Shown here in pieces: positions 1 through 64,000 of a DNA stretch of 64,000 nucleotides. Below the pieces are notes generated by a model, which saw only the letters and a list, made by a program, of their open reading frames with translations, made no database searches and was not told where the DNA came from. This DNA is from Sulfitobacter alexandrii (GTDB lineage: Bacteria > Pseudomonadota > Alphaproteobacteria > Rhodobacterales > Rhodobacteraceae), in assembly GCF_001886735.1 (NCBI RefSeq), contig NZ_CP018076.1:2542001-2606000 (forward strand). The letters run 5' to 3'. Both the position numbers and the translations under genes were made by a program. Numbering within the stretch: the stretch's first letter is position 1; the number at the start of each line of letters is the position of its first letter.

Positions 1-20
1 GGTTCGACCTCGCAGCCTGA
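1..20 (+). CDS. possible 3' tail of an upstream gene (partial)
   Basis: Read in one frame, the first 20 bases give Phe-Asp-Leu-Ala-Ala followed by TGA, and a hairpin follows 22 bases later. This looks like the last codons of a rightward gene starting outside the window. Nothing about its identity can be said. Confidence 0.3.
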
Positions 21-42
21 TCCGGCACTGATATCTATGCAG

Positions 43-68
43 CGGCGCCCCCATGCGGGGCGCCGTTT
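43..68 (+). terminator. hairpin with short T run, probable terminator
   Basis: A 9-bp stem (CGGCGCCCC / GGGGCGCCG, 43-51 and 57-65) with a 5-nt loop is followed by TTT. It sits between the stop codon near base 20 and the kinase gene at 117, so it probably ends the upstream transcript. The T run is short. Confidence 0.5.
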
Positions 69-116
69 GCGTTTGCGGCGCTTGCAAGCGCCGCGCGAAT
101 TGGCCGATATGCAGGC

Positions 117-1121
117 ATGACATCCGATCACCCCCAACTGCACGCCTTCCTCGCCCGCAACGGCCACGCGGGTGTCACGCCCGTTCCCCTGCCCGGCGAC
201 GCCTCGGCCCGGCGCTATCACCGTCTGCCGGGGGCAGGACTGCTCGTGATGGAAGATCCGCAGGATCCGGTGGGCTTCGCCGCCTTCATCCGTCTTTCCA
301 CCCATCTGCGCGCCCTGGGTCTGAGCGCGCCCGAGGTTCTGGCCAGCGATGCGGACAACGGACTGGCGCTGATCGAGGATTTCGGCATCACCACCTATGG
401 CAGGCTGCTGGACGAAGGCGCGGACGAAACGGCGCTCTACGCGCTCGCCGTGGACGCCCTGGCACATCTGCACGGGGCGGCAGATGCCACGCAGGTTGCG
501 GCGCCCGTCTACAGCCGCGACATGCTGCTGGACGAGCTTCAGATCTTCTCCGACTGGTTCGTGCCTGCCCTGCGTCCCGATCTGTCGCCCGCCGCGTTCG
601 ATGGCCCATGGCGCGCCTTGTGGGCCAAGGCGCTTGCCGCGCTCGAAGGACAGCCCCCCGCACTGGTGCTGCGGGATTTCCACATCGACAACCTGATGCT
701 GCTGGAGGACCGGGAAGGCATTGCGCGCTGCGGGCTGCTGGACTTTCAGGACGCGGTCCTCGGCCCCCCGGAGTACGACCTCGTGTCGCTGCTTCAGGAC
801 GCCCGCCGCGATCTGGCGCCGGGGCTGGAGGCGTCGATGCTGGAGCAGTACTGCGCGGCTGTCCGCGCCGAAGGGGACGACCGGAAGGGTCTTTTGCATC
901 GCTATCACCTGTTGGGTGCACAGCGTCACACGCGCATCGCCGGGTTGTTCCCGCGGCTGAACAGGCGCGACGGCAAGGCGGGATACCTGCGTTTCATGCC
1001 CCGCGTGATGGGCCAGATGCAGACCGCCCTGCGGGACGCCGGGCTGTCGGAGATCGAAGCCTATCTCGACACCACCCTGCCCGGCTGGCGCGCCGCCGGG
1101 CCACGGCTTGCCAACACCTGA
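117..1121 (+). CDS. amgK: AmgK-like aminoglycoside-phosphotransferase-fold sugar kinase
   Basis: A 334-residue phosphotransferase of the APH fold. The N-terminus has the GDASARRYHR motif typical of the N-acetylmuramate/N-acetylglucosamine kinase AmgK. The catalytic loop reads LRDFHIDNLM and the metal-binding segment LLDFQDAVLGPPEYDL. In the known pathway AmgK phosphorylates the anomeric carbon of cell-wall amino sugars, and MurU then makes the UDP-sugar. Here no murU, tsaE or addAB follows; the next gene is on the opposite strand. The substrate is therefore inferred from family only, and a general sugar-kinase role is possible. The ATG at 117 is preceded by only weak Shine-Dalgarno sequence. 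Confidence 0.75.
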   Translation: MTSDHPQLHAFLARNGHAGVTPVPLPGDASARRYHRLPGAGLLVMEDPQDPVGFAAFIRLSTHLRALGLSAPEVLASDADNGLALIEDFGITTYGRLLDEGADETALYALAVDALAHLHGAADATQVAAPVYSRDMLLDELQIFSDWFVPALRPDLSPAAFDGPWRALWAKALAALEGQPPALVLRDFHIDNLMLLEDREGIARCGLLDFQDAVLGPPEYDLVSLLQDARRDLAPGLEASMLEQYCAAVRAEGDDRKGLLHRYHLLGAQRHTRIAGLFPRLNRRDGKAGYLRFMPRVMGQMQTALRDAGLSEIEAYLDTTLPGWRAAGPRLANT

Positions 1122-1133
1122 CGGCCGCCCGTC

Positions 1134-2534
1134 TCACCCCTGACGGGCCGCGATCTCGTCGGCGCTCAGGTGACAGACCTCGGGCCAGGCCAGCGACTTG
1201 CCCGGGTTCAGCAACCCCTTGGGATCAAGGCGCTTTTTCCACGCGAGGTGGCGGTAGTCCGCGTGCATGCCCCCGCCCTCGACCCGGCTGCAGTGGGCGT
1301 CATAGACCGCGAAACCGTGCTCGGCATAGATCTCGTTTATCTGTTGCAGGCGCTCAGGCCCCTTGTACCAGATGATCGGAAGGTCGATGGCCTGCACCGT
1401 TTCGCCCGCGCGCAGGAATTCATGGTGCGTCCAGACCTCCTCCCCCAGCGCGTCGCGCAGCCGGACGATCGCGGCTGTATCCGCGGCATCCGGCACGCCG
1501 ATCTGCTGGTAGGTCGCGCTGCGGTCCGATTTCAGGACCTGCAGCGTCGTGTGGTTGTAGCAGAATTCGAAAGCATGGGGGATCGACGCCGCCTTGCGCT
1601 TGTCCTCCGTCAGGGCCAGGTCCGCATGGCCGCCCCGATCCGTGATCAGCGCCTCGTAGTCGGCCAGTTTCTCGGCTGGCAGATAGCTGACCAGCAGGTC
1701 GCGATCCGGCCGGATGTGGTCAACGAGACGCGGAAAATATCCGGCGATCCGCGCGTCGACAACGCTGACCAGCTTGGGCGCGATGTCCTCCGCCGTGGCC
1801 AGCGCATGACCCGCCCCGTAGGCGTCGGCGTAGCTGTCGAAGGTCGCCATGCAGCCCAGCCAGTCGCGCATGGGCACGGTCCGCATGGTGACCTCGGTGA
1901 TCACGCCATTCAGCCCCCATGCATGGTGGACGTTCAGCACCTCCTCGCCTTCAAAGACATGAACCTGCGGGTCCGCCTCGACCGACAGCACCTTGAGGGC
2001 GCGCAGGTTCCCCGGTTCGCGCAGGCGTCCCGTGGCCAGCGAGCCGATGCCCGCAGATCCACCGGCGACGAACCCGCCGATGGTGGCGATCTCCTGCGTC
2101 GACGGAAACATGGCGAGCTCCTGCCCCGCCTCGGCGAGCGCCGCGTTGACGTCTGCCAGCAGCGCACCGGCCTCGGCACGGACGAAGCCCTCCCCGATCT
2201 CGAGAACGCGGTTCATCGCCGTTGTCTCGATGATCAGCCCGCCTTCCAGCGGCACGGACTGGCCGTAGTTGCCGGTTCCGCCACCGCGCAGGGTGACAGG
2301 CACCCCTGCAGCGTAGGCACGGCCAAGGCAATGCGCCATCTCCTCCTGCTTGCGGGGCACCGCCACCAGATCTCCGAAGCAACGTCTGAGCTGTTCGTTC
2401 AGGATCGGGCTGTACCAGAAGAAGTCGCGCGAACGCTTCTTGACCAGCACCGGTTCGCTGATGACCTCGACCGGTGCCAGGCTTCGGGCAAAGGCGGTCC
2501 AGTCGATATCGGTCTTGCCTGAGATGGAGGTCAT
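1134..2534 (-). CDS. FAD-binding oxidase of the GlcD / FAD-linked oxidase type
   Basis: A 466-residue flavoprotein. Residues about 50-220 form the PCMH-type FAD domain, with LRGGGTGNYGQSVPL and an IGGFVAGGSAGIGS segment that contact FAD; the C-terminal half is the substrate domain, ending in the family signature LDPKGLLNPGKSLAW. Such enzymes oxidise hydroxy acids, aldoses or similar compounds, passing electrons to quinone, cytochrome or oxygen. It is the last gene of a three-gene leftward operon, and its start overlaps the stop of the CodA-like deaminase in an ATGA. The context suggests it oxidises a product of ring opening by the two upstream amidohydrolases. Substrate unknown. Confidence 0.85.
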   Translation of the reverse strand: MTSISGKTDIDWTAFARSLAPVEVISEPVLVKKRSRDFFWYSPILNEQLRRCFGDLVAVPRKQEEMAHCLGRAYAAGVPVTLRGGGTGNYGQSVPLEGGLIIETTAMNRVLEIGEGFVRAEAGALLADVNAALAEAGQELAMFPSTQEIATIGGFVAGGSAGIGSLATGRLREPGNLRALKVLSVEADPQVHVFEGEEVLNVHHAWGLNGVITEVTMRTVPMRDWLGCMATFDSYADAYGAGHALATAEDIAPKLVSVVDARIAGYFPRLVDHIRPDRDLLVSYLPAEKLADYEALITDRGGHADLALTEDKRKAASIPHAFEFCYNHTTLQVLKSDRSATYQQIGVPDAADTAAIVRLRDALGEEVWTHHEFLRAGETVQAIDLPIIWYKGPERLQQINEIYAEHGFAVYDAHCSRVEGGGMHADYRHLAWKKRLDPKGLLNPGKSLAWPEVCHLSADEIAARQG

Positions 2535-3742
2535 GGCTCGGCCCTTTCCAACAGGTCTTCGAGAGCGTGCGGCGGGTGCGGCGCCGCCAGAAGTTCATCC
2601 GTCGAGCCGGCATCGAACGCCCGCAGGTCAGCGGTGGTGGCGCCGTCCACCTCGACCTTCGGCAGCCCCAGCGCCCGCGCCGCGTCGGTCGTTATCATCG
2701 GCAGGTGATCGCCCAGCGGCGGATCCAGATGCGCCGCCATCACCGCCAGTGCGAGGCTGGCGCGCGGGTCGTGCCGCCCGACGGGACAGAAGGCGTCGCG
2801 CACGTTGTCCGTTCCGATCAGCGTGCAGACGCCCGCCGCCCGCAATTCGTGCAACCGGGTGAGCCCCCGCCGGTCCGGCGTGCCCCGATCCCGGTCCTGC
2901 AGGTAGAGATTCGTCGTGGGCAGCGCCGCGACAAAGAGGCCTGCGCGTGCCACCACGTCCAGTGTCTGGCGCAACGCGTCGCCGGACAGGTTCATCAGGC
3001 TGCAGGCGTGACCGCAGATTACCGGCCCCTCGAACCGCGTCTCGACCGCCACGCGCGCGATCAGGGCGAGCCCGTCGAGCCCCTGCTCAAGGCCTTCGTC
3101 GACATGAAAGTCCAGCGCAAGCCCGTGGCGATCCGCCGCGGCGAACATCGCCCGCACGCCGGCCTCGCGGTCCGCGTGGTCGAGCACGAAACCGCCCAGC
3201 ACGCCGCCCGCCCGAGCCTGACGCCCGATGGCGTCGGCCAGCCCCTCCCGCGCAAGCTTGTCCACGCCCAGAAGCGGCGAAGCCTGCACGGTCAGGGGCG
3301 CGTCCGCTGCCACCTCCTGAAGGATGGACCATGCCAGCGGTGCCCTGGCATCGTCCGACCAGTCGACATGGCTGCGCAACTGGCCGCAGCCCGCCGCCGC
3401 CAGTTCCGCCAGCCCCCGTCCCATGCGTCCGCGCAGATCATCGGCCGTCCAGTTGCTGCGATCGTTTGCCTGCGCCTCTATCGCCTTGCGCAGGTCGCCG
3501 CCCACGGCGGGCAGCCGGTGCGCCGTGTGACATTTATCCAGATGGACGTGCACCTCGGTCAGCGCGGGCAGGATCACGTGGCGCGGATCGGCACCGGCGT
3601 CGGTCGCGCGCATGGCCTGCGCCCTGCCGTCCCGAACGATCAGGTCGCCGTGCAGGCAATCGGCGCGCCTTTCCCCCTGAAACCCGTGCCCCTTCGACAG
3701 CAGGGCCGCGGGCACCAGCACGTTGCGCAGGATGCCGTTCAT
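2531..3742 (-). CDS. CodA-like amidohydrolase (cytosine-deaminase family)
   Basis: A 403-residue metal-dependent amidohydrolase. The metal and catalytic residues of the CodA group can all be placed: VHVHLDK (HxH), RSHVDWSD, DFHVDEG (His and catalytic Glu), CGHACSL (His) and GTDNVRDAF (Asp). CodA-type enzymes deaminate cytosine, isocytosine, creatinine or related cyclic ureides, so this one probably acts on a nitrogen heterocycle. The ATG at 3742 was chosen because it overlaps the upstream TGA (ATGA) and starts where family homology starts; a longer in-frame extension upstream is only a shadow of the creatininase gene. Middle gene of the operon. Confidence 0.85.
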   Translation of the reverse strand: MNGILRNVLVPAALLSKGHGFQGERRADCLHGDLIVRDGRAQAMRATDAGADPRHVILPALTEVHVHLDKCHTAHRLPAVGGDLRKAIEAQANDRSNWTADDLRGRMGRGLAELAAAGCGQLRSHVDWSDDARAPLAWSILQEVAADAPLTVQASPLLGVDKLAREGLADAIGRQARAGGVLGGFVLDHADREAGVRAMFAAADRHGLALDFHVDEGLEQGLDGLALIARVAVETRFEGPVICGHACSLMNLSGDALRQTLDVVARAGLFVAALPTTNLYLQDRDRGTPDRRGLTRLHELRAAGVCTLIGTDNVRDAFCPVGRHDPRASLALAVMAAHLDPPLGDHLPMITTDAARALGLPKVEVDGATTADLRAFDAGSTDELLAAPHPPHALEDLLERAEP

Positions 3743-4545
3743 CGCGCAACGCCTTTCGTGGCCCGGTGATCGAACCGCGCGAAATCGGCGAGGAACGCCG
3801 CGAAATTGCGGCCGGCGGACTGCAGCAGCGCCTCGCCCTTCTCGGCCGTTGCGGCGGCCGCGTTGCCGCAGGCGCCGTCCGTGGCGATGTCGTCGATGAC
3901 CCACGCCGGGCGCGCCGGTTGCGAGGAAAGGCCGATGTCGGGAAACGTTTCTTCCCACCCGGCCATCGCGGTGCCGAAATCGGCGGCGCGGGTCATGTCC
4001 ACTAGATCCGGCCGGGCGGCAAGCATGGCCGACGTCTCGATCTCGCCGGCGTGCAGATCATGGCGCAGGGCATCGGGATCGAAAGACGGCGCAGCGTCGG
4101 CAAAGGCGAACCACGAGGCATGGGCCACGATCATGTCGTGGGCGATCCGCATGTCGCGTGCCGCGATCTCGAGCACCGCGGTGTTCCCCCCGTGCGCGTT
4201 CAAGAGCACCAGCCGAGCCACCCCGGCGCGGGCCACCGACGCGCCGATGTCCCGCAAGACCGCAAGCAGGGTCTCCGCTGTCAGGCTGAGCGTTCCGGGG
4301 TGCGCGTCGTGTTCGACGCTGCGGGTGATCGTGAGGGGCGGAAGGATCAGCACGTTCTGCTCTGGCAACAGCGCCGTCAGCGCGCGCGCTGCGACCGCCT
4401 CGGCCAAGTCCGCGTCCACGCGCAGCGGCAGGTGCGGCCCGTGCTGTTCGGTCGCCCCGCAGGGAAGCACGGCGACCACGTCCTGCGGCAAGTCTCGGAA
4501 AAGAGGGGCCGACAGGTCGGCCCAGTACCCTTGCACACCCGTCAC
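3739..4545 (-). CDS. creatininase-family amidohydrolase
   Basis: A 268-residue member of the creatininase/MftE-like family. The metal-site signatures are present: ATEQHGPHLPL (Glu33, His35), an Asp shortly after, LLNAHGGNTA and HAGEIETS (His and Glu). Family members hydrolyse cyclic amides such as creatinine or N-formyl and ureido groups, or act in cofactor processing. First gene of the leftward operon with the CodA-like deaminase and the FAD oxidase, all joined by 4-nt overlaps. This order suggests stepwise opening and oxidation of one heterocyclic compound. The exact substrate cannot be read from the sequence, and no transporter lies beside the operon. Confidence 0.85.
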   Translation of the reverse strand: MTGVQGYWADLSAPLFRDLPQDVVAVLPCGATEQHGPHLPLRVDADLAEAVAARALTALLPEQNVLILPPLTITRSVEHDAHPGTLSLTAETLLAVLRDIGASVARAGVARLVLLNAHGGNTAVLEIAARDMRIAHDMIVAHASWFAFADAAPSFDPDALRHDLHAGEIETSAMLAARPDLVDMTRAADFGTAMAGWEETFPDIGLSSQPARPAWVIDDIATDGACGNAAAATAEKGEALLQSAGRNFAAFLADFARFDHRATKGVAR

Positions 4546-4714
4546 GCGCGGCCTCCCGCCAGTCGCTCTTCGATGCCCAATCGGTCACGCGGAACCATCT
4601 TTCCTCCTTCGGCGGAAATTGCGTTGCGTGGCCCTGAGATCGGATCTGTGCCAGAGATTGAACCACAGGTTTCCAGATAAGCCGATCCGTTGCAACACCA
4701 AATGGAGCTTTGCC

Positions 4715-5107
4715 ATGCAGTCCCTCACCCCGTCCGAGATGCCGCCGCCCTTCGCGAACTACGCGCATGGCGTGGCGATCCCCGCCGGTCATCGCCTCGT
4801 GCAGACTTCAGGTCAACTTGGCATCACGGCGCAGGGTGCAATACCCGAAAGCGCCGAAGCACAGGCCACATTGTGCTTCGATCACATCCGCCGGGTGTTG
4901 GCGCTGGCCGGCATGGGCCCGTCCGACGTGGCGCATATCATCGCCTACGTCACCGACCGCGCGCACATGGCGGGCTACATGCAGGCACGGGATGCCTTTG
5001 TCGGGACGACCAGCACGCCGCCTGCCTCTACCCTCTTGATCGTGAGCGGCTTTACCCGGCCCGAGTTCAAGGTCGAGGTAGAGGTGCTCGCGGCCGCGCC
5101 CGCCTAG
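4715..5107 (+). CDS. RidA-family protein lacking the archetypal arginine
   Basis: A 130-residue YjgF/YER057c/UK114 (Rid) protein. Good Shine-Dalgarno sequence (GGAG) precedes the ATG at 4715. The family end motif is recognisable (FKVEVEVLAA), but the position of the RidA catalytic arginine (the RSCVEV segment in E. coli RidA) is here occupied by a Ser-Thr-Leu-Leu run, with no Arg. It is therefore likely one of the Rid subfamilies other than true RidA, and not a classical enamine/imine deaminase. Divergent from the amidohydrolase operon, with 169 bases between, so it may belong to the same catabolic unit. Confidence 0.85.
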   Translation: MQSLTPSEMPPPFANYAHGVAIPAGHRLVQTSGQLGITAQGAIPESAEAQATLCFDHIRRVLALAGMGPSDVAHIIAYVTDRAHMAGYMQARDAFVGTTSTPPASTLLIVSGFTRPEFKVEVEVLAAAPA

Positions 5108-5137
5108 GCCGAAAGCGCCAGCGCTCCGGCCGGGGAG

Positions 5138-5734
5138 TCAACTTTCGGGGCAGGCCGCGCCGGTCTCGATCCACGCTTTGGTAAGCTGGCCGAATATTTC
5201 CTGATTGCCGGGCGCCGGTTCGCGGCCCTCGCCCGGCTCCCACCCCCAGCCGACCAGCCCGTCCTCGGCATTGTGTTCGTGCAGCTCGGCGAGGGTTTTC
5301 CCGCCGTTGCGCTCGGGGTCTTTCAACTGGGCGCAGATTTCCGATGCGCTCTTGCCGATCCAGCCCATCGACAGCGGTGCGAGCTGCCACGGCGAATGGC
5401 CCGGGATGGAGCCTTCGCCCGTCTCGAACGCGACGTTCTCGCTGGCGTGGCACGTGGTGCAACGCATGCCCGGTGCGCCAAAATCAGCGACCCCGCGCAC
5501 GACTGGGGGCTGGTGCATCCGCATGTCCATGCCCTGACGGGGGGAATTATCGACGGGGTGGCAATTCAGGCACCGCGGATGCTCGATCACCACCATCAGT
5601 TCCTCGAACATGGCGACCGAACGCTCGCCCTCGTTCTCGATGCCGTCGAATTCATCTACCGTGCGCAGGCCGTTCACGGTTTCGGCGGACGCCGGAACGG
5701 CCAGCAGCAGCGCCGCGATCATCAGGTATTTCAT
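5138..5734 (-). CDS. periplasmic dihaem c-type cytochrome of the IorAB-like hydroxylase
   Basis: A 198-residue exported protein: Sec signal peptide ([17 protein letters not shown]) followed by two CXXCH haem motifs, CLNCH and CTTCH. It begins 3 bases after the stop of the molybdopterin subunit gene, in one operon with it. Cytochromes of this type accept electrons from IorAB-like molybdenum hydroxylases in the periplasm, replacing the FAD subunit of xanthine dehydrogenases. The physiological substrate of the complex is unknown. Confidence 0.85.
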
Positions 5735-5737
5735 CGT

Positions 5738-7897
5738 TCAGGCTCCGGTCTTCTTGGCAAAGGGCAGCGTGGTCACGTTTTCGCCGGTCAAGGCGCGCCA
5801 CGCATTGGCGACGGCAGGTCCGATGGGCGGCAATCCGGGCTCGCCGACGCCGGTTGGATCGGCCTCGGAGGGGATGATCTCCACCATCACTTCCGGCATC
5901 TCGTGGATACGCAGCATGCGATAGGTGTCGAAGTTGGACTGCTTCACTTCACCGCCATCGCCTAGGGTTATCTCGTTGAAAAGCACGGTCCCGAGACCGT
6001 AGCCGATCCCGCCTTCCATCTGCGCCCGGATCACGTTCGGATTCACGGCGATACCGCAATCCACCGCGCACCAGACCCGGTGCACCTTCGGCATGCCGTC
6101 CACGTCCGACACCTCGGCAATCTGGGCGACATAGGTGTTGAAGCTTTCGTGCAGCGCAACGCCATAGGCCTTGTCACCCTTCACCTTTGTTCCGTCCCAC
6201 CCGGCCATCTCGGCCACCTTTTCGAGCACCCCGCGATCACGCGACATATCCGGTTTCAAAAGGTCCAGACGGCCCTGCACGGGGTCCTTGCCCTGCGCCT
6301 CGAGTACCATGTCGAGAAAAACCTCGGTGGCGTAGCCGGTATGTGAATGGCCGACCGATCGCCACCAGAGCACCGACACCGGGCTTTCCATCTGCGCCCA
6401 GCCGGTGCGGGCATTGACCAGATCGTAGGGCATCTTGGTGGACCCCTCGTAGGAGGTCGGATCAAGGCCATCCTTCATCATCCGGGCCATCGGGCCGCCC
6501 GCCATGATCGACTGGTTGACCACCACGTCTTCCCAGCCGGTCAGGGTGCCGTCCTCGGTCAGGCCGGCGCGCATCCTGTGCACCGTCAGCGGGCGATAAT
6601 AGCCGCCGTGCAGGTCGTCTTCCCGTGTCCAGACCAGTTTGTAGGTGCCCGGGCCCGCGGCCTTGGCCACCTCGGCCAGTTCATTGGCGAACTGGGCGGT
6701 GTCCTGCGCGCGCCTGCCAAAGCTGCCCCCCGCCAGCATGACGTTGACCTTGACGTTCGCCGGTTCCAGCGAAAGCACATTCGCGACGGTGGGCAGGTCG
6801 AGCGAGGGAAACTGCGAGCCCATCCAGACCTCGGCGCGGCCCTCGGCATACTCGATCACGCCGTCCAGCGGCTCCATCGGGGCATGGGCAAGGTAGGGAA
6901 ACCGGAATTCCGCCTCGATCACCTGCGCCGCGCCGTCGATGTCCGCCGCGCCATTGCCCATCACCTCGGCGTCCTTGCCGCCTTGGGCGGCCGCCTCGGA
7001 AAACGCCTCGTAGATGGCGTCCGTCGATCGGGTTTCGGCCGCGCTTTCGTCCCATTCGATCTCGAGCGCGTCGCGCCCCCTTATCGCCGCGTAGGTGGAG
7101 GCCGCGACCACGGCGACCCCCTGTGGAATCGCGTAGACGTCTTCCACGCCCGGCACGTCGCGCGCGGCCTGATCGTCGAAGGATGCCATGGTGGCGCCGA
7201 ACTTCGGCGGATGCGCCACGACAACGGTCTTCATGCCGTCGCGGTAGAGATCCATTGAGAAGGTTGCCGTCCCGTTGGACTTCGCCGCCGTGTCCAGCTT
7301 GGGAAGGTCCTTGCCGATCAGCACGAACTGGTCCGCGGATTTCAGGGGCGGGTCTTCGGGCGGCGTGCGAAGCGCCGCCTTTTCCGCCAGCGCACCGAAA
7401 CCCGTGGATTTGTCACCATGGCTGATCCGGCCCTTCGACACGGTGATTTCAGACGCGTCGACACCCCATTCTTCTGCCGCCGTCGCGACCAGCATCGCCC
7501 GCGCGGCGGCGCCGGCCTTGCGCATCTGCGTGTAGCTGTTCGCCATGGCAGTGGAGCCGCCGGTGCCCTGCATGCCAAGCAACAGGTTCTTGTAGACCGC
7601 GTCGGCGGGTGCCGCCTCTGCCCGCATCTGGGACCAGTCGGCGTCCATCTCCTCGGCCACCAGCGTCGACAGGCCGGTATAGGGGCCCTGCCCGAACTCG
7701 ATATGCTTGATCATCACGGTGACGGTGTCGTCCGGGGCGACCCGGACAAACGCGTTGGGGGCAAAAGCGCCCTCGGATCCGTCGCCCTGAAAAGCGAGGG
7801 CGGCGCCGGATTGGGCACGCGCGGCGATGGGCAGCGTCATCCCGATCACCAGACCGGCTGAAGAAGCGAGGAAACCCCTGCGGTTCATCTTGGTCAT
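5738..7897 (-). CDS. Tat-exported molybdopterin subunit, IorB-like aldehyde/N-heterocycle hydroxylase
   Basis: A 719-residue xanthine-oxidase-family large subunit. A twin-arginine signal ([16 protein letters not shown]) shows export of the folded, cofactor-loaded enzyme to the periplasm. Molybdenum-cofactor segments include [10 protein letters not shown] and the C-terminal [17 protein letters not shown], whose Glu is the catalytic base in this family. IorAB enzymes hydroxylate N-heteroaromatics or oxidise aldehydes. I chose the ATG at 7897 because it places the Tat motif at the N-terminus; it lies 4 bases after the 2Fe-2S gene. The small 2Fe-2S subunit has no signal of its own and probably hitchhikes through Tat. 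Confidence 0.88.
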
Positions 7898-7901
7898 GAT
7901 C

Positions 7902-8360
7902 TTAGCCCTCCAGCGTGTCGGCAGCGTCGTGAATGGCCTTGCGGATGCGCACGTAGGTGGCACAGCGGCAGATATTGCCGGCCATGGCATTGTCGATGTC
8001 CTCGTCCGTCGGCTTGGGAATCTCCCGAAGCAGCGCCGACGCGCTCATCACCTGTCCCGACTGGCACCAGCCGCATTGCGGCACGTCCAGTTTCTGCCAT
8101 GCCGCCTGCACGGCCTCGGTCTCGGGGCCGTCCATACCCTCGATCGTGGTCACGCTGCTGCCGTCCACCATCGAAACAGGGGTGACGCAGGACCGGCGCG
8201 TCATGCCGTTCAGCATCACGGTACAGGCGCCGCACTGGGCGACACCGCAACCGAACTTGGTGCCGGTCATCTGAAGTTCATCTCGCAGCACCCACAGGAG
8301 CGGGGTGTCGTCGGCGACGTCGACCGTCACCTCTTTGCCGTTGAGTTCGAAGGTGGCCAT
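7902..8360 (-). CDS. 2Fe-2S subunit of IorAB-like molybdenum hydroxylase
   Basis: A 152-residue small subunit with both [2Fe-2S] sites of the xanthine-oxidase family: the plant-ferredoxin-type site [11 protein letters not shown] with a distal Cys, and the helical site CGWCQSGQ plus CRCATY. It passes electrons from the molybdenum centre to the dihaem cytochrome. First gene of the three-gene operon; the ATG at 8360 is the family start. It has no export signal, which fits co-export with the Tat-tagged large subunit. Confidence 0.88.
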
Positions 8361-8529
8361 GTGCGCTCCCTGCTCTGCTAGGTCGTGAAAGATCTCGGAA
8401 AGCAGGTAGCGTGATGTCTGCTGCCGTCGAGCCGGGGGGCCCAGAACGTCGTGAACCGCGCGGTTCCGGCCGGCGCGCGCAGGGGGTTTAACGGTGTCAC
8501 CGAGACTGAAAAATCTGAAGGGGCTGTCT

Positions 8530-8616
8530 GGTGCGGGCGGTGGGACTCGAACCCACACGGGGCTACGCCCCAACAGATTTTAAGTCTGGTATGTCTACCA
8601 TTCCATCACGCCCGCA
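8530..8616 (-). tRNA. tRNA-Leu(UAA)
   Basis: A complete type II tRNA: acceptor stem GCGGGCG / CGCCCGC, anticodon loop CTTAAAA (anticodon TAA), a long variable arm (GGGGC / GCCCC), T-arm GTGGG-TTCGAGT-CCCAC, discriminator A and an encoded CCA (8530-8532). It stands alone between the hydroxylase operon and the TPR gene. Confidence 0.95.
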
Positions 8617-8660
8617 CGGGCTGCGCCGCACCATAGCCGCTGCGGGCGAGGTGTAAATGG

Positions 8661-9215
8661 TCAGATGTCGCGGCCCTTGGGGCCAAGGGGGGCACCCTCG
8701 GCAAGCAGGGCGGCCTCGGACAACCACGGGTTGTTGTCGACCGCCTCGAGCAGTTGCACCCGCGCCTCGTCGATGCGACCGAGGTTCATCAGGGTCAGCG
8801 CCCGCCCGGACTGGGCCGCGATGTGCAGGGGCTGCAGACCCAGGGCAATGTCCAGATCGACCAGCGCCGCCTCGTAGTTCCCTTGCAGGAAATGAATGTA
8901 GGCCCGTTGGTTGAACCCCTCGGCGTAGTCGGGGCAATAGGCGGCCAGACGGTCGAACTCCGCCAGTGCGCCGGGGAAATCATAGGAATCGCGTCGGCGC
9001 AGGCCCGCGTCCAGCACCTCCTGCGCCGCCTCATCCGGGGCGCGCAGCCAGACTTCCCACATTTCGCCGGAGACCCGGCGACCGTCGCTGTAGGTTTTCG
9101 CCGCCTGCGACTTCGCGATCAGGTTGAGCATCTCGGCCCGCACGTCCGGCGGCGCGGGACATTCGGCAAGACCGATCGTCGGGAACAGGGCGAGTGCAAG
9201 GACGATGAAACGCAT
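8661..9215 (-). CDS. exported tetratricopeptide-repeat protein
   Basis: A 184-residue protein with a Sec signal peptide (MRFIVLALALFPTIGLA) and about three TPR-like helical repeats from residue 75 onward (GALAEFDRLAAYCPDYAEGF, then a YEAALVDLDIALGLQP unit). TPR proteins mediate protein-protein contacts; no enzymatic motif is visible. I prefer the ATG at 9215, which starts exactly at the signal peptide, over an upstream in-frame codon. Ends 44 bases from tRNA-Leu. Specific role unknown. Confidence 0.75.
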   Translation of the reverse strand: MRFIVLALALFPTIGLAECPAPPDVRAEMLNLIAKSQAAKTYSDGRRVSGEMWEVWLRAPDEAAQEVLDAGLRRRDSYDFPGALAEFDRLAAYCPDYAEGFNQRAYIHFLQGNYEAALVDLDIALGLQPLHIAAQSGRALTLMNLGRIDEARVQLLEAVDNNPWLSEAALLAEGAPLGPKGRDI

Positions 9216-9245
9216 GGCCCAGAATTGGCGCAACCTGACGCAAGG

Positions 9246-9722
9246 TCAAGCGTTGTCCGCCAGCATCGTCTCCTTGACCGCCTCCATTGCCACGTAGGTG
9301 GAGGTATTTGACACATGCGGAAGGGCTGATATCGTCTCTCCAAGGAACCGTCGGTAGGCCGACATGTCCGGCGTGCGGACCTTGAGCAGGTAGTCGAAGT
9401 GGCTGGCGATCATGTGCGCCTGTTCGATCTCGGGCACCTTGGCAACCGCCGCGTTGAAGGCCCTGAGCGCCGCTTCGCGGGTGTCGTTCAGCCGCACCTC
9501 GACAAAGGCGACGTGGTCCAGCCCCAGGCGGATCGGATCGAGCAGCGCCCGGTAGCCGATGATCACGCCGGTTTCCTCGAGCCGCCGGAGCCGGGCCTGG
9601 GTGGGCGACTTGGACAGGCCGATGCGCCGGGCGAGGTCGGTAATGCTGATCCGGCCATCCTCGGCCAGCACGGACAGGATCGACCGGTCGAAACGGTCCA
9701 GTTCAAAAGTATCGCTTTTCAC
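9246..9722 (-). CDS. putR: Lrp/AsnC-family regulator, likely proline-responsive PutR
   Basis: A 158-residue Lrp/AsnC protein: N-terminal winged HTH (LDRFDRSILSVLAEDGRISI through LARRIGLSKSPTQARLRRLE) and a C-terminal AsnC/RAM effector domain. It is divergent from putA, with 108 bases between the start codons. In alphaproteobacteria whose PutA lacks the ribbon-helix-helix domain, an Lrp-type PutR in this position activates putA in response to proline. The assignment rests on family and gene position. Confidence 0.85.
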   Translation of the reverse strand: MKSDTFELDRFDRSILSVLAEDGRISITDLARRIGLSKSPTQARLRRLEETGVIIGYRALLDPIRLGLDHVAFVEVRLNDTREAALRAFNAAVAKVPEIEQAHMIASHFDYLLKVRTPDMSAYRRFLGETISALPHVSNTSTYVAMEAVKETMLADNA

Positions 9723-9830
9723 TTCACTTGCCCCGATTAATGTTCAGATCGCCCCGCAATAATCCGAATATAAGGCAAAACGACCTACAAGGATACGATA
9801 TACTTGACGCATGACCCGATGGAGATTGCC
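9723..9830. promoter_or_regulatory. putR-putA divergent control region
   Basis: This AT-richer stretch between two divergent genes must hold both promoters and any PutR sites. I do not see a sharply defined operator. The SD for putA (GGAG at 9820-9823) lies 7 bases before the ATG at 9831. Confidence 0.55.
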
Positions 9831-12800
9831 ATGAACGCCCAGACCCCCGCTTCTCTACGCCACCGCGTGGACGCCGACACCTACGCAGATCAGGAAAGGG
9901 TCCTGGACCGGCTGATCGAAACCGCCGACCTGAGCGGCGAGGAGCGCGCCGCCATCAGCAAGGACGCCGCGGGCCTTGTGCGCGACATTCGCGGAGCGAC
10001 AGCGCCGGGCATGATGGAGGTCTTCCTGGCGGAGTACGGCCTGTCCACGGACGAAGGCGTCGCCCTGATGTGCCTGGCCGAGGCGCTGCTGCGCGTTCCG
10101 GACGCCGATACCATCGACGCGCTGATCGAGGACAAGATCGCGCCGAGCGACTGGGGCCGCCACATGGGCCATTCGACATCCAGCCTCGTCAATGCCTCGA
10201 CCTGGGCGCTCATGCTGACGGGCCGTGTGCTGGACGACGACCAGCCCGGTCCGGTCCGGCATCTGCGCGCGGCCATCAAACGGCTGGGAGAGCCGGTGAT
10301 CCGCACCGCCGTCAGCCGCGCGATGAAGGAAATGGGCCGCCAGTTCGTGCTGGGAGAGGACATCGACGCCGCGATGAAACGTGCGCGGGGCATGGAGAAG
10401 AAAGGGTTCACCTATTCCTACGACATGCTGGGCGAGGCTGCGCGCACGGAACGCGACGCGAAGCGGTACCACCTGAGCTACAGCCGCGCGATCTCGGCCA
10501 TCGCGACGGCCTGCACGGACGAGGACATCCGCAAGAATCCCGGCATTTCGGTCAAGCTGTCGGCCCTGCACCCGAGGTACGAGGTCGCGCAGGAAGAGGC
10601 GGTGATGAACGAACTGGTGCCGCGCCTGCGCGCGCTGGCCCTGCTGGCGAAATCCGCCGGCATGGGACTGAACGTCGATGCGGAGGAAGCCGACCGGCTC
10701 GCGCTCTCGCTGGAGGTGATCGAGCGGGTGATGTCGGAGCCCGCGCTGGCGGGCTGGGACGGTTTCGGCATCGTCGTTCAGGCCTTTGGCCCCCGTGCGG
10801 GCACCGTGATCGACGCGCTCTACGACATGGCGCAGAAACACGACCGCAAGATCATGGTCCGTCTGGTCAAGGGCGCATACTGGGACACCGAGATCAAGCG
10901 CGCGCAGGTGGACGGCGTGGACGGGTTTCCCGTCTTCACCCAGAAGGCCGCGACAGATGTCAGCTACATCGCCAACGCCCGCAAGCTTTTGGGGATGACC
11001 GACCGGATCTATCCCCAGTTCGCCACCCATAACGCGCATACGGTGGCGGCGGTCCTGCACATGGCCGACGACAAGGAAGCGTTCGAATTCCAGCGCCTGC
11101 ACGGGATGGGCGAGACGCTGCACAGTCTGGTGATGGAAAAGCACGGCACCCGCTGCCGCATCTATGCGCCCGTCGGCGCGCACCGTGACCTGCTGGCCTA
11201 CCTCGTGCGGCGGTTGCTGGAAAACGGGGCGAACTCCAGCTTCGTTAACCAGATCGTGGACGAGGACGTGCCGCCCGAAGTCGTGGCCGCCGACCCGTTC
11301 GAGCAGTTGGGCCGCACCAATGTCGCCATTCCGACGGGGCCGGAGGTGTTTCTGCCCCTGCGCAAGAACGCGCGGGGGTTCGATTTGTCCCACGCCCAGA
11401 CCCTGTCCGAGGTGGAAGACGCCCGCGCGCCCTTCCTGTCGCACAGGTGGGAGGCCGCGCCGCTGATCGAGGGCGATGCCGCCCCGGAGGATCCCGTGGC
11501 CGTGACCAACCCGGCGCTGCCCGAAGGCTCCCCCGGCACGGTGCGCCACGCGTCGACGGCCGATGTCGCCACCGCACTGGACGCGGCGGCCCCCTGGAAT
11601 GCGCCGCTCGACGAACGGCGCCGGGTGCTGATGAAGGCCGCCGACCTGATCGAGCAGAACTACGGCGAGATCTTTGCCCTGCTGGCGCGCGAGGCGGGCA
11701 AGGGGCTGCCCGATTGCGTGGCCGAATTGCGCGAAGGGGTCGATTTCCTCTACTACTACGCGGGACAGGCGATGAACGAGCCGCCCGCCGGCATCTTCAC
11801 CTGCATCTCGCCGTGGAACTTCCCCATGGCCATCTTTACCGGGCAGATTGCGGCGGCGCTGGCGGCGGGCAACGGCGTTCTGGCGAAACCGGCCGAGCAG
11901 ACCCCGCTGGTGGCGCATCTGGTCGTGCGGCTGCTGCACGAGGCGGGTGTGCCACGCACGGCGCTGCAACTGCTGCCGGGAGGCGGCGACGTGGGCGCCG
12001 CGCTGACGGCCGATGTGCGGATCAATGGCGTGGCCTTCACCGGCTCCACCGCCACGGCACAGCGCATCCGCGCCAACATGGCCGAACATTGCGCGCCGGG
12101 GACGCCCCTGATCGCCGAGACCGGGGGGCTCAACGCCATGATCGTGGACAGCACCGCCCTGCCCGAACAGGCGGTACAGGCGATCATCGAAAGCGCCTTC
12201 CAGTCGGCGGGTCAGCGGTGTTCCGCGCTGCGCTGTCTTTATGTGCAGGAAGACATTGCCGAAGAATTCAGCAAGATGCTGATCGGCGCCATGCAGGCGC
12301 TGAGGATGGGCGACCCCTGGCACCTCTCCACCGACGTCGGCCCCGTGATCGACGAGGCCGCGCGCAAGGGCATCGCGGATCACATCGCCGCCGCCCGTGC
12401 GGATGGCCGTGTCATCGCGGAACTGACACCGCCCAGTGAAGGCACCTACATCGCGCCCACGATCATCAGCGTGAAGGGCATTTCCGACCTTGAGCGCGAG
12501 ATCTTCGGCCCGGTCCTGCACATCGCAACCTTCAAGAGCGGCCATCTGGACAAGGTGATCGATGCGATCAACGGCACTGGCTACGGGCTGACATTCGGCC
12601 TGCACACCCGCATCGACGACCGGGTGCAGCACGTGTCCGAACGGATCGAGGCGGGCAACATATACGTCAACCGCAACCAGATCGGCGCGATCGTCGGCAG
12701 CCAGCCCTTCGGCGGTGAGGGGCTGTCCGGGACCGGGCCAAAGGCCGGCGGGCCGAACTACCTGCCGCGCTTCAGCGCGCCGGATGTCCAAGAGCGTGAC

Positions 12801-13253
12801 GGCAGCTGGGACAAGGCGCAGGGCAAACTGCCCGGCCTGCCCCCGCAGGTGGGCTACAAGCCGATCGAGACGCTGACCATGCCGGGGCCGACGGGCGAAT
12901 CCAACCGGTTGACCACCCTGCCCCGTCCGGCGCTGCTGTGCATGGGGCCGGGGCCGGAGGCTGCGGCAGCGCAGGCGCGGGCCGTCGAAGCTCTGGGCGG
13001 CGTGGCGGTGCAGGCCAGCGGCAGGATCGACCCGGACGACCTGACGGACGGGCCCGGCTACGGCGGTGTCCTGTGGTGGGGCGACACCGAGACAGGGCGC
13101 GCCATCGAAACGGCGCTGTCGAAGCGCAAGGGCCCGATCGTTCCGATGATCCCGGGGCTGCCGGACCCTGCCCGCGTGAGGGCGGAACGGCATGTCTGCG
13201 TGGATACGACCGCGTCGGGCGGCAACGCACAGCTTCTCGGGTCGGTGACCTGA
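9831..13253 (+). CDS. putA: bifunctional proline dehydrogenase / glutamate-semialdehyde dehydrogenase
   Basis: A 1140-residue trifunctional-family protein without the N-terminal ribbon-helix-helix repressor domain. The proline dehydrogenase barrel covers about residues 50-470 (for example MVRLVKGAYWDTEIKRAQ and YPQFATHNAHT, FAD and substrate binding). The aldehyde dehydrogenase half follows, with SPWNFPMAIFTGQ (NAD), AETGGLNAMIVDST (catalytic Glu) and SAGQRCSALRC (catalytic Cys near residue 797). It oxidises proline to glutamate through P5C with channelling. A C-terminal tail follows the ALDH domain as in long PutAs. A TTG 27 bases upstream is in frame but the ATG at 9831 has the SD. Confidence 0.97.
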   Translation: MNAQTPASLRHRVDADTYADQERVLDRLIETADLSGEERAAISKDAAGLVRDIRGATAPGMMEVFLAEYGLSTDEGVALMCLAEALLRVPDADTIDALIEDKIAPSDWGRHMGHSTSSLVNASTWALMLTGRVLDDDQPGPVRHLRAAIKRLGEPVIRTAVSRAMKEMGRQFVLGEDIDAAMKRARGMEKKGFTYSYDMLGEAARTERDAKRYHLSYSRAISAIATACTDEDIRKNPGISVKLSALHPRYEVAQEEAVMNELVPRLRALALLAKSAGMGLNVDAEEADRLALSLEVIERVMSEPALAGWDGFGIVVQAFGPRAGTVIDALYDMAQKHDRKIMVRLVKGAYWDTEIKRAQVDGVDGFPVFTQKAATDVSYIANARKLLGMTDRIYPQFATHNAHTVAAVLHMADDKEAFEFQRLHGMGETLHSLVMEKHGTRCRIYAPVGAHRDLLAYLVRRLLENGANSSFVNQIVDEDVPPEVVAADPFEQLGRTNVAIPTGPEVFLPLRKNARGFDLSHAQTLSEVEDARAPFLSHRWEAAPLIEGDAAPEDPVAVTNPALPEGSPGTVRHASTADVATALDAAAPWNAPLDERRRVLMKAADLIEQNYGEIFALLAREAGKGLPDCVAELREGVDFLYYYAGQAMNEPPAGIFTCISPWNFPMAIFTGQIAAALAAGNGVLAKPAEQTPLVAHLVVRLLHEAGVPRTALQLLPGGGDVGAALTADVRINGVAFTGSTATAQRIRANMAEHCAPGTPLIAETGGLNAMIVDSTALPEQAVQAIIESAFQSAGQRCSALRCLYVQEDIAEEFSKMLIGAMQALRMGDPWHLSTDVGPVIDEAARKGIADHIAAARADGRVIAELTPPSEGTYIAPTIISVKGISDLEREIFGPVLHIATFKSGHLDKVIDAINGTGYGLTFGLHTRIDDRVQHVSERIEAGNIYVNRNQIGAIVGSQPFGGEGLSGTGPKAGGPNYLPRFSAPDVQERDGSWDKAQGKLPGLPPQVGYKPIETLTMPGPTGESNRLTTLPRPALLCMGPGPEAAAAQARAVEALGGVAVQASGRIDPDDLTDGPGYGGVLWWGDTETGRAIETALSKRKGPIVPMIPGLPDPARVRAERHVCVDTTASGGNAQLLGSVT

Positions 13254-13257
13254 AACG

Positions 13258-13905
13258 TCAGGACCGGGCGATCGCGATGGCCCGGTCCACCGCCAGCGGG
13301 GGCGACGAGAGGACCGGCAGGCCGATATCCGCTAGGTGATCCTGCGCGCCCATCATGGAGGCCTGCGCCAGGACCACGCTGCGCAGGTCCTGCCTTTGTG
13401 CCACTTTATGCCGGACCTTCGCGGCCAGCGCGCGGGCGAAATCATCCGTCCGGCCCGCTTCGAACAAGGGCCAGGCCTCGGCGCACAGCAGCGGTTCCGC
13501 CCGCAGGTCGACATCTTTCTGCGCGGCGATGTCGTGCAGCAGGTCCAGCGTGGCGGCGCGGGTGCTGTCCAGACAGATCACGACCAGTGCCGCACCCCCC
13601 AGTGTCGCCGCGCGGGTCATCATGGGACGGTCGATGCGCACCAGCCGCGGATCCGTTCTGGCCAGGTCGTCGATCAGCGGTCCGAGCGTCGAACAGGTGC
13701 AAAGCACGGCGTCCGCGCCTGCCATGTCATCGACAGTCCGGTCCAGGTCCGCCCGGACGGCCCCCGCGCCCGACGCGCGCGCCCGCGCCAAGAGGCCGGG
13801 CCGCACGACATGATCCACCGTTCCCGCGAACCCCGCCTCGCCAAAGAGCGCGGCGAAGGTGGCAACGTGAACCCGCGCGGTATGCAGACAGATGATCGAG
13901 GCCAA
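13258..13905 (-). CDS. Asp/Glu racemase-superfamily protein, second active-site Cys missing
   Basis: About 215 residues of the aspartate/glutamate/hydantoin racemase fold. The first catalytic motif is present as CTCSTLGP; at the second motif the family usually has a Cys (CxSM), but here it reads AQASM, so an ordinary two-base racemase mechanism is unlikely. It may act as a decarboxylase or isomerase-like relative, or on another substrate. The start is uncertain: I chose the TTG at 13905, which follows a purine-rich SD and begins just before the first beta strand (LASIICLHTA); an upstream in-frame start gives an unlikely Cys-rich leader overlapping the rhomboid promoter. Confidence 0.65.
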   Translation of the reverse strand: MASIICLHTARVHVATFAALFGEAGFAGTVDHVVRPGLLARARASGAGAVRADLDRTVDDMAGADAVLCTCSTLGPLIDDLARTDPRLVRIDRPMMTRAATLGGAALVVICLDSTRAATLDLLHDIAAQKDVDLRAEPLLCAEAWPLFEAGRTDDFARALAAKVRHKVAQRQDLRSVVLAQASMMGAQDHLADIGLPVLSSPPLAVDRAIAIARS

Positions 13906-13974
13906 GGTCTTCTTCCCTTCCACCGGCAGGCAACACCACTTGACCGCGGCAACGCAATCGCAAACTGTGCGGCC

Positions 13975-14718
13975 ATGTTTCCGATCCGCGATCATAACCC
14001 CTCGGGGCGTGTACCCTATGTCACCTACGCGCTGATGGCGCTGAACATCGCGATCTTTCTAAGCTACGTGCCGATCCTCTCCGATCCGAGACAGATCAAC
14101 CTGTTCTTCGCCTCCTACGCATTGATCCCGGCAGAGGTGTCGCAGGGCGGCGGACTGCACGGTCTGTTCACCTCCATGTTCCTGCACGCGGGCTGGATGC
14201 ATCTGGCGGGCAACATGCTGTTCCTGTGGATCTACGGCGACAACGTCGAGGACGAGATGGGGCACCTTCCCTATCTTGGCTTCTATCTGGCCTGCGGCAT
14301 CGCGGCCGGGCTGGGGCAGGTCCTGTTCGAACCGTCCTCGTTCGTTCCGATGGTGGGGGCATCGGGGGCGATCGCGGGCGTGATGGGCGGCTACCTGCTG
14401 CTGTTCCCGAAGGCCAAGATCGACATCCTCATCATCTTCGTCGTCTTCTTCCGCGTGTTCCCGATCCCCGCCTGGATCATCCTGATGCTGTGGTTCGCGA
14501 TGCAGTTCATCGGCGGCATGGGCGCCACACCCGAGAGCGGCGGCGTCGCCTACTGGGCCCATGCGGGCGGCTTCATCGCGGGGCTGGCGTTCACGTTGCC
14601 GCTGTGGCTGCGGCGTGGCGGGGTCCGGTTCTGGTCGCGGACGGACGGCCACCCGCCACATCCGGCGGCGACCTATCCGGTGGTGCGCAGCCGCATCCCC
14701 AAGGTCAGGCGGCGATGA
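13975..14718 (+). CDS. rhomboid-family intramembrane serine protease
   Basis: A 247-residue, six-helix membrane protease. HLAGNMLFLWIYG supplies the conserved His/Asn oxyanion residues, GASGAIAG holds the nucleophile Ser130, and AHAGGFIAG the catalytic His196. Rhomboids cut transmembrane segments of client proteins inside the bilayer. Divergent from the racemase-like gene with 69 bases between, and joined by an ATGA overlap to the next gene (GFA protein). The client is unknown. Confidence 0.9.
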   Translation: MFPIRDHNPSGRVPYVTYALMALNIAIFLSYVPILSDPRQINLFFASYALIPAEVSQGGGLHGLFTSMFLHAGWMHLAGNMLFLWIYGDNVEDEMGHLPYLGFYLACGIAAGLGQVLFEPSSFVPMVGASGAIAGVMGGYLLLFPKAKIDILIIFVVFFRVFPIPAWIILMLWFAMQFIGGMGATPESGGVAYWAHAGGFIAGLAFTLPLWLRRGGVRFWSRTDGHPPHPAATYPVVRSRIPKVRRR

Positions 14719-15113
14719 GCGGCGCGGCGATGGACATCAAGGCCTCCTGCCACTGCGGCGCGGTGGAAGTGACAGCGCATCTGCCGGACGGGCTCGAAGG
14801 GGCGACGCGCTGCACCTGCTCGTTCTGCAAGCGCAGGCAGGGCGCGGCCGTGACGGCGACGACCGCCTCGGTCAGGGTCACGAAAGGCGCGGAGAATCTC
14901 ACGCGGTACACCTGGGGCACCCATACCGCGCAGCATCACTTCTGCAAGACCTGCGGGATATACGTCTATCACCAGCGCCCGTCGGACCCGACGCAGAGCG
15001 GAATCAACATCGGCTGCATCGAGGGCGTCCGGACATGGGAACATGAGCCGTTCGAATGGGTCGACGGGGTGAACCACCCGTCCGACCGCAAAACTGCAGG
15101 CGGGGAAGACTAG
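14715..15113 (+). CDS. GFA/CENP-V zinc-domain protein
   Basis: A 132-residue protein of the glutathione-dependent formaldehyde-activating (GFA/CENP-V) fold. Zinc ligands: CHCG near residue 12, CTCSFC near residues 33-38 and CKTCG near residue 80. Such proteins bind structural zinc and often glutathione-type thiols; the enzymatic role of most members is not settled. It overlaps the rhomboid stop by 4 nt, so the two are co-translated. Its TAG shares a CTAG with the opposing suhB stop. Confidence 0.85.
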   Translation: MSGAAMDIKASCHCGAVEVTAHLPDGLEGATRCTCSFCKRRQGAAVTATTASVRVTKGAENLTRYTWGTHTAQHHFCKTCGIYVYHQRPSDPTQSGINIGCIEGVRTWEHEPFEWVDGVNHPSDRKTAGGED

Positions 15114-15895
15114 CCCCGGATCACCTTGGTGAAGCTGTTGAAGATCGCTTCGTTGGCGCAGATGATTTCGCCATCGTCCAGGATGTCGCCTTCGGGATTC
15201 ATGGCTTCGACAAGGCCGCCCGCTTCCTTGACGATGATCATGCCCGCGGCGAGATCCCAGGCGTTCAGCCGACGTTCCCAGAAGCCGTCGTAGCGGCCCG
15301 CGGCAACGTAGGCGAGATCAAGCGCCGCCGCGCCCCAGCGGCGCACACCCGCGCAGACCGGCATCAGGCGGCCGAGATCCTTGAGCGTGGCGGGCAGGTC
15401 CGACCGGCCGCCGAAGGGCAGACCGGTGGCGAAGATGCTTTCGATCATGCGGCTGCGTCCCGAAACCCGCAGGCGGCTTTCGTTCATCCATGCGCCCGCG
15501 CCCTTCTCGGCAAAGAACATCTCGTCCTTGGCGGGGTCGAACACGACACCGGCAACGATCTGGCCCTTGTGCTCGAGGGCGATCGAGATGGCCCAGTGCG
15601 GCAACCCGTGCAGAAAGTTGGTCGTGCCGTCCAGCGGATCGACGATCCAGCGGCGGGTGGGGTCCTGCCCCTGCTCCTCGCCGCCCTCTTCGGCCAGCCA
15701 GCCGTAGGTGGGACGCGCGCCCATCAGTTCTTCCTTGAGGGTCTTTTCCGCATTCAGATCGGCCCGGCTGACGAAATCTCCCGCGCCCTTGACCGAGACC
15801 TGGAGGTTCTCAACTTCCCGGAAGTCCTTGATCAGCCCGCGCCCCGCCTTGCGTGCCGCCTTGATCATGATGTTGAGATTCGCACTGCCAACCAT
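15110..15895 (-). CDS. suhB: inositol-1-monophosphatase family protein
   Basis: A 261-residue Mg-dependent phosphatase of the IMPase/SuhB family. Metal-binding motifs are WLAEEGGEE (Glu), WIVDPLDGTTNF (Asp86, Asp89) and the C-terminal NAWDLAAGMIIVKEAGG. It hydrolyses inositol phosphates or related sugar phosphates; in E. coli SuhB also takes part in rRNA antitermination, and either role is possible here. Monocistronic, convergent with the GFA gene. Confidence 0.9.
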   Translation of the reverse strand: MVGSANLNIMIKAARKAGRGLIKDFREVENLQVSVKGAGDFVSRADLNAEKTLKEELMGARPTYGWLAEEGGEEQGQDPTRRWIVDPLDGTTNFLHGLPHWAISIALEHKGQIVAGVVFDPAKDEMFFAEKGAGAWMNESRLRVSGRSRMIESIFATGLPFGGRSDLPATLKDLGRLMPVCAGVRRWGAAALDLAYVAAGRYDGFWERRLNAWDLAAGMIIVKEAGGLVEAMNPEGDILDDGEIICANEAIFNSFTKVIRG

Positions 15896-16048
15896 GTTGC
15901 GCCCCTTAGATGGATCAGGCGCTGCGTATAGGCGTCACGCCTTCAAAAGCCAAGGGCAAGATGGCACGCTGGTGCTGACGCGCGATCACCCTTGCCTTTG
16001 AGGGCGAATGCCACAGGGTAAGGGCTGCTTGGAACAAGGAAGAAACCG

Positions 16049-17089
16049 ATGACTTCACAAATGCAGCAGATCGTCCTCGCCAGCCGGCCCGACGGTGCGC
16101 CCGCCCACGACAACTTTCGCCTCGAAAAGCAGGACATGCCGACGCCCGGCGATGGGCAGATCCTCGTCGCGGTGGAATACATGTCGCTCGATCCCTACAT
16201 GCGGGGCCGCATGGATGATGCGAAATCCTATGCCGATCCGGTCCCGCTGGGCGGCAGGATGGAAGCGGGCGGCGTGGGCCGTGTGATCGCGTCGAACGCC
16301 GACGGATTTGCCGAAGGCGACTACGCGTTCGGCATGTTCGGCTGGGCCAGCCACGCCGTGGCCGATGCCAAGATGTGCCGCAAGCTCGATCCCGATCAGG
16401 CGCCGATCACCACCGCGCTGGGGGTTCTGGGGATGCCCGGCTTCACCGGGTGGTACGGGCTCAACGAGATCGGAAAGCCCAAGGAGGGCGAGACCCTTCT
16501 GGTCGCGGCGGCCACCGGTCCGGTCGGGTCCATGGTGGGCCAGCTGGCCAAGGCGAAGGGACTGCGCGCGGTCGGTGTTGCCGGCGGCCCCGACAAATGC
16601 ACCCTGGCGACTGAAACCTTCGGTTTCGACGCCTGTGTCGACCACCGTGCCCATGACGACGTGTCAGGCCTGCGCGACGCGCTCAAGGAAGCCGCGCCCG
16701 ACGGCGTCGATGTCTACTTCGAGAACGTGGGCGGACCGGTGCTCGAGGCCACCCTGCCCCAGATGAACCGGTTCGGCCGCATCCCGCTGTGCGGCATGGT
16801 TGCGTGGTACAACGCGGGCGGCCTGGGCGACGGTGCCAGCAGCGACACGCTGACGGGGCCGAAACTGTGGCGCACGCTTCTGGTAAAGCACCTGACCGTG
16901 ACCGGCTTCATCATCGCCAACCACTGGGACCGTTACGGCCAGTTCCTCAAGGAAGTGGGCCCGATGGTCGCCGATGGGACGGTAAAATACGAGGAGGACA
17001 TCACCGAGGGGCTGGAAAACGCGCCGCAGGCCTTCATGGACATGCTGACCGGCGGCAATACCGGCAAGACCATCGTGAAGGTGGGCTGA
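16049..17089 (+). CDS. NADP-dependent MDR oxidoreductase (CurA / LTB4-dehydrogenase type)
   Basis: A 346-residue zinc-free medium-chain dehydrogenase/reductase. The N-terminal catalytic domain has the family segment YMSLDPYMRGRM, and the nucleotide-binding domain has VAAATGPVGSMVGQLAK and YFENVGG. These enzymes reduce activated C=C bonds of enones, curcuminoids or 15-oxo-prostaglandin-like compounds with NADPH. Monocistronic, with a strong terminator directly behind it. Confidence 0.9.
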   Translation: MTSQMQQIVLASRPDGAPAHDNFRLEKQDMPTPGDGQILVAVEYMSLDPYMRGRMDDAKSYADPVPLGGRMEAGGVGRVIASNADGFAEGDYAFGMFGWASHAVADAKMCRKLDPDQAPITTALGVLGMPGFTGWYGLNEIGKPKEGETLLVAAATGPVGSMVGQLAKAKGLRAVGVAGGPDKCTLATETFGFDACVDHRAHDDVSGLRDALKEAAPDGVDVYFENVGGPVLEATLPQMNRFGRIPLCGMVAWYNAGGLGDGASSDTLTGPKLWRTLLVKHLTVTGFIIANHWDRYGQFLKEVGPMVADGTVKYEEDITEGLENAPQAFMDMLTGGNTGKTIVKVG

Positions 17090-17095
17090 CCAGGG

Positions 17096-17128
17096 CGAAG
17101 GTGGGCCATGCGCCCACCTTCGTTTTTT
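17096..17128 (+). terminator. intrinsic terminator after the MDR gene
   Basis: A perfect 11-bp stem (CGAAGGTGGGC / GCCCACCTTCG), 5-nt loop and six Ts (17123-17128): a textbook intrinsic terminator, 6 bases past the stop. Its complement may also help end the convergent metR transcript. Confidence 0.92.
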
Positions 17129-17144
17129 CGGCGCGGTTGCCGCC

Positions 17145-18050
17145 TCAGGCGGACTGCAGCTTGCGCGCCTCTTCGCCCGCGAGGCTCAGCAGCTTTTTCA
17201 TGTAGGGTTTGTCCAGATCGTCGGACCGCACGGCGGCATAGAGCCTGCGGGTGATCCCGTCCTTCGTCAGGGGGCGGGTGACATAGTCTGAGCTGTATTT
17301 CACCTCCCTCACGACCCAGTCAGGCAGCACGGCCACCCCGCGGTTGGACGCGACCAGCAGGAGGATGACAGCCGTCAGTTCCACCTGCCGGATCGCGACC
17401 GGTTCCACCTTGGCCGGGATCAGAAGCTGGCTGAACACATCGAGACGGGATCGTTCGACCGGGTAGGTGATGAGTGTCTCGCGCCGGAAATCCGCCGCAT
17501 CGACATGGGTTTTCGCGGCGAGGGGATGGGTGCTGGCCGCGACGAAGACAGCCTTGTAGTCGAACAGTTCCACAAATTCGACGCCGGGCAGGTCCTCGGG
17601 GTCGGAGGACACAACCAGATCCACTTCCTCGCGCAGCAGGGCCGGCAGCGCGTCGAACGCCAGACCGGGACGAATGTCCACGTCGACGTCCATGAAGCTG
17701 CGGCGGAACTGTTCCAGAACGGGGAAAAGCCACTCGAAACAGGCGTGGCATTCGATGGCGATGTGCATCCGTCCCGTGCTGCCCGCGCGGAGGCCCGAAA
17801 ATTCGTCCTGCAATGCCTGAACCTGCGGCAGCACCTGCTGGGCCAGCTTCAGCAGGCGCTGGCCCGCCGGCGAAAGTTTCAGCGGCTTCGAGCGGCGCAC
17901 GAACAGCTCCACGCCCGCCTGTTCCTCCAGCCCCTTCACCTGGTGAGACAGGGCCGACTGGGTGATGTTCATCGCCTCGGCGGCACGGGCCAGACCGCCC
18001 GCCTCGTGGATCGCCTGAATGGTCCGAAGGTGACGGAATTCGATGTGCAT
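17145..18050 (-). CDS. metR: LysR-type regulator, MetR-like
   Basis: A 301-residue LysR protein. N-terminal HTH: HLRTIQAIHEAGGLARAAEA then the recognition helix in ITQSALSHQVKGLEE, as in MetR; the rest is the periplasmic-binding-fold effector domain. It is divergent from metF with 97 bases between. MetR activates methionine-synthesis genes with homocysteine as co-activator, so it probably controls metF and itself from the shared region. Confidence 0.85.
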   Translation of the reverse strand: MHIEFRHLRTIQAIHEAGGLARAAEAMNITQSALSHQVKGLEEQAGVELFVRRSKPLKLSPAGQRLLKLAQQVLPQVQALQDEFSGLRAGSTGRMHIAIECHACFEWLFPVLEQFRRSFMDVDVDIRPGLAFDALPALLREEVDLVVSSDPEDLPGVEFVELFDYKAVFVAASTHPLAAKTHVDAADFRRETLITYPVERSRLDVFSQLLIPAKVEPVAIRQVELTAVILLLVASNRGVAVLPDWVVREVKYSSDYVTRPLTKDGITRRLYAAVRSDDLDKPYMKKLLSLAGEEARKLQSA

Positions 18051-18082
18051 GTGAGAGGGAACTCATGTTGAAGATGAAAGTT

Positions 18083-18109
18083 ATGAATTTGTCTCACATC
18101 GCAATTCAT
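18083..18109. promoter_or_regulatory. inverted repeat in the metR-metF control region, candidate operator
   Basis: A perfect 7-bp inverted repeat, ATGAATT at 18083-18089 and AATTCAT at 18103-18109, with 13 bases between. It contains TGAA/TTCA half-sites like those of the MetR consensus but with wider spacing. TCTCA and TGAGA half-sites also pair across it. Placed between divergent metR and metF, it is a candidate MetR site. Confidence 0.5.
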
Positions 18110-18147
18110 GAGACAAGGCGATAACCCGTTTTCCAAAGGATACCCTC

Positions 18148-19014
18148 ATGGCCACGCCCAATGTCTCTTTCGAAGTCTTCCCGCCCCGGACCGTCGACGC
18201 GGCATTCAAGCTGTGGGACAGCGCGCAGGCACTCGCCCCGCTGGCCCCGCGGTTCTTTTCCGTGACCTACGGCGCGGGCGGCACGACCCGTGACCTGACC
18301 CACGACGCGGCCCACGTGCTGCGCCGGACCTCGGGCCTGCCGGTCGCGGCGCACCTGACCTGCGTGGGCGCAAGCCGTGCCGAAACCCTCGAGGTCGCCG
18401 AGAGCTTTGCCAAGATCGGCGTGACCGACATCGTCGCGCTGCGCGGCGATCCGCAGGGTGAAGATACACGCTTCACCCCCCACCCCGAAGGTTTCAGGGA
18501 CAGCTGCGAGCTGATCTCGGCACTGGCCGAAACCGGCAAGTTCACGATCCGTGTCGGGGCCTACCCCGATCCGCACCCCGAATCGGCGAGCCCCGAGGCG
18601 AACATCGAATGGCTCAAGCGCAAGTTCGACGCCGGCGCGGACGAGGCGATCACCCAGTTCTTCTTCGAAGCGGAGACTTTCCTGCGGTTCCGCGACGCCT
18701 GCGTGAAGGCGGGGATCGAGAAGCCGATCACACCCGGGATCCTGCCCATCGTGAACTGGAAGTCGGCCCGCAACTTCGCGAACAAGTGCGGCACGCCCGT
18801 TCCGGCGTGGGTCGATGACGCCTTCACCAAAGCGGACCGCGACGACCGCAGCGCGTTGCTGGCGACGTCGCTGTGCACCGAACTGTGCAGCGAACTGGTC
18901 GACGAGGGTGTCGAGAACCTGCATTTCTACACCCTGAACCGCGCCGAACTGACCCGCGACGTCTGCCGCGCACTGGGTGTGACGCCGCAGGTCACGCTCG
19001 AAGACGTCGCGTAA
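18148..19014 (+). CDS. metF: methylenetetrahydrofolate reductase
   Basis: A 288-residue FAD enzyme that reduces 5,10-methylene-THF to 5-methyl-THF, the methyl donor for methionine synthase. Family motifs: SFEVFPPRT at the N-terminus, FSVTYGAGGTTRD, HLTCVGASR, ALRGDPQGE (FAD/folate) and the EAITQFFFEAETF strand. Length is normal for bacterial MetF. Divergent from metR. Confidence 0.96.
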   Translation: MATPNVSFEVFPPRTVDAAFKLWDSAQALAPLAPRFFSVTYGAGGTTRDLTHDAAHVLRRTSGLPVAAHLTCVGASRAETLEVAESFAKIGVTDIVALRGDPQGEDTRFTPHPEGFRDSCELISALAETGKFTIRVGAYPDPHPESASPEANIEWLKRKFDAGADEAITQFFFEAETFLRFRDACVKAGIEKPITPGILPIVNWKSARNFANKCGTPVPAWVDDAFTKADRDDRSALLATSLCTELCSELVDEGVENLHFYTLNRAELTRDVCRALGVTPQVTLEDVA

Positions 19015-19047
19015 CGTTTGCACAAGATGTCGATGGCCTAATACCCT

Positions 19048-19069
19048 CTCCGGCAGACCCCTGCCGGAG
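19048..19069 (+). terminator. hairpin after metF
   Basis: A perfect 9-bp stem (CTCCGGCAG / CTGCCGGAG) with a 4-nt loop, 34 bases past the metF stop, but no T run follows. It lies only 7 bases before the ATG of the thioesterase gene, so it could terminate metF weakly or affect access to that start. Confidence 0.45.
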
Positions 19070-19076
19070 ATTTCCC

Positions 19077-19559
19077 ATGCCGAAGCTCGCCAAATCCCCC
19101 GAAGACCTGCTCAGCCAGCAGGAGGCCCTGAAGCTGTCGGGGCTGGAATTCATGCAGGGTATCCTGGATGGCACTGTTTCCGGTCCTCCGATCGGCGGCA
19201 CCATGGGGTACACGTTGCATGCGGTCGAAGACGGTCGGGTGGTGTTTCGCGGCGCGCCCGAGTTCAACGTGACCAACCCGATGGGCACCGTGCACGGCGG
19301 CTGGTACGGCACCTTGCTGGACAGCGCCATGGCCTGCGCGGTGATGACCAAGGTGCCCAGAGGCTCGGTCTACACGACCCTCGAATACAAGGTGAACATC
19401 CTGCGCAGCATACCTCTGGGCATGCAGATCGACTGCATCGGCACCAGCGATCACGTGGGCCGCTCCACCGGTGTCGCGCACGGCGAGATCAGGGGCGTCG
19501 AGGACGGCAAACTCTATGCGACCGGTTCGACCACCTGCATCGTGATGAAGATCGCCTGA
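19077..19559 (+). CDS. PaaI-type hotdog thioesterase
   Basis: A 160-residue hotdog-fold acyl-CoA thioesterase. The catalytic stretch FNVTNPMGTVHGGWYGTLLD matches the PaaI family (the HGG/Asp region), and the strand TTLEYKVNILRSI is typical. Members hydrolyse aryl- or acyl-CoA esters. ATG at 19077; no clear SD because the metF hairpin lies directly upstream. Substrate unknown. Confidence 0.85.
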   Translation: MPKLAKSPEDLLSQQEALKLSGLEFMQGILDGTVSGPPIGGTMGYTLHAVEDGRVVFRGAPEFNVTNPMGTVHGGWYGTLLDSAMACAVMTKVPRGSVYTTLEYKVNILRSIPLGMQIDCIGTSDHVGRSTGVAHGEIRGVEDGKLYATGSTTCIVMKIA

Positions 19560-19576
19560 TCCGCAGGCACGGCCCG

Positions 19577-20617
19577 TCAGGACGTGAGGTCGACATGGGG
19601 GCCCGCGTGGCTGCCCAGCCTCTTTCCCTGCGCCTGCGCGCGCGCTGGCAGGCTCTCGTGCAGCCGCTCCGACGGGTCCAGCCCGATCCGTCGCCGCCTG
19701 CGGGATACCAACAGCTTGCCGAGCCCGCGAAACGTGCCGAGCGAGGGCGCCCCTTCATCCACCGGGAACCGACGCTGCCACCCGCCGGGCAAAGGCAGGC
19801 CCCGCGCTTCCAGCTTTTCCAGCATCCAGACCAGCGGGATGTTGGCGAGCGGGCGGGCCGCCTCGAATCCGCCCAAGTGCCCTCCCACGTCGCCGTGCGT
19901 GCCCGGAAACCAGACCTGTTCCACCCGATCCACATCCCGGGCGCCCGTGGACCACAGGACCGGCGCATAGGCGACACGGGTCTCGTCGTGGGCAAGGGCG
20001 TGATAACCGTGCAGCACATCGGGGCCGAGCTCATGGCTGTGAAACCCGTGGGTCCGTTCGGACAGGCGCCACAGCAGCGGCGCGTTGAACCCCAGCGATT
20101 TCACGGTGTCCCACACGGCGATGGTGTCGATCTGCACCCCCCGGTGGCAATGGGCGGCGCTGAAATCGCGCGCTGCGGTCGTGCCGGGATCGGAGCGGTA
20201 GTGGTGGTAGGCACGCTCCACCGTTGCGCGGGTGGCATGATCGGCCCGCAGCAATCCCACCTGGTGCATCACCCCCGCGAGCGAGCGCACGGCGTAGGCG
20301 CCGCGCGAGTATCCCAGCAGGAAGATCCGGTCGCCCGGCCGGTACCGGGCCGCGAGCCAGCCGTAGGCGCGCTGGATCTGCCGGTTGATGCCCCGCCCCG
20401 TGATCACGGCCCAGATCGACCGCCAGTTGTCCCATTGCAGGCCGGGCTCGTAGTAGAGCGACAACAGATAGGCGTTCTCGCTCAGCAGCTTGTAGGCACG
20501 CGCGGCGTTGGTTCTGTGTTCGGGCTGCAGGGACGACAGAGTGCCATCCAGCACGATGACATGGGTGGCGCCCCCCGGCGCGACCCGGCCAGCCTCATTC
20601 CGCGGCGAGCTTGGCAC
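19577..20617 (-). CDS. DUF2235 alpha/beta-hydrolase (Tle1-like phospholipase fold)
   Basis: A 346-residue DUF2235 protein. The N-terminal VIVLDGT, nucleophile elbow LLGYSRGAYAVRSL (Ser104), IAVWDTVKSLG and WFPGTHGDVGG are the family signatures; the fold is that of Tle1-type phospholipase effectors, though most chromosomal members are not shown to be secreted. No signal peptide. It starts at a GTG whose sequence overlaps the end of the CoxL-like gene by 23 bases, so the two are translationally linked. No T6SS genes are nearby. Confidence 0.75.
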   Translation of the reverse strand: MPSSPRNEAGRVAPGGATHVIVLDGTLSSLQPEHRTNAARAYKLLSENAYLLSLYYEPGLQWDNWRSIWAVITGRGINRQIQRAYGWLAARYRPGDRIFLLGYSRGAYAVRSLAGVMHQVGLLRADHATRATVERAYHHYRSDPGTTAARDFSAAHCHRGVQIDTIAVWDTVKSLGFNAPLLWRLSERTHGFHSHELGPDVLHGYHALAHDETRVAYAPVLWSTGARDVDRVEQVWFPGTHGDVGGHLGGFEAARPLANIPLVWMLEKLEARGLPLPGGWQRRFPVDEGAPSLGTFRGLGKLLVSRRRRRIGLDPSERLHESLPARAQAQGKRLGSHAGPHVDLTS

Positions 20618-22892
20618 CGTTCAGCATCTCCCACACCCGGTGTGGCGTGAAGGGCATGTCCGCCTGCCGTACGCCCTGTTCCCACAGCGCGTCCTGCACG
20701 GCGTTCGCAACGGCGGCCAGCGCGCCCACTGTGCCCGCTTCGCCGCAGCCCTTCATGCCCATGATGTTGGCGGTGGACGGCACCGGTTCCGACATGAACG
20801 AGATGTTGGGCAGGTCGGCCGCCCGCGGCAGGGCGTAGTCCATGAAGGACGCGGTAAGCAGCTGGCCGTCCTCGTCGTAGACGACCCGTTCCTGGATCGC
20901 CTGCCCGATGCCCTGCGCCACCCCGCCATGCACCTGGCCCTCGGCCAGCATCGGGTTGATGAGATTGCCGAAATCGTCGACCACCGTGTAGCGGTCGGTG
21001 GTCACGATGCCGGTTTCCGGGTCGATCACGACTTCGGCCACATGCGCCCCGTTGGGGAAGCTGCGGGCCTCCAGCGTGGCGCGCTCGTGATGGACAAGCA
21101 GGTCGTCGCGCCCCTTCTCGCGGGCCATCTCCGCGACCTCCAGCATGGTCGGCGTCAGGTTCGACCCGTCGGCGCGGAAGCGCTCGTCGTCGAAGCCGAT
21201 CTCGCCGGCGGGCACGCCCATCTCCTCGGACAGGAAGGCGATGAAAGCCTCGGTCATGGCCTTGACCGTTGCCAGCGTGGCATTGTTCTGCGTGGTGACC
21301 GACCGCGACCCGCCGGTGCCGCCGCCCTGGGCGATCAGGTCGCTGTCGCCCTGGACCACGTCGATCAGATGCGCCGGGATGCCGGTCTGGTCCGACAGGA
21401 ACTGGGCATAGACCGTTTCGTGCCCCTGCCCGTTCGACTGCGTACCCACGAGGATCGTCACGCGACCGTTCTCCTCGAAGACAACCTTGGCCCCTTCCGA
21501 CGGATCACCGAGGATGCTCTCGATGTAATAGCACAGGCCCTGCCCGCGCAGCAGGCCGCGCGCCGCATCCTCCGCCCGGCGCGCTTCGAACCCGTCGCGG
21601 TCCGCTTCCCGTGCGGCCCGGTTCAGAAGCCGGCCGAAATCACCCACGTCGTATGTCTCGCCGGTGGCGGACTTGTAGGGGAATTGTTCCGGCTTGATGA
21701 AGTTGATGCGCCGCAATTCCCAGGGGTCGACGCCCAGTTCCCGCGCGGCGCGGTCCATAAGCCGTTCCAGCACGTAGATCGCTTCGGGCCGCCCGGCACC
21801 GCGATAGGCATCGACCGGCACGGTATTGGTGTAATACCCTTCCGCCTGAAGCCAGGTCGTCTGCACGTCGTAGACGCCCATCAGGACGCGGCTGAAAAGG
21901 GTGGTCTGGATGTGCTGCGCGAACTGCGAATTGTAGGCCCCGAGGTTGCAGCGCGTGCGGACACGGTAGGCGGTGATCCGGTTGTCCGCATCGAAGGCGA
22001 ACTCCGCGAGGCTGGTCAGATCGCGCCCGCCGTTGTCGCTGAGCATCGCCTCCGTGCGGTCGGACATCCAGCGCACCGGACGGCCCAGCGCCCGCGCGGC
22101 CTGCGCCACGCAGAAATACTCGTTGTAGGTCATGGACTTCATGCCAAAGCCGCCGCCCGTGTCGGGATTGGTGACACGCACCTCGTCGTCCCCCAGCCCG
22201 AAGGCGGTCTTGAGAAACCCCTTGTGAACCCAGACCCCCTGGGCATTGTTGGCCACGTGCAGCCGCCCGTCGGACCATTCCGCATAGCAGCCGCGCGGTT
22301 CCATCGAATTGACGATGATCCGGTTGTCCTCGACGTCCAGCGCCACGGTCCGCGCCGCCGCGTCGAAGGCTTCGCGCGTGGCCGCCTCGTCGCCCATGCC
22401 CCAGTCGAAGGCCCGGTTGTCCGGCGCCTCTTCGTGCAAGGTCTCACCGCCGGGCTGCAGATCGATCTTGGCCGGCAGGTCGTCGATGTCGAGCATGATC
22501 AGCTCCGCCGCGTCACGTGCCTGCGCCAGGCTGTCGGCGATCACCGCCACCACGGGTTCGCCGACATAGCGCACCTTGTCCCGGGCCAGCATGGGGCGCA
22601 CGGGCGCCGCCCCCTTGCTGCCATCCCGGTTCTCAACCACCGCGCCGGACATGGCGATGTTCATGCCGGCCGCCTCCAGATCGGCACAGGTCAGCACAAG
22701 ATGGACCCCATCGGCAGCGGCAGCTTCCGAGACGTCCAATTCGCGGATCACACCGTGACCCACGGAGGACCGGAGGAAAAAGGCATGCAACGCGCCTTTC
22801 GGCGCGATGTCGTCCACGTACCGCCCCTCGCCCATGAGAAAACGCAGATCCTCGGTGCGCTTGACCGGTTGGCTTTTTCCGAATTTGTCCAC
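20595..22892 (-). CDS. form II CoxL-like molybdopterin-binding subunit, solo
   Basis: A 765-residue xanthine-oxidase-family large subunit. The active-site loop reads AYRGAGR (about residues 360-366), the form II signature; genuine form I CO dehydrogenase has AYRCSFR. The catalytic Glu region is GMKGCGEAGTVG. No CoxS (2Fe-2S) or CoxM (FAD) gene is next to it, although such enzymes need both; the neighbour is DUF2235. It has no Tat signal, so the enzyme is cytoplasmic. The substrate is unknown, and the partner subunits must be encoded elsewhere or the enzyme is unusual. Confidence 0.85.
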   Translation of the reverse strand: MDKFGKSQPVKRTEDLRFLMGEGRYVDDIAPKGALHAFFLRSSVGHGVIRELDVSEAAAADGVHLVLTCADLEAAGMNIAMSGAVVENRDGSKGAAPVRPMLARDKVRYVGEPVVAVIADSLAQARDAAELIMLDIDDLPAKIDLQPGGETLHEEAPDNRAFDWGMGDEAATREAFDAAARTVALDVEDNRIIVNSMEPRGCYAEWSDGRLHVANNAQGVWVHKGFLKTAFGLGDDEVRVTNPDTGGGFGMKSMTYNEYFCVAQAARALGRPVRWMSDRTEAMLSDNGGRDLTSLAEFAFDADNRITAYRVRTRCNLGAYNSQFAQHIQTTLFSRVLMGVYDVQTTWLQAEGYYTNTVPVDAYRGAGRPEAIYVLERLMDRAARELGVDPWELRRINFIKPEQFPYKSATGETYDVGDFGRLLNRAAREADRDGFEARRAEDAARGLLRGQGLCYYIESILGDPSEGAKVVFEENGRVTILVGTQSNGQGHETVYAQFLSDQTGIPAHLIDVVQGDSDLIAQGGGTGGSRSVTTQNNATLATVKAMTEAFIAFLSEEMGVPAGEIGFDDERFRADGSNLTPTMLEVAEMAREKGRDDLLVHHERATLEARSFPNGAHVAEVVIDPETGIVTTDRYTVVDDFGNLINPMLAEGQVHGGVAQGIGQAIQERVVYDEDGQLLTASFMDYALPRAADLPNISFMSEPVPSTANIMGMKGCGEAGTVGALAAVANAVQDALWEQGVRQADMPFTPHRVWEMLNGAKLAAE

Positions 22893-23000
22893 GATCGGCC
22901 CCCTCTGGCGTATCTGTCGCTGACAGAGATATAGATCACGCTCCGCTTGTCCAGCCCACCCCTTGCCCGCATCCGGTCAACCGACAGCACCGGTTGCAGC

Positions 23001-23201
23001 GTCGGATTTGAGTATTTGGGGCATAAAGAAGCGGAATTAGGAAAATCTTTACCCGGGCCGTGCCATCCTGCAGGCGCGGTACAGGCGGGAGCGCCGATGA
23101 CCGTGCATGAAGAAGAAGCGTCCCGAACGGTGCATTCGACGGATCCACCTGCATCGGGGCGCTTCGCATGCTTCTTTATGCCTCAAATACTCCGTTCCGA
23201 C
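23001..23201. repeat. long inverted repeat flanking a 137-bp non-coding segment
   Basis: Arms at 23001-23032 and 23170-23201 are reverse complements at 28 of 32 positions; the core reads GAGTATTTGGGGCATAAAGA. The stretch 22893-23352 upstream of valS has no convincing gene and is AT-richer than its surroundings. The repeat resembles a small intergenic element or a promoter/attenuator structure shared by two opposite transcription starts. Short frames that cross both arms encode the same sequence only because the DNA is repeated. Confidence 0.75.
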
Positions 23202-23352
23202 ACTTCCACCTTGCACAGGATGATCAACGGGGCGCTGCGGGATGGCGGGCGGGGCGACCTGCGCCTCGGCGCAGGAGCGACGTACCGCCACCCTTTCCCT
23301 TCACCGCAACCTCGGCTAGATCAGCATCCGAACGACGACAGGATGGATCATC

Positions 23353-26286
23353 ATGGCCCTCGACAAGACATTCAACGCACAGGACGCCGAAAAGCGGCTC
23401 TACGACGCTTGGGAACAGGCCGGCGCCTTCAAGGCCGGGGCCAATGCCCGCGAGGGCGCGGAAACCTTTTCGATCATGATCCCGCCGCCCAACGTCACCG
23501 GCGTGCTGCACATGGGCCATGCCTTCAACAACACGCTGCAGGACATCCTGATCCGCTGGCACCGCATGCGCGGGCACGACACGCTCTGGCAGCCCGGCCA
23601 GGATCACGCGGGCATCGCGACGCAGATGGTCGTCGAACGCGAACTGGCCAAGGCACAGCAGCCCGGCCGGCGCGAGATGGGACGCGAGGCATTCCTCGAC
23701 AAGGTGTGGGAATGGAAATCCCAGTCGGGCGGCACCATCATCGAACAGCTCAAGCGGCTCGGCGCTTCCTGCGACTGGTCGCGCAACGCCTTCACCATGT
23801 CCGGCGCGCCGAACGCCCCGGCCGGTGAGGAGGGCAACTTTCACGATGCCGTCATCAAGGTCTTCGTCGACATGTACGACAAGGGCCTGATCTATCGCGG
23901 CAAGCGGCTGGTCAACTGGGATCCGCATTTCGAAACGGCAATCTCCGACCTCGAAGTCGAGAACACCGAGGTCGACGGCCACATGTGGCACTTCAAGTAC
24001 CCGCTGGCGGGCGGGGCGACCTACACCTACGTCGAGAAGGACGAGGACGGCAACGTCCTGTTCGAGGAGGAGCGCGACTACATCTCCATCGCCACCACCC
24101 GGCCCGAGACCATGCTGGGCGACGGCGCGGTCGCGGTTCACCCATCGGACGAACGTTACGCGCCAATCGTCGGGAAACTCTGCGAAATCCCGGTCGGACC
24201 CAAGGAGCACCGCCGCCTGATCCCGATCATCACCGACGACTACCCGGACCCCACCTTCGGTTCCGGCGCGGTGAAGATCACCGGCGCGCATGACTTCAAC
24301 GACTACGAGGTCGCCAGGCGGGGCGGCATCCCGATGTACCGCCTGATGGACACGACGGGCGCGATGCGGGCCGACGGCGCCCCCTACGCCGAGACGGCCG
24401 AGATCGCGCTCGCCGTCGCCCGCGGCGACCGGACGCTTTCGGAAGCCGAAGCCGACGCGATCAACCTCGTCCCCGACGACCTGCGCGGTCTCGACCGGTT
24501 CGAGGCGCGCGAACGCGTCGTCGACCAGATCACCGCCGAGGGCTTGGCCGTCATGACCCAGGCCCATGACCCGCGCCTGGGACGCGCCGCGCAAAAGCCG
24601 CTGGCGCCCGAGGAAGGCGGCGAGGCGCGCGAAGACACGATGGTCCCTCTCGTCGAGGCCAAGAAGATCATGCAGCCCTTCGGCGACCGGTCGAAGGTCG
24701 TGATCGAGCCGATGCTGACCGACCAGTGGTTCGTCGACACCGCCAAGATCGTGGGCCCCGCGCTCGACGCCGTCCGCAACGGCGAGGTCGAGATCCTGCC
24801 CGAGCAGGACAAGAAGGTCTATTTCCACTGGCTGGAAAACATCGAGCCGTGGTGCATCTCGCGCCAGCTGTGGTGGGGGCACCAGATTCCGGTCTGGTTC
24901 GACGAGGACGGCAACGAGTACTGCGCCGCCACGGAGGCGGAAGCCCAGGCCAAGGCCCCCGGCAAGACGCTGACGCGCGACCCCGACGTCCTCGACACCT
25001 GGTTCTCCTCCGGCCTCTGGCCCATCGGGACGCTGGGCTGGCCCGAGCAGACCGAGGAACTGGAGAAATACTTTCCCACCTCGGTCCTCATCACTGGCTT
25101 CGACATCATCTTCTTCTGGGTCGCCCGGATGATGATGATGCAGTACGCCGTCGTGGGTCAGAAACCCTTCGATACCGTCTATGTCCACGCGCTGGTGCGC
25201 GACGAGAAGGGCAAGAAGATGTCGAAGTCGCTGGGCAATGTCCTCGACCCGATCGAACTGATCGACGAGTACGGCGCGGATGCCGTGCGCTTCACGCTCA
25301 CCTCCATGGCCGCCATGGGGCGCGACCTGAAGCTGTCGACCGCGCGCATCGACGGCTATCGCAAGTTCGGCAACAAGATCTGGAACGCCACCGCCTTTGC
25401 CGAGCGCAACGGCGTGCTGGAGGTTCCCCACGGCGACACGCCCCCTGAAACCACGCTGACGGTGAACAAGTGGATCAAGGGCGAGATCGCCAAAACGCGC
25501 GAGGCCGTCGACGCGGCGCTGGCGCAGTATCGTTTCAACGATGCGGCGAACACGCTCTATGCCTTCGTTTGGGGCACCTTCTGCGACTGGTACCTCGAAT
25601 TCACCAAACCGATCTTCGACGGCGACGACGCAACCGCCATCGCGGAGACGCGGGCGACCTACGGCTGGGCACTGGACCAGTGCCTGATCCTGCTGCACCC
25701 CATCATGCCCTTCATCACAGAGGAACTCTGGGGCCAGAAGGACCGTCCCGGCATGCTGGTCCACGCCGACTGGCCGACCTATACCGCCGCCGACATGGTG
25801 GACGAACAGGCCGACGCCGAACTGAACTGGGTGATCGCGCTGATCCAGAACATCCGCTCTGCGCGGGTGTCCATGGGGGTGCCCGGCAGCCTCAAGGTGC
25901 CGATGGTCTATACGGATATCGACGCGGCCGGGATGCTGGCATGGGAACGCAACGCCGACCTGATCGCCCGGCGCGCCGGTGTGGAATCGCTTCAGAAGGT
26001 GGACGCTTTCCCCAAGGGCACGGCTTCGATCCCGTCCCGCGCCGCGACGCTGGGTCTGCCGCTGGAGGGGATCATCGACATCGACGCCGAGAAGGCGCGG
26101 CTCGAGAAATCGCTGGAGAAGCTGGGCAAGGAGATCGGCGGGCTGAAAGGCCGGCTGAACAATCCCAAGTTCGCCGCCTCCGCGCCGGAGGAGGTCGTGG
26201 CCGAGACGCAGGCCAACCTCCACGCGCGTCAGGAGGAAGCCGACCAGCTTCAGGCGGCGCTGGACCGACTGGCCGAAATGGCGTGA
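23353..26286 (+). CDS. valS: valyl-tRNA synthetase
   Basis: A 977-residue class I aminoacyl-tRNA synthetase that charges tRNA-Val. HIGH motif as HMGH (residues 53-56) in [18 protein letters not shown] near residue 621 in KMSKSLGN, the CP1 editing domain between, the anticodon-binding domain with the family WNATAFAE segment, and the C-terminal coiled coil (from about residue 905) that ends the protein. Length is normal. Confidence 0.98.
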
Positions 26287-26287
26287 G

Positions 26288-26304
26288 CCCGGCGTCGCGC
26301 CGGG
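26288..26304 (+). terminator. GC-rich hairpin after valS
   Basis: A 7-bp stem CCCGGCG / CGCCGGG with a 3-nt loop, overlapping the bases just after the valS stop. No T run, so termination here is uncertain. Confidence 0.35.
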
Positions 26305-26374
26305 GCGCCACGTCTTCCAGCCTCGGCGCCGCTCGCGGTGCCGGGCACCTCTGGTCCCGGCCGGGCTGGCGAGG

Positions 26375-27163
26375 TCAGTCGAATACCGCCGGACGCTTGC
26401 CCATTTCCGCCGCGACGACTTCCATCTGGTGGGGCTTGCCCATCAGGTCGGCCTGGACACGGGATTCCGCCTCGAGCACCGTCGCCGCGTCCGAGTCTTC
26501 CGCCAGGGCGATCAGGCGCTTGGCGGCGCGGATGGCCGACGGGCTCTTGCCCGCGATGAGGGTCGCAAGTTCCGTGGCGGCCGCCAGCGGATCGTCGGCC
26601 AGTTCCGTCACAAGGCCCCAGCGCTCTGCCTGTGCGGCGTTCACCGGTGCTGCCGTGTAGGTCAGCCGGCGCAGAACGTCGCCGCGCACCAGTTTAGGCA
26701 GCAGGACCATACCGCCCATGTCGGGCACGATGCCCCACTTCATCTCCATCACCGCGAGCCGGGAGTCGGGCGCGGCGATCCGGATGTCGGCGCCAAGCGC
26801 CAATTGCAGCCCCGCGCCGAAGCACACGCCGTCGATCGCGGCGATCACGGGGATGTCCATGCGGGACCACACCATCGCGACCTCCTGCCACTGGTTCGTC
26901 GTGCCCTCACCGTGGGTCCGCGGCGTCAGGAGTTCCACCGGATCCTTGCCGATCATCCCCGACAGGCCGGAGATGTCGATGCCGGCGCAGAACGCCTTGC
27001 CCTCGCCCGACAGCACCACGCAGCGCGCGTCCGACGCGGCGACCTCGGTTCCGGCGGCGATGATCGCGTCGATCATCTCCTGGTCCACGGCGTTCATCTT
27101 GTCCGCGCGGGTCAGGCGGACAAAGGCGATATGATTTTCATAGGTGACCGAAACGCGGCTCAT
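26375..27163 (-). CDS. enoyl-CoA hydratase/isomerase (crotonase) family protein
   Basis: A 262-residue crotonase-fold enzyme: oxyanion-hole segments AFCAGIDISG and DGVCFGAGLQLALGADI. The usual second catalytic Glu position lies in VPDMGGMVLLPKLV, where the family often has DAGG or EGGL; the residue here is Asp. The start at 27163 has a strong SD (GGAGG). Monocistronic. The substrate, probably an acyl-CoA, cannot be told from sequence. Confidence 0.88.
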   Translation of the reverse strand: MSRVSVTYENHIAFVRLTRADKMNAVDQEMIDAIIAAGTEVAASDARCVVLSGEGKAFCAGIDISGLSGMIGKDPVELLTPRTHGEGTTNQWQEVAMVWSRMDIPVIAAIDGVCFGAGLQLALGADIRIAAPDSRLAVMEMKWGIVPDMGGMVLLPKLVRGDVLRRLTYTAAPVNAAQAERWGLVTELADDPLAAATELATLIAGKSPSAIRAAKRLIALAEDSDAATVLEAESRVQADLMGKPHQMEVVAAEMGKRPAVFD

Positions 27164-27271
27164 GACATCCTCCAGCTGGTTTCGGCCAGTAGACCGCATG
27201 TGCCGCCCCGGCGCCAGCGCAACGCTGCGGCAGCCCCTTGCCCGTCGCGGTCTGCGGGCCTATCAAACCGC

Positions 27272-28375
27272 ATGACCCGATATCGCCTTACACCGCTCGC
27301 CCAATCCCTGCCCGCCTCCGTCCCCTTCGTGGGGCCGGAAACACAGGAGCGTGCCCGCAACGCCCCGTTCGCCGCCCGGCTGGGCGCGAACGAGAACGTC
27401 TTCGGGCCATCGCCCCGGGCCATTGCCGCAATGGCGGAAACCGAGCACTGGAAATACGGTGACGCCCAGAGCCACGACCTGCGCGAGGCGCTGGCCCGGA
27501 CGCTGGGCACCACCATGGACCACATCATCGTGGGCGAGGGTATCGACGGGCTGCTCGGCTATCTCGTGCGGCTGTTCGTCGGCGAGGGCGACGCGGTGGT
27601 TACGTCCGACGGGGCCTATCCCACCTTCAACTACCATGTGGCGGGATACGGCGGCGTGCTGCACAAGGTGCCTTTCGTGGACGACCATGAAGATCCGGCG
27701 AGCCTTTTCGCCAAGGCGGCGGAGGTGGATGCCAAGCTGGTCTACCTGTCGAACCCGGACAACCCGATGGGAAGCTGGCACAAGGGCGCCGATATCGCCA
27801 GGGCGATGGACGCCCTGCCGGAAGGGACGCTGCTTGTTCTCGACGAAGCCTACGTGGAGACCGCGCCGGAGGGCACGGCCCTGCCCCTGCCCTTCGACGA
27901 TCCAAGGGTGATCCGGATGCGGACCTTCTCCAAGGTATACGGTCTGGCGGGCGCGCGGGTCGGCTATGCGCTCGGGCATCCGGAACTCATCACCGCCTTC
28001 GACAAGGTGCGCAATCATTTCGGCATGAACCGCGCCGCGCAGGCGGGGGCGCTGGCCGCGGTCAAGGACAGGGAGTGGCTGACCCATGTCCAGTCAGAGG
28101 TGGCCCTTGCGCGGGACCGGATCGCGGCCATCGCGCGCGACTGCGGGCTGACCTCCCTGCCCTCGGCGGCAAACTTCGTGGCCATCGATTGCGGCCGCGA
28201 CGGGGCCTTCGCCAAGGCCGTGCTGGACGGGCTGGTGGAACGGGGCATCTTCGTGCGGATGCCCTTCGCGGCGCCGCAGAACCGCTGTATCCGCGTCAGC
28301 TGCGGCACCGAGGCCGACCTCGACGCCTTTGCGGCCGCCCTGCCGGCGGCCCTGTCGGCGGCAGAAAGGGGCTGA
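27272..28375 (+). CDS. class I/II PLP aminotransferase, HisC-like
   Basis: A 367-residue fold-type I aminotransferase. The substrate/PLP segment LGANENVFGPSP at the start is HisC-like; SNPDNPMGSW, VLDEAYVE (Asp, Tyr) and TFSKVYGLAGARVGYALG (Schiff-base Lys) complete the PLP site. It could act on histidinol phosphate or an aromatic amino acid. No his genes are adjacent, so the specific reaction is left open. A longer frame upstream overlaps the crotonase gene on the other strand and is not used. Confidence 0.85.
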   Translation: MTRYRLTPLAQSLPASVPFVGPETQERARNAPFAARLGANENVFGPSPRAIAAMAETEHWKYGDAQSHDLREALARTLGTTMDHIIVGEGIDGLLGYLVRLFVGEGDAVVTSDGAYPTFNYHVAGYGGVLHKVPFVDDHEDPASLFAKAAEVDAKLVYLSNPDNPMGSWHKGADIARAMDALPEGTLLVLDEAYVETAPEGTALPLPFDDPRVIRMRTFSKVYGLAGARVGYALGHPELITAFDKVRNHFGMNRAAQAGALAAVKDREWLTHVQSEVALARDRIAAIARDCGLTSLPSAANFVAIDCGRDGAFAKAVLDGLVERGIFVRMPFAAPQNRCIRVSCGTEADLDAFAAALPAALSAAERG

Positions 28376-28426
28376 CTTGGGAAGGACGCGGGCTATACTG
28401 CTTTGCGATCAAGGTGCGAGAGACCG

Positions 28427-28609
28427 ATGCGCGATTCCCATGACCGCCCCGCCGCCCCGAATTACACACAGGCCTGCATCGTGATGTTCGGCGTCAACCT
28501 CGCGTGGGTCCTGATGGCGATCTGGGCGATCTGGGGGCTGATCGCGGCAGCCGCGCTGGGATGGGCGGTGAACAAGGTGATAGACCGGATCGCCCTGACG
28601 CGGCAGTGA
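28427..28609 (+). CDS. small membrane protein of unknown function
   Basis: A 60-residue protein: hydrophilic N-terminus, then one or two tightly spaced hydrophobic segments (IVMFGVNLAWVLMAIWAIWG and LIAAAALGWAVNKVI) and a basic tail. It follows the aminotransferase gene by 51 bases and may share its transcript. I do not recognise a function. Confidence 0.6.
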   Translation: MRDSHDRPAAPNYTQACIVMFGVNLAWVLMAIWAIWGLIAAAALGWAVNKVIDRIALTRQ

Positions 28610-28636
28610 TCCGGCGGCCCTTGCGTCGCGGTCGGC

Positions 28637-29845
28637 CTACCCTCCCGCGATGACCTCTGCCGCGGCGTCCAGCGCGCCCGCGCCGTGATCGATTCGCAGG
28701 GCGCGCATGCCCGCTTCGATCCCGCCCAGCAGGCCCATGACCATGTGGCCGTTGACATAGCCCATGTGCCCCAGCCGAAAGAAACCGTCGCGCGCCGGGT
28801 CGCCCGGTTCAGCCATGCCAAGCCCGATGCCCAGCGTCAGCGCCAGTTCGCTTTCCAGCCAGCTGCGCAGCTCGGTTGCCTGCGGCGTCTGCAGGCGCAG
28901 GGCCGTGACAGCGCAGCTGCGGTGCGCCGGATCGGATACGTTCATGCCGAAGCTGCCCGCCGTCGACCATGCCTCGCAGGCGGCCCAGACCGCGCGGGCC
29001 AGCACATGGTGCCGGGCCCAGACCTGTTCCATCCCTTCGCCGTGAATCAGGTCGAGCGCGGCGCGCAGACCGTAGAGATGATGAGTGGGGGCCGTGCCGC
29101 CGTGATATTGGAAGAATTCGTCCGGTGCGGCGCGCGGTGCCCAGTCCCAGAACCAGCTGACCCGGTCCAGCCGCGCCCGTGCCGCCGCGGCCCGGTCGTT
29201 GAAGAACACGAAGGCCATGCCCGGCGGCATCATGAGGCCCTTCTGCGAACCGGTGACCGTCACGTCGGCGCCCCAGGCGTCCATCTCGAACCTGTCGCAC
29301 CCCAGCGAGGCGATGCAGTCGGCCAGCAGGAGCGCGGGATGGCCCAGATCGTCGAGCACCCCGCGCAGCGCCGCGATATCGTTGCGGATCGAGGTGGAGG
29401 TGTCCACGTGAACCGCCAGCACGGCCTTGATCCGGTGGCCGTCATCCGCCTTGAGCACCTCGGCGATACGATCCATGTCCATGGGGCTCTGCTTGCCGAA
29501 GTCGATGATGTCGGTTTCCAGCCCCAGGCTGCGCGCCACCATCCCCCAACCCAGACCGAAGCGGCCCGTGGCGGGCACCAGTACCCTGTCGCCGGGCCGC
29601 GTCACGTTCACCAGCGCCGCCTCCCACGCGGCGTGACCGTTGCCGATGTACATGGCCACGTTGTGATCGGTGCGCGCGACACGCTTCAGGTCCGCGACAA
29701 TCCCCGGCATCATGTCGGGCAGTTCACCCGCGTAGATGTTGGGCGCGGCCCGGTGCATCGCGCCCAGCACCGCGTCCGGCGTGACCGAGGGACCGGGAAT
29801 CGCGAGGTAGGGACGCCCCTGCGCCAGTTTGGGTTTCTGTTTCAT
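28637..29845 (-). CDS. class V PLP aminotransferase (serine/alanine-glyoxylate type)
   Basis: A 402-residue fold-type I enzyme of the alanine-glyoxylate / serine-glyoxylate aminotransferase group. The N-terminus IPGPSVTPDAVLGAM, the YIGNGHAAWEAALVNV segment, and VTVTGSQKGLMMPPG with the PLP Lys are characteristic. It transfers an amino group to or from glyoxylate. Start ATG at 29845. Monocistronic; divergent from the ABC exporter with 141 bases between. The residues that separate serine from alanine specificity were not resolved. Confidence 0.88.
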   Translation of the reverse strand: MKQKPKLAQGRPYLAIPGPSVTPDAVLGAMHRAAPNIYAGELPDMMPGIVADLKRVARTDHNVAMYIGNGHAAWEAALVNVTRPGDRVLVPATGRFGLGWGMVARSLGLETDIIDFGKQSPMDMDRIAEVLKADDGHRIKAVLAVHVDTSTSIRNDIAALRGVLDDLGHPALLLADCIASLGCDRFEMDAWGADVTVTGSQKGLMMPPGMAFVFFNDRAAAARARLDRVSWFWDWAPRAAPDEFFQYHGGTAPTHHLYGLRAALDLIHGEGMEQVWARHHVLARAVWAACEAWSTAGSFGMNVSDPAHRSCAVTALRLQTPQATELRSWLESELALTLGIGLGMAEPGDPARDGFFRLGHMGYVNGHMVMGLLGGIEAGMRALRIDHGAGALDAAAEVIAGG

Positions 29846-29986
29846 CGGAATGCCTTGTCGCCCTGGAATGGTCGCGCAGACACTACGCCCGGATGATCCG
29901 GCGTCAATATCCCACCTGCCTTGCCCTGCCGGGGACGGTTGCGTAGACAGGTGGGCAGACCGCCCCAGAGGAGCGTCCACGTCAAC

Positions 29987-31843
29987 ATGAACGATCAGAC
30001 CTACACCTCCGGAGAGTTGCTGCGCTGGCTCTGGCGGGATTACCTCAGGAAGCACGTGAAGCTGATGATCGTCGCCGTGATCTTCATGGCGATCGAGGGC
30101 AGCACGCTGGGTGCGCTTGCACGGCTGATGGAGCCCATGTTCGATCAGGTCTTCGTCGCGGGCGACCGCAGTGCGCTGAAATGGGTCGGCCTCGTGCTGG
30201 TGGGCATCTTTGCCCTGCGCGCGGTCGCCGGGGTGATCCAGAAAGTCCTGCTGACCCGGATCGCGCAGCGCACGGCCGCGGACATGCGGATCGAGCTTCT
30301 GGACAAGCTGATGGTGCAGGACGGCGCTTTTCATCAGGCCCATCCCCCCGGCTTCCTGATCCAGAGGGTACAGTCCGACGTGAACGCGGTCGGTGACGTC
30401 TGGCGGGCGGTGATCACCGGCGCGGGGCGCGATGCCATCGGGCTGATCGTCCTGCTGGGGGTCGCCATTTCCATCGACCCGGTCTGGGCCTTCCTGGCCT
30501 GCATCGGCGTTCCGCTGATGGTGTTGCCCGCCGCCGCGGCGCAGCGGTTCGTCCGCCGCCGCGCCCGCGAGGCCCGCGATCTGGGGGCCCACTTGTCGAC
30601 CCGTCTCGACGAGGTGTTCCACGGGATCGTGCAGATCAAGCTGAACGCGCTGGAGCAGTACCAGTCGCGCCAGTATCGCGACCTGACGCGCAAGTTCGTC
30701 ACCACGGAGGTGCGCGCCGCGTTCGGCAATTCCGCGATACCGGGGATGATCGACATCATGTCCGGCATCGGCTTCATGGCCGTCATCCTCTATGGCGGCA
30801 GCCAGATCATCTCGGGGGACAAGACGATCGGGCAATTCATGACCTTCTTCACGGCCATGGGCTTTACCTTCAGCCCGCTGCGGCGGCTGGGCGGCGTGAG
30901 CGGCTTGTGGCAGACGGCTGCCGCGGCGCTGGAAAGACTGAAGGAACTGCTGGACGCGCCGCGGACGCAAACCGATCCGGAGACGCCCCGCGCATTGCCC
31001 CTGCCCAGCACGGCCATCGCCCTGAAGGACGTGACCCTGTCCTTTGGCGACACCAAGGTGCTGGACGGGTTGAACCTGACGGCGAACGCGGGCGAGACCA
31101 CGGCGCTCGTGGGGGCGTCGGGGGCGGGCAAATCCACCATCTTCAACGTCTTGACCCGCCTCATCGATCCGCAGGAGGGCGAAGTGACGATCGGGGGCGT
31201 GCCGGTGACCGACCTGACGCTGGCCGACCTGCGCGGCCTGTTCTCGGTCGTGACGCAGGAGGCGCTGCTTTTCGACGAGACGGTGCGCGAGAATATCCTG
31301 CTGGGCCGGACCGACGTCAGCGATGAACGCCTGCGCGAGGTCCTGCAGGCGGCACATGTGGCGGACTTCCTGCCCAAGCTGGAAAACGGGCTGGACACCC
31401 GCGTCGGCCCGAGGGGATCGGCGCTCTCGGGTGGGCAGCGGCAACGTGTGGTGATCGCCCGCGCCCTGCTGCGCGACACGCCGATCCTGCTGCTGGACGA
31501 GGCGACCAGCGCCCTCGACGCGCAATCGGAACAAGTGGTGCAGGATGCCCTGGACCGGCTGTCCGCCGGGCGCACCACGCTGGTGATCGCGCACCGGCTG
31601 GCCACGATCCGCAGCGCCGACCGGATCGTTGTGATGGACCGCGGGCGGGTGACGGACGAAGGGACGCACGAAGAGTTGCTGGCCGGAGGCGGGATCTACG
31701 CGAACCTCTACCGCCTGCAATTCGAGGACGGCAAGACGGTTTCGGACGCGCGCGGGATGCGCGCGCTGCGGGCACGGGAACGCGGGCTGGCACCGACACA
31801 GCCGAACCTGCTGCAACGCATCGGGCAGCGGCTGTTCGGCTGA
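29987..31843 (+). CDS. ABC exporter, fused permease and ATPase (MsbA-like)
   Basis: A 618-residue half transporter: six transmembrane helices in residues 25-340, then the ATPase with Walker A GASGAGKST, signature LSGGQRQRV, Walker B ILLLDEATSALD and the switch VIAHRLATI. It works as a homodimer in the inner membrane. The resemblance is to lipid/drug exporters of the MsbA group, but substrate is not visible. The stop lies 12 bases from the convergent glycosyltransferase gene. Confidence 0.92.
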   Translation: MNDQTYTSGELLRWLWRDYLRKHVKLMIVAVIFMAIEGSTLGALARLMEPMFDQVFVAGDRSALKWVGLVLVGIFALRAVAGVIQKVLLTRIAQRTAADMRIELLDKLMVQDGAFHQAHPPGFLIQRVQSDVNAVGDVWRAVITGAGRDAIGLIVLLGVAISIDPVWAFLACIGVPLMVLPAAAAQRFVRRRAREARDLGAHLSTRLDEVFHGIVQIKLNALEQYQSRQYRDLTRKFVTTEVRAAFGNSAIPGMIDIMSGIGFMAVILYGGSQIISGDKTIGQFMTFFTAMGFTFSPLRRLGGVSGLWQTAAAALERLKELLDAPRTQTDPETPRALPLPSTAIALKDVTLSFGDTKVLDGLNLTANAGETTALVGASGAGKSTIFNVLTRLIDPQEGEVTIGGVPVTDLTLADLRGLFSVVTQEALLFDETVRENILLGRTDVSDERLREVLQAAHVADFLPKLENGLDTRVGPRGSALSGGQRQRVVIARALLRDTPILLLDEATSALDAQSEQVVQDALDRLSAGRTTLVIAHRLATIRSADRIVVMDRGRVTDEGTHEELLAGGGIYANLYRLQFEDGKTVSDARGMRALRARERGLAPTQPNLLQRIGQRLFG

Positions 31844-31854
31844 CCGGTCGCGCT

Positions 31855-32531
31855 CTACCGTCGGTAGCCGCGCGCCAGAACCTCGGGATCCGCGCCGGAC
31901 ATGTACCGCAACAAGGTCAGCAGGTTGGCGGCGCCGCGGCGCAGCCAGCCTTGCCGGCGATACTTCGCCGCGCTGGTCACGGCGGTGGCGTCGAGAGGCA
32001 TGAGCTTTCCGCGCAGGGCGCGGACGATGGCCACGTCCTCCATCAGCGGGATGTCGGGATAGCCGCCTGCCCGCTCGTACAACTCCCGAGAGACCAGCAG
32101 CCCCTGATCTCCGTAGGGCAGGCCGAGGTGGCTTCGCAGGTTGGCCCAGGCCGAGACCAGCCGCGGCCGCAGCCCGCCGCCGTCGAACTTCAGGCGGCAC
32201 CAGCCCGCCCGGTCATGCGCGCGCAGGTGATCGCGGACCGCCCCGCTCCAGCCGGGCTGAAGCCGGGTGTCGGCGTGCAGGATCAGCAGCCAGTCCCCCG
32301 TGCCGCCGCACAGCCGCGCCGCAGCTGCCCCCCGCGCGAAGGCGCGCCGTGAAGGACCTCGGCCCCCCATGCCTGACCCAGTGCCCCCGTGGCATCGGAA
32401 GACCCGCCATCGCTGAGGATCAGCTCGCGGATCAGACCGGCCTCCAGCCCTTCCATCAAGGTGGCAAGGCATTCCGGCAGGGCCTCCGCCGCGTCGAGAG
32501 TTGGAATGATGACCGAGACCGGCGCGCGCAT
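31855..32531 (-). pseudogene. family 2 glycosyltransferase (TIGR04283 type) split by a frameshift
   Basis: The N-terminal part (start at 32531: APVSVIIPTLDAAEALPECL, ILSDGGSSD, HGAPSRGGQLRRG) and the C-terminal part (GDWLLILHADTRLQPGW, LPYGDQGLLVSRELYERAG, PLMEDVAIV) are both canonical for one glycosyltransferase of about 225 residues, but lie in different frames. The join falls at a run of five Cs (32295-32299); a sixth C restores one frame through a GDWLLILHADT junction. The loss is either a true mutation or an assembly error. If intact, the enzyme transfers sugars to an unknown acceptor. Confidence 0.8.
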
Positions 32532-32595
32532 TGCGACCCCTTTAGAACTGGCGACGGAGCCTATATGTCATGGCTACCGCAGAAAGGACACCACC

Positions 32596-33360
32596 ATGAC
32601 GCACCGCCGCATCCTGCGCCTGTCAGGCGAAGACACCCGCGAATTCCTGCAGGGGCTCATCACCAACGACATCGGCAAGCTGGCGCAGGGACCGGTCTAC
32701 GCGGCCCTGCTGACCCCGCAGGGCAAATACCTCGCAGATTTCTTCGTCATCGACGGGAAGGACGGGAGTGTCCTGCTGGATGTCGCGGACAGCCTGGCCG
32801 ACATGCTGGTGCAGCGTCTGACGATGTACAAGCTGCGCGCCGACGTCCGGATCGAAGACAGCGGCCTGCACCTGCACCGCGGGACCGGCACGCCGCCCGA
32901 GGATGGCTTTGCTGATCCGCGCACCCCCGACATGGGCTGGCGGGCCTATCGTAACGACCCGCAGGCCGGTGACGATGGCACCGACTGGGACGCGTTGCGG
33001 GTGACCCATCTCATCCCCGAGACGGGCATCGAACTCACGCCGGATACCTTCATTCTCGAAGCGGGGCTCGACAGGCTGAACGGCGTGGATTTCCGCAAGG
33101 GCTGCTATGTCGGGCAGGAAGTGACCGCGCGGATGCGGCACAAGACGACGCTCCGCAAGGGGCTGGCCCGCGTCGAGGTGTCGGGGGAGGCGCCGGTCGG
33201 CACCGAACTGCTGGCGGGCGAGAAACCGGCGGGAACGCTGCTGACCCAGGCGGGTGGCAGGGGCATCGCCTATCTCAGGTACGACCGCGCCAGCGAACCG
33301 ATGACGGCGGGAACGGCGCAGGTGACATGGCAGGGGCCTGGCGGCGATTCCCACGATTGA
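32596..33360 (+). CDS. ygfZ: folate-binding protein YgfZ/GcvT-like (Fe-S cluster maintenance)
   Basis: A 254-residue GcvT-fold protein. The KGCYVGQE motif, with the Cys required for YgfZ function, is present, and the N-terminal GEDTREFLQGLITNDIGKL is the family start. YgfZ/IBA57 proteins bind folate and support Fe-S cluster assembly or repair, for example for MiaB and aconitase. Divergent from the glycosyltransferase gene with 64 bases between. Confidence 0.9.
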   Translation: MTHRRILRLSGEDTREFLQGLITNDIGKLAQGPVYAALLTPQGKYLADFFVIDGKDGSVLLDVADSLADMLVQRLTMYKLRADVRIEDSGLHLHRGTGTPPEDGFADPRTPDMGWRAYRNDPQAGDDGTDWDALRVTHLIPETGIELTPDTFILEAGLDRLNGVDFRKGCYVGQEVTARMRHKTTLRKGLARVEVSGEAPVGTELLAGEKPAGTLLTQAGGRGIAYLRYDRASEPMTAGTAQVTWQGPGGDSHD

Positions 33361-33432
33361 CCGCCATCGCCGTCACGGAACCGCCGTCAGCCTTGCATCC
33401 GCAGCATAACGTCGCGTCAAATGCGCGCACCA

Positions 33433-33996
33433 TCAGGCGCGCTCGACGTATTCCATCGTCTCGGTATTGACCACGATGTCCTCGTCCTGACCGACGAACG
33501 GGGGCACGGAAACCTTCACGCCATTGTCCAGAATCGCGGGCTTGAAGGAGTTGGCGGCGGTCTGTCCCTTCACCACCGGCTCCGTCTCCACGACCTTGCA
33601 GACCACCTTCTGCGGCAGCGAGGCATTGAGCGCCTCGGCCTCGTGGTACTCGACCACGATCATCATGCCGTCCTGCAGGAACGGCCGGCGTTCGCCCAGA
33701 AGCTCGGAGGAAAGCTGCACCTGCTCGTAGGTATCCGTATCCATCACGACCAGCATCCCGTTGTCTTCATAGAGAAATTGCTGATCTTTCTGCTCGAGAC
33801 GCACGCGCTCCACCTTGTCGGCGGAACGGAAGCGCTCGTTCAGCTTGGAGCCGTTGCGGAGGTTGCGCAGTTCAACCTGGGCAAAGGCCCCGCCCTTGCC
33901 GGGCTTCACGTGGTCGACCTTGACCGCCGCCCAGAGGCCGCCGTTATGCTCCAGCACGTTGCCGGGGCGGATCTCGTTTCCATTGATTTTTGGCAT
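33433..33996 (-). CDS. efp: translation elongation factor P
   Basis: A 187-residue EF-P with the three-domain layout: N-terminal KOW-like domain, [17 protein letters not shown], then VKPGKGGAF with the modifiable Lys at position 34, and the C-terminal OB domain ending in the family [18 protein letters not shown]. It relieves ribosome stalling at polyproline. No epmA/epmB nearby. Divergent from the next gene by 219 bases. Confidence 0.96.
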
Positions 33997-34099
33997 TTCG
34001 CAAAACCGTCATAGAGGTTGATGTGTATTCCACGCACCCTATATCTGCGGTATCGGCTCCCTGCAAGGCGACCGCATGCTATGCTGCGCCCGCGAAAGT

Positions 34100-34116
34100 C
34101 ATGCAGCCACTGCATG
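34100..34116. promoter_or_regulatory. perfect 7-bp inverted repeat between efp and the small conserved gene
   Basis: CATGCAG (34100-34106) and CTGCATG (34110-34116) with 3 bases between form a compact dyad in a divergent intergenic region. It could be an operator for either gene. Regulator unknown. Confidence 0.35.
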
Positions 34117-34215
34117 GGAGACATGCGAAATATCGGTATCCGAATCGTGGGATATCCGTCATAAGAGGCCGCACGCCAAAATGACAAGAGCAAGAATAAC
34201 GGAAAGGACGACGAG

Positions 34216-34536
34216 ATGAGAGATTTCGTTGATGGCACCGCTTTCAATAACGAGCAAGGAAATCGGGCCCGCAAACTTTTCGCTGCCGTGGTACTGGCAG
34301 CGCTGGATGACGCGATTGCGGATGACAAGAAATACGGCAACGGACCGGAACAGATCGCCCGCTGGGCGCGGTCGCGCGATGGCCGTGAAGTGCTGAGCTG
34401 TGCCGGCATCGACCCGAACGAACGTGTCGTGACCGGACTGATGGAATTCGTCGGCAAGGGTGTTCGGACCTCCGTCGCCCTGAGCCGTGAAGAATCCGAG
34501 CGGCGCAACGCCGCTCAACAGGCCGAAGCGGCCTGA
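34216..34536 (+). CDS. conserved Roseobacter-group small protein (DUF6280-like)
   Basis: A 106-residue acidic helical protein with conserved segments (RDFVDGTAFNNEQGNRARKL, ARWARSRDGREVLSCAGIDP). It is very similar in feel to small proteins found next to basic cell genes across Rhodobacteraceae; I believe it is DUF6280 but cannot confirm that. SD GGAAAGG lies about 11 bases before the ATG. Single gene with its own strong terminator. Function unknown. Confidence 0.7.
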   Translation: MRDFVDGTAFNNEQGNRARKLFAAVVLAALDDAIADDKKYGNGPEQIARWARSRDGREVLSCAGIDPNERVVTGLMEFVGKGVRTSVALSREESERRNAAQQAEAA

Positions 34537-34564
34537 CCCCAAAATCGCCATTCCGCTCGGATCA

Positions 34565-34591
34565 AACGCAGCCTGCGGGCTGCGTTTTTTT
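34565..34591 (+). terminator. intrinsic terminator after the DUF6280-like gene
   Basis: A 9-bp stem AACGCAGCC / GGCTGCGTT with a 4-nt loop, and a run of Ts that begins in the stem and continues to 34591. Classical intrinsic terminator. Confidence 0.9.
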
Positions 34592-34678
34592 CGTTGAAGC
34601 GGGCCGGGTTCGTGCCACAGCCTCTTCCCCGGCCGCGCAATTTACGCCAGTTTGCGCCAGCGCATCGAAGGGGACGGC

Positions 34679-36136
34679 ATGACCAAGGCGATCATGATCC
34701 AGGGAACGGGATCGAACGTGGGAAAATCCATGATCGTCGCCGGGCTGATCCGCGCCTGCGTGCAGCGGGGCCTGCGTGTGCGCCCGTTCAAACCGCAGAA
34801 CATGTCGAACAATGCCGCCGTGACGGAAGACGGCGGCGAGATCGGCCGCGCCCAGGCCTTGCAGGCCCGTGCCGCGGGCGTGCCCCCTCACACCGACATG
34901 AACCCGATCCTGCTCAAACCGCAGTCCGCCACGGGGGCGCAGATCGTCGTACAGGGTCAGGTCGCCGGCATGCAGGAGGCCGCGGATTTCGGCCGGAACA
35001 AGAGAACCCTTTTGCCCCGTGTGCTGGAGTCCTTTCACCGGCTGGGCCGCGAGGCCGATCTGATCGTCGTCGAAGGCGCCGGCAGCCCGGCGGAAACCAA
35101 CCTGCGGGCGGGTGACATCGCCAACATGGGCTTTGCCACCGCCGCCGGGGTTCCCGTGATCCTGATGGGCGACATCGACCGCGGCGGCGTGATCGCGCAG
35201 ATCGTGGGCACGCAGGCCGTCCTTTCCGACGAGGACAAGGCGCAGGTCCGCGGGTTCGCGGTCAACAAGTTCCGGGGCGACCGCAGCCTGTTCGATAATG
35301 GCCGCGACGACATCGCCCGGCGGACCGGATGGCCAAGCCTCGGGGTGATCCCATGGTTCGAACAGGCACACCGCCTGCCCGCCGAAGACGTGATGGACCT
35401 CCCATCGCGGCTGCGGTCCGGTGGGGCGGGCTGCGTGATCGCCGTGCCGCGTCTGCCGCGCATCGCCAATTTCGACGATCTGGACCCGCTCGCGGCGGAA
35501 CCGGGCGTGGACCTGCGCATGATCCTGCCGGGCACTCCCCTGCCCGCCGACGCGGACCTGGTGCTGCTGGTCGGGTCGAAAGCCACCATCGCCGACCTTG
35601 CCGCGCTGCGGGCCGAGGGATGGGACATCGACCTCGCGGCGCATGTCCGGCGGGGCGGTCACGTGCTGGGCCTGTGCGGCGGCTACCAGATGCTGGGACA
35701 GACCATCGCCGACCCCCACGGCATCGAGGGGCCACCGTCCGAGGTGGCAGGGCTGGGCCATCTTCGGATCGATACGGTGATGGCGCCGAAGAAGCACCTG
35801 TCACTCAAGACCGGCACCCATCCTGCAAGTGGCACCAGCCTGTCCGGGTATGAAATCCATATCGGGGAGACCACAGGCCCGGACTGCGCCCGAGGCTGGC
35901 TGACCTTCGACGGCGCGTCCGAAGGCGCGATGAGCGCGGACGGTCGCGTTCAGGGCTGCTACATGCACGGAATATTCACCTCCGACTCCTTCCGGCGCGC
36001 CTACCTGTCGGAGTTCGGAGTCGACTCCTCTCTCGTCTTCGACGCGGGAGTCGAAACCACGCTGGACGCGCTTGCAGCCCACGTCGAACGCTACATGGAC
36101 GTCGACCTGCTGCTGTCCCTCGCCGAAGAGGTCTGA
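34679..36136 (+). CDS. cobQ: cobyric acid synthase
   Basis: A 485-residue glutamine-dependent amidotransferase of vitamin B12 synthesis; it amidates adenosylcobyrinic acid a,c-diamide at four side chains. N-terminal P-loop GTGSNVGKS (residues 9-17) with [10 protein letters not shown], then the class I glutamine amidotransferase domain with catalytic Cys in [10 protein letters not shown] and His in YMHGIF. ATG at 34679 has SD AAGGGGA. No other cob genes adjoin, so it stands apart from the rest of the pathway. Confidence 0.95.
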
Positions 36137-36144
36137 AGAAGCGG

Positions 36145-37127
36145 CTATTCCAGTTCTTGTGCCGTCAGGGCGCGGTGGATCTCCCGGCGCACCAGCTTGC
36201 GGACGTTGCGGGTGATCCGCTCGCCAAGGGCGCCCTGCAGTTCCGCGCGGACGATCTCGCTCACGAGGTCGCGCAATGCTTCTTCGTCCAGCAGTTGATC
36301 CTCATCGGAAAATGCAAAGCGGTCTTCCTCGGTCTTGCTCTCCGTTTCCGGCGCGCGGGCGGCCTCCGGCTCCTCCCGTTCGCGAAAGAAGCTGGCTGCG
36401 TCCGCTTCCCTGCGGTGGTTCCGGGGAAGATTGTGCAGACGCGCCGTAGTGGCGGCGCTTTCGGAATCGTCCTCCCACGCCATCGCGGGCGCATCCGTGC
36501 CGGAGTAATCATCCTCGACGGCGCCGTCCGGCTCCCAGTTCTCGGGGATGTTGCCAATGGCGGTTTCCAGCGCCGCGATCTTGGCGCTCAACGTGGCAGC
36601 CTGGCCGTCATGGCCCGCCGCCGGACCGTCCTCCACCCCCGCGTGGCGCGTGGTGTCCGGATCAGACTGCGGCGCGGTCTGCTCCGCCCCGCCCGCCGGT
36701 TCAGGATCGAAAAGCTCGGTATCGCGGTGAAACGTCACACCGCCTTCGCCATCTTCGTCGGTATCATCGGCAAAGTTGTAGGGGTCCGATTCATAGTCGA
36801 GGGCGGGATCCTCCAGCGCGTCGGCGGTCGGCTCATCACCCCCCGGGCCATCGCCTGATGCGAGTCCTCTTCCTGCATATCTTCGTCGCCGTATGCCGCC
36901 TCGAACGCGGCATCCTCCTCGGACCAGTCCTGCACCGTTGCTTCGGGCGTTTCCTGTGCCGGTTCGGAAGGCTCGGTGTCGGCAACGCGCAAGGCGGGGG
37001 TCAGGACCAGACGGTCTGACATGACGGGTTTTGCCTTGGGCTGCATCGGGCGTTTGTCTTCGGATACCAGACGGCGGATCGAAGACAGAACATCCTCAAC
37101 CTCGGCATTCGTGACGGGGTCGGACAT
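36145..37127 (-). pseudogene. acidic conserved protein (DUF2497-like ends) split by a frameshift
   Basis: The start (SDPVTNAEVEDVLSSIRRLV) and the end (DLVSEIVRAELQGALGERIT then a basic helix) are both typical of one alphaproteobacterial protein with a long acidic middle, but they lie in two frames. The switch is at a six-C run (36839-36844; G run on the coding strand): one extra base joins the frames and gives a coherent acidic linker (GDEPTADALEDPALDYESDP). The intact product would be about 327 residues. The terminal helices recall polar-organising and DUF2497-type proteins. A downstream GTG reads as a start but is probably inside the gene. Confidence 0.7.
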
Positions 37128-37200
37128 AGATTTTACCACTCTTACCTCCCGCACAGGTTAGCGCGGATCGCAGATTCTCACAATAGAGCGCCGAAAATTG

Positions 37201-38628
37201 TCAGTCTTTTTGCAAGGCGCGCAGGACGCGGTCCAACTGCCGGCCCTGACGGGTCTCCTTGGCCGGCGCATCCTTGACGAGGTTGTAGTATCCCGCCGGG
37301 TCATAGATCTGGACCGGCAACGCAAGGTCCGCAGCGGTCAGGCGTCCCGTTGCGGAGAGCACGGAATAGGCGGCGACATACAGGCTCGCCCGGGCCGACA
37401 CCTGTGTCGACTGCGCATCGAGCAGCGCCTGCTCCGCATCCAATACGTCTAGCGTCGTCCGCGCGCCCAGCGTCGCTTCCTCACGCACGCCACGGAAGGC
37501 GATGCGCGCGGCGCGGATCTGGCGATCCGACGCCTCGAGCTGCGCACGCGCAGAGGCGAAGCTGGCGTAGGCGTTGCCGACGGCCTGTTCGATGTCATAG
37601 CGGACCACGTGCAGGTTCGCCCGCTGGGCGTCACGCTGCGCCATGCTCCTGCGCACGTCGGACGACAGCTTGCCGCCCTGATAAATGGTCTGGTTGACGC
37701 CAAGACCGATGGAGGCGCTGTTGTTGAAATTCTGGTTGCCGAATTCCTCGGACACGCCGACGGATCCGTTCAGCGTGATGCGGGGGGACATCGCCGCCTC
37801 GTTGGACCGGATCAGCAGGTCGGCCGCGGCCACCTGATGCTGGGCCGAGCGCAACAGGGGATGCTGGCGCAGTGCCAGCGCCTTGGCCGCCTCGATATCG
37901 CCGCCCAGCGCGGGCAGTGCCGGCGGCCCGCTGAGGCGGCCGGGGTCACGCCCGACGGCGGTGCGGTATTCTTCCCGCGCGCGCAGCAAGGTGCCCTGTG
38001 CGGCGGCCAGGCCGCTGCGGGCATTTGCAAGCTGCGCCTCGGCCAGCGCCACGTCGGTTCGGGTCACTTCCCCGACTTCAAAGCGGTCGCGCGCCGCGCG
38101 CAGTTCCTGCGTCAGCAGCCGCGTGTTGTTCTCGCGCAGGGCCACGAATTCCGATGCCTCGATGACACCCATATAGGCGCTCACCGCGCGCAACAGGATC
38201 TGCTGTTCGACATTGAGAAGCGTGTCGCGCGTGGCCAGGACGGTTTCCTTGGCGGCCTCGATCCGATAGGAGGAAGCGCCGAAATCATAGACCAGCACCT
38301 CGGCGATCAGGCTGATAGACGCCGTCAGCGAATTGGAACTGCCCGAGGTGGCAAAGGGATTCTGGCTCGGCGCTTCACGGAAGCCCTGGGTCAGATCGGT
38401 GGTCCAGCGCAGAACCGGCTTCAGCGTCGAAACCGCGGCGGCCACGTCCTCGTCCGCGGCCCGCAGAAGCGCGCGCTGCTGCTCCAGCAGACCGGAATGG
38501 TTGTATGCCCCCACCAGCGCGTCCGCCAGCGTTTCGGCCTCCGCCGGTCGCCCCGTGATCGTCAACGCCGCCACGAGGCAGGCCGCCCCCGCCGCGCGCC
38601 GGAATTTCTGGAATGGAGTCACCTGCAT
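37201..38628 (-). CDS. tolC: TolC-family outer-membrane efflux protein
   Basis: A 475-residue outer-membrane factor with a signal peptide (about 30 residues from M1, start 38628) and two internal structural repeats of long helices (VALAEAQLANARSGLAAAQG; ASARAQLEASDRQIRAARIA) plus beta-hairpins. It forms a trimeric channel for type I secretion or RND-type efflux. Length is typical. It follows pcm by 55 bases on the same strand; the two probably share a transcript. Its partner pump is not in this window. Confidence 0.92.
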   Translation of the reverse strand: MQVTPFQKFRRAAGAACLVAALTITGRPAEAETLADALVGAYNHSGLLEQQRALLRAADEDVAAAVSTLKPVLRWTTDLTQGFREAPSQNPFATSGSSNSLTASISLIAEVLVYDFGASSYRIEAAKETVLATRDTLLNVEQQILLRAVSAYMGVIEASEFVALRENNTRLLTQELRAARDRFEVGEVTRTDVALAEAQLANARSGLAAAQGTLLRAREEYRTAVGRDPGRLSGPPALPALGGDIEAAKALALRQHPLLRSAQHQVAAADLLIRSNEAAMSPRITLNGSVGVSEEFGNQNFNNSASIGLGVNQTIYQGGKLSSDVRRSMAQRDAQRANLHVVRYDIEQAVGNAYASFASARAQLEASDRQIRAARIAFRGVREEATLGARTTLDVLDAEQALLDAQSTQVSARASLYVAAYSVLSATGRLTAADLALPVQIYDPAGYYNLVKDAPAKETRQGRQLDRVLRALQKD

Positions 38629-38683
38629 CGTTTCCGCCTTCTGTCCATATGCCGGCCCGGCGGCGACGCCGAACCCTTCCGCG

Positions 38684-39337
38684 TCAAAATTCGAAGGCCA
38701 CTTCGCGCTCGAAGCCGGGCAAGACCGGTGCCGCCGCATTGAACGCCATGCGCCAGCTCAAGTCGGTTCCGTACTTGCGGCCCAGGCGCACCTCTCCCAG
38801 TTGTCCGATCATGAACAGCGCGCAGATACGCCCGCCCTCCTTCAACTGGTCGATCAACACCTGCGGGATTTGCTGCACCCCGCCCTGCAGGATGATCGCG
38901 TCGTAGGGGCCATGCTGTCCCGCCCCTTCGGCAAGCGGCCCGACATGCACGATCGCATTGTCCGCCCCGGCAGCGATCAGCGCTTCTTGCGCTTCGTGTG
39001 CCATCGTCTCGTCTTCTTCGACCGTCACAACCGCTTCGGCCATGTGGGCGATCACGGCGGTGGAATAGCCCATGGCCCCGCCCACATCGAGCACGAGTTC
39101 GCCGTCGGTGACGGCAAGCGCGTCCAGCATCTTGGCCAGCGTGCGCGGATCCAGCAGCACACGCCCTTGCCCGAGATCTAGGTTCTCGCCCAGGTAGGCT
39201 GCCTCGCGTTGCGCGGAGGGCACGAAATCCTCTCTCGGCACTGTCAGCATCGCCTCGATGATCGGAAACTTGGTCACGTCCGACGGACGGACCTGCGTAT
39301 CGACCATCATGGTCCGGCGCGTGGCGAAATCGATCAT
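38684..39337 (-). CDS. pcm: protein-L-isoaspartate O-methyltransferase
   Basis: A 217-residue SAM-dependent methyltransferase that starts repair of isoaspartyl residues. The SAM motif I reads VLDVGGAMGYSTAVIA, preceded by the family RVLLDPRTLAKMLDAL segment, with VVTVEEDETMA and NAIVHVGPLAEG after. The usual motif is DVGTGSGY; here GAMGY, a variation also seen in related alphaproteobacterial proteins. Upstream of tolC. Confidence 0.88.
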   Translation of the reverse strand: MIDFATRRTMMVDTQVRPSDVTKFPIIEAMLTVPREDFVPSAQREAAYLGENLDLGQGRVLLDPRTLAKMLDALAVTDGELVLDVGGAMGYSTAVIAHMAEAVVTVEEDETMAHEAQEALIAAGADNAIVHVGPLAEGAGQHGPYDAIILQGGVQQIPQVLIDQLKEGGRICALFMIGQLGEVRLGRKYGTDLSWRMAFNAAAPVLPGFEREVAFEF

Positions 39338-39479
39338 CAGCTAAACTCGTCTGTTCGGAATCTCTCGTACTCCGGTTTGCCACATCACCGGGGGCGCGGC
39401 AACGGCCCCACCCCCCTTTTCGGCCCTCGATGGGACTTGCAGGCGAAGATGTGATCGGATAGCAGTGCAACACCACGGC

Positions 39480-39553
39480 GGCGAGTTGGCGGAGTGGTGA
39501 CGCAGCGGATTGCAAATCCGTGTACACCGGTTCGATTCCGGTACTCGCCTCCA
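39480..39553 (+). tRNA. tRNA-Cys(GCA)
   Basis: A complete tRNA: acceptor GGCGAGT / ACTCGCC, anticodon loop with GCA (ATTGCAAAT), T-arm CCGG-TTCGATT-CCGG, discriminator T and encoded CCA (39551-39553). Its 3' 47 bases are the left copy of the att repeat, so the integrated element keeps the gene intact. Confidence 0.97.
39507..39553 (+). repeat. attL: 47-bp core repeat, 3' part of tRNA-Cys
   Basis: From GGATTGCAAATCC (anticodon stem-loop) through the T-arm to the CCA end, this segment is identical to 49692-49738. Flanking bases differ on both sides. Such a repeat is what a tyrosine integrase leaves after integration at a tRNA 3' end. Confidence 0.95.
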
Positions 39554-39600
39554 TTTATTTTCAATCATTTGCGTCTCACCCGTTCTTGCGCCTGTTGCGC

Positions 39601-39630
39601 CGTTTACAGGGGCGTTTACAGTTTTGTTCA
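39601..39630 (+). repeat. left integrase arm-type repeats
   Basis: Two copies of CGTTTACAG (39601-39609 and 39613-39621). The 22-bp stretch 39609-39630 matches 49649-49670 near the other end at 20 of 22 positions in the same orientation. They lie just inside attL, where Int arm-binding sites occur. Confidence 0.6.
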
Positions 39631-40680
39631 CGCTGCACCCCCTTTTGCATGCGCTAGCTTGACCAGGACAGCGTCGGTTTCGTCGGGCGATACGCGGGCG
39701 TAATGCTCGATCACGTTCGCCGCATAGCGGACAGACCAGCCCATGTGATTGGCGATCTCGGCAAGCGACAGGCCCGCATTCAGCAGACGGGTTGCGGCCG
39801 TGCCTCGGCAGTCCTGCAACCGCAGATCTTCTGACAATCCGGCCTTGCGCCGATAGCGCGTTACGGCGTTGGAAGCCGAACGAGCGGTCAATGCCTGACC
39901 TTTACCGCCAACCAGAATTAGCAGACGGTCGTCTGGTGTAGTGTCGATCACATTGGCCAGTTCTGGCGTAATCGGAATATGCGCTAGACGTTTCCGCTTG
40001 TCAGTTCGAACTCGGAGTCGTCTGCCCAATGGGGTCTTCTCAACCTGGGGCTTGGCAAGTTTCACCAAGTCAGCGGGACGCAGCCCAGTTTCACAGTCTG
40101 CGCAGAGAATGCGGCGGACCCACTCCGGTGCGACCGCGTTGAAGGCTTCCCGGTCGGCCGGGGTCCAGACGATTTCCGAGCGGTCCACCTCATAGATCCG
40201 GTGGAGCTTGTGGCAATGATGTTCGGACAACTTGCCCTCATCCACCGCCCAATTGAGAATGCGAACCGCGTGGGTGCCCGCCATATCGTGCTGCTTGGGT
40301 GAGTGCTTCCAGAGCGCCCGCCAAGCGTTCACCTCACCCCGTGCGCCGGGTTCCTCGAAGATGACGGCTGGCGCATCCTTGAAATGGTCCGCGAATCGCA
40401 GGCCCCATTTCCGAATGTCGGCGCGGGACCGTTCACCCTTGGGCATGGCGGTGCTGGAAAGGAAGTCATCCACCATTTGGGGCGTCGTGTAGTCGGCCGG
40501 TTTCGGACGCGCAGCGGCTTCCGCAAATGCCTGATAGAACGCGGGGTCGCTCGGCTTGCGGTGGTCATCTTCCCAGAATTTGGGACCGCCACGCCATGCA
40601 TAGAAGTGGAAGCGGCTCTTGCCATTCGCCAGCTTCCGCCGGACGCGGTGCACACCTTTGGGCAGATCAGCTTGCGGCAC
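39628..40680 (-). CDS. int: tyrosine recombinase (integrase)
   Basis: A 350-residue phage integrase. The C-terminal catalytic domain has Arg201 in CETGLRPADLVKLA, Lys in the RTDKRKR region, Arg292 in LQDCRGTAATRLL, Trp315 in NHMGWS and nucleophile Tyr327 in VIEHYAR. The first His of the HxxR motif is replaced by Gln289, an accepted variant. The N-terminal part holds arm- and core-binding domains. It probably starts at a GTG (40680) overlapping the end of the 68-aa gene. It integrates and, with a directionality factor, excises the element at tRNA-Cys. Confidence 0.95.
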   Translation of the reverse strand: MPQADLPKGVHRVRRKLANGKSRFHFYAWRGGPKFWEDDHRKPSDPAFYQAFAEAAARPKPADYTTPQMVDDFLSSTAMPKGERSRADIRKWGLRFADHFKDAPAVIFEEPGARGEVNAWRALWKHSPKQHDMAGTHAVRILNWAVDEGKLSEHHCHKLHRIYEVDRSEIVWTPADREAFNAVAPEWVRRILCADCETGLRPADLVKLAKPQVEKTPLGRRLRVRTDKRKRLAHIPITPELANVIDTTPDDRLLILVGGKGQALTARSASNAVTRYRRKAGLSEDLRLQDCRGTAATRLLNAGLSLAEIANHMGWSVRYAANVIEHYARVSPDETDAVLVKLAHAKGGAA

Positions 40681-40873
40681 GGCTTGCCCTCCACTTTTCG
40701 AGCGGGGTCATGTCCGGCTTGGCAGCATCGCCGCCCGTCCCGGCCGTGATCAGGAACCGCTTGCCGTCGGTGGTTTCCACGACGATGGAAACCTGATCAT
40801 AGCCCGCAGCCTTCGCGGCCTCGAAAGCGGGAGTCAGGTCGGATTTGCGGATTGCGGCGGGGCGGCGCTCCAT
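40667..40873 (-). CDS. 68-residue protein upstream of integrase, possible directionality factor
   Basis: A small protein with mixed charge (SDLTPAFEAAKAAGYDQVSI, VVETTDGKRFLITAG). It lies between the regulator (2 bases away) and int (14-base overlap), so the three form one leftward operon. Position fits an excisionase, but no HTH is evident. Similar small proteins occur before integrases in Rhodobacteraceae islands; function unproven. Confidence 0.6.
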   Translation of the reverse strand: MERRPAAIRKSDLTPAFEAAKAAGYDQVSIVVETTDGKRFLITAGTGGDAAKPDMTPLEKWRASRAAS

Positions 40874-40875
40874 CG

Positions 40876-41526
40876 TTATGCTTCCTCGGCCAGCCGGATC
40901 GCGGGTCGCGGCAAGCGGTCGATTATCAACTGAGCGAGCGCTCCCAGGCAGAAGAGCATGACCGGTCCTTGCACATAGGCTCCGCCGTACTCGATGTTTC
41001 CGAAGAACTCTTCGCCAAAATCTTCCTCATCATCGTGATAGAATTTCAGCGAACCGTCGGCCCAGATAACCAGCCAATTCGGCTGCTTCATCCCGGAGAT
41101 CCCGGCATAGCTTTCGGCTGCCCTTATCATCACCTCTTGGGTGCGAACCATCATGAGCATTTCGTCTTTGAAGTCAGGGCCGAGATGTTCCTTGAGGTGC
41201 ATAACCTCGGCTTCTGGAAGCTCGCCGACTTCTTTTCTGGCCCTTGCGTGAACTTCTGGCGCAAATGCCTTCTTGCTCCAGATCGCACTTTGAAAAATCG
41301 CCTGGGCGGCGTGACCGGCATAGGCCTTGGCGGCGTCTGGGGTCATGCCCCGCGAGACCAACATCTCCATCGCGAACATCAAGAGCAGGTCACGCAAGTT
41401 GTAACGCGCGTGTCCCACAGGCTTGGGAAGATAGTTTGCGCGTCGCCAGTTGCGAACCGTCGCCTGCTTGACCGCCGTGATCGCCTCGGCCTCGCTCGGG
41501 GTATATGTTTCCAATTCCAGTTTCAT
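40876..41526 (-). CDS. MerR-like winged-helix regulator of the element
   Basis: A 216-residue protein. The N-terminus is a MerR-type HTH (SEAEAITAVKQATVRNWRRA, then GHARYNLRDLLLMFAME); the rest is a charged domain with a hydrophobic tail. SD GAGG lies before the ATG at 41526. Its promoter region carries the paired GTAGNNCTAC palindromes, so it probably regulates its own operon, including int. No typical CI or Cro repressor is present elsewhere in the element, so this is the likely switch. Confidence 0.7.
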   Translation of the reverse strand: MKLELETYTPSEAEAITAVKQATVRNWRRANYLPKPVGHARYNLRDLLLMFAMEMLVSRGMTPDAAKAYAGHAAQAIFQSAIWSKKAFAPEVHARARKEVGELPEAEVMHLKEHLGPDFKDEMLMMVRTQEVMIRAAESYAGISGMKQPNWLVIWADGSLKFYHDDEEDFGEEFFGNIEYGGAYVQGPVMLFCLGALAQLIIDRLPRPAIRLAEEA

Positions 41527-41540
41527 CGGCCACACCTCAT

Positions 41541-41602
41541 TTCGTGTAGTGCTACGCGAAGGTGAAGTCTACGTCAAGACATTTCGCGTAGCGCTACACA
41601 TT
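41541..41602. promoter_or_regulatory. paired palindromic operators upstream of the element's regulator
   Basis: GTAGTGCTAC at 41546-41555 and the perfect palindrome GTAGCGCTAC at 41588-41597, each in a larger TTCGnGTAGnGCTACnC context. Their centres are 42 bp apart, which is four helical turns, so two dimers would bind on the same DNA face. They lie between the leftward regulator gene (start 41526) and the end of the Tat-protein gene. Confidence 0.75.
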
Positions 41603-41625
41603 TTGGCGGGCTTATCTTTTGCCGT

Positions 41626-42057
41626 TCAGACTGCCCCCGCTTTGAACTCACAGAACAGACACTTGCCTATCATCGAATGTTTGGCGAACTCCGCCAAAAA
41701 GCCTACCTCGATCCCGGATCGTTCCTGGCCAGCACGCAGCATGTCAAACACGGCCCAATTGAAGATTGCGGAGTAATTATGCTCGAGCATGTGACTCATG
41801 GCGAGGTGGGCGAAGTGGGAACCGGTATCGCAATCGGCCATGTAGTCACCAGAGGGTTCTACCGACCAGAAGATGCGAGGCGGTAGACCGGCCTGGCGCT
41901 CGGCGCGCGTAGTGTCGCGCACAAACGGTAGAGACAGGATCGGGTCAAGCTCGGCGGAAGCTTCCGGTCCGGCGAAGATCGGCGCGGGCAGTGTCAGAGC
42001 TGCGCCGGTGGCTGGAATTGCGGCAAGTACCGCGCGGCGGGTCACTTGGTTGTTCAT
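41626..42057 (-). CDS. Tat-signal protein of unknown function inside the satellite
   Basis: A 143-residue protein. The N-terminus carries a twin-arginine-like export signal (TRRAVLAAIPATGAALTLPA), then a short mature region with several aromatic and His residues (RIFWSVEPSGDYMADC, HFAHLAMSHMLEHNYSAIF) and a CLFC motif at the end. I do not recognise a family. It could be a lysogenic-conversion or superinfection-exclusion protein. Start ATG at 42057. Confidence 0.6.
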   Translation of the reverse strand: MNNQVTRRAVLAAIPATGAALTLPAPIFAGPEASAELDPILSLPFVRDTTRAERQAGLPPRIFWSVEPSGDYMADCDTGSHFAHLAMSHMLEHNYSAIFNWAVFDMLRAGQERSGIEVGFLAEFAKHSMIGKCLFCEFKAGAV

Positions 42058-42383
42058 GGTATCAGTCTCACAGTTTGGCTTGTCACGGCCGTGCCAGTGG
42101 CGGACTGGCGCCGGGGTGTTGACAACCTCCTGTGAGAGAGGCCGAACGTATTTCCGCAAGCGGTCTTGTATTTCGTTCGCACCCCGACATAATCCGTCGG
42201 CATACGAACCGCCGCCAAGCGGGTTCGTCATTCGACCGCCCTACGCGCCAACGTAGGAGCCTCGATCAGGTGATGCGGTCTATCACAGTCCGGGTTGTCA
42301 CGCCCACGGACACCTTTCACGAAAATGGATTTTGGTTCAAGCTCTACTTGGAGTTAGAAAACGGGAACGCTTGGAGTGAGGCT
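42058..42383. other. 326-bp stretch without a convincing gene, control region of the element
   Basis: Lies between the leftward Tat-protein gene and the rightward 82-aa gene. It must hold at least two promoters. An upstream extension of the rightward frame reaches 42273 but lacks an SD. No clear operator or RNA structure seen. Confidence 0.4.
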
Positions 42384-42632
42384 ATGGACCAGGACTACTT
42401 TGAAGATCGAATCGCGGGCCTTGAAGCCGAATTGTCAGAACTCAAAGATTTGACGATAAACATGGGTCGGGCACTAGCCGTTGCCTTGGGTGAAGTTGCT
42501 GAATCGAGTGGCGGTCATTCGTTCATGGGAGTCGGTGTCGAGCCTCATGAGGTCGGATTTAAGGATATCCAAGCTGTGCACGAAGCATTCAGAAGGGGCC
42601 AAGCGATTGGAAGGGCTTATAAAGATCAGTAG
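42384..42632 (+). CDS. 82-residue coiled-coil-start protein of the element
   Basis: The only rightward gene of the element. The ATG at 42384 has a double SD (GGAG, GAGG); a longer start at 42273 gives 119 residues but no SD. The protein begins with a coiled-coil-like helix (EDRIAGLEAELSELKD) followed by a Gly/Ser-rich region and a charged C-terminal helix. The stretch is AT-richer than its neighbours. Function unknown; a scaffold- or regulator-like role is only a guess. Confidence 0.5.
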   Translation: MDQDYFEDRIAGLEAELSELKDLTINMGRALAVALGEVAESSGGHSFMGVGVEPHEVGFKDIQAVHEAFRRGQAIGRAYKDQ

Positions 42633-42659
42633 GCAGGCCAGCGTCTTGCATGGCCTGCC
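42632..42659 (+). terminator. hairpin after the rightward small gene
   Basis: A 9-bp stem GGCAGGCCA / TGGCCTGCC with a 10-nt loop, starting at the last base of the TAG stop. No T run. It separates the rightward gene from the convergent end of the head operon. Confidence 0.5.
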
Positions 42660-42767
42660 CCACCGCTCACCGGCCCTGTAAGGTTAGGCCGCACGGCTGC
42701 CGGTGTTTTCCCACTACCGGCTAACGGGGGTGCTTAAGCTGGCATAAACAGCAAAGGCGCACCCTGC

Positions 42768-43832
42768 CTATCTCTCCCAATCCACCATGCGCATAGCCCC
42801 GGACACGTCGGCCGGGGCTATGTCGGCGGCTTTCGCCTCGGCCATCGTCTTGATGATCGCAGACAGCGCCCTCGCGCGTCCGCCAGCGTCGAAGGCTTGC
42901 AAGGGCCGGATCGTGTCAATCGTCACCTCGGTCCCGAGCTTGGCCGTCGCCTCATCCGCCAACAACGCGGCGATGGGTTGCAGCGTCCAGATTGCGAGCT
43001 GGCGTTGCGCCTCGCGGATCACGGGGCCGGTGGCCGCGCGGTTGAAAAATGACGGCAGGACACCATAGGCCATGCCGATTCCCTCGCGCGCCGCCGCCAG
43101 TGTCTCGTCAGTCATGCTCTTGGACAGGTCCGGCGAGAGCTGATCCGGCTTCTGGCCAATGGTCGGGTTCATGCCCGCCGCCGTCGCCTGGGCCACGCCC
43201 TCGATCACCAGCGTGGAGCCGCGCCGCCCCCGGAAGGCCCCGCGCATCGAGGCCATGTCATCGGCCCCGGTGTCCGGCAAGGGCACGATCTGCGAGCCGA
43301 GCGGAGCATTCTCGAACGTCTCCGCAAGCGCCGCCTCGACCGCGTGGAGCATCCCGCCCGTGAGGCTGGACCGGCGCAGCGGGGCGGTGCCGATCCACGG
43401 CGTCAGGTTGTCCGAGCCGATCCGCAGGTGCAGCACCTCGGCCGCAAGGGCCGTGACAGTGCGCCCGCCGCCCGCCTCGGGGATGGACAGGCGATAGGCG
43501 CGGGGCTTGCCGTCGCGGGTGGTCACGTCCCAATCCGTGGCCGGGACAAGCCCCAGCTCGGTGATCAGTAACACCGCCTCGCCGTTCAGCGCGGCCGCGC
43601 GCGCAATCATCGCCATCGTCTGCCGGGTCAGCAGGTCGGTGCCGGTCACGTCCGCCATTGCGAACCCGCCTTCCCAAAGGCTGACGCAGCTCTGCACCGT
43701 CGCCGTCAGCTCGGCCACGCCGCGCCGCCCGCTGATGAAGCTGTCCCGTGCCGCCATGACCTGGGCCGTGTAGCCCGATCCGCTCGACCGGGCCTCGATC
43801 GGGCGCAGCTTGTTCATGAGCCATCCGAGCAT
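42768..43832 (-). CDS. phage portal protein
   Basis: A 354-residue HK97-type portal. The start has an almost perfect SD (GGAGGTGATC) before the ATG at 43832, 2 bases past the protease stop. Family features are the N-terminal RPIEARSSGSGYTAQVMAAR, the VTGTDLL region, LRIGSDNLTPWIGTAPLRRS and a C-terminal GIGMAYGVLPSFFNRAATG with an alpha-helical stem. It forms the dodecameric DNA entry ring at one capsid vertex. Last gene of the head operon. Shorter than many HK97 portals, which may reflect a satellite-sized head. Confidence 0.9.
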   Translation of the reverse strand: MLGWLMNKLRPIEARSSGSGYTAQVMAARDSFISGRRGVAELTATVQSCVSLWEGGFAMADVTGTDLLTRQTMAMIARAAALNGEAVLLITELGLVPATDWDVTTRDGKPRAYRLSIPEAGGGRTVTALAAEVLHLRIGSDNLTPWIGTAPLRRSSLTGGMLHAVEAALAETFENAPLGSQIVPLPDTGADDMASMRGAFRGRRGSTLVIEGVAQATAAGMNPTIGQKPDQLSPDLSKSMTDETLAAAREGIGMAYGVLPSFFNRAATGPVIREAQRQLAIWTLQPIAALLADEATAKLGTEVTIDTIRPLQAFDAGGRARALSAIIKTMAEAKAADIAPADVSGAMRMVDWER

Positions 43833-43834
43833 GA

Positions 43835-44413
43835 TCACCTCCACCGGACTGCGGCGGGGCGGTGCGCCAGACGCTTGGCCACCTCGCCGATGGGTTGCCA
43901 GTTCCGGGCCTCGATCTGGGCTTGCGGATAAGCGGGTTTCGTGACGGCGCTGATCTCGATCAGGTCAGCCGCCTTGATGGTCCGCAGGATCGCCGTGCCG
44001 CGTTCCTCGACCGTCTCGCCGCCTGGCCGGACGCGGAAGCCGGGGGACAAGCCCCGCACCAGCCCGGCCGCATGGGCCGAGAGGAAGTCCCGGACATAGC
44101 TGACCTGGCCCATGTCGGCGCTGATCGTCGCCTCAACGGTCAGCGCGTCATCGGTTTCGGTCAGGGTCAGAGTGCCGGCCGAACGTGAGGCCAGCGGCTT
44201 GTTGAAGTCATGGCCGGACAGGAAATGCACGTCCTCGCCGCGCTCGATCCGATCCGCGAAGGCACGGGCTGCGATCACCTCACGACGCTCACGGCCCATG
44301 CCCACGCGCTCGGCCAGCACGGTTTCCCGGCCGTAGGGGAAAGTTGCCCGAAGGCGGATTTCTCCGCCCTCGGTGCGCAGCTCAAGGCTGCCGACATGAG
44401 CGCCCCAGAGCAT
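43835..44413 (-). CDS. HK97-family prohead protease
   Basis: A 192-residue U35-family serine protease. The catalytic His68 sits in GHDFNKPLAS and Ser123 in RGLSPGFRV. It removes the scaffolding delta domain of the capsid protein during maturation. ATG overlaps the capsid gene's TAA (TAATG). Ends 2 bases before the portal start. Confidence 0.9.
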   Translation of the reverse strand: MLWGAHVGSLELRTEGGEIRLRATFPYGRETVLAERVGMGRERREVIAARAFADRIERGEDVHFLSGHDFNKPLASRSAGTLTLTETDDALTVEATISADMGQVSYVRDFLSAHAAGLVRGLSPGFRVRPGGETVEERGTAILRTIKAADLIEISAVTKPAYPQAQIEARNWQPIGEVAKRLAHRPAAVRWR

Positions 44414-45687
44414 TACGCCCCCGCTTCCAGTTCGAGGCCGGTCAGCAGTTGGAGCTGGGCCGGGCGCGCCACGGTCACGTCCATGGTGGCAAGCGCGGTG
44501 ATCCGCAGCCCACCGGACTGTGCATCGCTGTAGGGGTCGCGGATCATGTCCACCGCGCCCCAGGCACCGATGAAGATTGGGGCCACGCCGCCCGCCGCGG
44601 TGGTCAGCAGTGCCTGGGTGGCCAGAGGATCGCCGGACGGCGCGGCAAGCGCATTGTTCGTCATGGCGATGTTAGCCGTGGGAAGGTTCTTCACCATGCG
44701 GTCCCATTGGGACACCGCCGTGCCGTCGATCAGCGCACCGTCCAGGAAGTCCCACAGCTCGGGACGGATCATCGCCCGCACCGCGTCCGGGGAGGCGGCG
44801 GCGTTCGCGGTCATGAACCGGGTGACGGCCGAGCGGAACGCCCCCCAGCTCGCCAGCGCGGTCACGGCCGTGGACGTGATGCCGTAGATCGCTGCGCCCG
44901 CGATGACGCCGAGTGGCTGGCCGTTGGCCCCCGTGCCTAGGAACGCCGCCTGATCCATCGCCGCGCCCATGGCCCCGCTCATGTCGCGCCGCACCGCCTG
45001 TTCCAGCGCCGCACCGGACTGCTTGAGCGTCTTGCGGGTGATCCGCATCTGAATGCCGAGGTTGTGATCCGGCGACATGGCACGGTCGGTCGTGGCATAG
45101 GTGGTCGGCCCGGCCACGTTCGCCGTCTCGCCGTCCGCCCAGCCCGCCGTGACGGCCGAGGTGGTCACCGGCCACTCCAACGCGCCCGCGTCGATGCTGA
45201 TCATCTGCGCCCCCATGCGCGCCGCCACGCTGTCCGGGAACAGCCGGTCGATGATGGGGCGCGTCTGGATCGGGTTCGGGGTGCCGCTGGCGACGGTCTC
45301 ACCAGCCCGGACTTCCAGCGCCTGCCACGGCACGGGAATGCCCCGGAAGCCGCCCGCGCTGCGCAGCTCGGACACGATCTCGGCCGTCTGGCCGTCCAGT
45401 TGCCGCCCCTCATCGAGGGCCAGCGCCACCTGGCGCAGCTCGAACCCGGCCATCAGCTCGGCCCATTCCTGCGCGGAGCGGGTTTCCAGCTCGCTGCCCG
45501 CGTCCCGGCGCTCGGTATCTTCCGCAATCAGGGCGGCGCGATACCGGGTTTCGTTGGCGCGGTATTCCTGATCCAGCGTTTCCATCTGGCGGATTTCGTC
45601 TTCGGACGGGGTTTCCTTGCCTGCCAGCTCGGCGAGGTTCTGGCGGATTTCGCTTTGCCGCCGTGCGATCTTCACAGATTCGAGCAT
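44413..45687 (-). CDS. HK97-fold major capsid protein
   Basis: A 424-residue capsid subunit. Residues about 1-75 form a charged coiled-coil delta domain (ARRQSEIRQNLAELAGKETP, then EDEIRQMETLDQEYRANETR) that acts as internal scaffold; the protease site probably lies in residues 95-130. The rest is the HK97 shell fold (GNARISIDAGALEWP-like strand, MRITRKTLKQSGAAL, GTGANGQPLG, and the C-terminal YSDAQSGGLRITAL). Its length and scaffold imply a self-sufficient head. SD AAGGAAAC is seen before the ATG. Confidence 0.92.
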   Translation of the reverse strand: MLESVKIARRQSEIRQNLAELAGKETPSEDEIRQMETLDQEYRANETRYRAALIAEDTERRDAGSELETRSAQEWAELMAGFELRQVALALDEGRQLDGQTAEIVSELRSAGGFRGIPVPWQALEVRAGETVASGTPNPIQTRPIIDRLFPDSVAARMGAQMISIDAGALEWPVTTSAVTAGWADGETANVAGPTTYATTDRAMSPDHNLGIQMRITRKTLKQSGAALEQAVRRDMSGAMGAAMDQAAFLGTGANGQPLGVIAGAAIYGITSTAVTALASWGAFRSAVTRFMTANAAASPDAVRAMIRPELWDFLDGALIDGTAVSQWDRMVKNLPTANIAMTNNALAAPSGDPLATQALLTTAAGGVAPIFIGAWGAVDMIRDPYSDAQSGGLRITALATMDVTVARPAQLQLLTGLELEAGA

Positions 45688-46028
45688 TGTTTGTTTCCTT
45701 TCTGCTCAACAGGGGTGTCGGGCCGCTCAAGCGACTCGACCATGTTCCGCCAATCCTGGCGGTCCTTTCGGGGCGGGGGATGCCCGCACTCGATCCGGGT
45801 TTTTCGGCTGTGGCAGCCTGGGCAAAGCGCCTGAAGGTTGCCGGGGTCATAGGACAGCTCGGGATGCGTTCTGACCGGCTTGATGTGGTCGACCTCGAGG
45901 CGGCCGCCGCAGCCGCAGGACCGGCAGCGGTAACGGTCCCGCTCAAGGATTTCCGCGCGCAGCGCCTTCCACCGCTTGGTGCGGGTGACGTGGCGGGAAT
46001 GCCGCTGATGTTCCTTGCGAACGCTCAC
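45672..46028 (-). CDS. HNH endonuclease of the packaging module
   Basis: A 118-residue HNH nuclease, similar in type to HK97 gp74. A GTG start (46028) overlaps the head-closure stop in a GTGA, and its end overlaps the capsid start by 16 bases. Zinc and catalytic residues: CRSCG (Cys35, Cys38), LEVDHIKP (His48), DPGNLQALCPGCHSRKT (Asn64, Cys69, Cys72, His73). In cos-type phages this protein assists terminase cleavage of the genome end. Confidence 0.9.
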   Translation of the reverse strand: MSVRKEHQRHSRHVTRTKRWKALRAEILERDRYRCRSCGCGGRLEVDHIKPVRTHPELSYDPGNLQALCPGCHSRKTRIECGHPPPRKDRQDWRNMVESLERPDTPVEQKGNKQCSNL

Positions 46029-46366
46029 GGTACGTCCCTCGCGTACGCCGTGATTTCGAGGAAGGCGCGCGTGTCCGGCACTTCCTTGATTCCGTCGATC
46101 TCGTAGACGACGCCCTCGTGCACGATCCTGTCGAAGCGAGTGATGCTGCGGCCGGAAGCGGTTGCCCGGATGACAAACCTTGTCACCAGCTTGTTGTCCC
46201 ATCGCCCCGCCATCATGCGCTCAGAGTCGGACACGTCGCGCCGGCGCGCGAAGATCGGAGCGCCCAGGTCACTCCAATCGTCCTCGAAGCCGCCTTGGCC
46301 GTCCGGGGTCTGCGTGGTCCGCTGAATTTGGATGCGGCGGTTGAGGTTTCCGGCGTTTAGAACCAT
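46025..46366 (-). CDS. head closure / head-tail adaptor protein
   Basis: A 113-residue beta-rich protein of the SPP1 gp16 / phi-type head-closure group (NLNRRIQIQRTTQTPDGQGG, WSDLGAPIFARRRDVSDSER, FVIRATASGRSITRFDRIVH). It caps the connector and gives the docking face for a tail. Kept in an element with no tail genes, it is the part expected to fit a helper's tail. Start at 46366 overlaps the terminase stop by 10 bases. Confidence 0.85.
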   Translation of the reverse strand: MVLNAGNLNRRIQIQRTTQTPDGQGGFEDDWSDLGAPIFARRRDVSDSERMMAGRWDNKLVTRFVIRATASGRSITRFDRIVHEGVVYEIDGIKEVPDTRAFLEITAYARDVP

Positions 46367-48078
46367 GCCATCCTCGCTTTCGTTTTGGGTTGAGCCGCCA
46401 CGCGCGCGCCTTGGGCGACGGCGAGGACAGACGCGGCAGCCGCGTCGATCCGGCCAGTCGAACGGGCCTTGGCAAGCTTGAGGTTGTTCGCGGGGTCGCG
46501 CAGGCAGACCGCATCCGAGAAGGCCGAGCGCAGCAGCAGAGACGGCTTCGCCTTCACCTGGCCGTCGAAGGCGGCGCGGCGGAAACGTTCGCAATCCTCG
46601 CCGCCGTCGCGGAAGCCCTGCCCGCGCCAGACGATGGGCGCTCGGATACCTGCCCGGTTCATCGCCTCGCCCAGCTCTGCCTGCTTGTAGCGGTCGGCCG
46701 TGATCGCAGTGACGTGCTGGCCCTCGACATGGCGCATCACCTCGGCGAGCCACGGGGCAACAGGCACCGTCTTGTCGCCCAGCACCGTCAGCTCGCCCCG
46801 CTCGTGCATCTCGACATAGCGCCCGGCCACGCCGTCCGCCTGGCCCCGGTCCAACAGGTTCGGCGCGGAGGGGAAGGTGCCCACGCATTCGAGCCTCCCC
46901 GTCTCGGGCCAGTAGAACGCCGCTGCCGTCATCGAGGCCGAGCCGCCCAGGTCGATCCCGATCACGACCCCGCCTTGGCGTGGCGGGAGCGCGTCGGTCT
47001 CGCAATGCTGCCATTCGTCGGGCGTAATCAGCATGTCACGGGTTTCGCCGGAAATGCGCTCATTGCGGTTGTAGAGCCGGAAGCTCGTGAGGCTGGAACC
47101 GCCCCGCGCGATAGCGCGCTTCGCCTGGGCTTCCAGCCAGTCCAGAGAGCTGCCAATGCCGTGAGGTGCGCCGGGGTTGGCGATCAGCAGGCTTTCGGCG
47201 TCATCCGCTGGCAAACCCGGTGCGGGTCGATGCTCCTGCACGTAAGTGCCCGGAACTGGATCATCTATCCAGCGGGAGAAGGGATGCGTGTCGTCGCTGG
47301 CCGAGGTACTGATCAGGAACGCCCTGCCCCCGCGTTTGCCGAGGCCGGACAGCAAGGCGTGTTCCAGCTCGTCGCCGCGATCCAGCGGCCAGTGGCCGCG
47401 CTCGTCCAGGATTGCCATCGTCGGCGCGCCGCCCAGGGCGGATTTCGCGTCGGCAGCGATGACGCGCAAGACGTGCCCGCCCCCGTCGCCCTCAAACTCG
47501 ATTTCGAGGCGCGGCGCGCGGCGGTAGATCAGGCGGTGCCGGACTTCGAGCGGCAGGGTGGCAGCGAACCCGGCCACGAAATCCCAGACGATGCGCCCCT
47601 GATCACGGGTCCGGGCCGCTGCGACGATCTCGCGCCGGGGCTGCCGATCCCAGACTCCGAGCAAGCCGCCCAGGGCCAGCCCCGCCGTGATCGCAGACTT
47701 GCCGTTGCCACGACCGATGCTGAGAATGGCGTTCGCCGTATCCGGTGCCATCGCACCTTCGATGAAGCGGCGCTGGAAAGGTGCGAGAGTGACCGGCTTT
47801 CCGGCGTTCGGCCCCTCGGGAATGCTCAAGCCATGCATGAACTGCAAAGCTCGCTCGGCCGGGGGCGTCTCATCGTCGGGCGCGAAAAGAGAAAATTCCC
47901 ATCCACGGTTCCCCGGATCGGTCGAAGACGCGGCATTGGGACCAAGGCCAAAAAGGTCGGCTTGCTCGTCGGTCGAGCGCATTGGCGCGGGAGGCAGCAT
48001 CGTGCCGTCAGCTCTGCGCCAAGCCCGCTCTCTCTTTGCTGTCTCCGCCATCGCCATGTCCTCGCGCGTCTCTCTCAT
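46357..48078 (-). CDS. terL: terminase large subunit
   Basis: A 573-residue packaging motor. ATPase: Walker A SIGRGNGKSA (residues about 120-129), Walker B PTMAILDERGHW and the coupling motif ISTSASDDTHP. Nuclease: VIGIDLGGSASMTAAA (first Asp) and later acidic residues (ITADRYKQAELG; GRIDAAAASV). It packages and cuts DNA. The ATG at 48078 overlaps an upstream TGA; the ATG at 48057 is an alternative with SD GAGG. No typical small terminase is recognised upstream. Confidence 0.92.
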   Translation of the reverse strand: MRETREDMAMAETAKRERAWRRADGTMLPPAPMRSTDEQADLFGLGPNAASSTDPGNRGWEFSLFAPDDETPPAERALQFMHGLSIPEGPNAGKPVTLAPFQRRFIEGAMAPDTANAILSIGRGNGKSAITAGLALGGLLGVWDRQPRREIVAAARTRDQGRIVWDFVAGFAATLPLEVRHRLIYRRAPRLEIEFEGDGGGHVLRVIAADAKSALGGAPTMAILDERGHWPLDRGDELEHALLSGLGKRGGRAFLISTSASDDTHPFSRWIDDPVPGTYVQEHRPAPGLPADDAESLLIANPGAPHGIGSSLDWLEAQAKRAIARGGSSLTSFRLYNRNERISGETRDMLITPDEWQHCETDALPPRQGGVVIGIDLGGSASMTAAAFYWPETGRLECVGTFPSAPNLLDRGQADGVAGRYVEMHERGELTVLGDKTVPVAPWLAEVMRHVEGQHVTAITADRYKQAELGEAMNRAGIRAPIVWRGQGFRDGGEDCERFRRAAFDGQVKAKPSLLLRSAFSDAVCLRDPANNLKLAKARSTGRIDAAAASVLAVAQGARVAAQPKTKARMAWF

Positions 48079-48422
48079 CTCTCTGTCTCGCCCCTTCCTT
48101 TGAGTGAGGGAGGGAGCGAAGGGCATAGGACGACTGCCCACAGCGCGCGGCTGTGGCAGTCCCTATGCCCCGTCGGCTGTGTCCGCCTTCCTCGTCGGTC
48201 GGTCGGTCGCTTCTGGGCCCGTCCGGTCATGCGCTCCTGCCGGTCGGTCGGTTGCTGCTTGCGACACCGTGAGCGCGGTGCCGGGGATCGGGCCTCAACC
48301 TTGCGGACTGCCCTTTGCCTGTGATCCCGCCCGTGGTAGGCTGACCGATGTGGAGCCACCGTTGCTAACCCGTTCCACCACGTCGGCCCTGCGTCTGGGG
48401 TGGCGCGCAGGGTCGCCCTCAC
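48075..48422 (-). CDS. possible 115-residue Arg-rich protein before terL
   Basis: A frame from a GTG directly after the upstream stop to a TGA that overlaps the terL ATG in an ATGA, thereby joining the chain of overlapping genes. The product is rich in Arg, Pro and Thr (SRCRKQQPTDRQERMTGRAQ) and has no recognised domain. It runs through the GTCG iterons and the long hairpin. It could be a diverged small terminase or simply open by chance in GC-rich DNA that holds a packaging site. Confidence 0.3.
   Translation of the reverse strand: MRATLRATPDAGPTWWNGLATVAPHRSAYHGRDHRQRAVRKVEARSPAPRSRCRKQQPTDRQERMTGRAQKRPTDRRGRRTQPTGHRDCHSRALWAVVLCPSLPPSLKGRGETER
48121..48170. other. long hairpin directly upstream of terL
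   Basis: Left arm GGGCATAGG...ACTGCCCACAGC and right arm GCTGTGGCAGTCCCTATGCCC pair almost fully around GCGCG, 43 bases before the terL start. Strong structure in DNA or in the mRNA leader. Possible roles: packaging (cos/pac) site element or translational control of terL. Confidence 0.6.
48194..48254. repeat. GTCG tetranucleotide iterons near terL
   Basis: Four tandem GTCG units at 48194-48209, a separate CGGTC near 48225, then two GTCG units plus GTTG at 48243-48254. Clustered short iterons beside terminase genes are typical of small-terminase binding sites. Together with the adjacent hairpin this is the best candidate for the element's packaging start. Confidence 0.55.
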
Positions 48423-48423
48423 C

Positions 48424-48654
48424 TCACCTTTCGATCAGCTCGACTTCTGGTTCTGGCGCGGTGCCCAGCTCGGACACCAGCCGCCGCATGATCTGCTCTT
48501 GCTTGGCAGAAGGTCGCCACGATGGGCGCTTGCCATGCCGGGCAATGGACTTGACGAACTGTGCCAGCCATGGGTCGGAGCCGTCCGCCATCACACGCCG
48601 CATGACGATGGGCCAGTGAAAGGTCAGCATCACGTCCAGCTCGGGCGCAGTCAT
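48424..48654 (-). CDS. 76-residue protein of the head operon
   Basis: A short basic protein (TFHWPIVMRRVMADG, WLAQFVKSIARHGKRPSWRP, QEQIMRRLVSELG) linked by ATGA to the connector gene. Basic helices and position before terL would suit a DNA-binding packaging factor or a small-terminase-like role, but I cannot assign a family. Confidence 0.6.
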   Translation of the reverse strand: MTAPELDVMLTFHWPIVMRRVMADGSDPWLAQFVKSIARHGKRPSWRPSAKQEQIMRRLVSELGTAPEPEVELIER

Positions 48655-49199
48655 GCCTGCACCCCGCGATACCTGGCCCCGATCCGCGCCATGTGCGGCG
48701 ACGTGGTCAGGGACTTGGCGTCCATCGGGGACCGGCCGTCATAGTGCAGCGCGGCCTGATCCATGAGGGCTTGTGCGAGGTCTGGCGGCACGTCCTCCGC
48801 CGCGTCCCCGAACCCGGCCTGATACTCGATTGTCATCCGGCTTTGTGTCAGGTCGTGATAGCTGGCCAACCAGCGGACGTAGGGTCGGTTGCCGCCCACG
48901 AATTCGAAGTCGGTGAAGGCCGCGCCGTCGATGGTGACGGTCGGAAGGTCGTCATCTGCCACGGGACCGATAGGCAGGCGCAGTCCGCTTTCCCGGCAGG
49001 GGTCGAAGATCGTCACGCGGATCGTCTGGGTGAGCAGTGCGATCTGGGCGAATTGCTCAATCTCTGCGGCGGCCGTCAGACCGATGTTCTGCACCGCCGT
49101 ATCTTCGGCGTCGTCAAAAACCCGAAGGTGCAGCTTTAGGTCATCGAGGATGAAGGGCAGAGACGCATCGCCCGCAGTCCGTTGAACAAGCATCTTCAT
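48651..49199 (-). CDS. head-tail connector protein (gp6-like)
   Basis: A 182-residue connector of the HK97 gp6/phi group: helical N-terminal part (FILDDLKLHLRVFDD, NIGLTAAAEIEQFAQIALLT) and the C-terminal DLAQALMDQAALHYDGR segment. It forms the ring below the portal. Linked to both neighbours by ATGA overlaps (49196-49199 and 48651-48654). It is separated from portal by the rest of the operon, an unusual order. Confidence 0.85.
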   Translation of the reverse strand: MKMLVQRTAGDASLPFILDDLKLHLRVFDDAEDTAVQNIGLTAAAEIEQFAQIALLTQTIRVTIFDPCRESGLRLPIGPVADDDLPTVTIDGAAFTDFEFVGGNRPYVRWLASYHDLTQSRMTIEYQAGFGDAAEDVPPDLAQALMDQAALHYDGRSPMDAKSLTTSPHMARIGARYRGVQA

Positions 49200-49570
49200 A
49201 CTGCGATCTCCACTTCCGAGATATGGTTGCGGAACGCCATCTGCTCTCGCAAAGGCAGGGCCTCATAGGCTGCCAATGCATACGCCTTGCGCTCTGTCAG
49301 CGAGGCGAACGAAGCCCAGCAGCGCGCATCGTCCATCGGATTGAGGAAGGTCGGCAGGGGATAATCAGCGAAGCTCAGGACAGCTTCGGCGACGTGCTCG
49401 GCCTGTTCCGGGGTATCCAGCGCCCGAAGGGCCGCCCACGCCAATGCGGCGCGTTCTTTCACGGTCAGGCGCGCCGTTGACACGGTGGCGAACCCGGCCC
49501 AGGCGTCAGCATCGCCGAGGGTTAGGGTGTAGCCGATCATGCGCGACATGCGCTTGTGTTCCGGCTTCAT
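49196..49570 (-). CDS. first gene of the head operon, unknown protein
   Basis: About 124 residues, helical, with two similar Ala-rich helices (VKERAALAWAALRALDTPEQ; TERKAYALAAYEALPLREQM) that look like an internal duplication. Starts possible at 49570, 49549 and 49540; none has a good SD. It overlaps the connector gene by 4 nt. No family recognised. The frame stays open further upstream across attR, but the element's right end limits the gene to this side. Confidence 0.55.
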   Translation of the reverse strand: MKPEHKRMSRMIGYTLTLGDADAWAGFATVSTARLTVKERAALAWAALRALDTPEQAEHVAEAVLSFADYPLPTFLNPMDDARCWASFASLTERKAYALAAYEALPLREQMAFRNHISEVEIAV

Positions 49571-49600
49571 GAACCGGCCGAGGCCGGCCCCGCCTTTTCG

Positions 49601-49670
49601 GTTTACAGGCGGCGCGTAACCGTTTGATTTCTGGACACCCTCAAAGGGGGGGCGTTTACAGCTTTGTGCA
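49601..49670 (+). repeat. right integrase arm-type repeats
   Basis: GTTTACAG at 49601-49608 and CGTTTACAG at 49653-49661; the surrounding 22 bp (49649-49670) match the left arm site 39609-39630 at 20 positions. They lie 22-91 bases inside attR, as Int arm sites should. This stretch also must carry the promoter of the head operon. Confidence 0.6.
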
Positions 49671-49691
49671 GCGTTCTCAGAGGAGTCCGAA

Positions 49692-49738
49692 GGATTGCAA
49701 ATCCGTGTACACCGGTTCGATTCCGGTACTCGCCTCCA
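49692..49738 (+). repeat. attR: 47-bp core repeat
   Basis: Identical to 39507-39553. It holds only the 3' part of tRNA-Cys and is not a second tRNA gene. Right boundary of the element. Confidence 0.95.
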
Positions 49739-49864
49739 CAAAATTCCAATGATATATCCGCCAATCCAACCGCCTCGGCGGACAGCATTCCGGCGCGACT
49801 TACAGCTTCCGCCTTTTTCATCTCCTTGCGTGACAGCCCAGCAGGGCCCGGATAAGGTCCTGGA

Positions 49865-50698
49865 ATGGCGGACGGTCCCTGGACGGATGAAGAAAACGAT
49901 CTGATCGTGGCGGATTATTTCGCCATGCTCGCCGATGATCTTTCCGATCGCCGATATGTGAAGGCAGAGCACAATCGCGCCCTTCAAGGACAGATCGGTC
50001 GATCTAAGGGCTCGATCGAGTTCAAGCACGCGAACATCTCGGCCCTGATGCCCGCCTTCGGTCAACCGATCCTTACCGGCTATCTTCCGCGATACAACGT
50101 CCAGATGGCGCTGGCTGAGGCCGTGAACCGGTGGCTGATCGCAAATCCGGAATGGGTGGAACGGCTTCCCAAGGCCGCAACCCCAGGCATGGGCTACGTC
50201 AACGACCGACTCTACCTCGATACGCCGCCCACGATGCGCAACACCCCTCCCCCTGAAGAGGCCGAGCAGATGCGCACAATCGCGCGGCACTTCGATGTTG
50301 CAGCGCAACAGGAGCGCAATCGCGCCCTCGGACGGCTTGGTGAAGAACGCGCCCTTGCCCATGAGCGCGCGACACTCAGGGATGCCGGACGTGATGATCT
50401 GGCCCGAAAGGTCATTTGGGTCAGTGAGGACATAGGCGACGGAGCGGGATACGACATCTCCAGCTTCACGCCGGACGGCACTCCACGCCAGCTGGAGGTG
50501 AAAACGACGAATGGCTGGGACCGCACGCCATTTCACATATCTCAGAACGAATTGCGTGTTGCTGAAGAAAACCGGGATACCTGGCATCTCTTCAGGATCT
50601 ACAACAACGCGCGGGAGCCGAGGGCCTTCGAACTCCGCCCGCCGCTCGACCGCCACGTCACCCTGACACCGACGAGTTTTCAGGCAAGATTCGACTGA
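49865..50698 (+). CDS. DUF3883 protein with PD-(D/E)XK-like nuclease core
   Basis: A 277-residue protein. The C-terminal DUF3883 domain has the nuclease-fold motif GYDISSF (Asp197) and QLEVKTT (Glu211, Lys213), then PFHISQNELRVAEEN; an upstream Glu lies in LGEERALAHE. The N-terminal 90 residues (WTDEENDLIVADYFAML, IGRSKGSIEFKHANIS) form a domain often joined to such nucleases, probably DNA-binding. Such proteins are found in restriction and defence loci. It lies 127 bases outside attR, so it belongs to the chromosome or to an older island at this tRNA. Confidence 0.8.
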   Translation: MADGPWTDEENDLIVADYFAMLADDLSDRRYVKAEHNRALQGQIGRSKGSIEFKHANISALMPAFGQPILTGYLPRYNVQMALAEAVNRWLIANPEWVERLPKAATPGMGYVNDRLYLDTPPTMRNTPPPEEAEQMRTIARHFDVAAQQERNRALGRLGEERALAHERATLRDAGRDDLARKVIWVSEDIGDGAGYDISSFTPDGTPRQLEVKTTNGWDRTPFHISQNELRVAEENRDTWHLFRIYNNAREPRAFELRPPLDRHVTLTPTSFQARFD

Positions 50699-51203
50699 CC
50701 TGAAGGGCAACTTTTTCGGCCAGCTGCTCTTATTCGCGACAATGTCCGTCCGGGTTCAGACATCCTGTCGGGTGTTACACAAAAAACTCAACCTCTCATT
50801 GAATCATAATTGAATTCAAAATGTTGAGGCACGTTTTTCATGACGCCTACTTCTTGCAGGCGCTGGACCGCGCGCGAGTGGGCCATGCGGGCGTAGGAAT
50901 GTGGCTTAAGAATTTGAAAAACCATGTAAAATTAGCTTTTCCCCCTTTTTCTCCCGGGCAGTTCACTGAAGAGCCTAGAGTCAAAAAACCTCTGTGGACG
51001 AGCCTTGAAGAATTCTCGCTCGAGATTGTAATATGGCAATTCAGAAGACCGTTCCGGGGCTAATTCCCCCAGATTGATCGCATTTCGACAATCATAACAG
51101 GCTATCCCAAGACGAAATCTTGTGGACAAACAGGTCGCCAGCGCCCCCGTCTGCCGGGCTTATGCGAGGCGGAGCGCCTGAGAGGGAAGCGCGTGCGTCG
51201 AGC
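50699..51203. other. 505-bp AT-richer gap without a gene
   Basis: Between the DUF3883 gene and the end of ptsP. Base composition is AT-richer than the chromosome, with A/T tracts near 50780-50830 and 50920-50990. I see no gene with an SD, no terminator with a T run and no further att copy. It looks like remnant DNA of an integration hotspot. Confidence 0.5.
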
Positions 51204-53450
51204 TCAGTGGCTGTGTTGTGCGCGGATGTAATCCATTACCGCGGGGCGCACGGACATGTCGCCCCGTTCGCGCGCCTGTTCGATGATCTCGCGCACCTCG
51301 TCGAGGTTGCAGCGCCGGATCAGGCTCTTGACCGGGCCGATCGATGCCGGTCGCATGGACAGGGTGCGCAACCCGATCGCGCCAAAGCACAGCGCCTCGA
51401 CCGGGCGGCCGGCGTCTTCCCCGCAGAAGGAAACGGCGGTGCCGGTCTCTTCACATCTTTCGACGATCCCCTGCAGGAAGTTCAGGAAACTCAGGTTCAG
51501 CGTGTCGTACCTGCGGCGGACCAGCTCGTTCTCGCGGTCCGCGGCAAAGAAGAATTGCTTGAGGTCGTTGCCGCCGATCGACACGAATTCCACCTCCTCG
51601 AAGAACTTCTTCGGGGCGAAGGCGAGGCTCGGGGTTTCCAGCATGGCGCCCACCTCGATCCGGGACGGCAGGACGTGACCCAGCCGTTCTTCCCGGGCCA
51701 GAGTCTTGTCCATCTCGGCACGGGCCGCACGGAATTCCTCGAACTGCGCGACAAAGGGGAACATCACCGCCAGAGGGCGCCCGTTCGCGGCACGGATCAG
51801 CGCCTGCAACTGCATCCGCATCACGCCCGGCTTGTCCAGCCCCACCCGGATCGCGCGCCATCCCAGGGCCGGGTTGGGCTCGTCGGTCGGCTTCATGTAG
51901 GGCAGGACCTTGTCCGATCCGATGTCGAGCGTGCGAAAGACCACCCGCTTGCCATGTGCCGCGTCCAGCACCCGGGAGTAAAGCGCCGCAAGCTCCATCC
52001 GTCGGGGCATCTGGTTGCGCACCAGAAACTGCAATTCGGTGCGGAACAGGCCAACGCCCTCGGCCCCCGAAGACGTCAGCGACGGCAAATCGGCCATCAG
52101 CCCCGCGTTCATGTGCAAGGAGATGACGGAACCGCATTTCGCCTGCGCAGGCAGGTCGAGGATGGAGGCATATCTCTCCTGCGCCGCCGCCTGCATGGCG
52201 ATCTTGTCCCGAAAGGCCGAGGCCACGCTTTCGTCCGGGCGGAGGTGCACGATCCCCTGCTCACCGTCCACCATGATGTGATCGCCGTTCAGCGCGTCGT
52301 TGGTGATCCGGTTCGCGTGCACCACCAGCGGAATCGCCAGCGCGCGCGCCACGATCGCGGCATGCGAGCCGACGGAACCGTTTTCCAGCACGATCCCCCG
52401 CAGGGATCGGCCGTAGTCCAGCAGTTCGCCGGGGCCGATGTTGCGCGCCACCAGTATCGGGTCCGGCGGCATTTCGGCGCCGGTGTTGTTCCCCTGCCCC
52501 GTCAGGATGCGCAGCAGCCGGTTCGACAGGTCATCCAGATCGCTGAGACGCTCGCGGAGGTAGGCATCGGTGGATTGGCCCATGCGGGCGCGCGCCAGCG
52601 ACTGTTCCTTTTCCACTGCCGCTTCGGCGGACAGGCCGCTCTGGATGTCCTCGCACATGCGACGCATCCAGCCCTTGGAATTGGCGAACATCCTGTAGGC
52701 TTCGAGAACCTGCGCCTGATCCTTGTCTCCCCCGGCCATGGCCAGCATCTGGTCCACGCCGACCCGCAATTGCTCGACAGCGTCGTTCAGCCGCTGTTCC
52801 TCGAGCACGGGATCGTCGGCGATGGGGTTCGACACGACCACCCGCGGCTCGTGGAGCCAGACATGGCCCTCGGCAACCCCTTCCTGTCCCACCGTGCCGC
52901 GCAGCAGCACCGGCTGGGAATGCCGCGCCGACATCGCCGCACCTTCGCCCACGAAGGCACCGAGTTCGGTCATCTCGGCCAGCACCATGGCGACCACCTC
53001 GAGAGCGTAGACCTCGTCGGATGAGAATTCGCGCGCCACCTTGGATTGCACGACCAGCACGCCGAGTGTCTCTCCCAGACGCTGGATCGGCACGCCGAGA
53101 AAGCTGGAGTATATCTCTTCGCCGGTTTCCGGCATGAAGCGGAAACCCGGCGCCTGCGGCGCATCGGGTGTGTTGATGATGCGCTTGCGCTTGGCCACGC
53201 GGCCCACCAGACCCTCGCCCATGCGCATGCGCGTCTCGTGCACCGCCTCGGGTTTCAGGCCTTCGGTCGCGCAGAGTTCGAGCGTGTCCTCGTCACGGAA
53301 AAGGTAGATGGAGCACACCTCGCAGCCCATCGAGGTCGCGATGAGGTGGGTGATCTTGTTGAGCCGCGCCTGCCCGGCGTCGTCCGACGCCATGGCATCG
53401 CGCAGACGCCCAAGCAGCTTGCGGCTTTCGGTTTCAAAACGCTCTGCCAT
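51204..53450 (-). CDS. ptsP: phosphoenolpyruvate-protein phosphotransferase, nitrogen PTS (EI-Ntr)
   Basis: A 748-residue EI-Ntr. N-terminal GAF domain (residues about 20-160, MGCEVCSIYLFRDEDTLELC), linker, swivelling domain with the phosphorylated His near residue 363 (GSVGSHAAIVARAL), and the PEP-binding barrel (EGVGLFRTELQFL, GVMFPFV-type strand, FVSIGGNDLKQFFF, with Cys in AVSFCGEDAG). It starts the NPr/EIIA-Ntr relay that senses nitrogen and potassium state. Follows lysC at 149 bases on the same strand, a common alphaproteobacterial order. Confidence 0.96.
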   Translation of the reverse strand: MAERFETESRKLLGRLRDAMASDDAGQARLNKITHLIATSMGCEVCSIYLFRDEDTLELCATEGLKPEAVHETRMRMGEGLVGRVAKRKRIINTPDAPQAPGFRFMPETGEEIYSSFLGVPIQRLGETLGVLVVQSKVAREFSSDEVYALEVVAMVLAEMTELGAFVGEGAAMSARHSQPVLLRGTVGQEGVAEGHVWLHEPRVVVSNPIADDPVLEEQRLNDAVEQLRVGVDQMLAMAGGDKDQAQVLEAYRMFANSKGWMRRMCEDIQSGLSAEAAVEKEQSLARARMGQSTDAYLRERLSDLDDLSNRLLRILTGQGNNTGAEMPPDPILVARNIGPGELLDYGRSLRGIVLENGSVGSHAAIVARALAIPLVVHANRITNDALNGDHIMVDGEQGIVHLRPDESVASAFRDKIAMQAAAQERYASILDLPAQAKCGSVISLHMNAGLMADLPSLTSSGAEGVGLFRTELQFLVRNQMPRRMELAALYSRVLDAAHGKRVVFRTLDIGSDKVLPYMKPTDEPNPALGWRAIRVGLDKPGVMRMQLQALIRAANGRPLAVMFPFVAQFEEFRAARAEMDKTLAREERLGHVLPSRIEVGAMLETPSLAFAPKKFFEEVEFVSIGGNDLKQFFFAADRENELVRRRYDTLNLSFLNFLQGIVERCEETGTAVSFCGEDAGRPVEALCFGAIGLRTLSMRPASIGPVKSLIRRCNLDEVREIIEQARERGDMSVRPAVMDYIRAQHSH

Positions 53451-53599
53451 CGCCGTGCGCCCCCTGTTCCTTCTTCGGCTTAGAGCATACGCGACGGAAA
53501 ACGGAAAGTGCCTGACTGTCCACCATGACGTGTATCCCGGTCGGGATCGGGCGTTCGGCGGGGGCGCCTGCCCAATTTCAGGGCAGGTCTCCCGGCCTC

Positions 53600-54838
53600 T
53601 CAGGCCGCCTTGTCCAGCTCAAAGGCGTCGTGCAGGGCCTGTACCGCAAGTTCCATGTACTTGCGGTCGATCAGGACCGAGATCTTGATTTCGGACGTCG
53701 TGATGACCTTGATGTTGATGCCTTCGTCGCGCAGCACCTGGAACATCTTGGCGGCGACGCCGGTGTGGCTGCGCATGCCGATGCCGACGACCGACACCTT
53801 GGCGACGTCCTCGTCCGCGATCAGTTCCTGAAAGTTGATGGTGCCACTTTCCTTCGCGGCGGAAATCGCCCGTTCGGCCCGTTTCACCTGGTCCACGGGG
53901 CACGACCAGGTCATGTCGGTGCGTCCTTCCTCGGCGATGTTCTGGACGATCATGTCCACGTTGACCCCCGCGTCGCTGAGCGCGGTGAAGATCGACGCCG
54001 CGATGCCTGGCCGGTCCGCGACCGACACCATCGTCATCTTGGCCTCGTCGCGTGAAAAGGCGACACCGGCGACCACATTGCTTTCCATGATTTCCTCCTC
54101 ATCGCAGACGAGCGTCCCCGCGTCGTCGGATTGTTCCTCGAAGCTCGACAGCACGCGCAGCTTGACCTTGTAGCGCATGGCCAGTTCCACCGACCGGGTC
54201 TGCAGGACCTTGGCCCCCAGGCTGGCGAGTTCCAGCATTTCCTCGAAGGCGATGCGGTCGAGCTTGCGCGCCTTGGAGGACACCCTCGGGTCGGTGGTGT
54301 AGACGCCATCGACGTCCGTGTAGATATCGCAGCGCTCGGCCTCGAAGGCGGCGGCGAAGGCCACGGCGGTGGTGTCCGAGCCGCCCCTGCCCAGCGTCGT
54401 GATCCGTCCCTCGGGGCTGACACCCTGAAATCCCGCGACCACTGCGACCTGCATGCCTTCGGCGAACTTGGCGCGGATGTTCTCGGGGGGAATTTCCTCT
54501 ATCCGGGCGGCGGAATGGGCCGACGTCGTGCGGACCGGCACCTGCCAGCCCTGCCAGGACCGTGCGGGGATGTCCATTTCCTGCAGGGTCAGCGCCATGA
54601 GACCGGCGGTGACGTTCTCGCCACTGGACACCACGGCGTCATATTCCCGCGCGTCGTAGAGCGGCGATGTCTCGTTCACCCAGCCCACGAGCTCGTTGGT
54701 CTTCCCCGACATGGCCGACACGATGACGATGACATCGTATCCCTTGGCCACCTCGACGCCGACCCGCTTGGCCGCGCGCCGGATCCGGTCCAGCGTGGCC
54801 ACCGATGTGCCGCCGAATTTCATCACCAAAACAGGCAT
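53600..54838 (-). CDS. lysC: aspartate kinase
   Basis: A 412-residue aspartokinase, first step of the lysine, threonine and methionine pathway. N-terminal KFGGTS (residues 7-12), GRGGSDTTAVA and TDVDGVYTTDPR in the kinase domain; two ACT domains at the C-terminus (MTMVSVADRPGIAASIFTAL; VSVVGIGMRSHTGVAAKMFQ) for feedback by lysine/threonine. The ATG at 54838 fits the family start; an upstream ATG adds only six residues. Upstream of ptsP. Confidence 0.96.
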   Translation of the reverse strand: MPVLVMKFGGTSVATLDRIRRAAKRVGVEVAKGYDVIVIVSAMSGKTNELVGWVNETSPLYDAREYDAVVSSGENVTAGLMALTLQEMDIPARSWQGWQVPVRTTSAHSAARIEEIPPENIRAKFAEGMQVAVVAGFQGVSPEGRITTLGRGGSDTTAVAFAAAFEAERCDIYTDVDGVYTTDPRVSSKARKLDRIAFEEMLELASLGAKVLQTRSVELAMRYKVKLRVLSSFEEQSDDAGTLVCDEEEIMESNVVAGVAFSRDEAKMTMVSVADRPGIAASIFTALSDAGVNVDMIVQNIAEEGRTDMTWSCPVDQVKRAERAISAAKESGTINFQELIADEDVAKVSVVGIGMRSHTGVAAKMFQVLRDEGINIKVITTSEIKISVLIDRKYMELAVQALHDAFELDKAA

Positions 54839-54941
54839 AATACCCCCGCCCTTCAATCCCGGCGGGGTTTACCCGCGGGCGCGGCACTCCGCAAGACTGC
54901 GCCGTACCCCGGCGATCCAAAAAGATGCGGGCCACGGGGCG

Positions 54942-55586
54942 TCAGAACGGGTGGGCGCGCCCGTCCCAGGTTTCGAAACAGCCGGTCGTGTCGAGACTGA
55001 GGGCGGCAAAACGTGCGGCCAGCCCCTCGACGGCCTCGGCGGTGGTGATCTCCGCCGCGGCGCCGCCCATGTCGGTCTGAACCCAGCCGGGATGGTAGAT
55101 GCCGACGGCGATGTTCTCCCGCGCCAGATCGGAGGCGAGATTGCGGCCGAGGTTCACCGCGGCGGCCTTGGACGCCCGGTAGATATAGCTCCCACCGGGC
55201 GCACGCGTGGAAGACCCCATCTGCGAGGCGATGATCGCCACCTTGGCCGCCCCTGCCCGCCGCAAATGCGGCAGCAGCGCCTGCACGGTCAGGAAAACGC
55301 CCGTGACGTTCGTGGCAAAGGTCTGGGCCCAGAGGTCAGCGCCATAGCCCGTCTCGAGGTCGGCGCCCTTGTCGAGATAGACGCCGGCGTTGCAGATCAG
55401 CAGATCGATGGCACGGTCGCCCAGAACATCCGCCATTTCAGCATGGCTTTGCGGGCGGGTGACGTCGAGCTGTAACTGGGCCGATACCGACCGGCCGGTG
55501 CCGATCACGTCCTCGCCCTTGTCGCGGTAGTGCGCATGGAGGGCCGCGCCGATGCCACGGCTGGCACCTGTTATCAGGATGGTCAT
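54942..55586 (-). CDS. short-chain dehydrogenase/reductase
   Basis: A 214-residue SDR. Cofactor motif ITGASRGIGAALHAHY, LICNAGVYLD, and the active-site Ser/Tyr/Lys (IIASQMGSSTRAPGGSYIYR then ASK). The compact length and CsgA-like context suggest the C-factor subgroup. Substrate unknown. It precedes nothing obvious; the DUF1178 gene is 11 bases upstream on the same strand, so the two may form an operon. Confidence 0.9.
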   Translation of the reverse strand: MTILITGASRGIGAALHAHYRDKGEDVIGTGRSVSAQLQLDVTRPQSHAEMADVLGDRAIDLLICNAGVYLDKGADLETGYGADLWAQTFATNVTGVFLTVQALLPHLRRAGAAKVAIIASQMGSSTRAPGGSYIYRASKAAAVNLGRNLASDLARENIAVGIYHPGWVQTDMGGAAAEITTAEAVEGLAARFAALSLDTTGCFETWDGRAHPF

Positions 55587-55597
55587 TCGAATGCCTT

Positions 55598-56032
55598 TCA
55601 GCTGAGGTTCCGTTTAGGTCTGAACGGCAAGGGAACGAGCGGCACGCCGTCTTCGAGCAGGCTGCGCGCCTGATCCAGCCGCGCCTCGCCATAGATCGAT
55701 CGCGCGGGCTTCTCGCCCAGATGCATCGCGCGGGCCTCGCGGGCGAAGCGATCTCCGACGTAGTCGGAATTCTCCTCCACCTTCCGGCGCAGTTCCGCGA
55801 GCGCCTGATGCACCTCCGACGACGGATGGCTGAGCACCCCTGTCGGCGCGTCGGCGGCGCCCGCGTCCCCCTTGGCGATCCGCGGCGCCATGACCGCCTT
55901 GGCCACCTTCCGCGAACCGCATTCAGCGCAGGTGATCTGTCGCGCGTCCGCCAGCTTGTCGAACGCGGCAGCCGACTGGAACCAGCTGTCGAAACTGTGG
56001 CCTGCCTCGCATTTCAAGGTATAGCTGATCAT
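55598..56032 (-). CDS. DUF1178 zinc-ribbon protein
   Basis: A 144-residue DUF1178 protein. The N-terminus is a short CxxxH...CxxC zinc ribbon (KCEAGHSFDSWF, CAECGSRKVAKAVMAPRI), then a linker and a helical C-terminus (VGDRFAREARAMHLGE) typical of alphaproteobacterial members. Function unknown; often next to Nudix hydrolases, as here (60 bases from the Nudix gene). Confidence 0.9.
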   Translation of the reverse strand: MISYTLKCEAGHSFDSWFQSAAAFDKLADARQITCAECGSRKVAKAVMAPRIAKGDAGAADAPTGVLSHPSSEVHQALAELRRKVEENSDYVGDRFAREARAMHLGEKPARSIYGEARLDQARSLLEDGVPLVPLPFRPKRNLS

Positions 56033-56092
56033 CGGTGCGATGGATTTCCTTGGGTGGGGTCGTATTTGAAATGGGTCCGCGGGGCAGATGGG

Positions 56093-56584
56093 TCAAGAAA
56101 CAACTTTCAGCCCGGACGCGACACGTGGGTCGAAATCGAGGATCAGCCGCGCCAGTTCAGGCTCGCTGACCTGCCGGGCCGCTTTCTTGCGCGACATCCA
56201 TTTCCGGCGCCGCTGCTCGCTCTCGGGATATTGCGAGGACAGGGATTTCACCAGCACGGGATAGAGCATCGCGAGGCAGGGCACATCGCTGTCCGCACCG
56301 ATTTCCTTGGCATAGGTGTACACGCCGAGGCACCGGTCCTCCGCAGATCCGATCACGCCCGCTTCCTCCCATGCTTCCTGCAGCGCGGCCGCTGCCGGTG
56401 TGCGCGCATCCATCGGCCAGCCTTTCGGCACGATCCAGCGCTTCGATCCGCGCGACGTCACCAGCAGCACCCGTACCTTGCCGTCCTTCACACGGTAGCA
56501 CAGCGCGGCGAACTGCGTGCGCATCTCGTGCTTCCGCGCCCCGTGCAGCGAAATGGGCAGTTGCTTGATCGTCTGTACCTTCAA
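56093..56584 (-). CDS. Nudix hydrolase
   Basis: A 163-residue Nudix-fold protein. The Nudix box is GWPMDARTPAAAALQEAWEE, close to the consensus but with Gln-Glu where REx is usual, a form common in diphosphoinositol-polyphosphate phosphatase-like members. The N-terminal region QFAALCYRVKDGKVRVLLVT and SRGSKRWIVPKGWP fits this group. Probable substrates are NDP-X or diphosphoinositol phosphates. Divergent from modA. Confidence 0.88.
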   Translation of the reverse strand: MKVQTIKQLPISLHGARKHEMRTQFAALCYRVKDGKVRVLLVTSRGSKRWIVPKGWPMDARTPAAAALQEAWEEAGVIGSAEDRCLGVYTYAKEIGADSDVPCLAMLYPVLVKSLSSQYPESEQRRRKWMSRKKAARQVSEPELARLILDFDPRVASGLKVVS

Positions 56585-56696
56585 TGGGTCCTGCCATCGG
56601 GTTGAGCCTCAGGCCGAGTATAGGCCGCCGCGTGGCAAACACCACCTACAATAGGAGGACTTGTACGATTCGAAGCCATCGCGGATAGTGCGCCCG

Positions 56697-57416
56697 ATGA
56701 AACGGCTGATCTACCTTGTCTGCGTGGCCTTCGCGCTCTCCGGCCCTGCCCTGGCCGACCGGATCAACGTTTTCGGCGCGGCGTCGCTGCGCGGCGTTCT
56801 GGAAGACATCGCCGCGCTTTCCACCGACGAGATCGCCCTGTCCTTTGGCGGTTCCGGCACGATGGCACGGCAGGCCGCCGCCGGGGCGCCGGTGGACGTG
56901 ATCGTGCTGGCCAGCCCGCTGTGGATGGACTGGTTGTCCGAACAGCGCGTTCCCGGCGCGGACAGCGCCGTGGCCGTCGCGCGCAACAGTCTCGTGGTGA
57001 TCGGCGCACCGGGCGCCGAACCGCTGGGCGGAGCGGAAGACCTGCTGTCCCGGTTGGACGGCCGGCGTCTGGCCATCGGCCAGCGCGACGCGGTCCCGGC
57101 CGGCGCCTATGCCCAGGCCTGGCTGCGCGCCGTCGACCAGTGGGAGACGCTGGCGCCCCACCTTGCCGAAACCGACAACGTGCGCGCCGCGCTGGCCCTC
57201 GTGGCGCGGGGCGAGGCCCCCCTGGGCGTGGTCTATGCCACCGACGCGGCCGTGGAACCACGGGTTTCCGTGCTCTACCGGGTGGACGATTCGCTTTCCG
57301 GGCCGATCGTCTATCCGGCCGCGGCGCTTGGTCCGGCGGGCCGTCCCTTCCTCGACCTGCTGCAGGGGCCGGAAGCGCGCGCCATATTCGCCCGCCATGG
57401 GTTCGACGCCCCGTGA
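56697..57416 (+). CDS. modA: molybdate-binding periplasmic protein
   Basis: A 239-residue substrate-binding protein with a Sec signal (MKRLIYLVCVAFALSGPALA). FGAASLRGVLEDIA and SFGGSGTMARQAAAGAPVDV are the ModA ligand-binding segments. It delivers molybdate (or tungstate) to ModBC. A longer in-frame start exists upstream, but the ATG at 56697 starts the signal peptide. First gene of modABC; modB starts in an overlapping GTGA. Confidence 0.95.
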   Translation: MKRLIYLVCVAFALSGPALADRINVFGAASLRGVLEDIAALSTDEIALSFGGSGTMARQAAAGAPVDVIVLASPLWMDWLSEQRVPGADSAVAVARNSLVVIGAPGAEPLGGAEDLLSRLDGRRLAIGQRDAVPAGAYAQAWLRAVDQWETLAPHLAETDNVRAALALVARGEAPLGVVYATDAAVEPRVSVLYRVDDSLSGPIVYPAAALGPAGRPFLDLLQGPEARAIFARHGFDAP

Positions 57417-58102
57417 CGATCGACGCCGCCGCCTGGGATGCGTTGCGGCTGTCGCTATGGGTGGCCTGCTGGGCGACCGTCCTTGCCGTGCCCCTAGCAC
57501 TCTGGATCGCCTGGCTGCTGGCGCGGCGCGATTTCTGGGGCAAATCGGCGCTGAACGCGCTGGTTCACCTTCCGCTCGTGCTGCCGCCGGTGGTCACGGG
57601 CTACCTGCTGCTGATGGCCTTTGGGCGCGCGGGGCCGGTCGGGCGGCTGCTCGACGGGATCGGCCTCACGCTCGCGTTTCACTGGACCGGGGCGGTGCTG
57701 GCGGCGATCGTCATGGGCTTTCCGCTGATGGTGCGTGCCATGCGGCTCGCGATCGAGGCGGTCGACCCGAAGATCGAGCAAGCCGCCGCGACGCTGGGCG
57801 CCCCCCGTCACGCGATCTTTGCGCGCGTCACCCTGCCGCTGATCCTGCCCGGCATCCTTGCCGGATCGGTCATGGGCTTTGCCAAGGCGATGGGTGAATT
57901 CGGGGCCACGATCACCTTTGTCGCCAATATCCCCGGCCAGACCCAGACGCTGCCCAGCGCCATCTGGACCGCCCTGCAGGTGCCGGGCGGCGAAAGCCAG
58001 GCGGCGATCATGGTGGTCATGGCCTGCGTGGTGGCCGTGGGCGCCGTTGCCCTGTCCGAAGCCCTGGCCCGGCGCGTGGCGGCCAGGATCGCCGGCGCAT
58101 GA
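57413..58102 (+). CDS. modB: molybdate ABC transporter permease
   Basis: A 229-residue inner-membrane permease with five or six hydrophobic helices and the ABC-importer EAA loop (EAVDPKIEQAAATLGAPRHA then LPLILPGILAG). GTG start overlapping the modA stop (57413-57416). It forms the channel with ModC and is probably under molybdenum control, though no ModE-type operator is evident upstream of modA. Confidence 0.94.
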   Translation: MTIDAAAWDALRLSLWVACWATVLAVPLALWIAWLLARRDFWGKSALNALVHLPLVLPPVVTGYLLLMAFGRAGPVGRLLDGIGLTLAFHWTGAVLAAIVMGFPLMVRAMRLAIEAVDPKIEQAAATLGAPRHAIFARVTLPLILPGILAGSVMGFAKAMGEFGATITFVANIPGQTQTLPSAIWTALQVPGGESQAAIMVVMACVVAVGAVALSEALARRVAARIAGA

Positions 58103-59187
58103 GCCTCGATCTGCACATCCGTCACCGGTTCGCCGGTTTCGCACTGGATGTCGCCTGCAAGGCCGGGCCGGGCATTACCGCGCTGTTCGGCCGCTCGGGC
58201 GCGGGCAAGAGCACGGTGATCAACGCGGTGGCGGGCCTCCTGCGCCCCGATGAAGGGCATGTGGAAGTGGCCGGCGTGCGGCTCTACGATTCGCGGAAGG
58301 GCCTGTTTGTCCCACCGGCGGCACGGCGGCTTGGCGTCGTCTTTCAGGACGCGCGGCTTTTCCCGCACATGGACGCGCGCGCGAACCTGTTGTTCGGCGC
58401 ACGCTATCGGCCGTCCGGCGCGCGCGGTGCGGGCTTTGACGACGTGGTCGGTCTGCTGGGTCTGTCCGAACTTCTGCACCGCGCCCCCGCCACGCTGTCC
58501 GGAGGAGAACGGCAGCGCGTGGCGCTTGGGCGCGCGCTGCTGAGCCATCCCCGGATGCTGCTCATGGACGAACCGCTGGCCAGCCTCGACGGGCCGCGCA
58601 AGCAGGAAATACTGCCTTATCTCGAACGGCTGCGCGACGGCCCCCTGAAACTGCCGATCCTCTACGTGAGCCACGCGGTCGACGAGGTCGCGCGGCTGGC
58701 CGACACGCTCGTCCTGTTGCAGGACGGACAGGTGCGCGCGCAAGGCCCGCTGTTCGATGTCATGGCGGACCCGGCGGCGGTGCCGCTTCTGGGGGTGCGC
58801 GAAGCCGGTGCGGTGATCGAGGCCGAGGTGACGGCCCATGCCGACGACGGGCTGTCTACCCTGCGGTTGGACGCCGGGACGGTGGAACTGCCCGGCGTAC
58901 AGGCAGCGGTGGGCGCGCGTGTGCGGCTGCGGGTGCTGGCGCAGGACGTGATCCTGTCGCGGGACCGCCCCGAAGGGCTGTCGTCTGTCAACGTGCTGCC
59001 GGTCATCATCGACAGCGTGCATCCCGGCGACGGGCCGGGTGCGGCCATCGGGTTGCGGGCGGGTGCGGACAGGCTGCTCGCGCGGGTCACGGCGCGCGCG
59101 GTGCGCGAAATGCAGCTGGCACCGGGAATGCCCTGCTACGCGATCCTCAAGGCCACCACGGTCGCGCCCGGCAGTATCGGCCGCTAG
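58099..59187 (+). CDS. modC: molybdate ABC transporter ATPase
   Basis: A 362-residue ATPase with Walker A GRSGAGKST (residues 31-39), signature LSGGERQRVALGRALL, Walker B MLLMDEPLASLD, and a C-terminal TOBE domain (about residues 290-355; VRLRVLAQDVILS, GAAIGLRAGADRLLARVT) that binds molybdate. ATGA overlap with modB; its stop overlaps the convergent EcsC stop in a shared CTAG. Energises molybdate uptake for the two molybdenum hydroxylases encoded nearby. Confidence 0.95.
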   Translation: MSLDLHIRHRFAGFALDVACKAGPGITALFGRSGAGKSTVINAVAGLLRPDEGHVEVAGVRLYDSRKGLFVPPAARRLGVVFQDARLFPHMDARANLLFGARYRPSGARGAGFDDVVGLLGLSELLHRAPATLSGGERQRVALGRALLSHPRMLLMDEPLASLDGPRKQEILPYLERLRDGPLKLPILYVSHAVDEVARLADTLVLLQDGQVRAQGPLFDVMADPAAVPLLGVREAGAVIEAEVTAHADDGLSTLRLDAGTVELPGVQAAVGARVRLRVLAQDVILSRDRPEGLSSVNVLPVIIDSVHPGDGPGAAIGLRAGADRLLARVTARAVREMQLAPGMPCYAILKATTVAPGSIGR

Positions 59188-59951
59188 GTGCGGACCGCGG
59201 GGCGCGCCATCCGCGCCTCGAACCGCTTCAGCAGGTCGGCCTGGGGCACATCGGCGTCTATGGCCAGCTTGCGCAGGCCGAAATGCACATGCGCAATTTC
59301 CTGATAGTAACTGGTATAGGCGTAATTGGTCGCCGCGCCGGCCACCGCACCGAGCACCGGCACCGTCTGCGCCGCGAGCTTCTGGCCCATCACGATGGCC
59401 AACCGGGGCGCGACGCGATGAATGACCGCCTGCATCGCCTTGCCGGTCAGCGTCATCCGCGCCGCGAGAAAGCCAAGGTCGGCCCCGTCATCGCCCGAGA
59501 GAGGCCCGGCGGCGGCAAAGACCTGCACGCAGTCGAACTGGACGTTCTCGGCCTCGGGATCGAAACCATGTTCGACCGCAACGCCCTGGATCACCCGCAA
59601 CAGCAGGGTCGTGGTCACGGGCAATTCGGCCAGCGCCGTGGGCAAACCGCCCGCACCGCCCGCAGCGCCCATGGCGGCGGAAACGGCCTGGTTGAGCCAT
59701 CCCTTCTGGTCGGGCACCATGCCGCGGCTCGAATGGGCCGCTCGCATCGCCTGCTGCAGGGCACCGATGGTGGCGCGTTCAAGGTTGGCCCGCATCGTCC
59801 GGGGCAACCTGTCGAGCAGGTTTTCCGCGCTGCCGCCGATGAGGTTCAGCACGTTCATGCCAAGGCCGTTGGCGGCGCGGTAGCGTTTCGCCAGCCGGTC
59901 AAGCTCGGCCTCGACGTCTATTTTCGCGGGCAGGCTGGTTTCGATATCCAT
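59184..59951 (-). CDS. EcsC-family protein
   Basis: A 255-residue EcsC-family protein. Hydrophobic amphipathic segments (MNVLNLIGGSAENLLDRL, AMGAAGGAGGLPTALAELPV, LGAVAGAATNYAYTSYYQE) and the end HVHFGLRKLAIDADVPQ match the family. Peripheral membrane association is likely; function poorly known. Monocistronic, convergent with modC. Confidence 0.85.
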   Translation of the reverse strand: MDIETSLPAKIDVEAELDRLAKRYRAANGLGMNVLNLIGGSAENLLDRLPRTMRANLERATIGALQQAMRAAHSSRGMVPDQKGWLNQAVSAAMGAAGGAGGLPTALAELPVTTTLLLRVIQGVAVEHGFDPEAENVQFDCVQVFAAAGPLSGDDGADLGFLAARMTLTGKAMQAVIHRVAPRLAIVMGQKLAAQTVPVLGAVAGAATNYAYTSYYQEIAHVHFGLRKLAIDADVPQADLLKRFEARMARPAVRT

Positions 59952-59995
59952 GCGCGGTCCTCCACCCCGTCAATGTGGGGGTGACCCGTCGCTTT

Positions 59996-60484
59996 TCAAT
60001 CCGCCCAGCGCCGGACGTCGCCCGCGATTCCGTCCCAGGCGCCGGGCACGAGGGCGCGGCCCAGCACGCGTTCGGGGTTGGTGGGGGGCGGCATCACCAC
60101 GGCATCCAGCCGGCTGAAACCGAACCGCCCGTAATAGGGCGCATCGCCGACGAGCATGACCCGGTCCCATCCCAGGGGTGCCGCCAACGCAAGGCTGTCC
60201 TCGATCAGGTCGCGGCCCAGACCTTCGCCCTGCCGTGTCGGATGCACCGCCACCGGCCCCAGCAGGAGCGCGTCCGCCATGCCCACGTGCACGGGCCAGT
60301 ACCTGATCGCACCGGCCAGAACGCCTCCCTCGTCACGCGCCACGCGGCACAGGCCCGACACCGGGCGCACGCCATCGCGCAGCCGGTACGAGGACAGCGC
60401 CTCCCGCCCCGGCGCGAAGCAGGTGTCGTACAGCGCTTCGACCTCCCAGTGGTCGTGCTCGGTCTCGGAGGTGAACTGGTACAA
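59996..60484 (-). CDS. GNAT N-acetyltransferase
   Basis: A 162-residue GNAT protein. The acetyl-CoA motif is VHPTRQGEGLGRDLIEDSLA, followed by VMLVGDAPYYGRFGFSRL. Homologs of this form are N-acetyltransferases of small molecules or proteins. 45 bases from the EcsC gene on the same strand. Substrate unknown. Confidence 0.88.
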   Translation of the reverse strand: MYQFTSETEHDHWEVEALYDTCFAPGREALSSYRLRDGVRPVSGLCRVARDEGGVLAGAIRYWPVHVGMADALLLGPVAVHPTRQGEGLGRDLIEDSLALAAPLGWDRVMLVGDAPYYGRFGFSRLDAVVMPPPTNPERVLGRALVPGAWDGIAGDVRRWAD

Positions 60485-60560
60485 GGGCGTTTCCCGGATT
60501 GCGGTGGCATTGCCCCTAGCATGGGGTTAGCCATAGGGGCAAACAATCATGGAGACCCCG

Positions 60561-61166
60561 ATGTTCTATCGCCCCGAGGACGGCCACGGCCTGCCGCACA
60601 ACCCGTTCAACGCCCTGATCACACCCCGCCCGATCGGCTGGATATCGACCCGCAGCGCGGACGGAACGGACAACATCGCGCCCTATTCCTTCTTCAACGG
60701 CGCAGCGTATACCCCGCCACAGGTCATGTTCTCCTCCACCGGCTCCAAGGAGGATGCGGGCAACACCAAGGACAATGTCGCCAACATCCGCGAAACGGGG
60801 GTTTTCTGCGTCAACGTGACGGGACTGGCGGACCGCGATGCGATGAATGCCACCTCCGAGATGCTGCCGCGCAACGTGGACGAATTCGCCCATGCCGGCA
60901 TCGAGAAGGCGGAATGCGAGACCATCGCCTGCCCGCGCGTGGCCCATGCCCCCGCCGCGCTGGAATGTCGGATGACCCAGATCATCGACCTTGTGGGCGA
61001 CAACAATTTCGTGGTGCTGGGCGAGGTGACAGGCATCCACATGCGCGACGACTGCCTTGTCGACGGCAAGTTCGAAAGCAGCACCTACATCCCGCTCAGC
61101 CGGATGGGCTACCGCGAGTATACCGCCGTGCGCGAAGTGTTCGAACTGGCGCGACCGGACGACTGA
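60561..61166 (+). CDS. flavin reductase-like FMN-binding protein
   Basis: A 201-residue split-barrel FMN protein (NALITPRPIGWISTRSADGT, NIAPYSFFNGAAYTPPQVMF, TGVFCVNVTGLADRDAMNAT). ATG at 60561 has SD GGAG six bases upstream; an ATG at 60549 is weaker. Such proteins supply reduced flavin or act on small substrates; partner oxygenase not visible. Monocistronic. Confidence 0.85.
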   Translation: MFYRPEDGHGLPHNPFNALITPRPIGWISTRSADGTDNIAPYSFFNGAAYTPPQVMFSSTGSKEDAGNTKDNVANIRETGVFCVNVTGLADRDAMNATSEMLPRNVDEFAHAGIEKAECETIACPRVAHAPAALECRMTQIIDLVGDNNFVVLGEVTGIHMRDDCLVDGKFESSTYIPLSRMGYREYTAVREVFELARPDD

Positions 61167-61261
61167 CCACTGTAGAAGGCTTTTCGTGCCCGCTTGATCG
61201 GTGATCGGATCGGTTCTATCCTCTGACCAGCGAGAATGGAGATTTCATGTCCCGGTAATGT

Positions 61262-61282
61262 GGGGCGGCAGCGCGCCGCCCC
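61262..61282. other. GC-rich hairpin between the flavin reductase gene and rsgA
   Basis: An 8-bp stem GGGGCGGC / GCCGCCCC with a 5-nt loop in the 232-bp gap, no T run. Weak terminator or leader structure. Confidence 0.35.
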
Positions 61283-61398
61283 GATGCACAGTCTGAACCC
61301 AGCACCCTGCGCGCCCCGGCGCGGGCCATTTCAGACGTGCATTCAGCCTTGGAAGTTACCAACCGGCGCCTGCCGGTGCGACATGAAAGATCACAGCG

Positions 61399-62472
61399 AT
61401 GACACGGGACTATTCCCAATTCCTCGGGGCTGGCAATGCCGCCCCTCCCAAACAAGAACTCTCGCCGCTCGTTCGGCTGGGTTGGCAAAGCTTCTTTGCC
61501 CAGCAGACCGACGTCGATGAAATGGCAGCCACACCGCCCTGCCGGGTGGTGGAGGTTCACCGCTCAGGCCTTCGGGTGGCCGGTGATGGCTTTGCCACCG
61601 AGATCCCGCCGGGGCCGGAGGCGACAGTGGGCGACTGGTTGCTGTTCAACCCGGACCAGCCACAGCGCAGCCGGGTTCTGGACCGCAAGAGCCTGCTCAA
61701 ACGGCGCGCGGCGGGCCACGACCGCAAGGAACAGCTGATCGGTGCCAATATAGACACGGCATTCATCGTCACCTCCTGCAATGCCGATTTCAACCTTGCG
61801 CGGCTCGAACGCTATGTGGCTCTGTCGATGGAGACGCAGATCACGCCTGTGATCCTGCTGACCAAGGCGGATCTCGTCGATGATCCGGCCCCCTACCTTG
61901 CCGACGCGCGCAGCATTTCCGACCGGATCACGGTGCTGGCGCTGGATGCACGGGGGGATGAGGCGCGCAGGGTGCTGGCGCCCTGGTGCAAGGCAGGACA
62001 GACCATCGCCTACCTGGGCTCGTCCGGGGTGGGCAAATCCACGCTCACCAATGCCCTGTCAGAGACAGCACAGGCCGCGACGCAAGGCATCCGCGAAGAC
62101 GACGCAAGGGGGCGGCATACCACCTCGCACCGGCAGTTGCACATCACCGGCGCAGGCTGTGCCGTGCTGGACACGCCGGGGATGCGCGAGTTGCAGCTGA
62201 CCGATGCCTCGGCCGGGCTGGAGGAGACCTTTGCCGATCTTGCCGCGCTGGCGGCCTCCTGCAAGTTCAACGATTGCGCGCATGACACGGAACCGGGCTG
62301 TGCCGTGCGAGCGGGACTGGAAACCGGCGCGATCGACAGGCACCGACTGGCGCGGTGGCACAAGCTGCTGGCGGAAGAGGCGTTCAATTCGGCCACGCTG
62401 GCACAACGGCGCGCCAAGGACCGCGCCTTTGGCAAGATGGTGCGCGGCATCGTTAAACAGAACCGCAAGTAG
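61399..62472 (+). CDS. rsgA: ribosome small subunit-dependent GTPase A
   Basis: A 357-residue circularly permuted GTPase that matures the 30S subunit. The OB domain comes first, then G4 (LLTKADLV), G1 near residue 210 (GSSGVGKSTLTNAL), G3 (LDTPGMRELQL) and the C-terminal zinc finger (CKFNDCAHDTEPGC). The order G4-G1-G3 is the hallmark of the family. The ATG at 61399 gives a short N-terminal tail. Confidence 0.96.
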   Translation: MTRDYSQFLGAGNAAPPKQELSPLVRLGWQSFFAQQTDVDEMAATPPCRVVEVHRSGLRVAGDGFATEIPPGPEATVGDWLLFNPDQPQRSRVLDRKSLLKRRAAGHDRKEQLIGANIDTAFIVTSCNADFNLARLERYVALSMETQITPVILLTKADLVDDPAPYLADARSISDRITVLALDARGDEARRVLAPWCKAGQTIAYLGSSGVGKSTLTNALSETAQAATQGIREDDARGRHTTSHRQLHITGAGCAVLDTPGMRELQLTDASAGLEETFADLAALAASCKFNDCAHDTEPGCAVRAGLETGAIDRHRLARWHKLLAEEAFNSATLAQRRAKDRAFGKMVRGIVKQNRK

Positions 62473-62478
62473 CCGGTG

Positions 62479-62509
62479 GCGGACGGAAGATCCGGTGTCT
62501 TCCGTCCGC
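62479..62509. terminator. bidirectional hairpin between rsgA and sulP
   Basis: An 11-bp perfect stem GCGGACGGAAG / CTTCCGTCCGC with a 9-nt loop, between two convergent genes, 6 bases past the rsgA stop. No T run, but its place suggests shared termination. Confidence 0.6.
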
Positions 62510-62526
62510 GTCACCCGGTTCACGGT

Positions 62527-64000
62527 TCAATGGCCGCCCAGAATGCCCGTGCGGACCTGGTAATTGACGGCAAGCTGATATTCGGGGTCATCGTCGCTGT
62601 CCACGACGAGGTGTCCCGCCTTGGTCAGCAGCCGGTGACAGTCGCGGCTGAGATGGCGCAGTTCCAGCACCTTGCCCGCGGCCTCGTACTTCACGGCCAT
62701 CGCTTCGATTGCCTGCAGGGCGGACTGGTCCACCACCCGGCTGTCGGCGAAATCCACGATCACGCGCGACGGGTCCGCGTAGACATCGAAGAGTTCGGCA
62801 AAGCCCTCGGCCGAGCCGAAGAACAAAGGCCCCTGCACCTGATAGACCTTGGCCCCTTCCGGCGTGACATAGGTCTTGGCGTGAATGCGGCGCGCGTTGT
62901 TCCAGGCGTAGGCCAGCGCGCTGACGATGACGCCGACCACGACGGCCACCGCGAGATCCTCGAGCACGGTGACCACGGTCACCAGCAGGATCACGAAAGC
63001 GTCCATCAGCGGCACCTTGCGCAGGATGCCGAAGGAGTTCCAGGCGAAGGTCCCGATCACCACCATGAACATCACGCCGACCAGCGCCGCCAGCGGGATC
63101 TGTTCGATGAGCGGCGCGCCGACGAGGATGAAGAGCAGCAGGAAAACGGCGGCCGCGATGCCCGCAACACGCGTGCGCCCGCCCGATTTCACGTTGATCA
63201 TGGATTGCCCGATCATCGCGCAGCCCCCCATGCCGCCGAAAAATCCGGTGACCGTGTTCGCGACGCCTTGGGCGATGCACTCCTGGCTCGCCCCGCCCCG
63301 CGTGCCGGTCATGTCCCCGACAAGGTTCAGGGTCAGCAGGGATTCGATCAGTCCGATGGCGGCGAGAATAACCGCGTAGGGCGCGATGATGTACAGGGTT
63401 TCGAGCGTGAAGGGCGCAAGCGCCGTGCCGTAGAGACCGACGCCGTCGCCGAAGGGATTGTGAAACGCAGGGAACCCGCCTTCGATCGAGGCGAGATCGC
63501 CCACCCGGGGCACGTTCATGCCCGTTGCGATGACAATCACCGCGACGATCCCGATGCCGGCAAGCGGCGCGGGGATCAGCCGCGTGACCTTGGGCGTTGC
63601 CCAGATGATCGCCATGGTTGCGGCGACGAGCGCCAGCATGAGGTACAGCGGCTGCCCCGACAGCCATTCACCGCCGCCCATGCCGTGCCCGGTGTCGACC
63701 ATCGTGCCCGGAACCTTGAACTGGCTGAGTTGCGCGAGGAAGATCACGATGGCCAGCCCGTTGACGAAACCCAGCATCACCGGATGCGGCACCAGCCGTA
63801 TGAACTTGCCCCATTGCATGACCCCGGCGAAAACCTGGATCAGGCCCATGAGAACCACGGTTGCAAAGAGATATTCGACGCCGTGCTGCGCCACCAGCGC
63901 CACCATGACGACGGCAAGCGCCCCCGTGGCGCCCGAGATCATGCCCGGTCGACCGCCGATCAACGCGGTGATCAGCCCCACGAGGAAGGCAGCGTAAAGC
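62527..64000 (-). CDS. SulP-family anion transporter with STAS domain (5' end outside window)
   Basis: At least 490 residues are seen. Membrane part: FLVGLITALIGGRPGMISGA (the SulP signature GxxTGA-type SGATGA) and ten or more helices; C-terminal STAS domain (QGPLFFGSAEGFAELF, VIVDFADSRVVDQSALQAIE). The frame runs past base 64000, as LYAAFLVGLI encoded at the edge belongs to the family, so the start is missing. It transports sulfate, bicarbonate or another oxyanion into the cell. Confidence 0.93.
   Translation of the reverse strand, partial: LYAAFLVGLITALIGGRPGMISGATGALAVVMVALVAQHGVEYLFATVVLMGLIQVFAGVMQWGKFIRLVPHPVMLGFVNGLAIVIFLAQLSQFKVPGTMVDTGHGMGGGEWLSGQPLYLMLALVAATMAIIWATPKVTRLIPAPLAGIGIVAVIVIATGMNVPRVGDLASIEGGFPAFHNPFGDGVGLYGTALAPFTLETLYIIAPYAVILAAIGLIESLLTLNLVGDMTGTRGGASQECIAQGVANTVTGFFGGMGGCAMIGQSMINVKSGGRTRVAGIAAAVFLLLFILVGAPLIEQIPLAALVGVMFMVVIGTFAWNSFGILRKVPLMDAFVILLVTVVTVLEDLAVAVVVGVIVSALAYAWNNARRIHAKTYVTPEGAKVYQVQGPLFFGSAEGFAELFDVYADPSRVIVDFADSRVVDQSALQAIEAMAVKYEAAGKVLELRHLSRDCHRLLTKAGHLVVDSDDDPEYQLAVNYQVRTGILGGH

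Follow-up and report, generated by a model that had tools for sequence, protein, structure and literature searches.

Introduction

PICIs usually carry an AlpA-type regulator and a primase or replication module. Their capsid-forming kind, the cf-PICIs, is described in PMC10690885 as having its own capsid, protease, portal, connectors, large terminase subunit (TerL) and HNH endonuclease and no tail; PMC10803314 gives a mean size of 14 kb, and the main hosts given there do not include Rhodobacteraceae. The Streptomyces phage satellites MulchRoom and MiniFlayer also have their own heads and packaging genes and no primase; MulchRoom, which encodes an integrase, apparently borrows the tails of its helper (as described in PMC10690885). 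Other small phage satellites, some of them marine, include the PICMIs, which according to PMC10803314 have no capsid-remodelling genes and rely on helper particles, and the P4-like satellites, PLE, VEIME and tycheposons, compared here by name only (PMC11389934).

Here we describe an element in a 64,000-nucleotide stretch of the Sulfitobacter alexandrii genome (the window). Like cf-PICIs such as EcCIEDL933, with which we compare it by description only, it has its own head and packaging set and no recognised tail gene; it differs from them in having no recognised TerS, AlpA or primase, and its family is smaller (about 10.4 kb versus the 14 kb of PMC10803314). MulchRoom and MiniFlayer, again compared by description (PMC10690885), differ from it in their direct terminal repeats, virulent helpers, low G+C and other hosts. 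With a probability of about 0.85, the element is an intact, integrated, capsid-forming phage satellite.

Results

Integration site and gene content

The element spans positions 39554..49738 (about 10.2 kb) in a tRNA-Cys gene between perfect 47-bp direct repeats, as the initial annotation had stated. The tRNA-Cys (gca; 39480..39553, plus strand; ARAGORN and Rfam) is intact and its 3′ end serves as attachment site 1, the first repeat copy (39507..39553, plus strand); the second copy lies at 49692..49738 (plus strand). Allowing as many as 3 mismatches, the repeat search found exactly these two copies in the window; 100 shuffles gave an expectation of 0. One genome of the same genus (G1123, locus L251) has the empty site, where both flanks are contiguous at the tRNA end and 72 nt separate the matched flank parts. 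The repeats and this empty site show that the element inserted site-specifically at tRNA-Cys. All six relatives with an integrase at least 60% identical to that of the window element are also in tRNA-Cys; a rule that the integrase always tracks the site was ruled out, since 4 of 11 tRNA-Cys elements (L223, L058, L054 and L183) have dissimilar integrases.

We scanned 16 open reading frames (15 inside the element and 1 just outside) against Pfam and PHROG families; unless stated, the genes below are on the minus strand. The matches bore out the gene set previously proposed. The head and packaging genes comprise a head–tail connector/adaptor of type A (182 aa, 48651..49199; phrog_442, with PF05135 only below cut-off), TerL (573 aa, 46357..48078; TerL_ATPase, TerL_nuclease, phrog_9), a class A head-closure protein (111 aa, 46025..46360; Phage_HCP, phrog_25), an HNH endonuclease (45672..46031; HNH, phrog_144), an HK97-type major capsid protein (424 aa, 44413..45687; Phage_capsid, phrog_617), a prohead protease (192 aa, 43835..44413; Peptidase_S78, phrog_80) and a portal (358 aa, 42768..43844; Phage_portal, phrog_12). 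Capsid, protease, portal and connectors are thus all present, as are TerL with HNH and an integrase with flanking att sites. At the other end of the element are a tyrosine integrase (350 aa, 39628..40680) and a MerR_1-type regulator (216 aa, 40876..41526), both assigned by family match, the latter also matching weakly the excisionase/regulator family phrog_66 (E 0.0035). The profile scan gave no family for a 68-aa frame (40667..40873), a 143-aa frame (41626..42057), whose N-terminus, read by eye, looks like an export signal, or a 122-aa frame on the opposite strand (42264..42632, plus strand), which is possibly cargo.

Two further small genes are conserved in alignments, one of 124 aa with an all-helical structure model (49196..49570) and one of 76 aa with a three-helix model (48424..48654). 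No TerS family was recognised in the element by the profile scan, leaving these two as candidates, although neither matches a family and their structure models gave no PDB match at E ≤ 0.001. Between the 76-aa gene and TerL lies a noncoding stretch of about 345 nt (48079..48423, minus strand), conserved among close relatives and containing a hairpin at 48121–48170 (z −4.5 as DNA). Compared with L154, L155, L156 and L161, the head, neck and two conserved small genes have dN/dS of 0.06–0.32 (one dS saturated), indicating that the head and packaging set is under purifying selection.

Tail, lysis, primase and CI-type families had been reported absent, and none was matched among the 16 scanned frames. 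AlpA and primase were not recognised, a MerR-type protein being present instead. PADLOC, run on the integrase, the MerR-like protein and the 124-, 76-, 122-, 143- and 68-aa frames, returned nothing beyond a weak match for the MerR-like protein.

HK97 and Rhizobium phage 16-3 have tails and lysis genes. They share with the element HK97-type head proteins and TerL relatives (about 28–30% identity), and HK97 also has an HNH gene; they differ in having TerS before TerL. In HK97 the portal directly follows TerL, whereas in the window element TerL and HNH are followed by capsid, protease and portal.

A family of relatives

Of 394 genomes from the host's family, 40 (that of the host included) encode a capsid at least 50% identical to that of the window element. 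Among stretches from named genomes, 214 of 243 candidates were confirmed. We examined 201 capsid loci in stretches of at most about 21 kb. No repeat pair was detected at 113 of them (72 being IMG/VR contigs); the other 88 bear att sites and, minus 13 duplicates, give 75 non-redundant att-delimited relatives, which occupy many different tRNA genes. Leaving aside two outliers, L135 (13.8 kb) and L202 (6.6 kb), element size is 10,409 ± 481 bp (mean and s.d. of 73 of the 75; range 9,340–12,115). The proposal that the window element is an unusually small version therefore fails, 10.2 kb being the family norm. Its want of a replication module holds as far as no primase is matched, and is no special trait: 50 of the 75 relatives likewise have no primase profile match. 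The other 25 have one, some of the 50 carry other replication-initiator-like genes, and 15 of the 75 have an AlpA-like gene; as in cf-PICIs, some relatives thus carry AlpA-like and primase genes. Two members, L210 and L305, are circular; neither has a recognised integrase, and they therefore offer no proof that integrated forms excise. Terminally repeated virome contigs were considered as proof of packaging and given up, exact terminal repeats being found in 0 of 80 IMG/VR contigs.

By the terms of the initial annotation, a close relative carrying a full set of tail genes would mark the element as a prophage remnant. Such a relative was sought, and none of the 201 capsid loci (stretches of up to about 21 kb) matched any of 21 prophage or gene-transfer-agent (GTA) tail-region queries. 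The same queries matched 4 of 4 independent control tailed-prophage loci, which had supplied no query, and 13 of the 16 queries that were checked have matches in tail or neck families. The control tail queries came from prophages chosen for similar head closure, and none of the tail-region queries from elsewhere matched L235 or L234, the prophage and GTA-like cluster of the host genome, so that tails of another type could be missed. Among the matches listed for 108 representatives of non-core frames (25 of 84 families), there was no tail-tube, tape-measure or fibre family. Within the scope of these searches, the relatives, like the window element, have no tail genes.

Exchange of neck genes

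Connector A is present in 35 of the 75 relatives and a B or C protein in 39, never both, with neither in one; at least 5 changes of connector type are forced on the capsid tree. None of the four B/C representatives scanned matched a family, which lowers the odds of both the satellite reading and the wider picture drawn in the Discussion; the B/C protein is read as a connector because of its place and its mutual exclusion with connector A. A rule that head closure is less conserved than every other head or neck gene did not hold, since the connector is lower still in L155. At the level of sequence, the comparison establishes a large family of near-constant size whose members share the same head but differ, by exchange, in head closure and connector.

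The head closure of the window element is 37–46% identical to those of seven tailed prophages (L259–L265), whose capsids do not match that of the window element and whose TerL proteins are 22–25% identical in two and give no match in five. It is not the sole shared gene, since most of these prophages have HNH matches (34–59% over 37–83 aa) and one a protease match (30%).

A possible helper resides in the host genome itself: prophage L235, whose genes include those for a major tail protein, a tail terminator and a tape measure. The head closure of L235 is only about 32% identical to that of the element. GTA tails are unsupported as the donor, because a head-closure search of the host genome matched the element and the prophage, not the GTA-like cluster (L234).

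A conserved site near the TerL start

Near the TerL start we found a conserved 13-mer, TGGTCCCAATGCC (47932–47944, minus strand), a candidate cos or other cis site. It is present in 63 of the 75 elements, on one strand only, and occurs once in the host genome. Its position, single copy and strand specificity fit cos and make it a candidate cos site. There is a substantial chance, if somewhat below even, that it is instead a replication, regulatory or other binding site: the genome ends of HK97 and 16-3 (whose record marks a cohesive end) do not carry it, contig ends show no pile-up at it in 80 IMG/VR contigs, and it is absent from 12 of the 75 elements. That alternative touches one step of the mechanism only. 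One MAG contig (L208) starts exactly at the 13-mer, from which we conclude nothing.

Discussion

The earlier interpretation of this locus as a satellite is well supported by the comparisons above in that the element is capsid-forming, tail-less and not a remnant; its supposed smallness has to be dropped, and the cf-PICI label is not established. We considered three other origins. A small virus complete in itself, either tail-less or with a short tail of unrecognised proteins and so independent of helper tails, would accommodate the several small frames of no known family, and MiniFlayer, described in PMC10690885 as a satellite with short tail fibres, offers a parallel. We consider this very unlikely, as the presence of a portal, a connector and a head-closure protein implies a tail, the nearest head closures are those of prophages with tape-measure genes, and no lysis or replication family was matched in the element. 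Less likely still is the decay of an ordinary tailed prophage through deletion of its tail and lysis genes. The HK97-type head genes, and TerL relatives in tailed phages at 28–30% identity among the matches listed, speak for such a remnant; against it stand the many tail-less elements of near-equal size in many tRNA sites, the failure of all 201 capsid loci to match a tail query, the purifying selection and the rarity of the capsid in phages (16 of 50,697 phage records with a match at E ≤ 1e-5, all below 30% identity). The tail and lysis genes of a tailed temperate prophage were not found in the window element.

We give the least credence, a very slight one, to a head cluster, GTA-like or domesticated, that would package host DNA. 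In the same genome, L234 does combine head, tape-measure and large tail genes in a GTA-like cluster, but it is separate from the element. The element carries an integrase and att sites, is missing from the corresponding site in a relative and is patchily distributed, and so is not the immobile cluster of head and tail genes that a GTA is.

The best reading is that the satellite works like cf-PICIs and belongs to a compact, mainly alphaproteobacterial lineage; its membership of the cf-PICIs proper is unproven, and its mobilisation is predicted from sequence. Entry or induction of a helper phage would prompt the integrase to excise a circle, perhaps with the MerR-like or the 68-aa protein as excision factor. 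The DNA would be copied by helper or host machinery, because the element has no recognisable replication gene. TerL and the HNH nuclease may then cut at the cos-like site near the TerL start, TerL filling a small capsid of about 10 kb, and the satellite's connector and head-closure proteins would finish the neck and dock onto the tails of a siphovirus-like helper, which would also lyse the cell. The hybrid particle would inject its DNA into a new cell, where it would integrate at tRNA-Cys.

The family probably spreads by fitting its own heads onto the tails of other phages. Taken as a whole, a wider picture is one we hold tentatively, at just under even odds: mainly alphaproteobacterial satellites of about 10.4 kb, present in about a tenth of the host-family genomes sampled, would retain a single small head and one 13-bp cos-like site while exchanging their neck genes again and again to match different helpers' tails, the window sublineage leaving replication entirely to helper or host and some members having dropped integration to become circular satellite plasmids (L210 and L305).

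If this is right, tail-stealing satellites would be common in this bacterial group, and we found no prior report of them there in the open literature searched. With an element size that hardly departs from 10.4 kb, exchanged neck genes and the 13-bp site, the family brings two questions within reach of experiment: how the choice of tail by a satellite head is determined, and what the minimum size of a packaged HK97-type satellite genome is. Existing viromes could be re-read for such satellites by means of a 14-base tag.

The candidate satellite in tRNA-Cys is a member of a family and very probably not a remnant of a prophage. The initial annotation had described a 10.2-kb repeat-flanked element carrying a head gene set, and this element is real: its perfect 47-bp direct repeat has only two copies in the window, the left of which is the 3′ end of tRNA-Cys. 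Between the two copies of the repeat, the minus strand carries, in the order of transcription, a 124-aa ORF, the connector, an ORF of 76 aa, noncoding DNA, and then TerL, head closure, HNH, capsid, protease and portal. Past a pair of small ORFs, one of which lies on the opposite strand, come the MerR-like gene, an ORF of 68 aa and the integrase. An empty site was found in a genome of the same genus (G1123), where the two flanks adjoin at the tRNA end and 72 nt separate their matched parts. The matching flank in that genome also places a NOV_C-domain gene (window 49865-50698), located just outside the right repeat and strongly matching the candidate defence family PDC-S36, outside the element. 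In three relatives from the genus (G1155, G1156 and G1150), additional copies of the 47-bp repeat, complete or nearly so, occur about 5 to 80 kb from tRNA-Cys, a pattern which suggests that this tRNA gene may be a hot spot with tandem islands.

Capsid matches at E ≤ 0.001 were found in 65 of 394 genomes of the host's family, with identity of at least 50% in 40 of these (own genome counted, some being contig fragments) and best rows of roughly 22 to 35% in the remaining 25. At the same identity cutoff, the class-level search gave 2 of 385 genomes and the phylum-level search 6 of 398, both counting the host's own genome and other members of its family; none of the 398 genomes gave such a capsid outside the class. 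Among named genomes, 214 of 243 candidate stretches were confirmed, and the best 80 of these comprise 77 with alphaproteobacterial names, 1 Oceanospirillaceae MAG and 2 labelled only Pseudomonadota or Proteobacteria. At least 554 of the 600 IMG/VR stretches listed were confirmed; 80 contigs were kept, every one ≤15.6 kb. Of 50,697 phage records, 16 matched the capsid at E ≤ 1e-5, each with <30% identity. Three distant relatives (L042-L044), with about 30% capsid identity, have the same size (10.4-10.8 kb) and tRNA-type repeats, and lack the conserved 13-mer near the TerL start.

A search for identical direct repeats flanking the head genes covered 201 capsid loci (200 fetched, with the same place sometimes repeated, and the window). 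Att-like pairs, of which some short ones may be spurious, were present in 88 loci, 75 of them non-redundant. The size of 73 of these elements is 10,409 ± 481 bp (range 9,340-12,115), as seen in stretches no longer than about 21 kb, in which much larger relatives would escape notice. The two outliers left out are L135, which measures 13.8 kb and has an integrase-cluster ORF at each end, and L202, which measures 6.6 kb and in which no portal ORF was called. Integration sites include tRNA-Cys, Asn, Glu, Arg, Phe, Thr, Lys, Leu, Ser, Pro, Ala, Gln and Met. An integrase was recognised in 72 elements; six besides the window's are 70-88% identical to it, and all six are in tRNA-Cys. Four further tRNA-Cys elements (L054, L058, L183 and L223) have integrases dissimilar from the window's, that is, two integrase classes use one site.

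No relative with a tail cluster, which would have made the element a deletion remnant, came to light: none of the 201 capsid loci was matched by 21 tail-region queries. These were drawn from prophages L259, L260, L262 and L235 (the last from the host genome) and from the host's GTA-like cluster L234, and were named by their place and length; of the 16 checked against families, 13 belong to tail or neck families, one is a glycoside hydrolase and two are of unknown families. The queries found all four control prophages that had supplied none (L261, L263, L264 and L265) and, with self matches excluded, three of the five suppliers, L235 and L234 being missed; the test therefore picks up tails of a similar kind but could overlook different ones. 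Non-core ORFs of ≥95 aa on the coding strand were reduced to 108 representatives, whose PHROGs matches are mostly to replication families, judging by the 25 families listed of 84 matched; two representatives match phrog_169, a neck family, and another two match head closure.

Two members are circular. L210, a whole contig of Gemmobacter serpentinus, is a 10,340-nt circle with a 96-nt terminal repeat and a coverage of 941 (given in the contig title). It is the sole copy in its genome except for some 360 nt that match at 65%. It has no recognised integrase, and one of its ORFs, of 238 aa, weakly matches winged-helix families; it looks like a satellite plasmid. L305, an IMG/VR contig of 9,970 nt with a 144-nt terminal repeat, has no integrase by family profile.

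Near the TerL start (window 47932-47944, minus strand) lies a conserved site, whose 12-mer core, GGTCCCAATGCC, was searched with up to one mismatch in a span from 700 nt upstream to 400 nt downstream of the point where the TerL match begins. It was found in 63 of 75 elements, with 64 hits on the coding strand and 0 on the other (ten Markov shuffles: mean 3.3, largest 7), and is absent from 12, including L042-L044. Its flanks are variable, and the window copy falls within TerL codons. The host genome (4.69 Mb) contains TGGTCCCAATGCC a single time, within the element. Scans of IMG/VR with 14-mers alone gave family TerL in 57 of 88 loci (first reading) and 50 of 139 (second reading, both scans mixed) among the matches listed. 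The genome ends of HK97 and 16-3 do not match the site, which we infer to be a candidate cos. A comparison of the noncoding DNA that precedes TerL covered 26 elements; its length is similar in 24 of them, and it holds well-conserved blocks. The window's copy includes a hairpin that scores as strong (z -4.5 when folded as DNA), and this noncoding DNA may serve as an origin, in packaging or in regulation. The 124- and 76-aa proteins were modelled as helical (mean pLDDT 86 and 88, pTM 0.52 and 0.73), and the models match no solved fold.

Against the close relatives L154, L155, L156 and L161, dN/dS is 0.06-0.32 (one dS saturated) for nine genes, namely those of head, packaging and neck and the conserved small ones; L212 and L070, which are more distant, give higher values, reaching 0.62 for head closure in L212. 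For the MerR-like gene two comparisons were available: L167 (28% identity, dS saturated) and L212 (48% identity, dN/dS 0.26).

The neck genes are exchanged within the family. In the same close relatives, capsid and portal are 93-94% and 92-96% identical to the window's, and head closure and connector 46-75% and 58-88%. In profile searches, the window's connector (A, phrog_442) is present in 35 of 75 elements and an alternative protein, B or C, in 39, never together; L036 has neither. Proteins B (184 aa) and C (187 aa) are encoded between protease and portal, and since four representatives scanned had no family match, we only infer that they are connectors. Head closure is of the window's class A in 23 of 75 elements and of class B (phrog_161) in 18. 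A quick tree of the capsids, with 75 rows, requires at least 8 changes of the A/B label; 5 of these changes are forced by well-supported branches and only these are firm, because 28 of 72 inner branches are open. On the same tree, head-closure class (A, B, other or none) requires 22 changes, primase 17 and integrase side 16.

Capsid-forming PICIs (cf-PICIs) were compared by description, from excerpts of papers on their definition (PMC10690885), sizes and hosts (PMC10803314), helpers and three capsid clades (PMC11389934) and use of diverse tails (PMC13345588). The element probably operates as cf-PICIs do, and may also be kin to them by descent. The open papers searched listed nothing on such elements in Rhodobacteraceae, though other papers or supplements may mention them. 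Besides the GTA-like cluster, the host genome contains prophage L235, which has genes for major tail protein, tail terminator and tape measure. Its head closure is only about 32% identical to the element's, which makes L235 no more than a possible helper. In the tailed prophages L259-L265, head closure shares 37-46% identity with the window's, and capsids and portals do not match; their TerL is 22-25% identical in two and without a match in five, HNH matches in most over short stretches, and protease in one. Such a pattern would be expected if satellite heads are matched to the tails they use, although recombination could also have had other causes.
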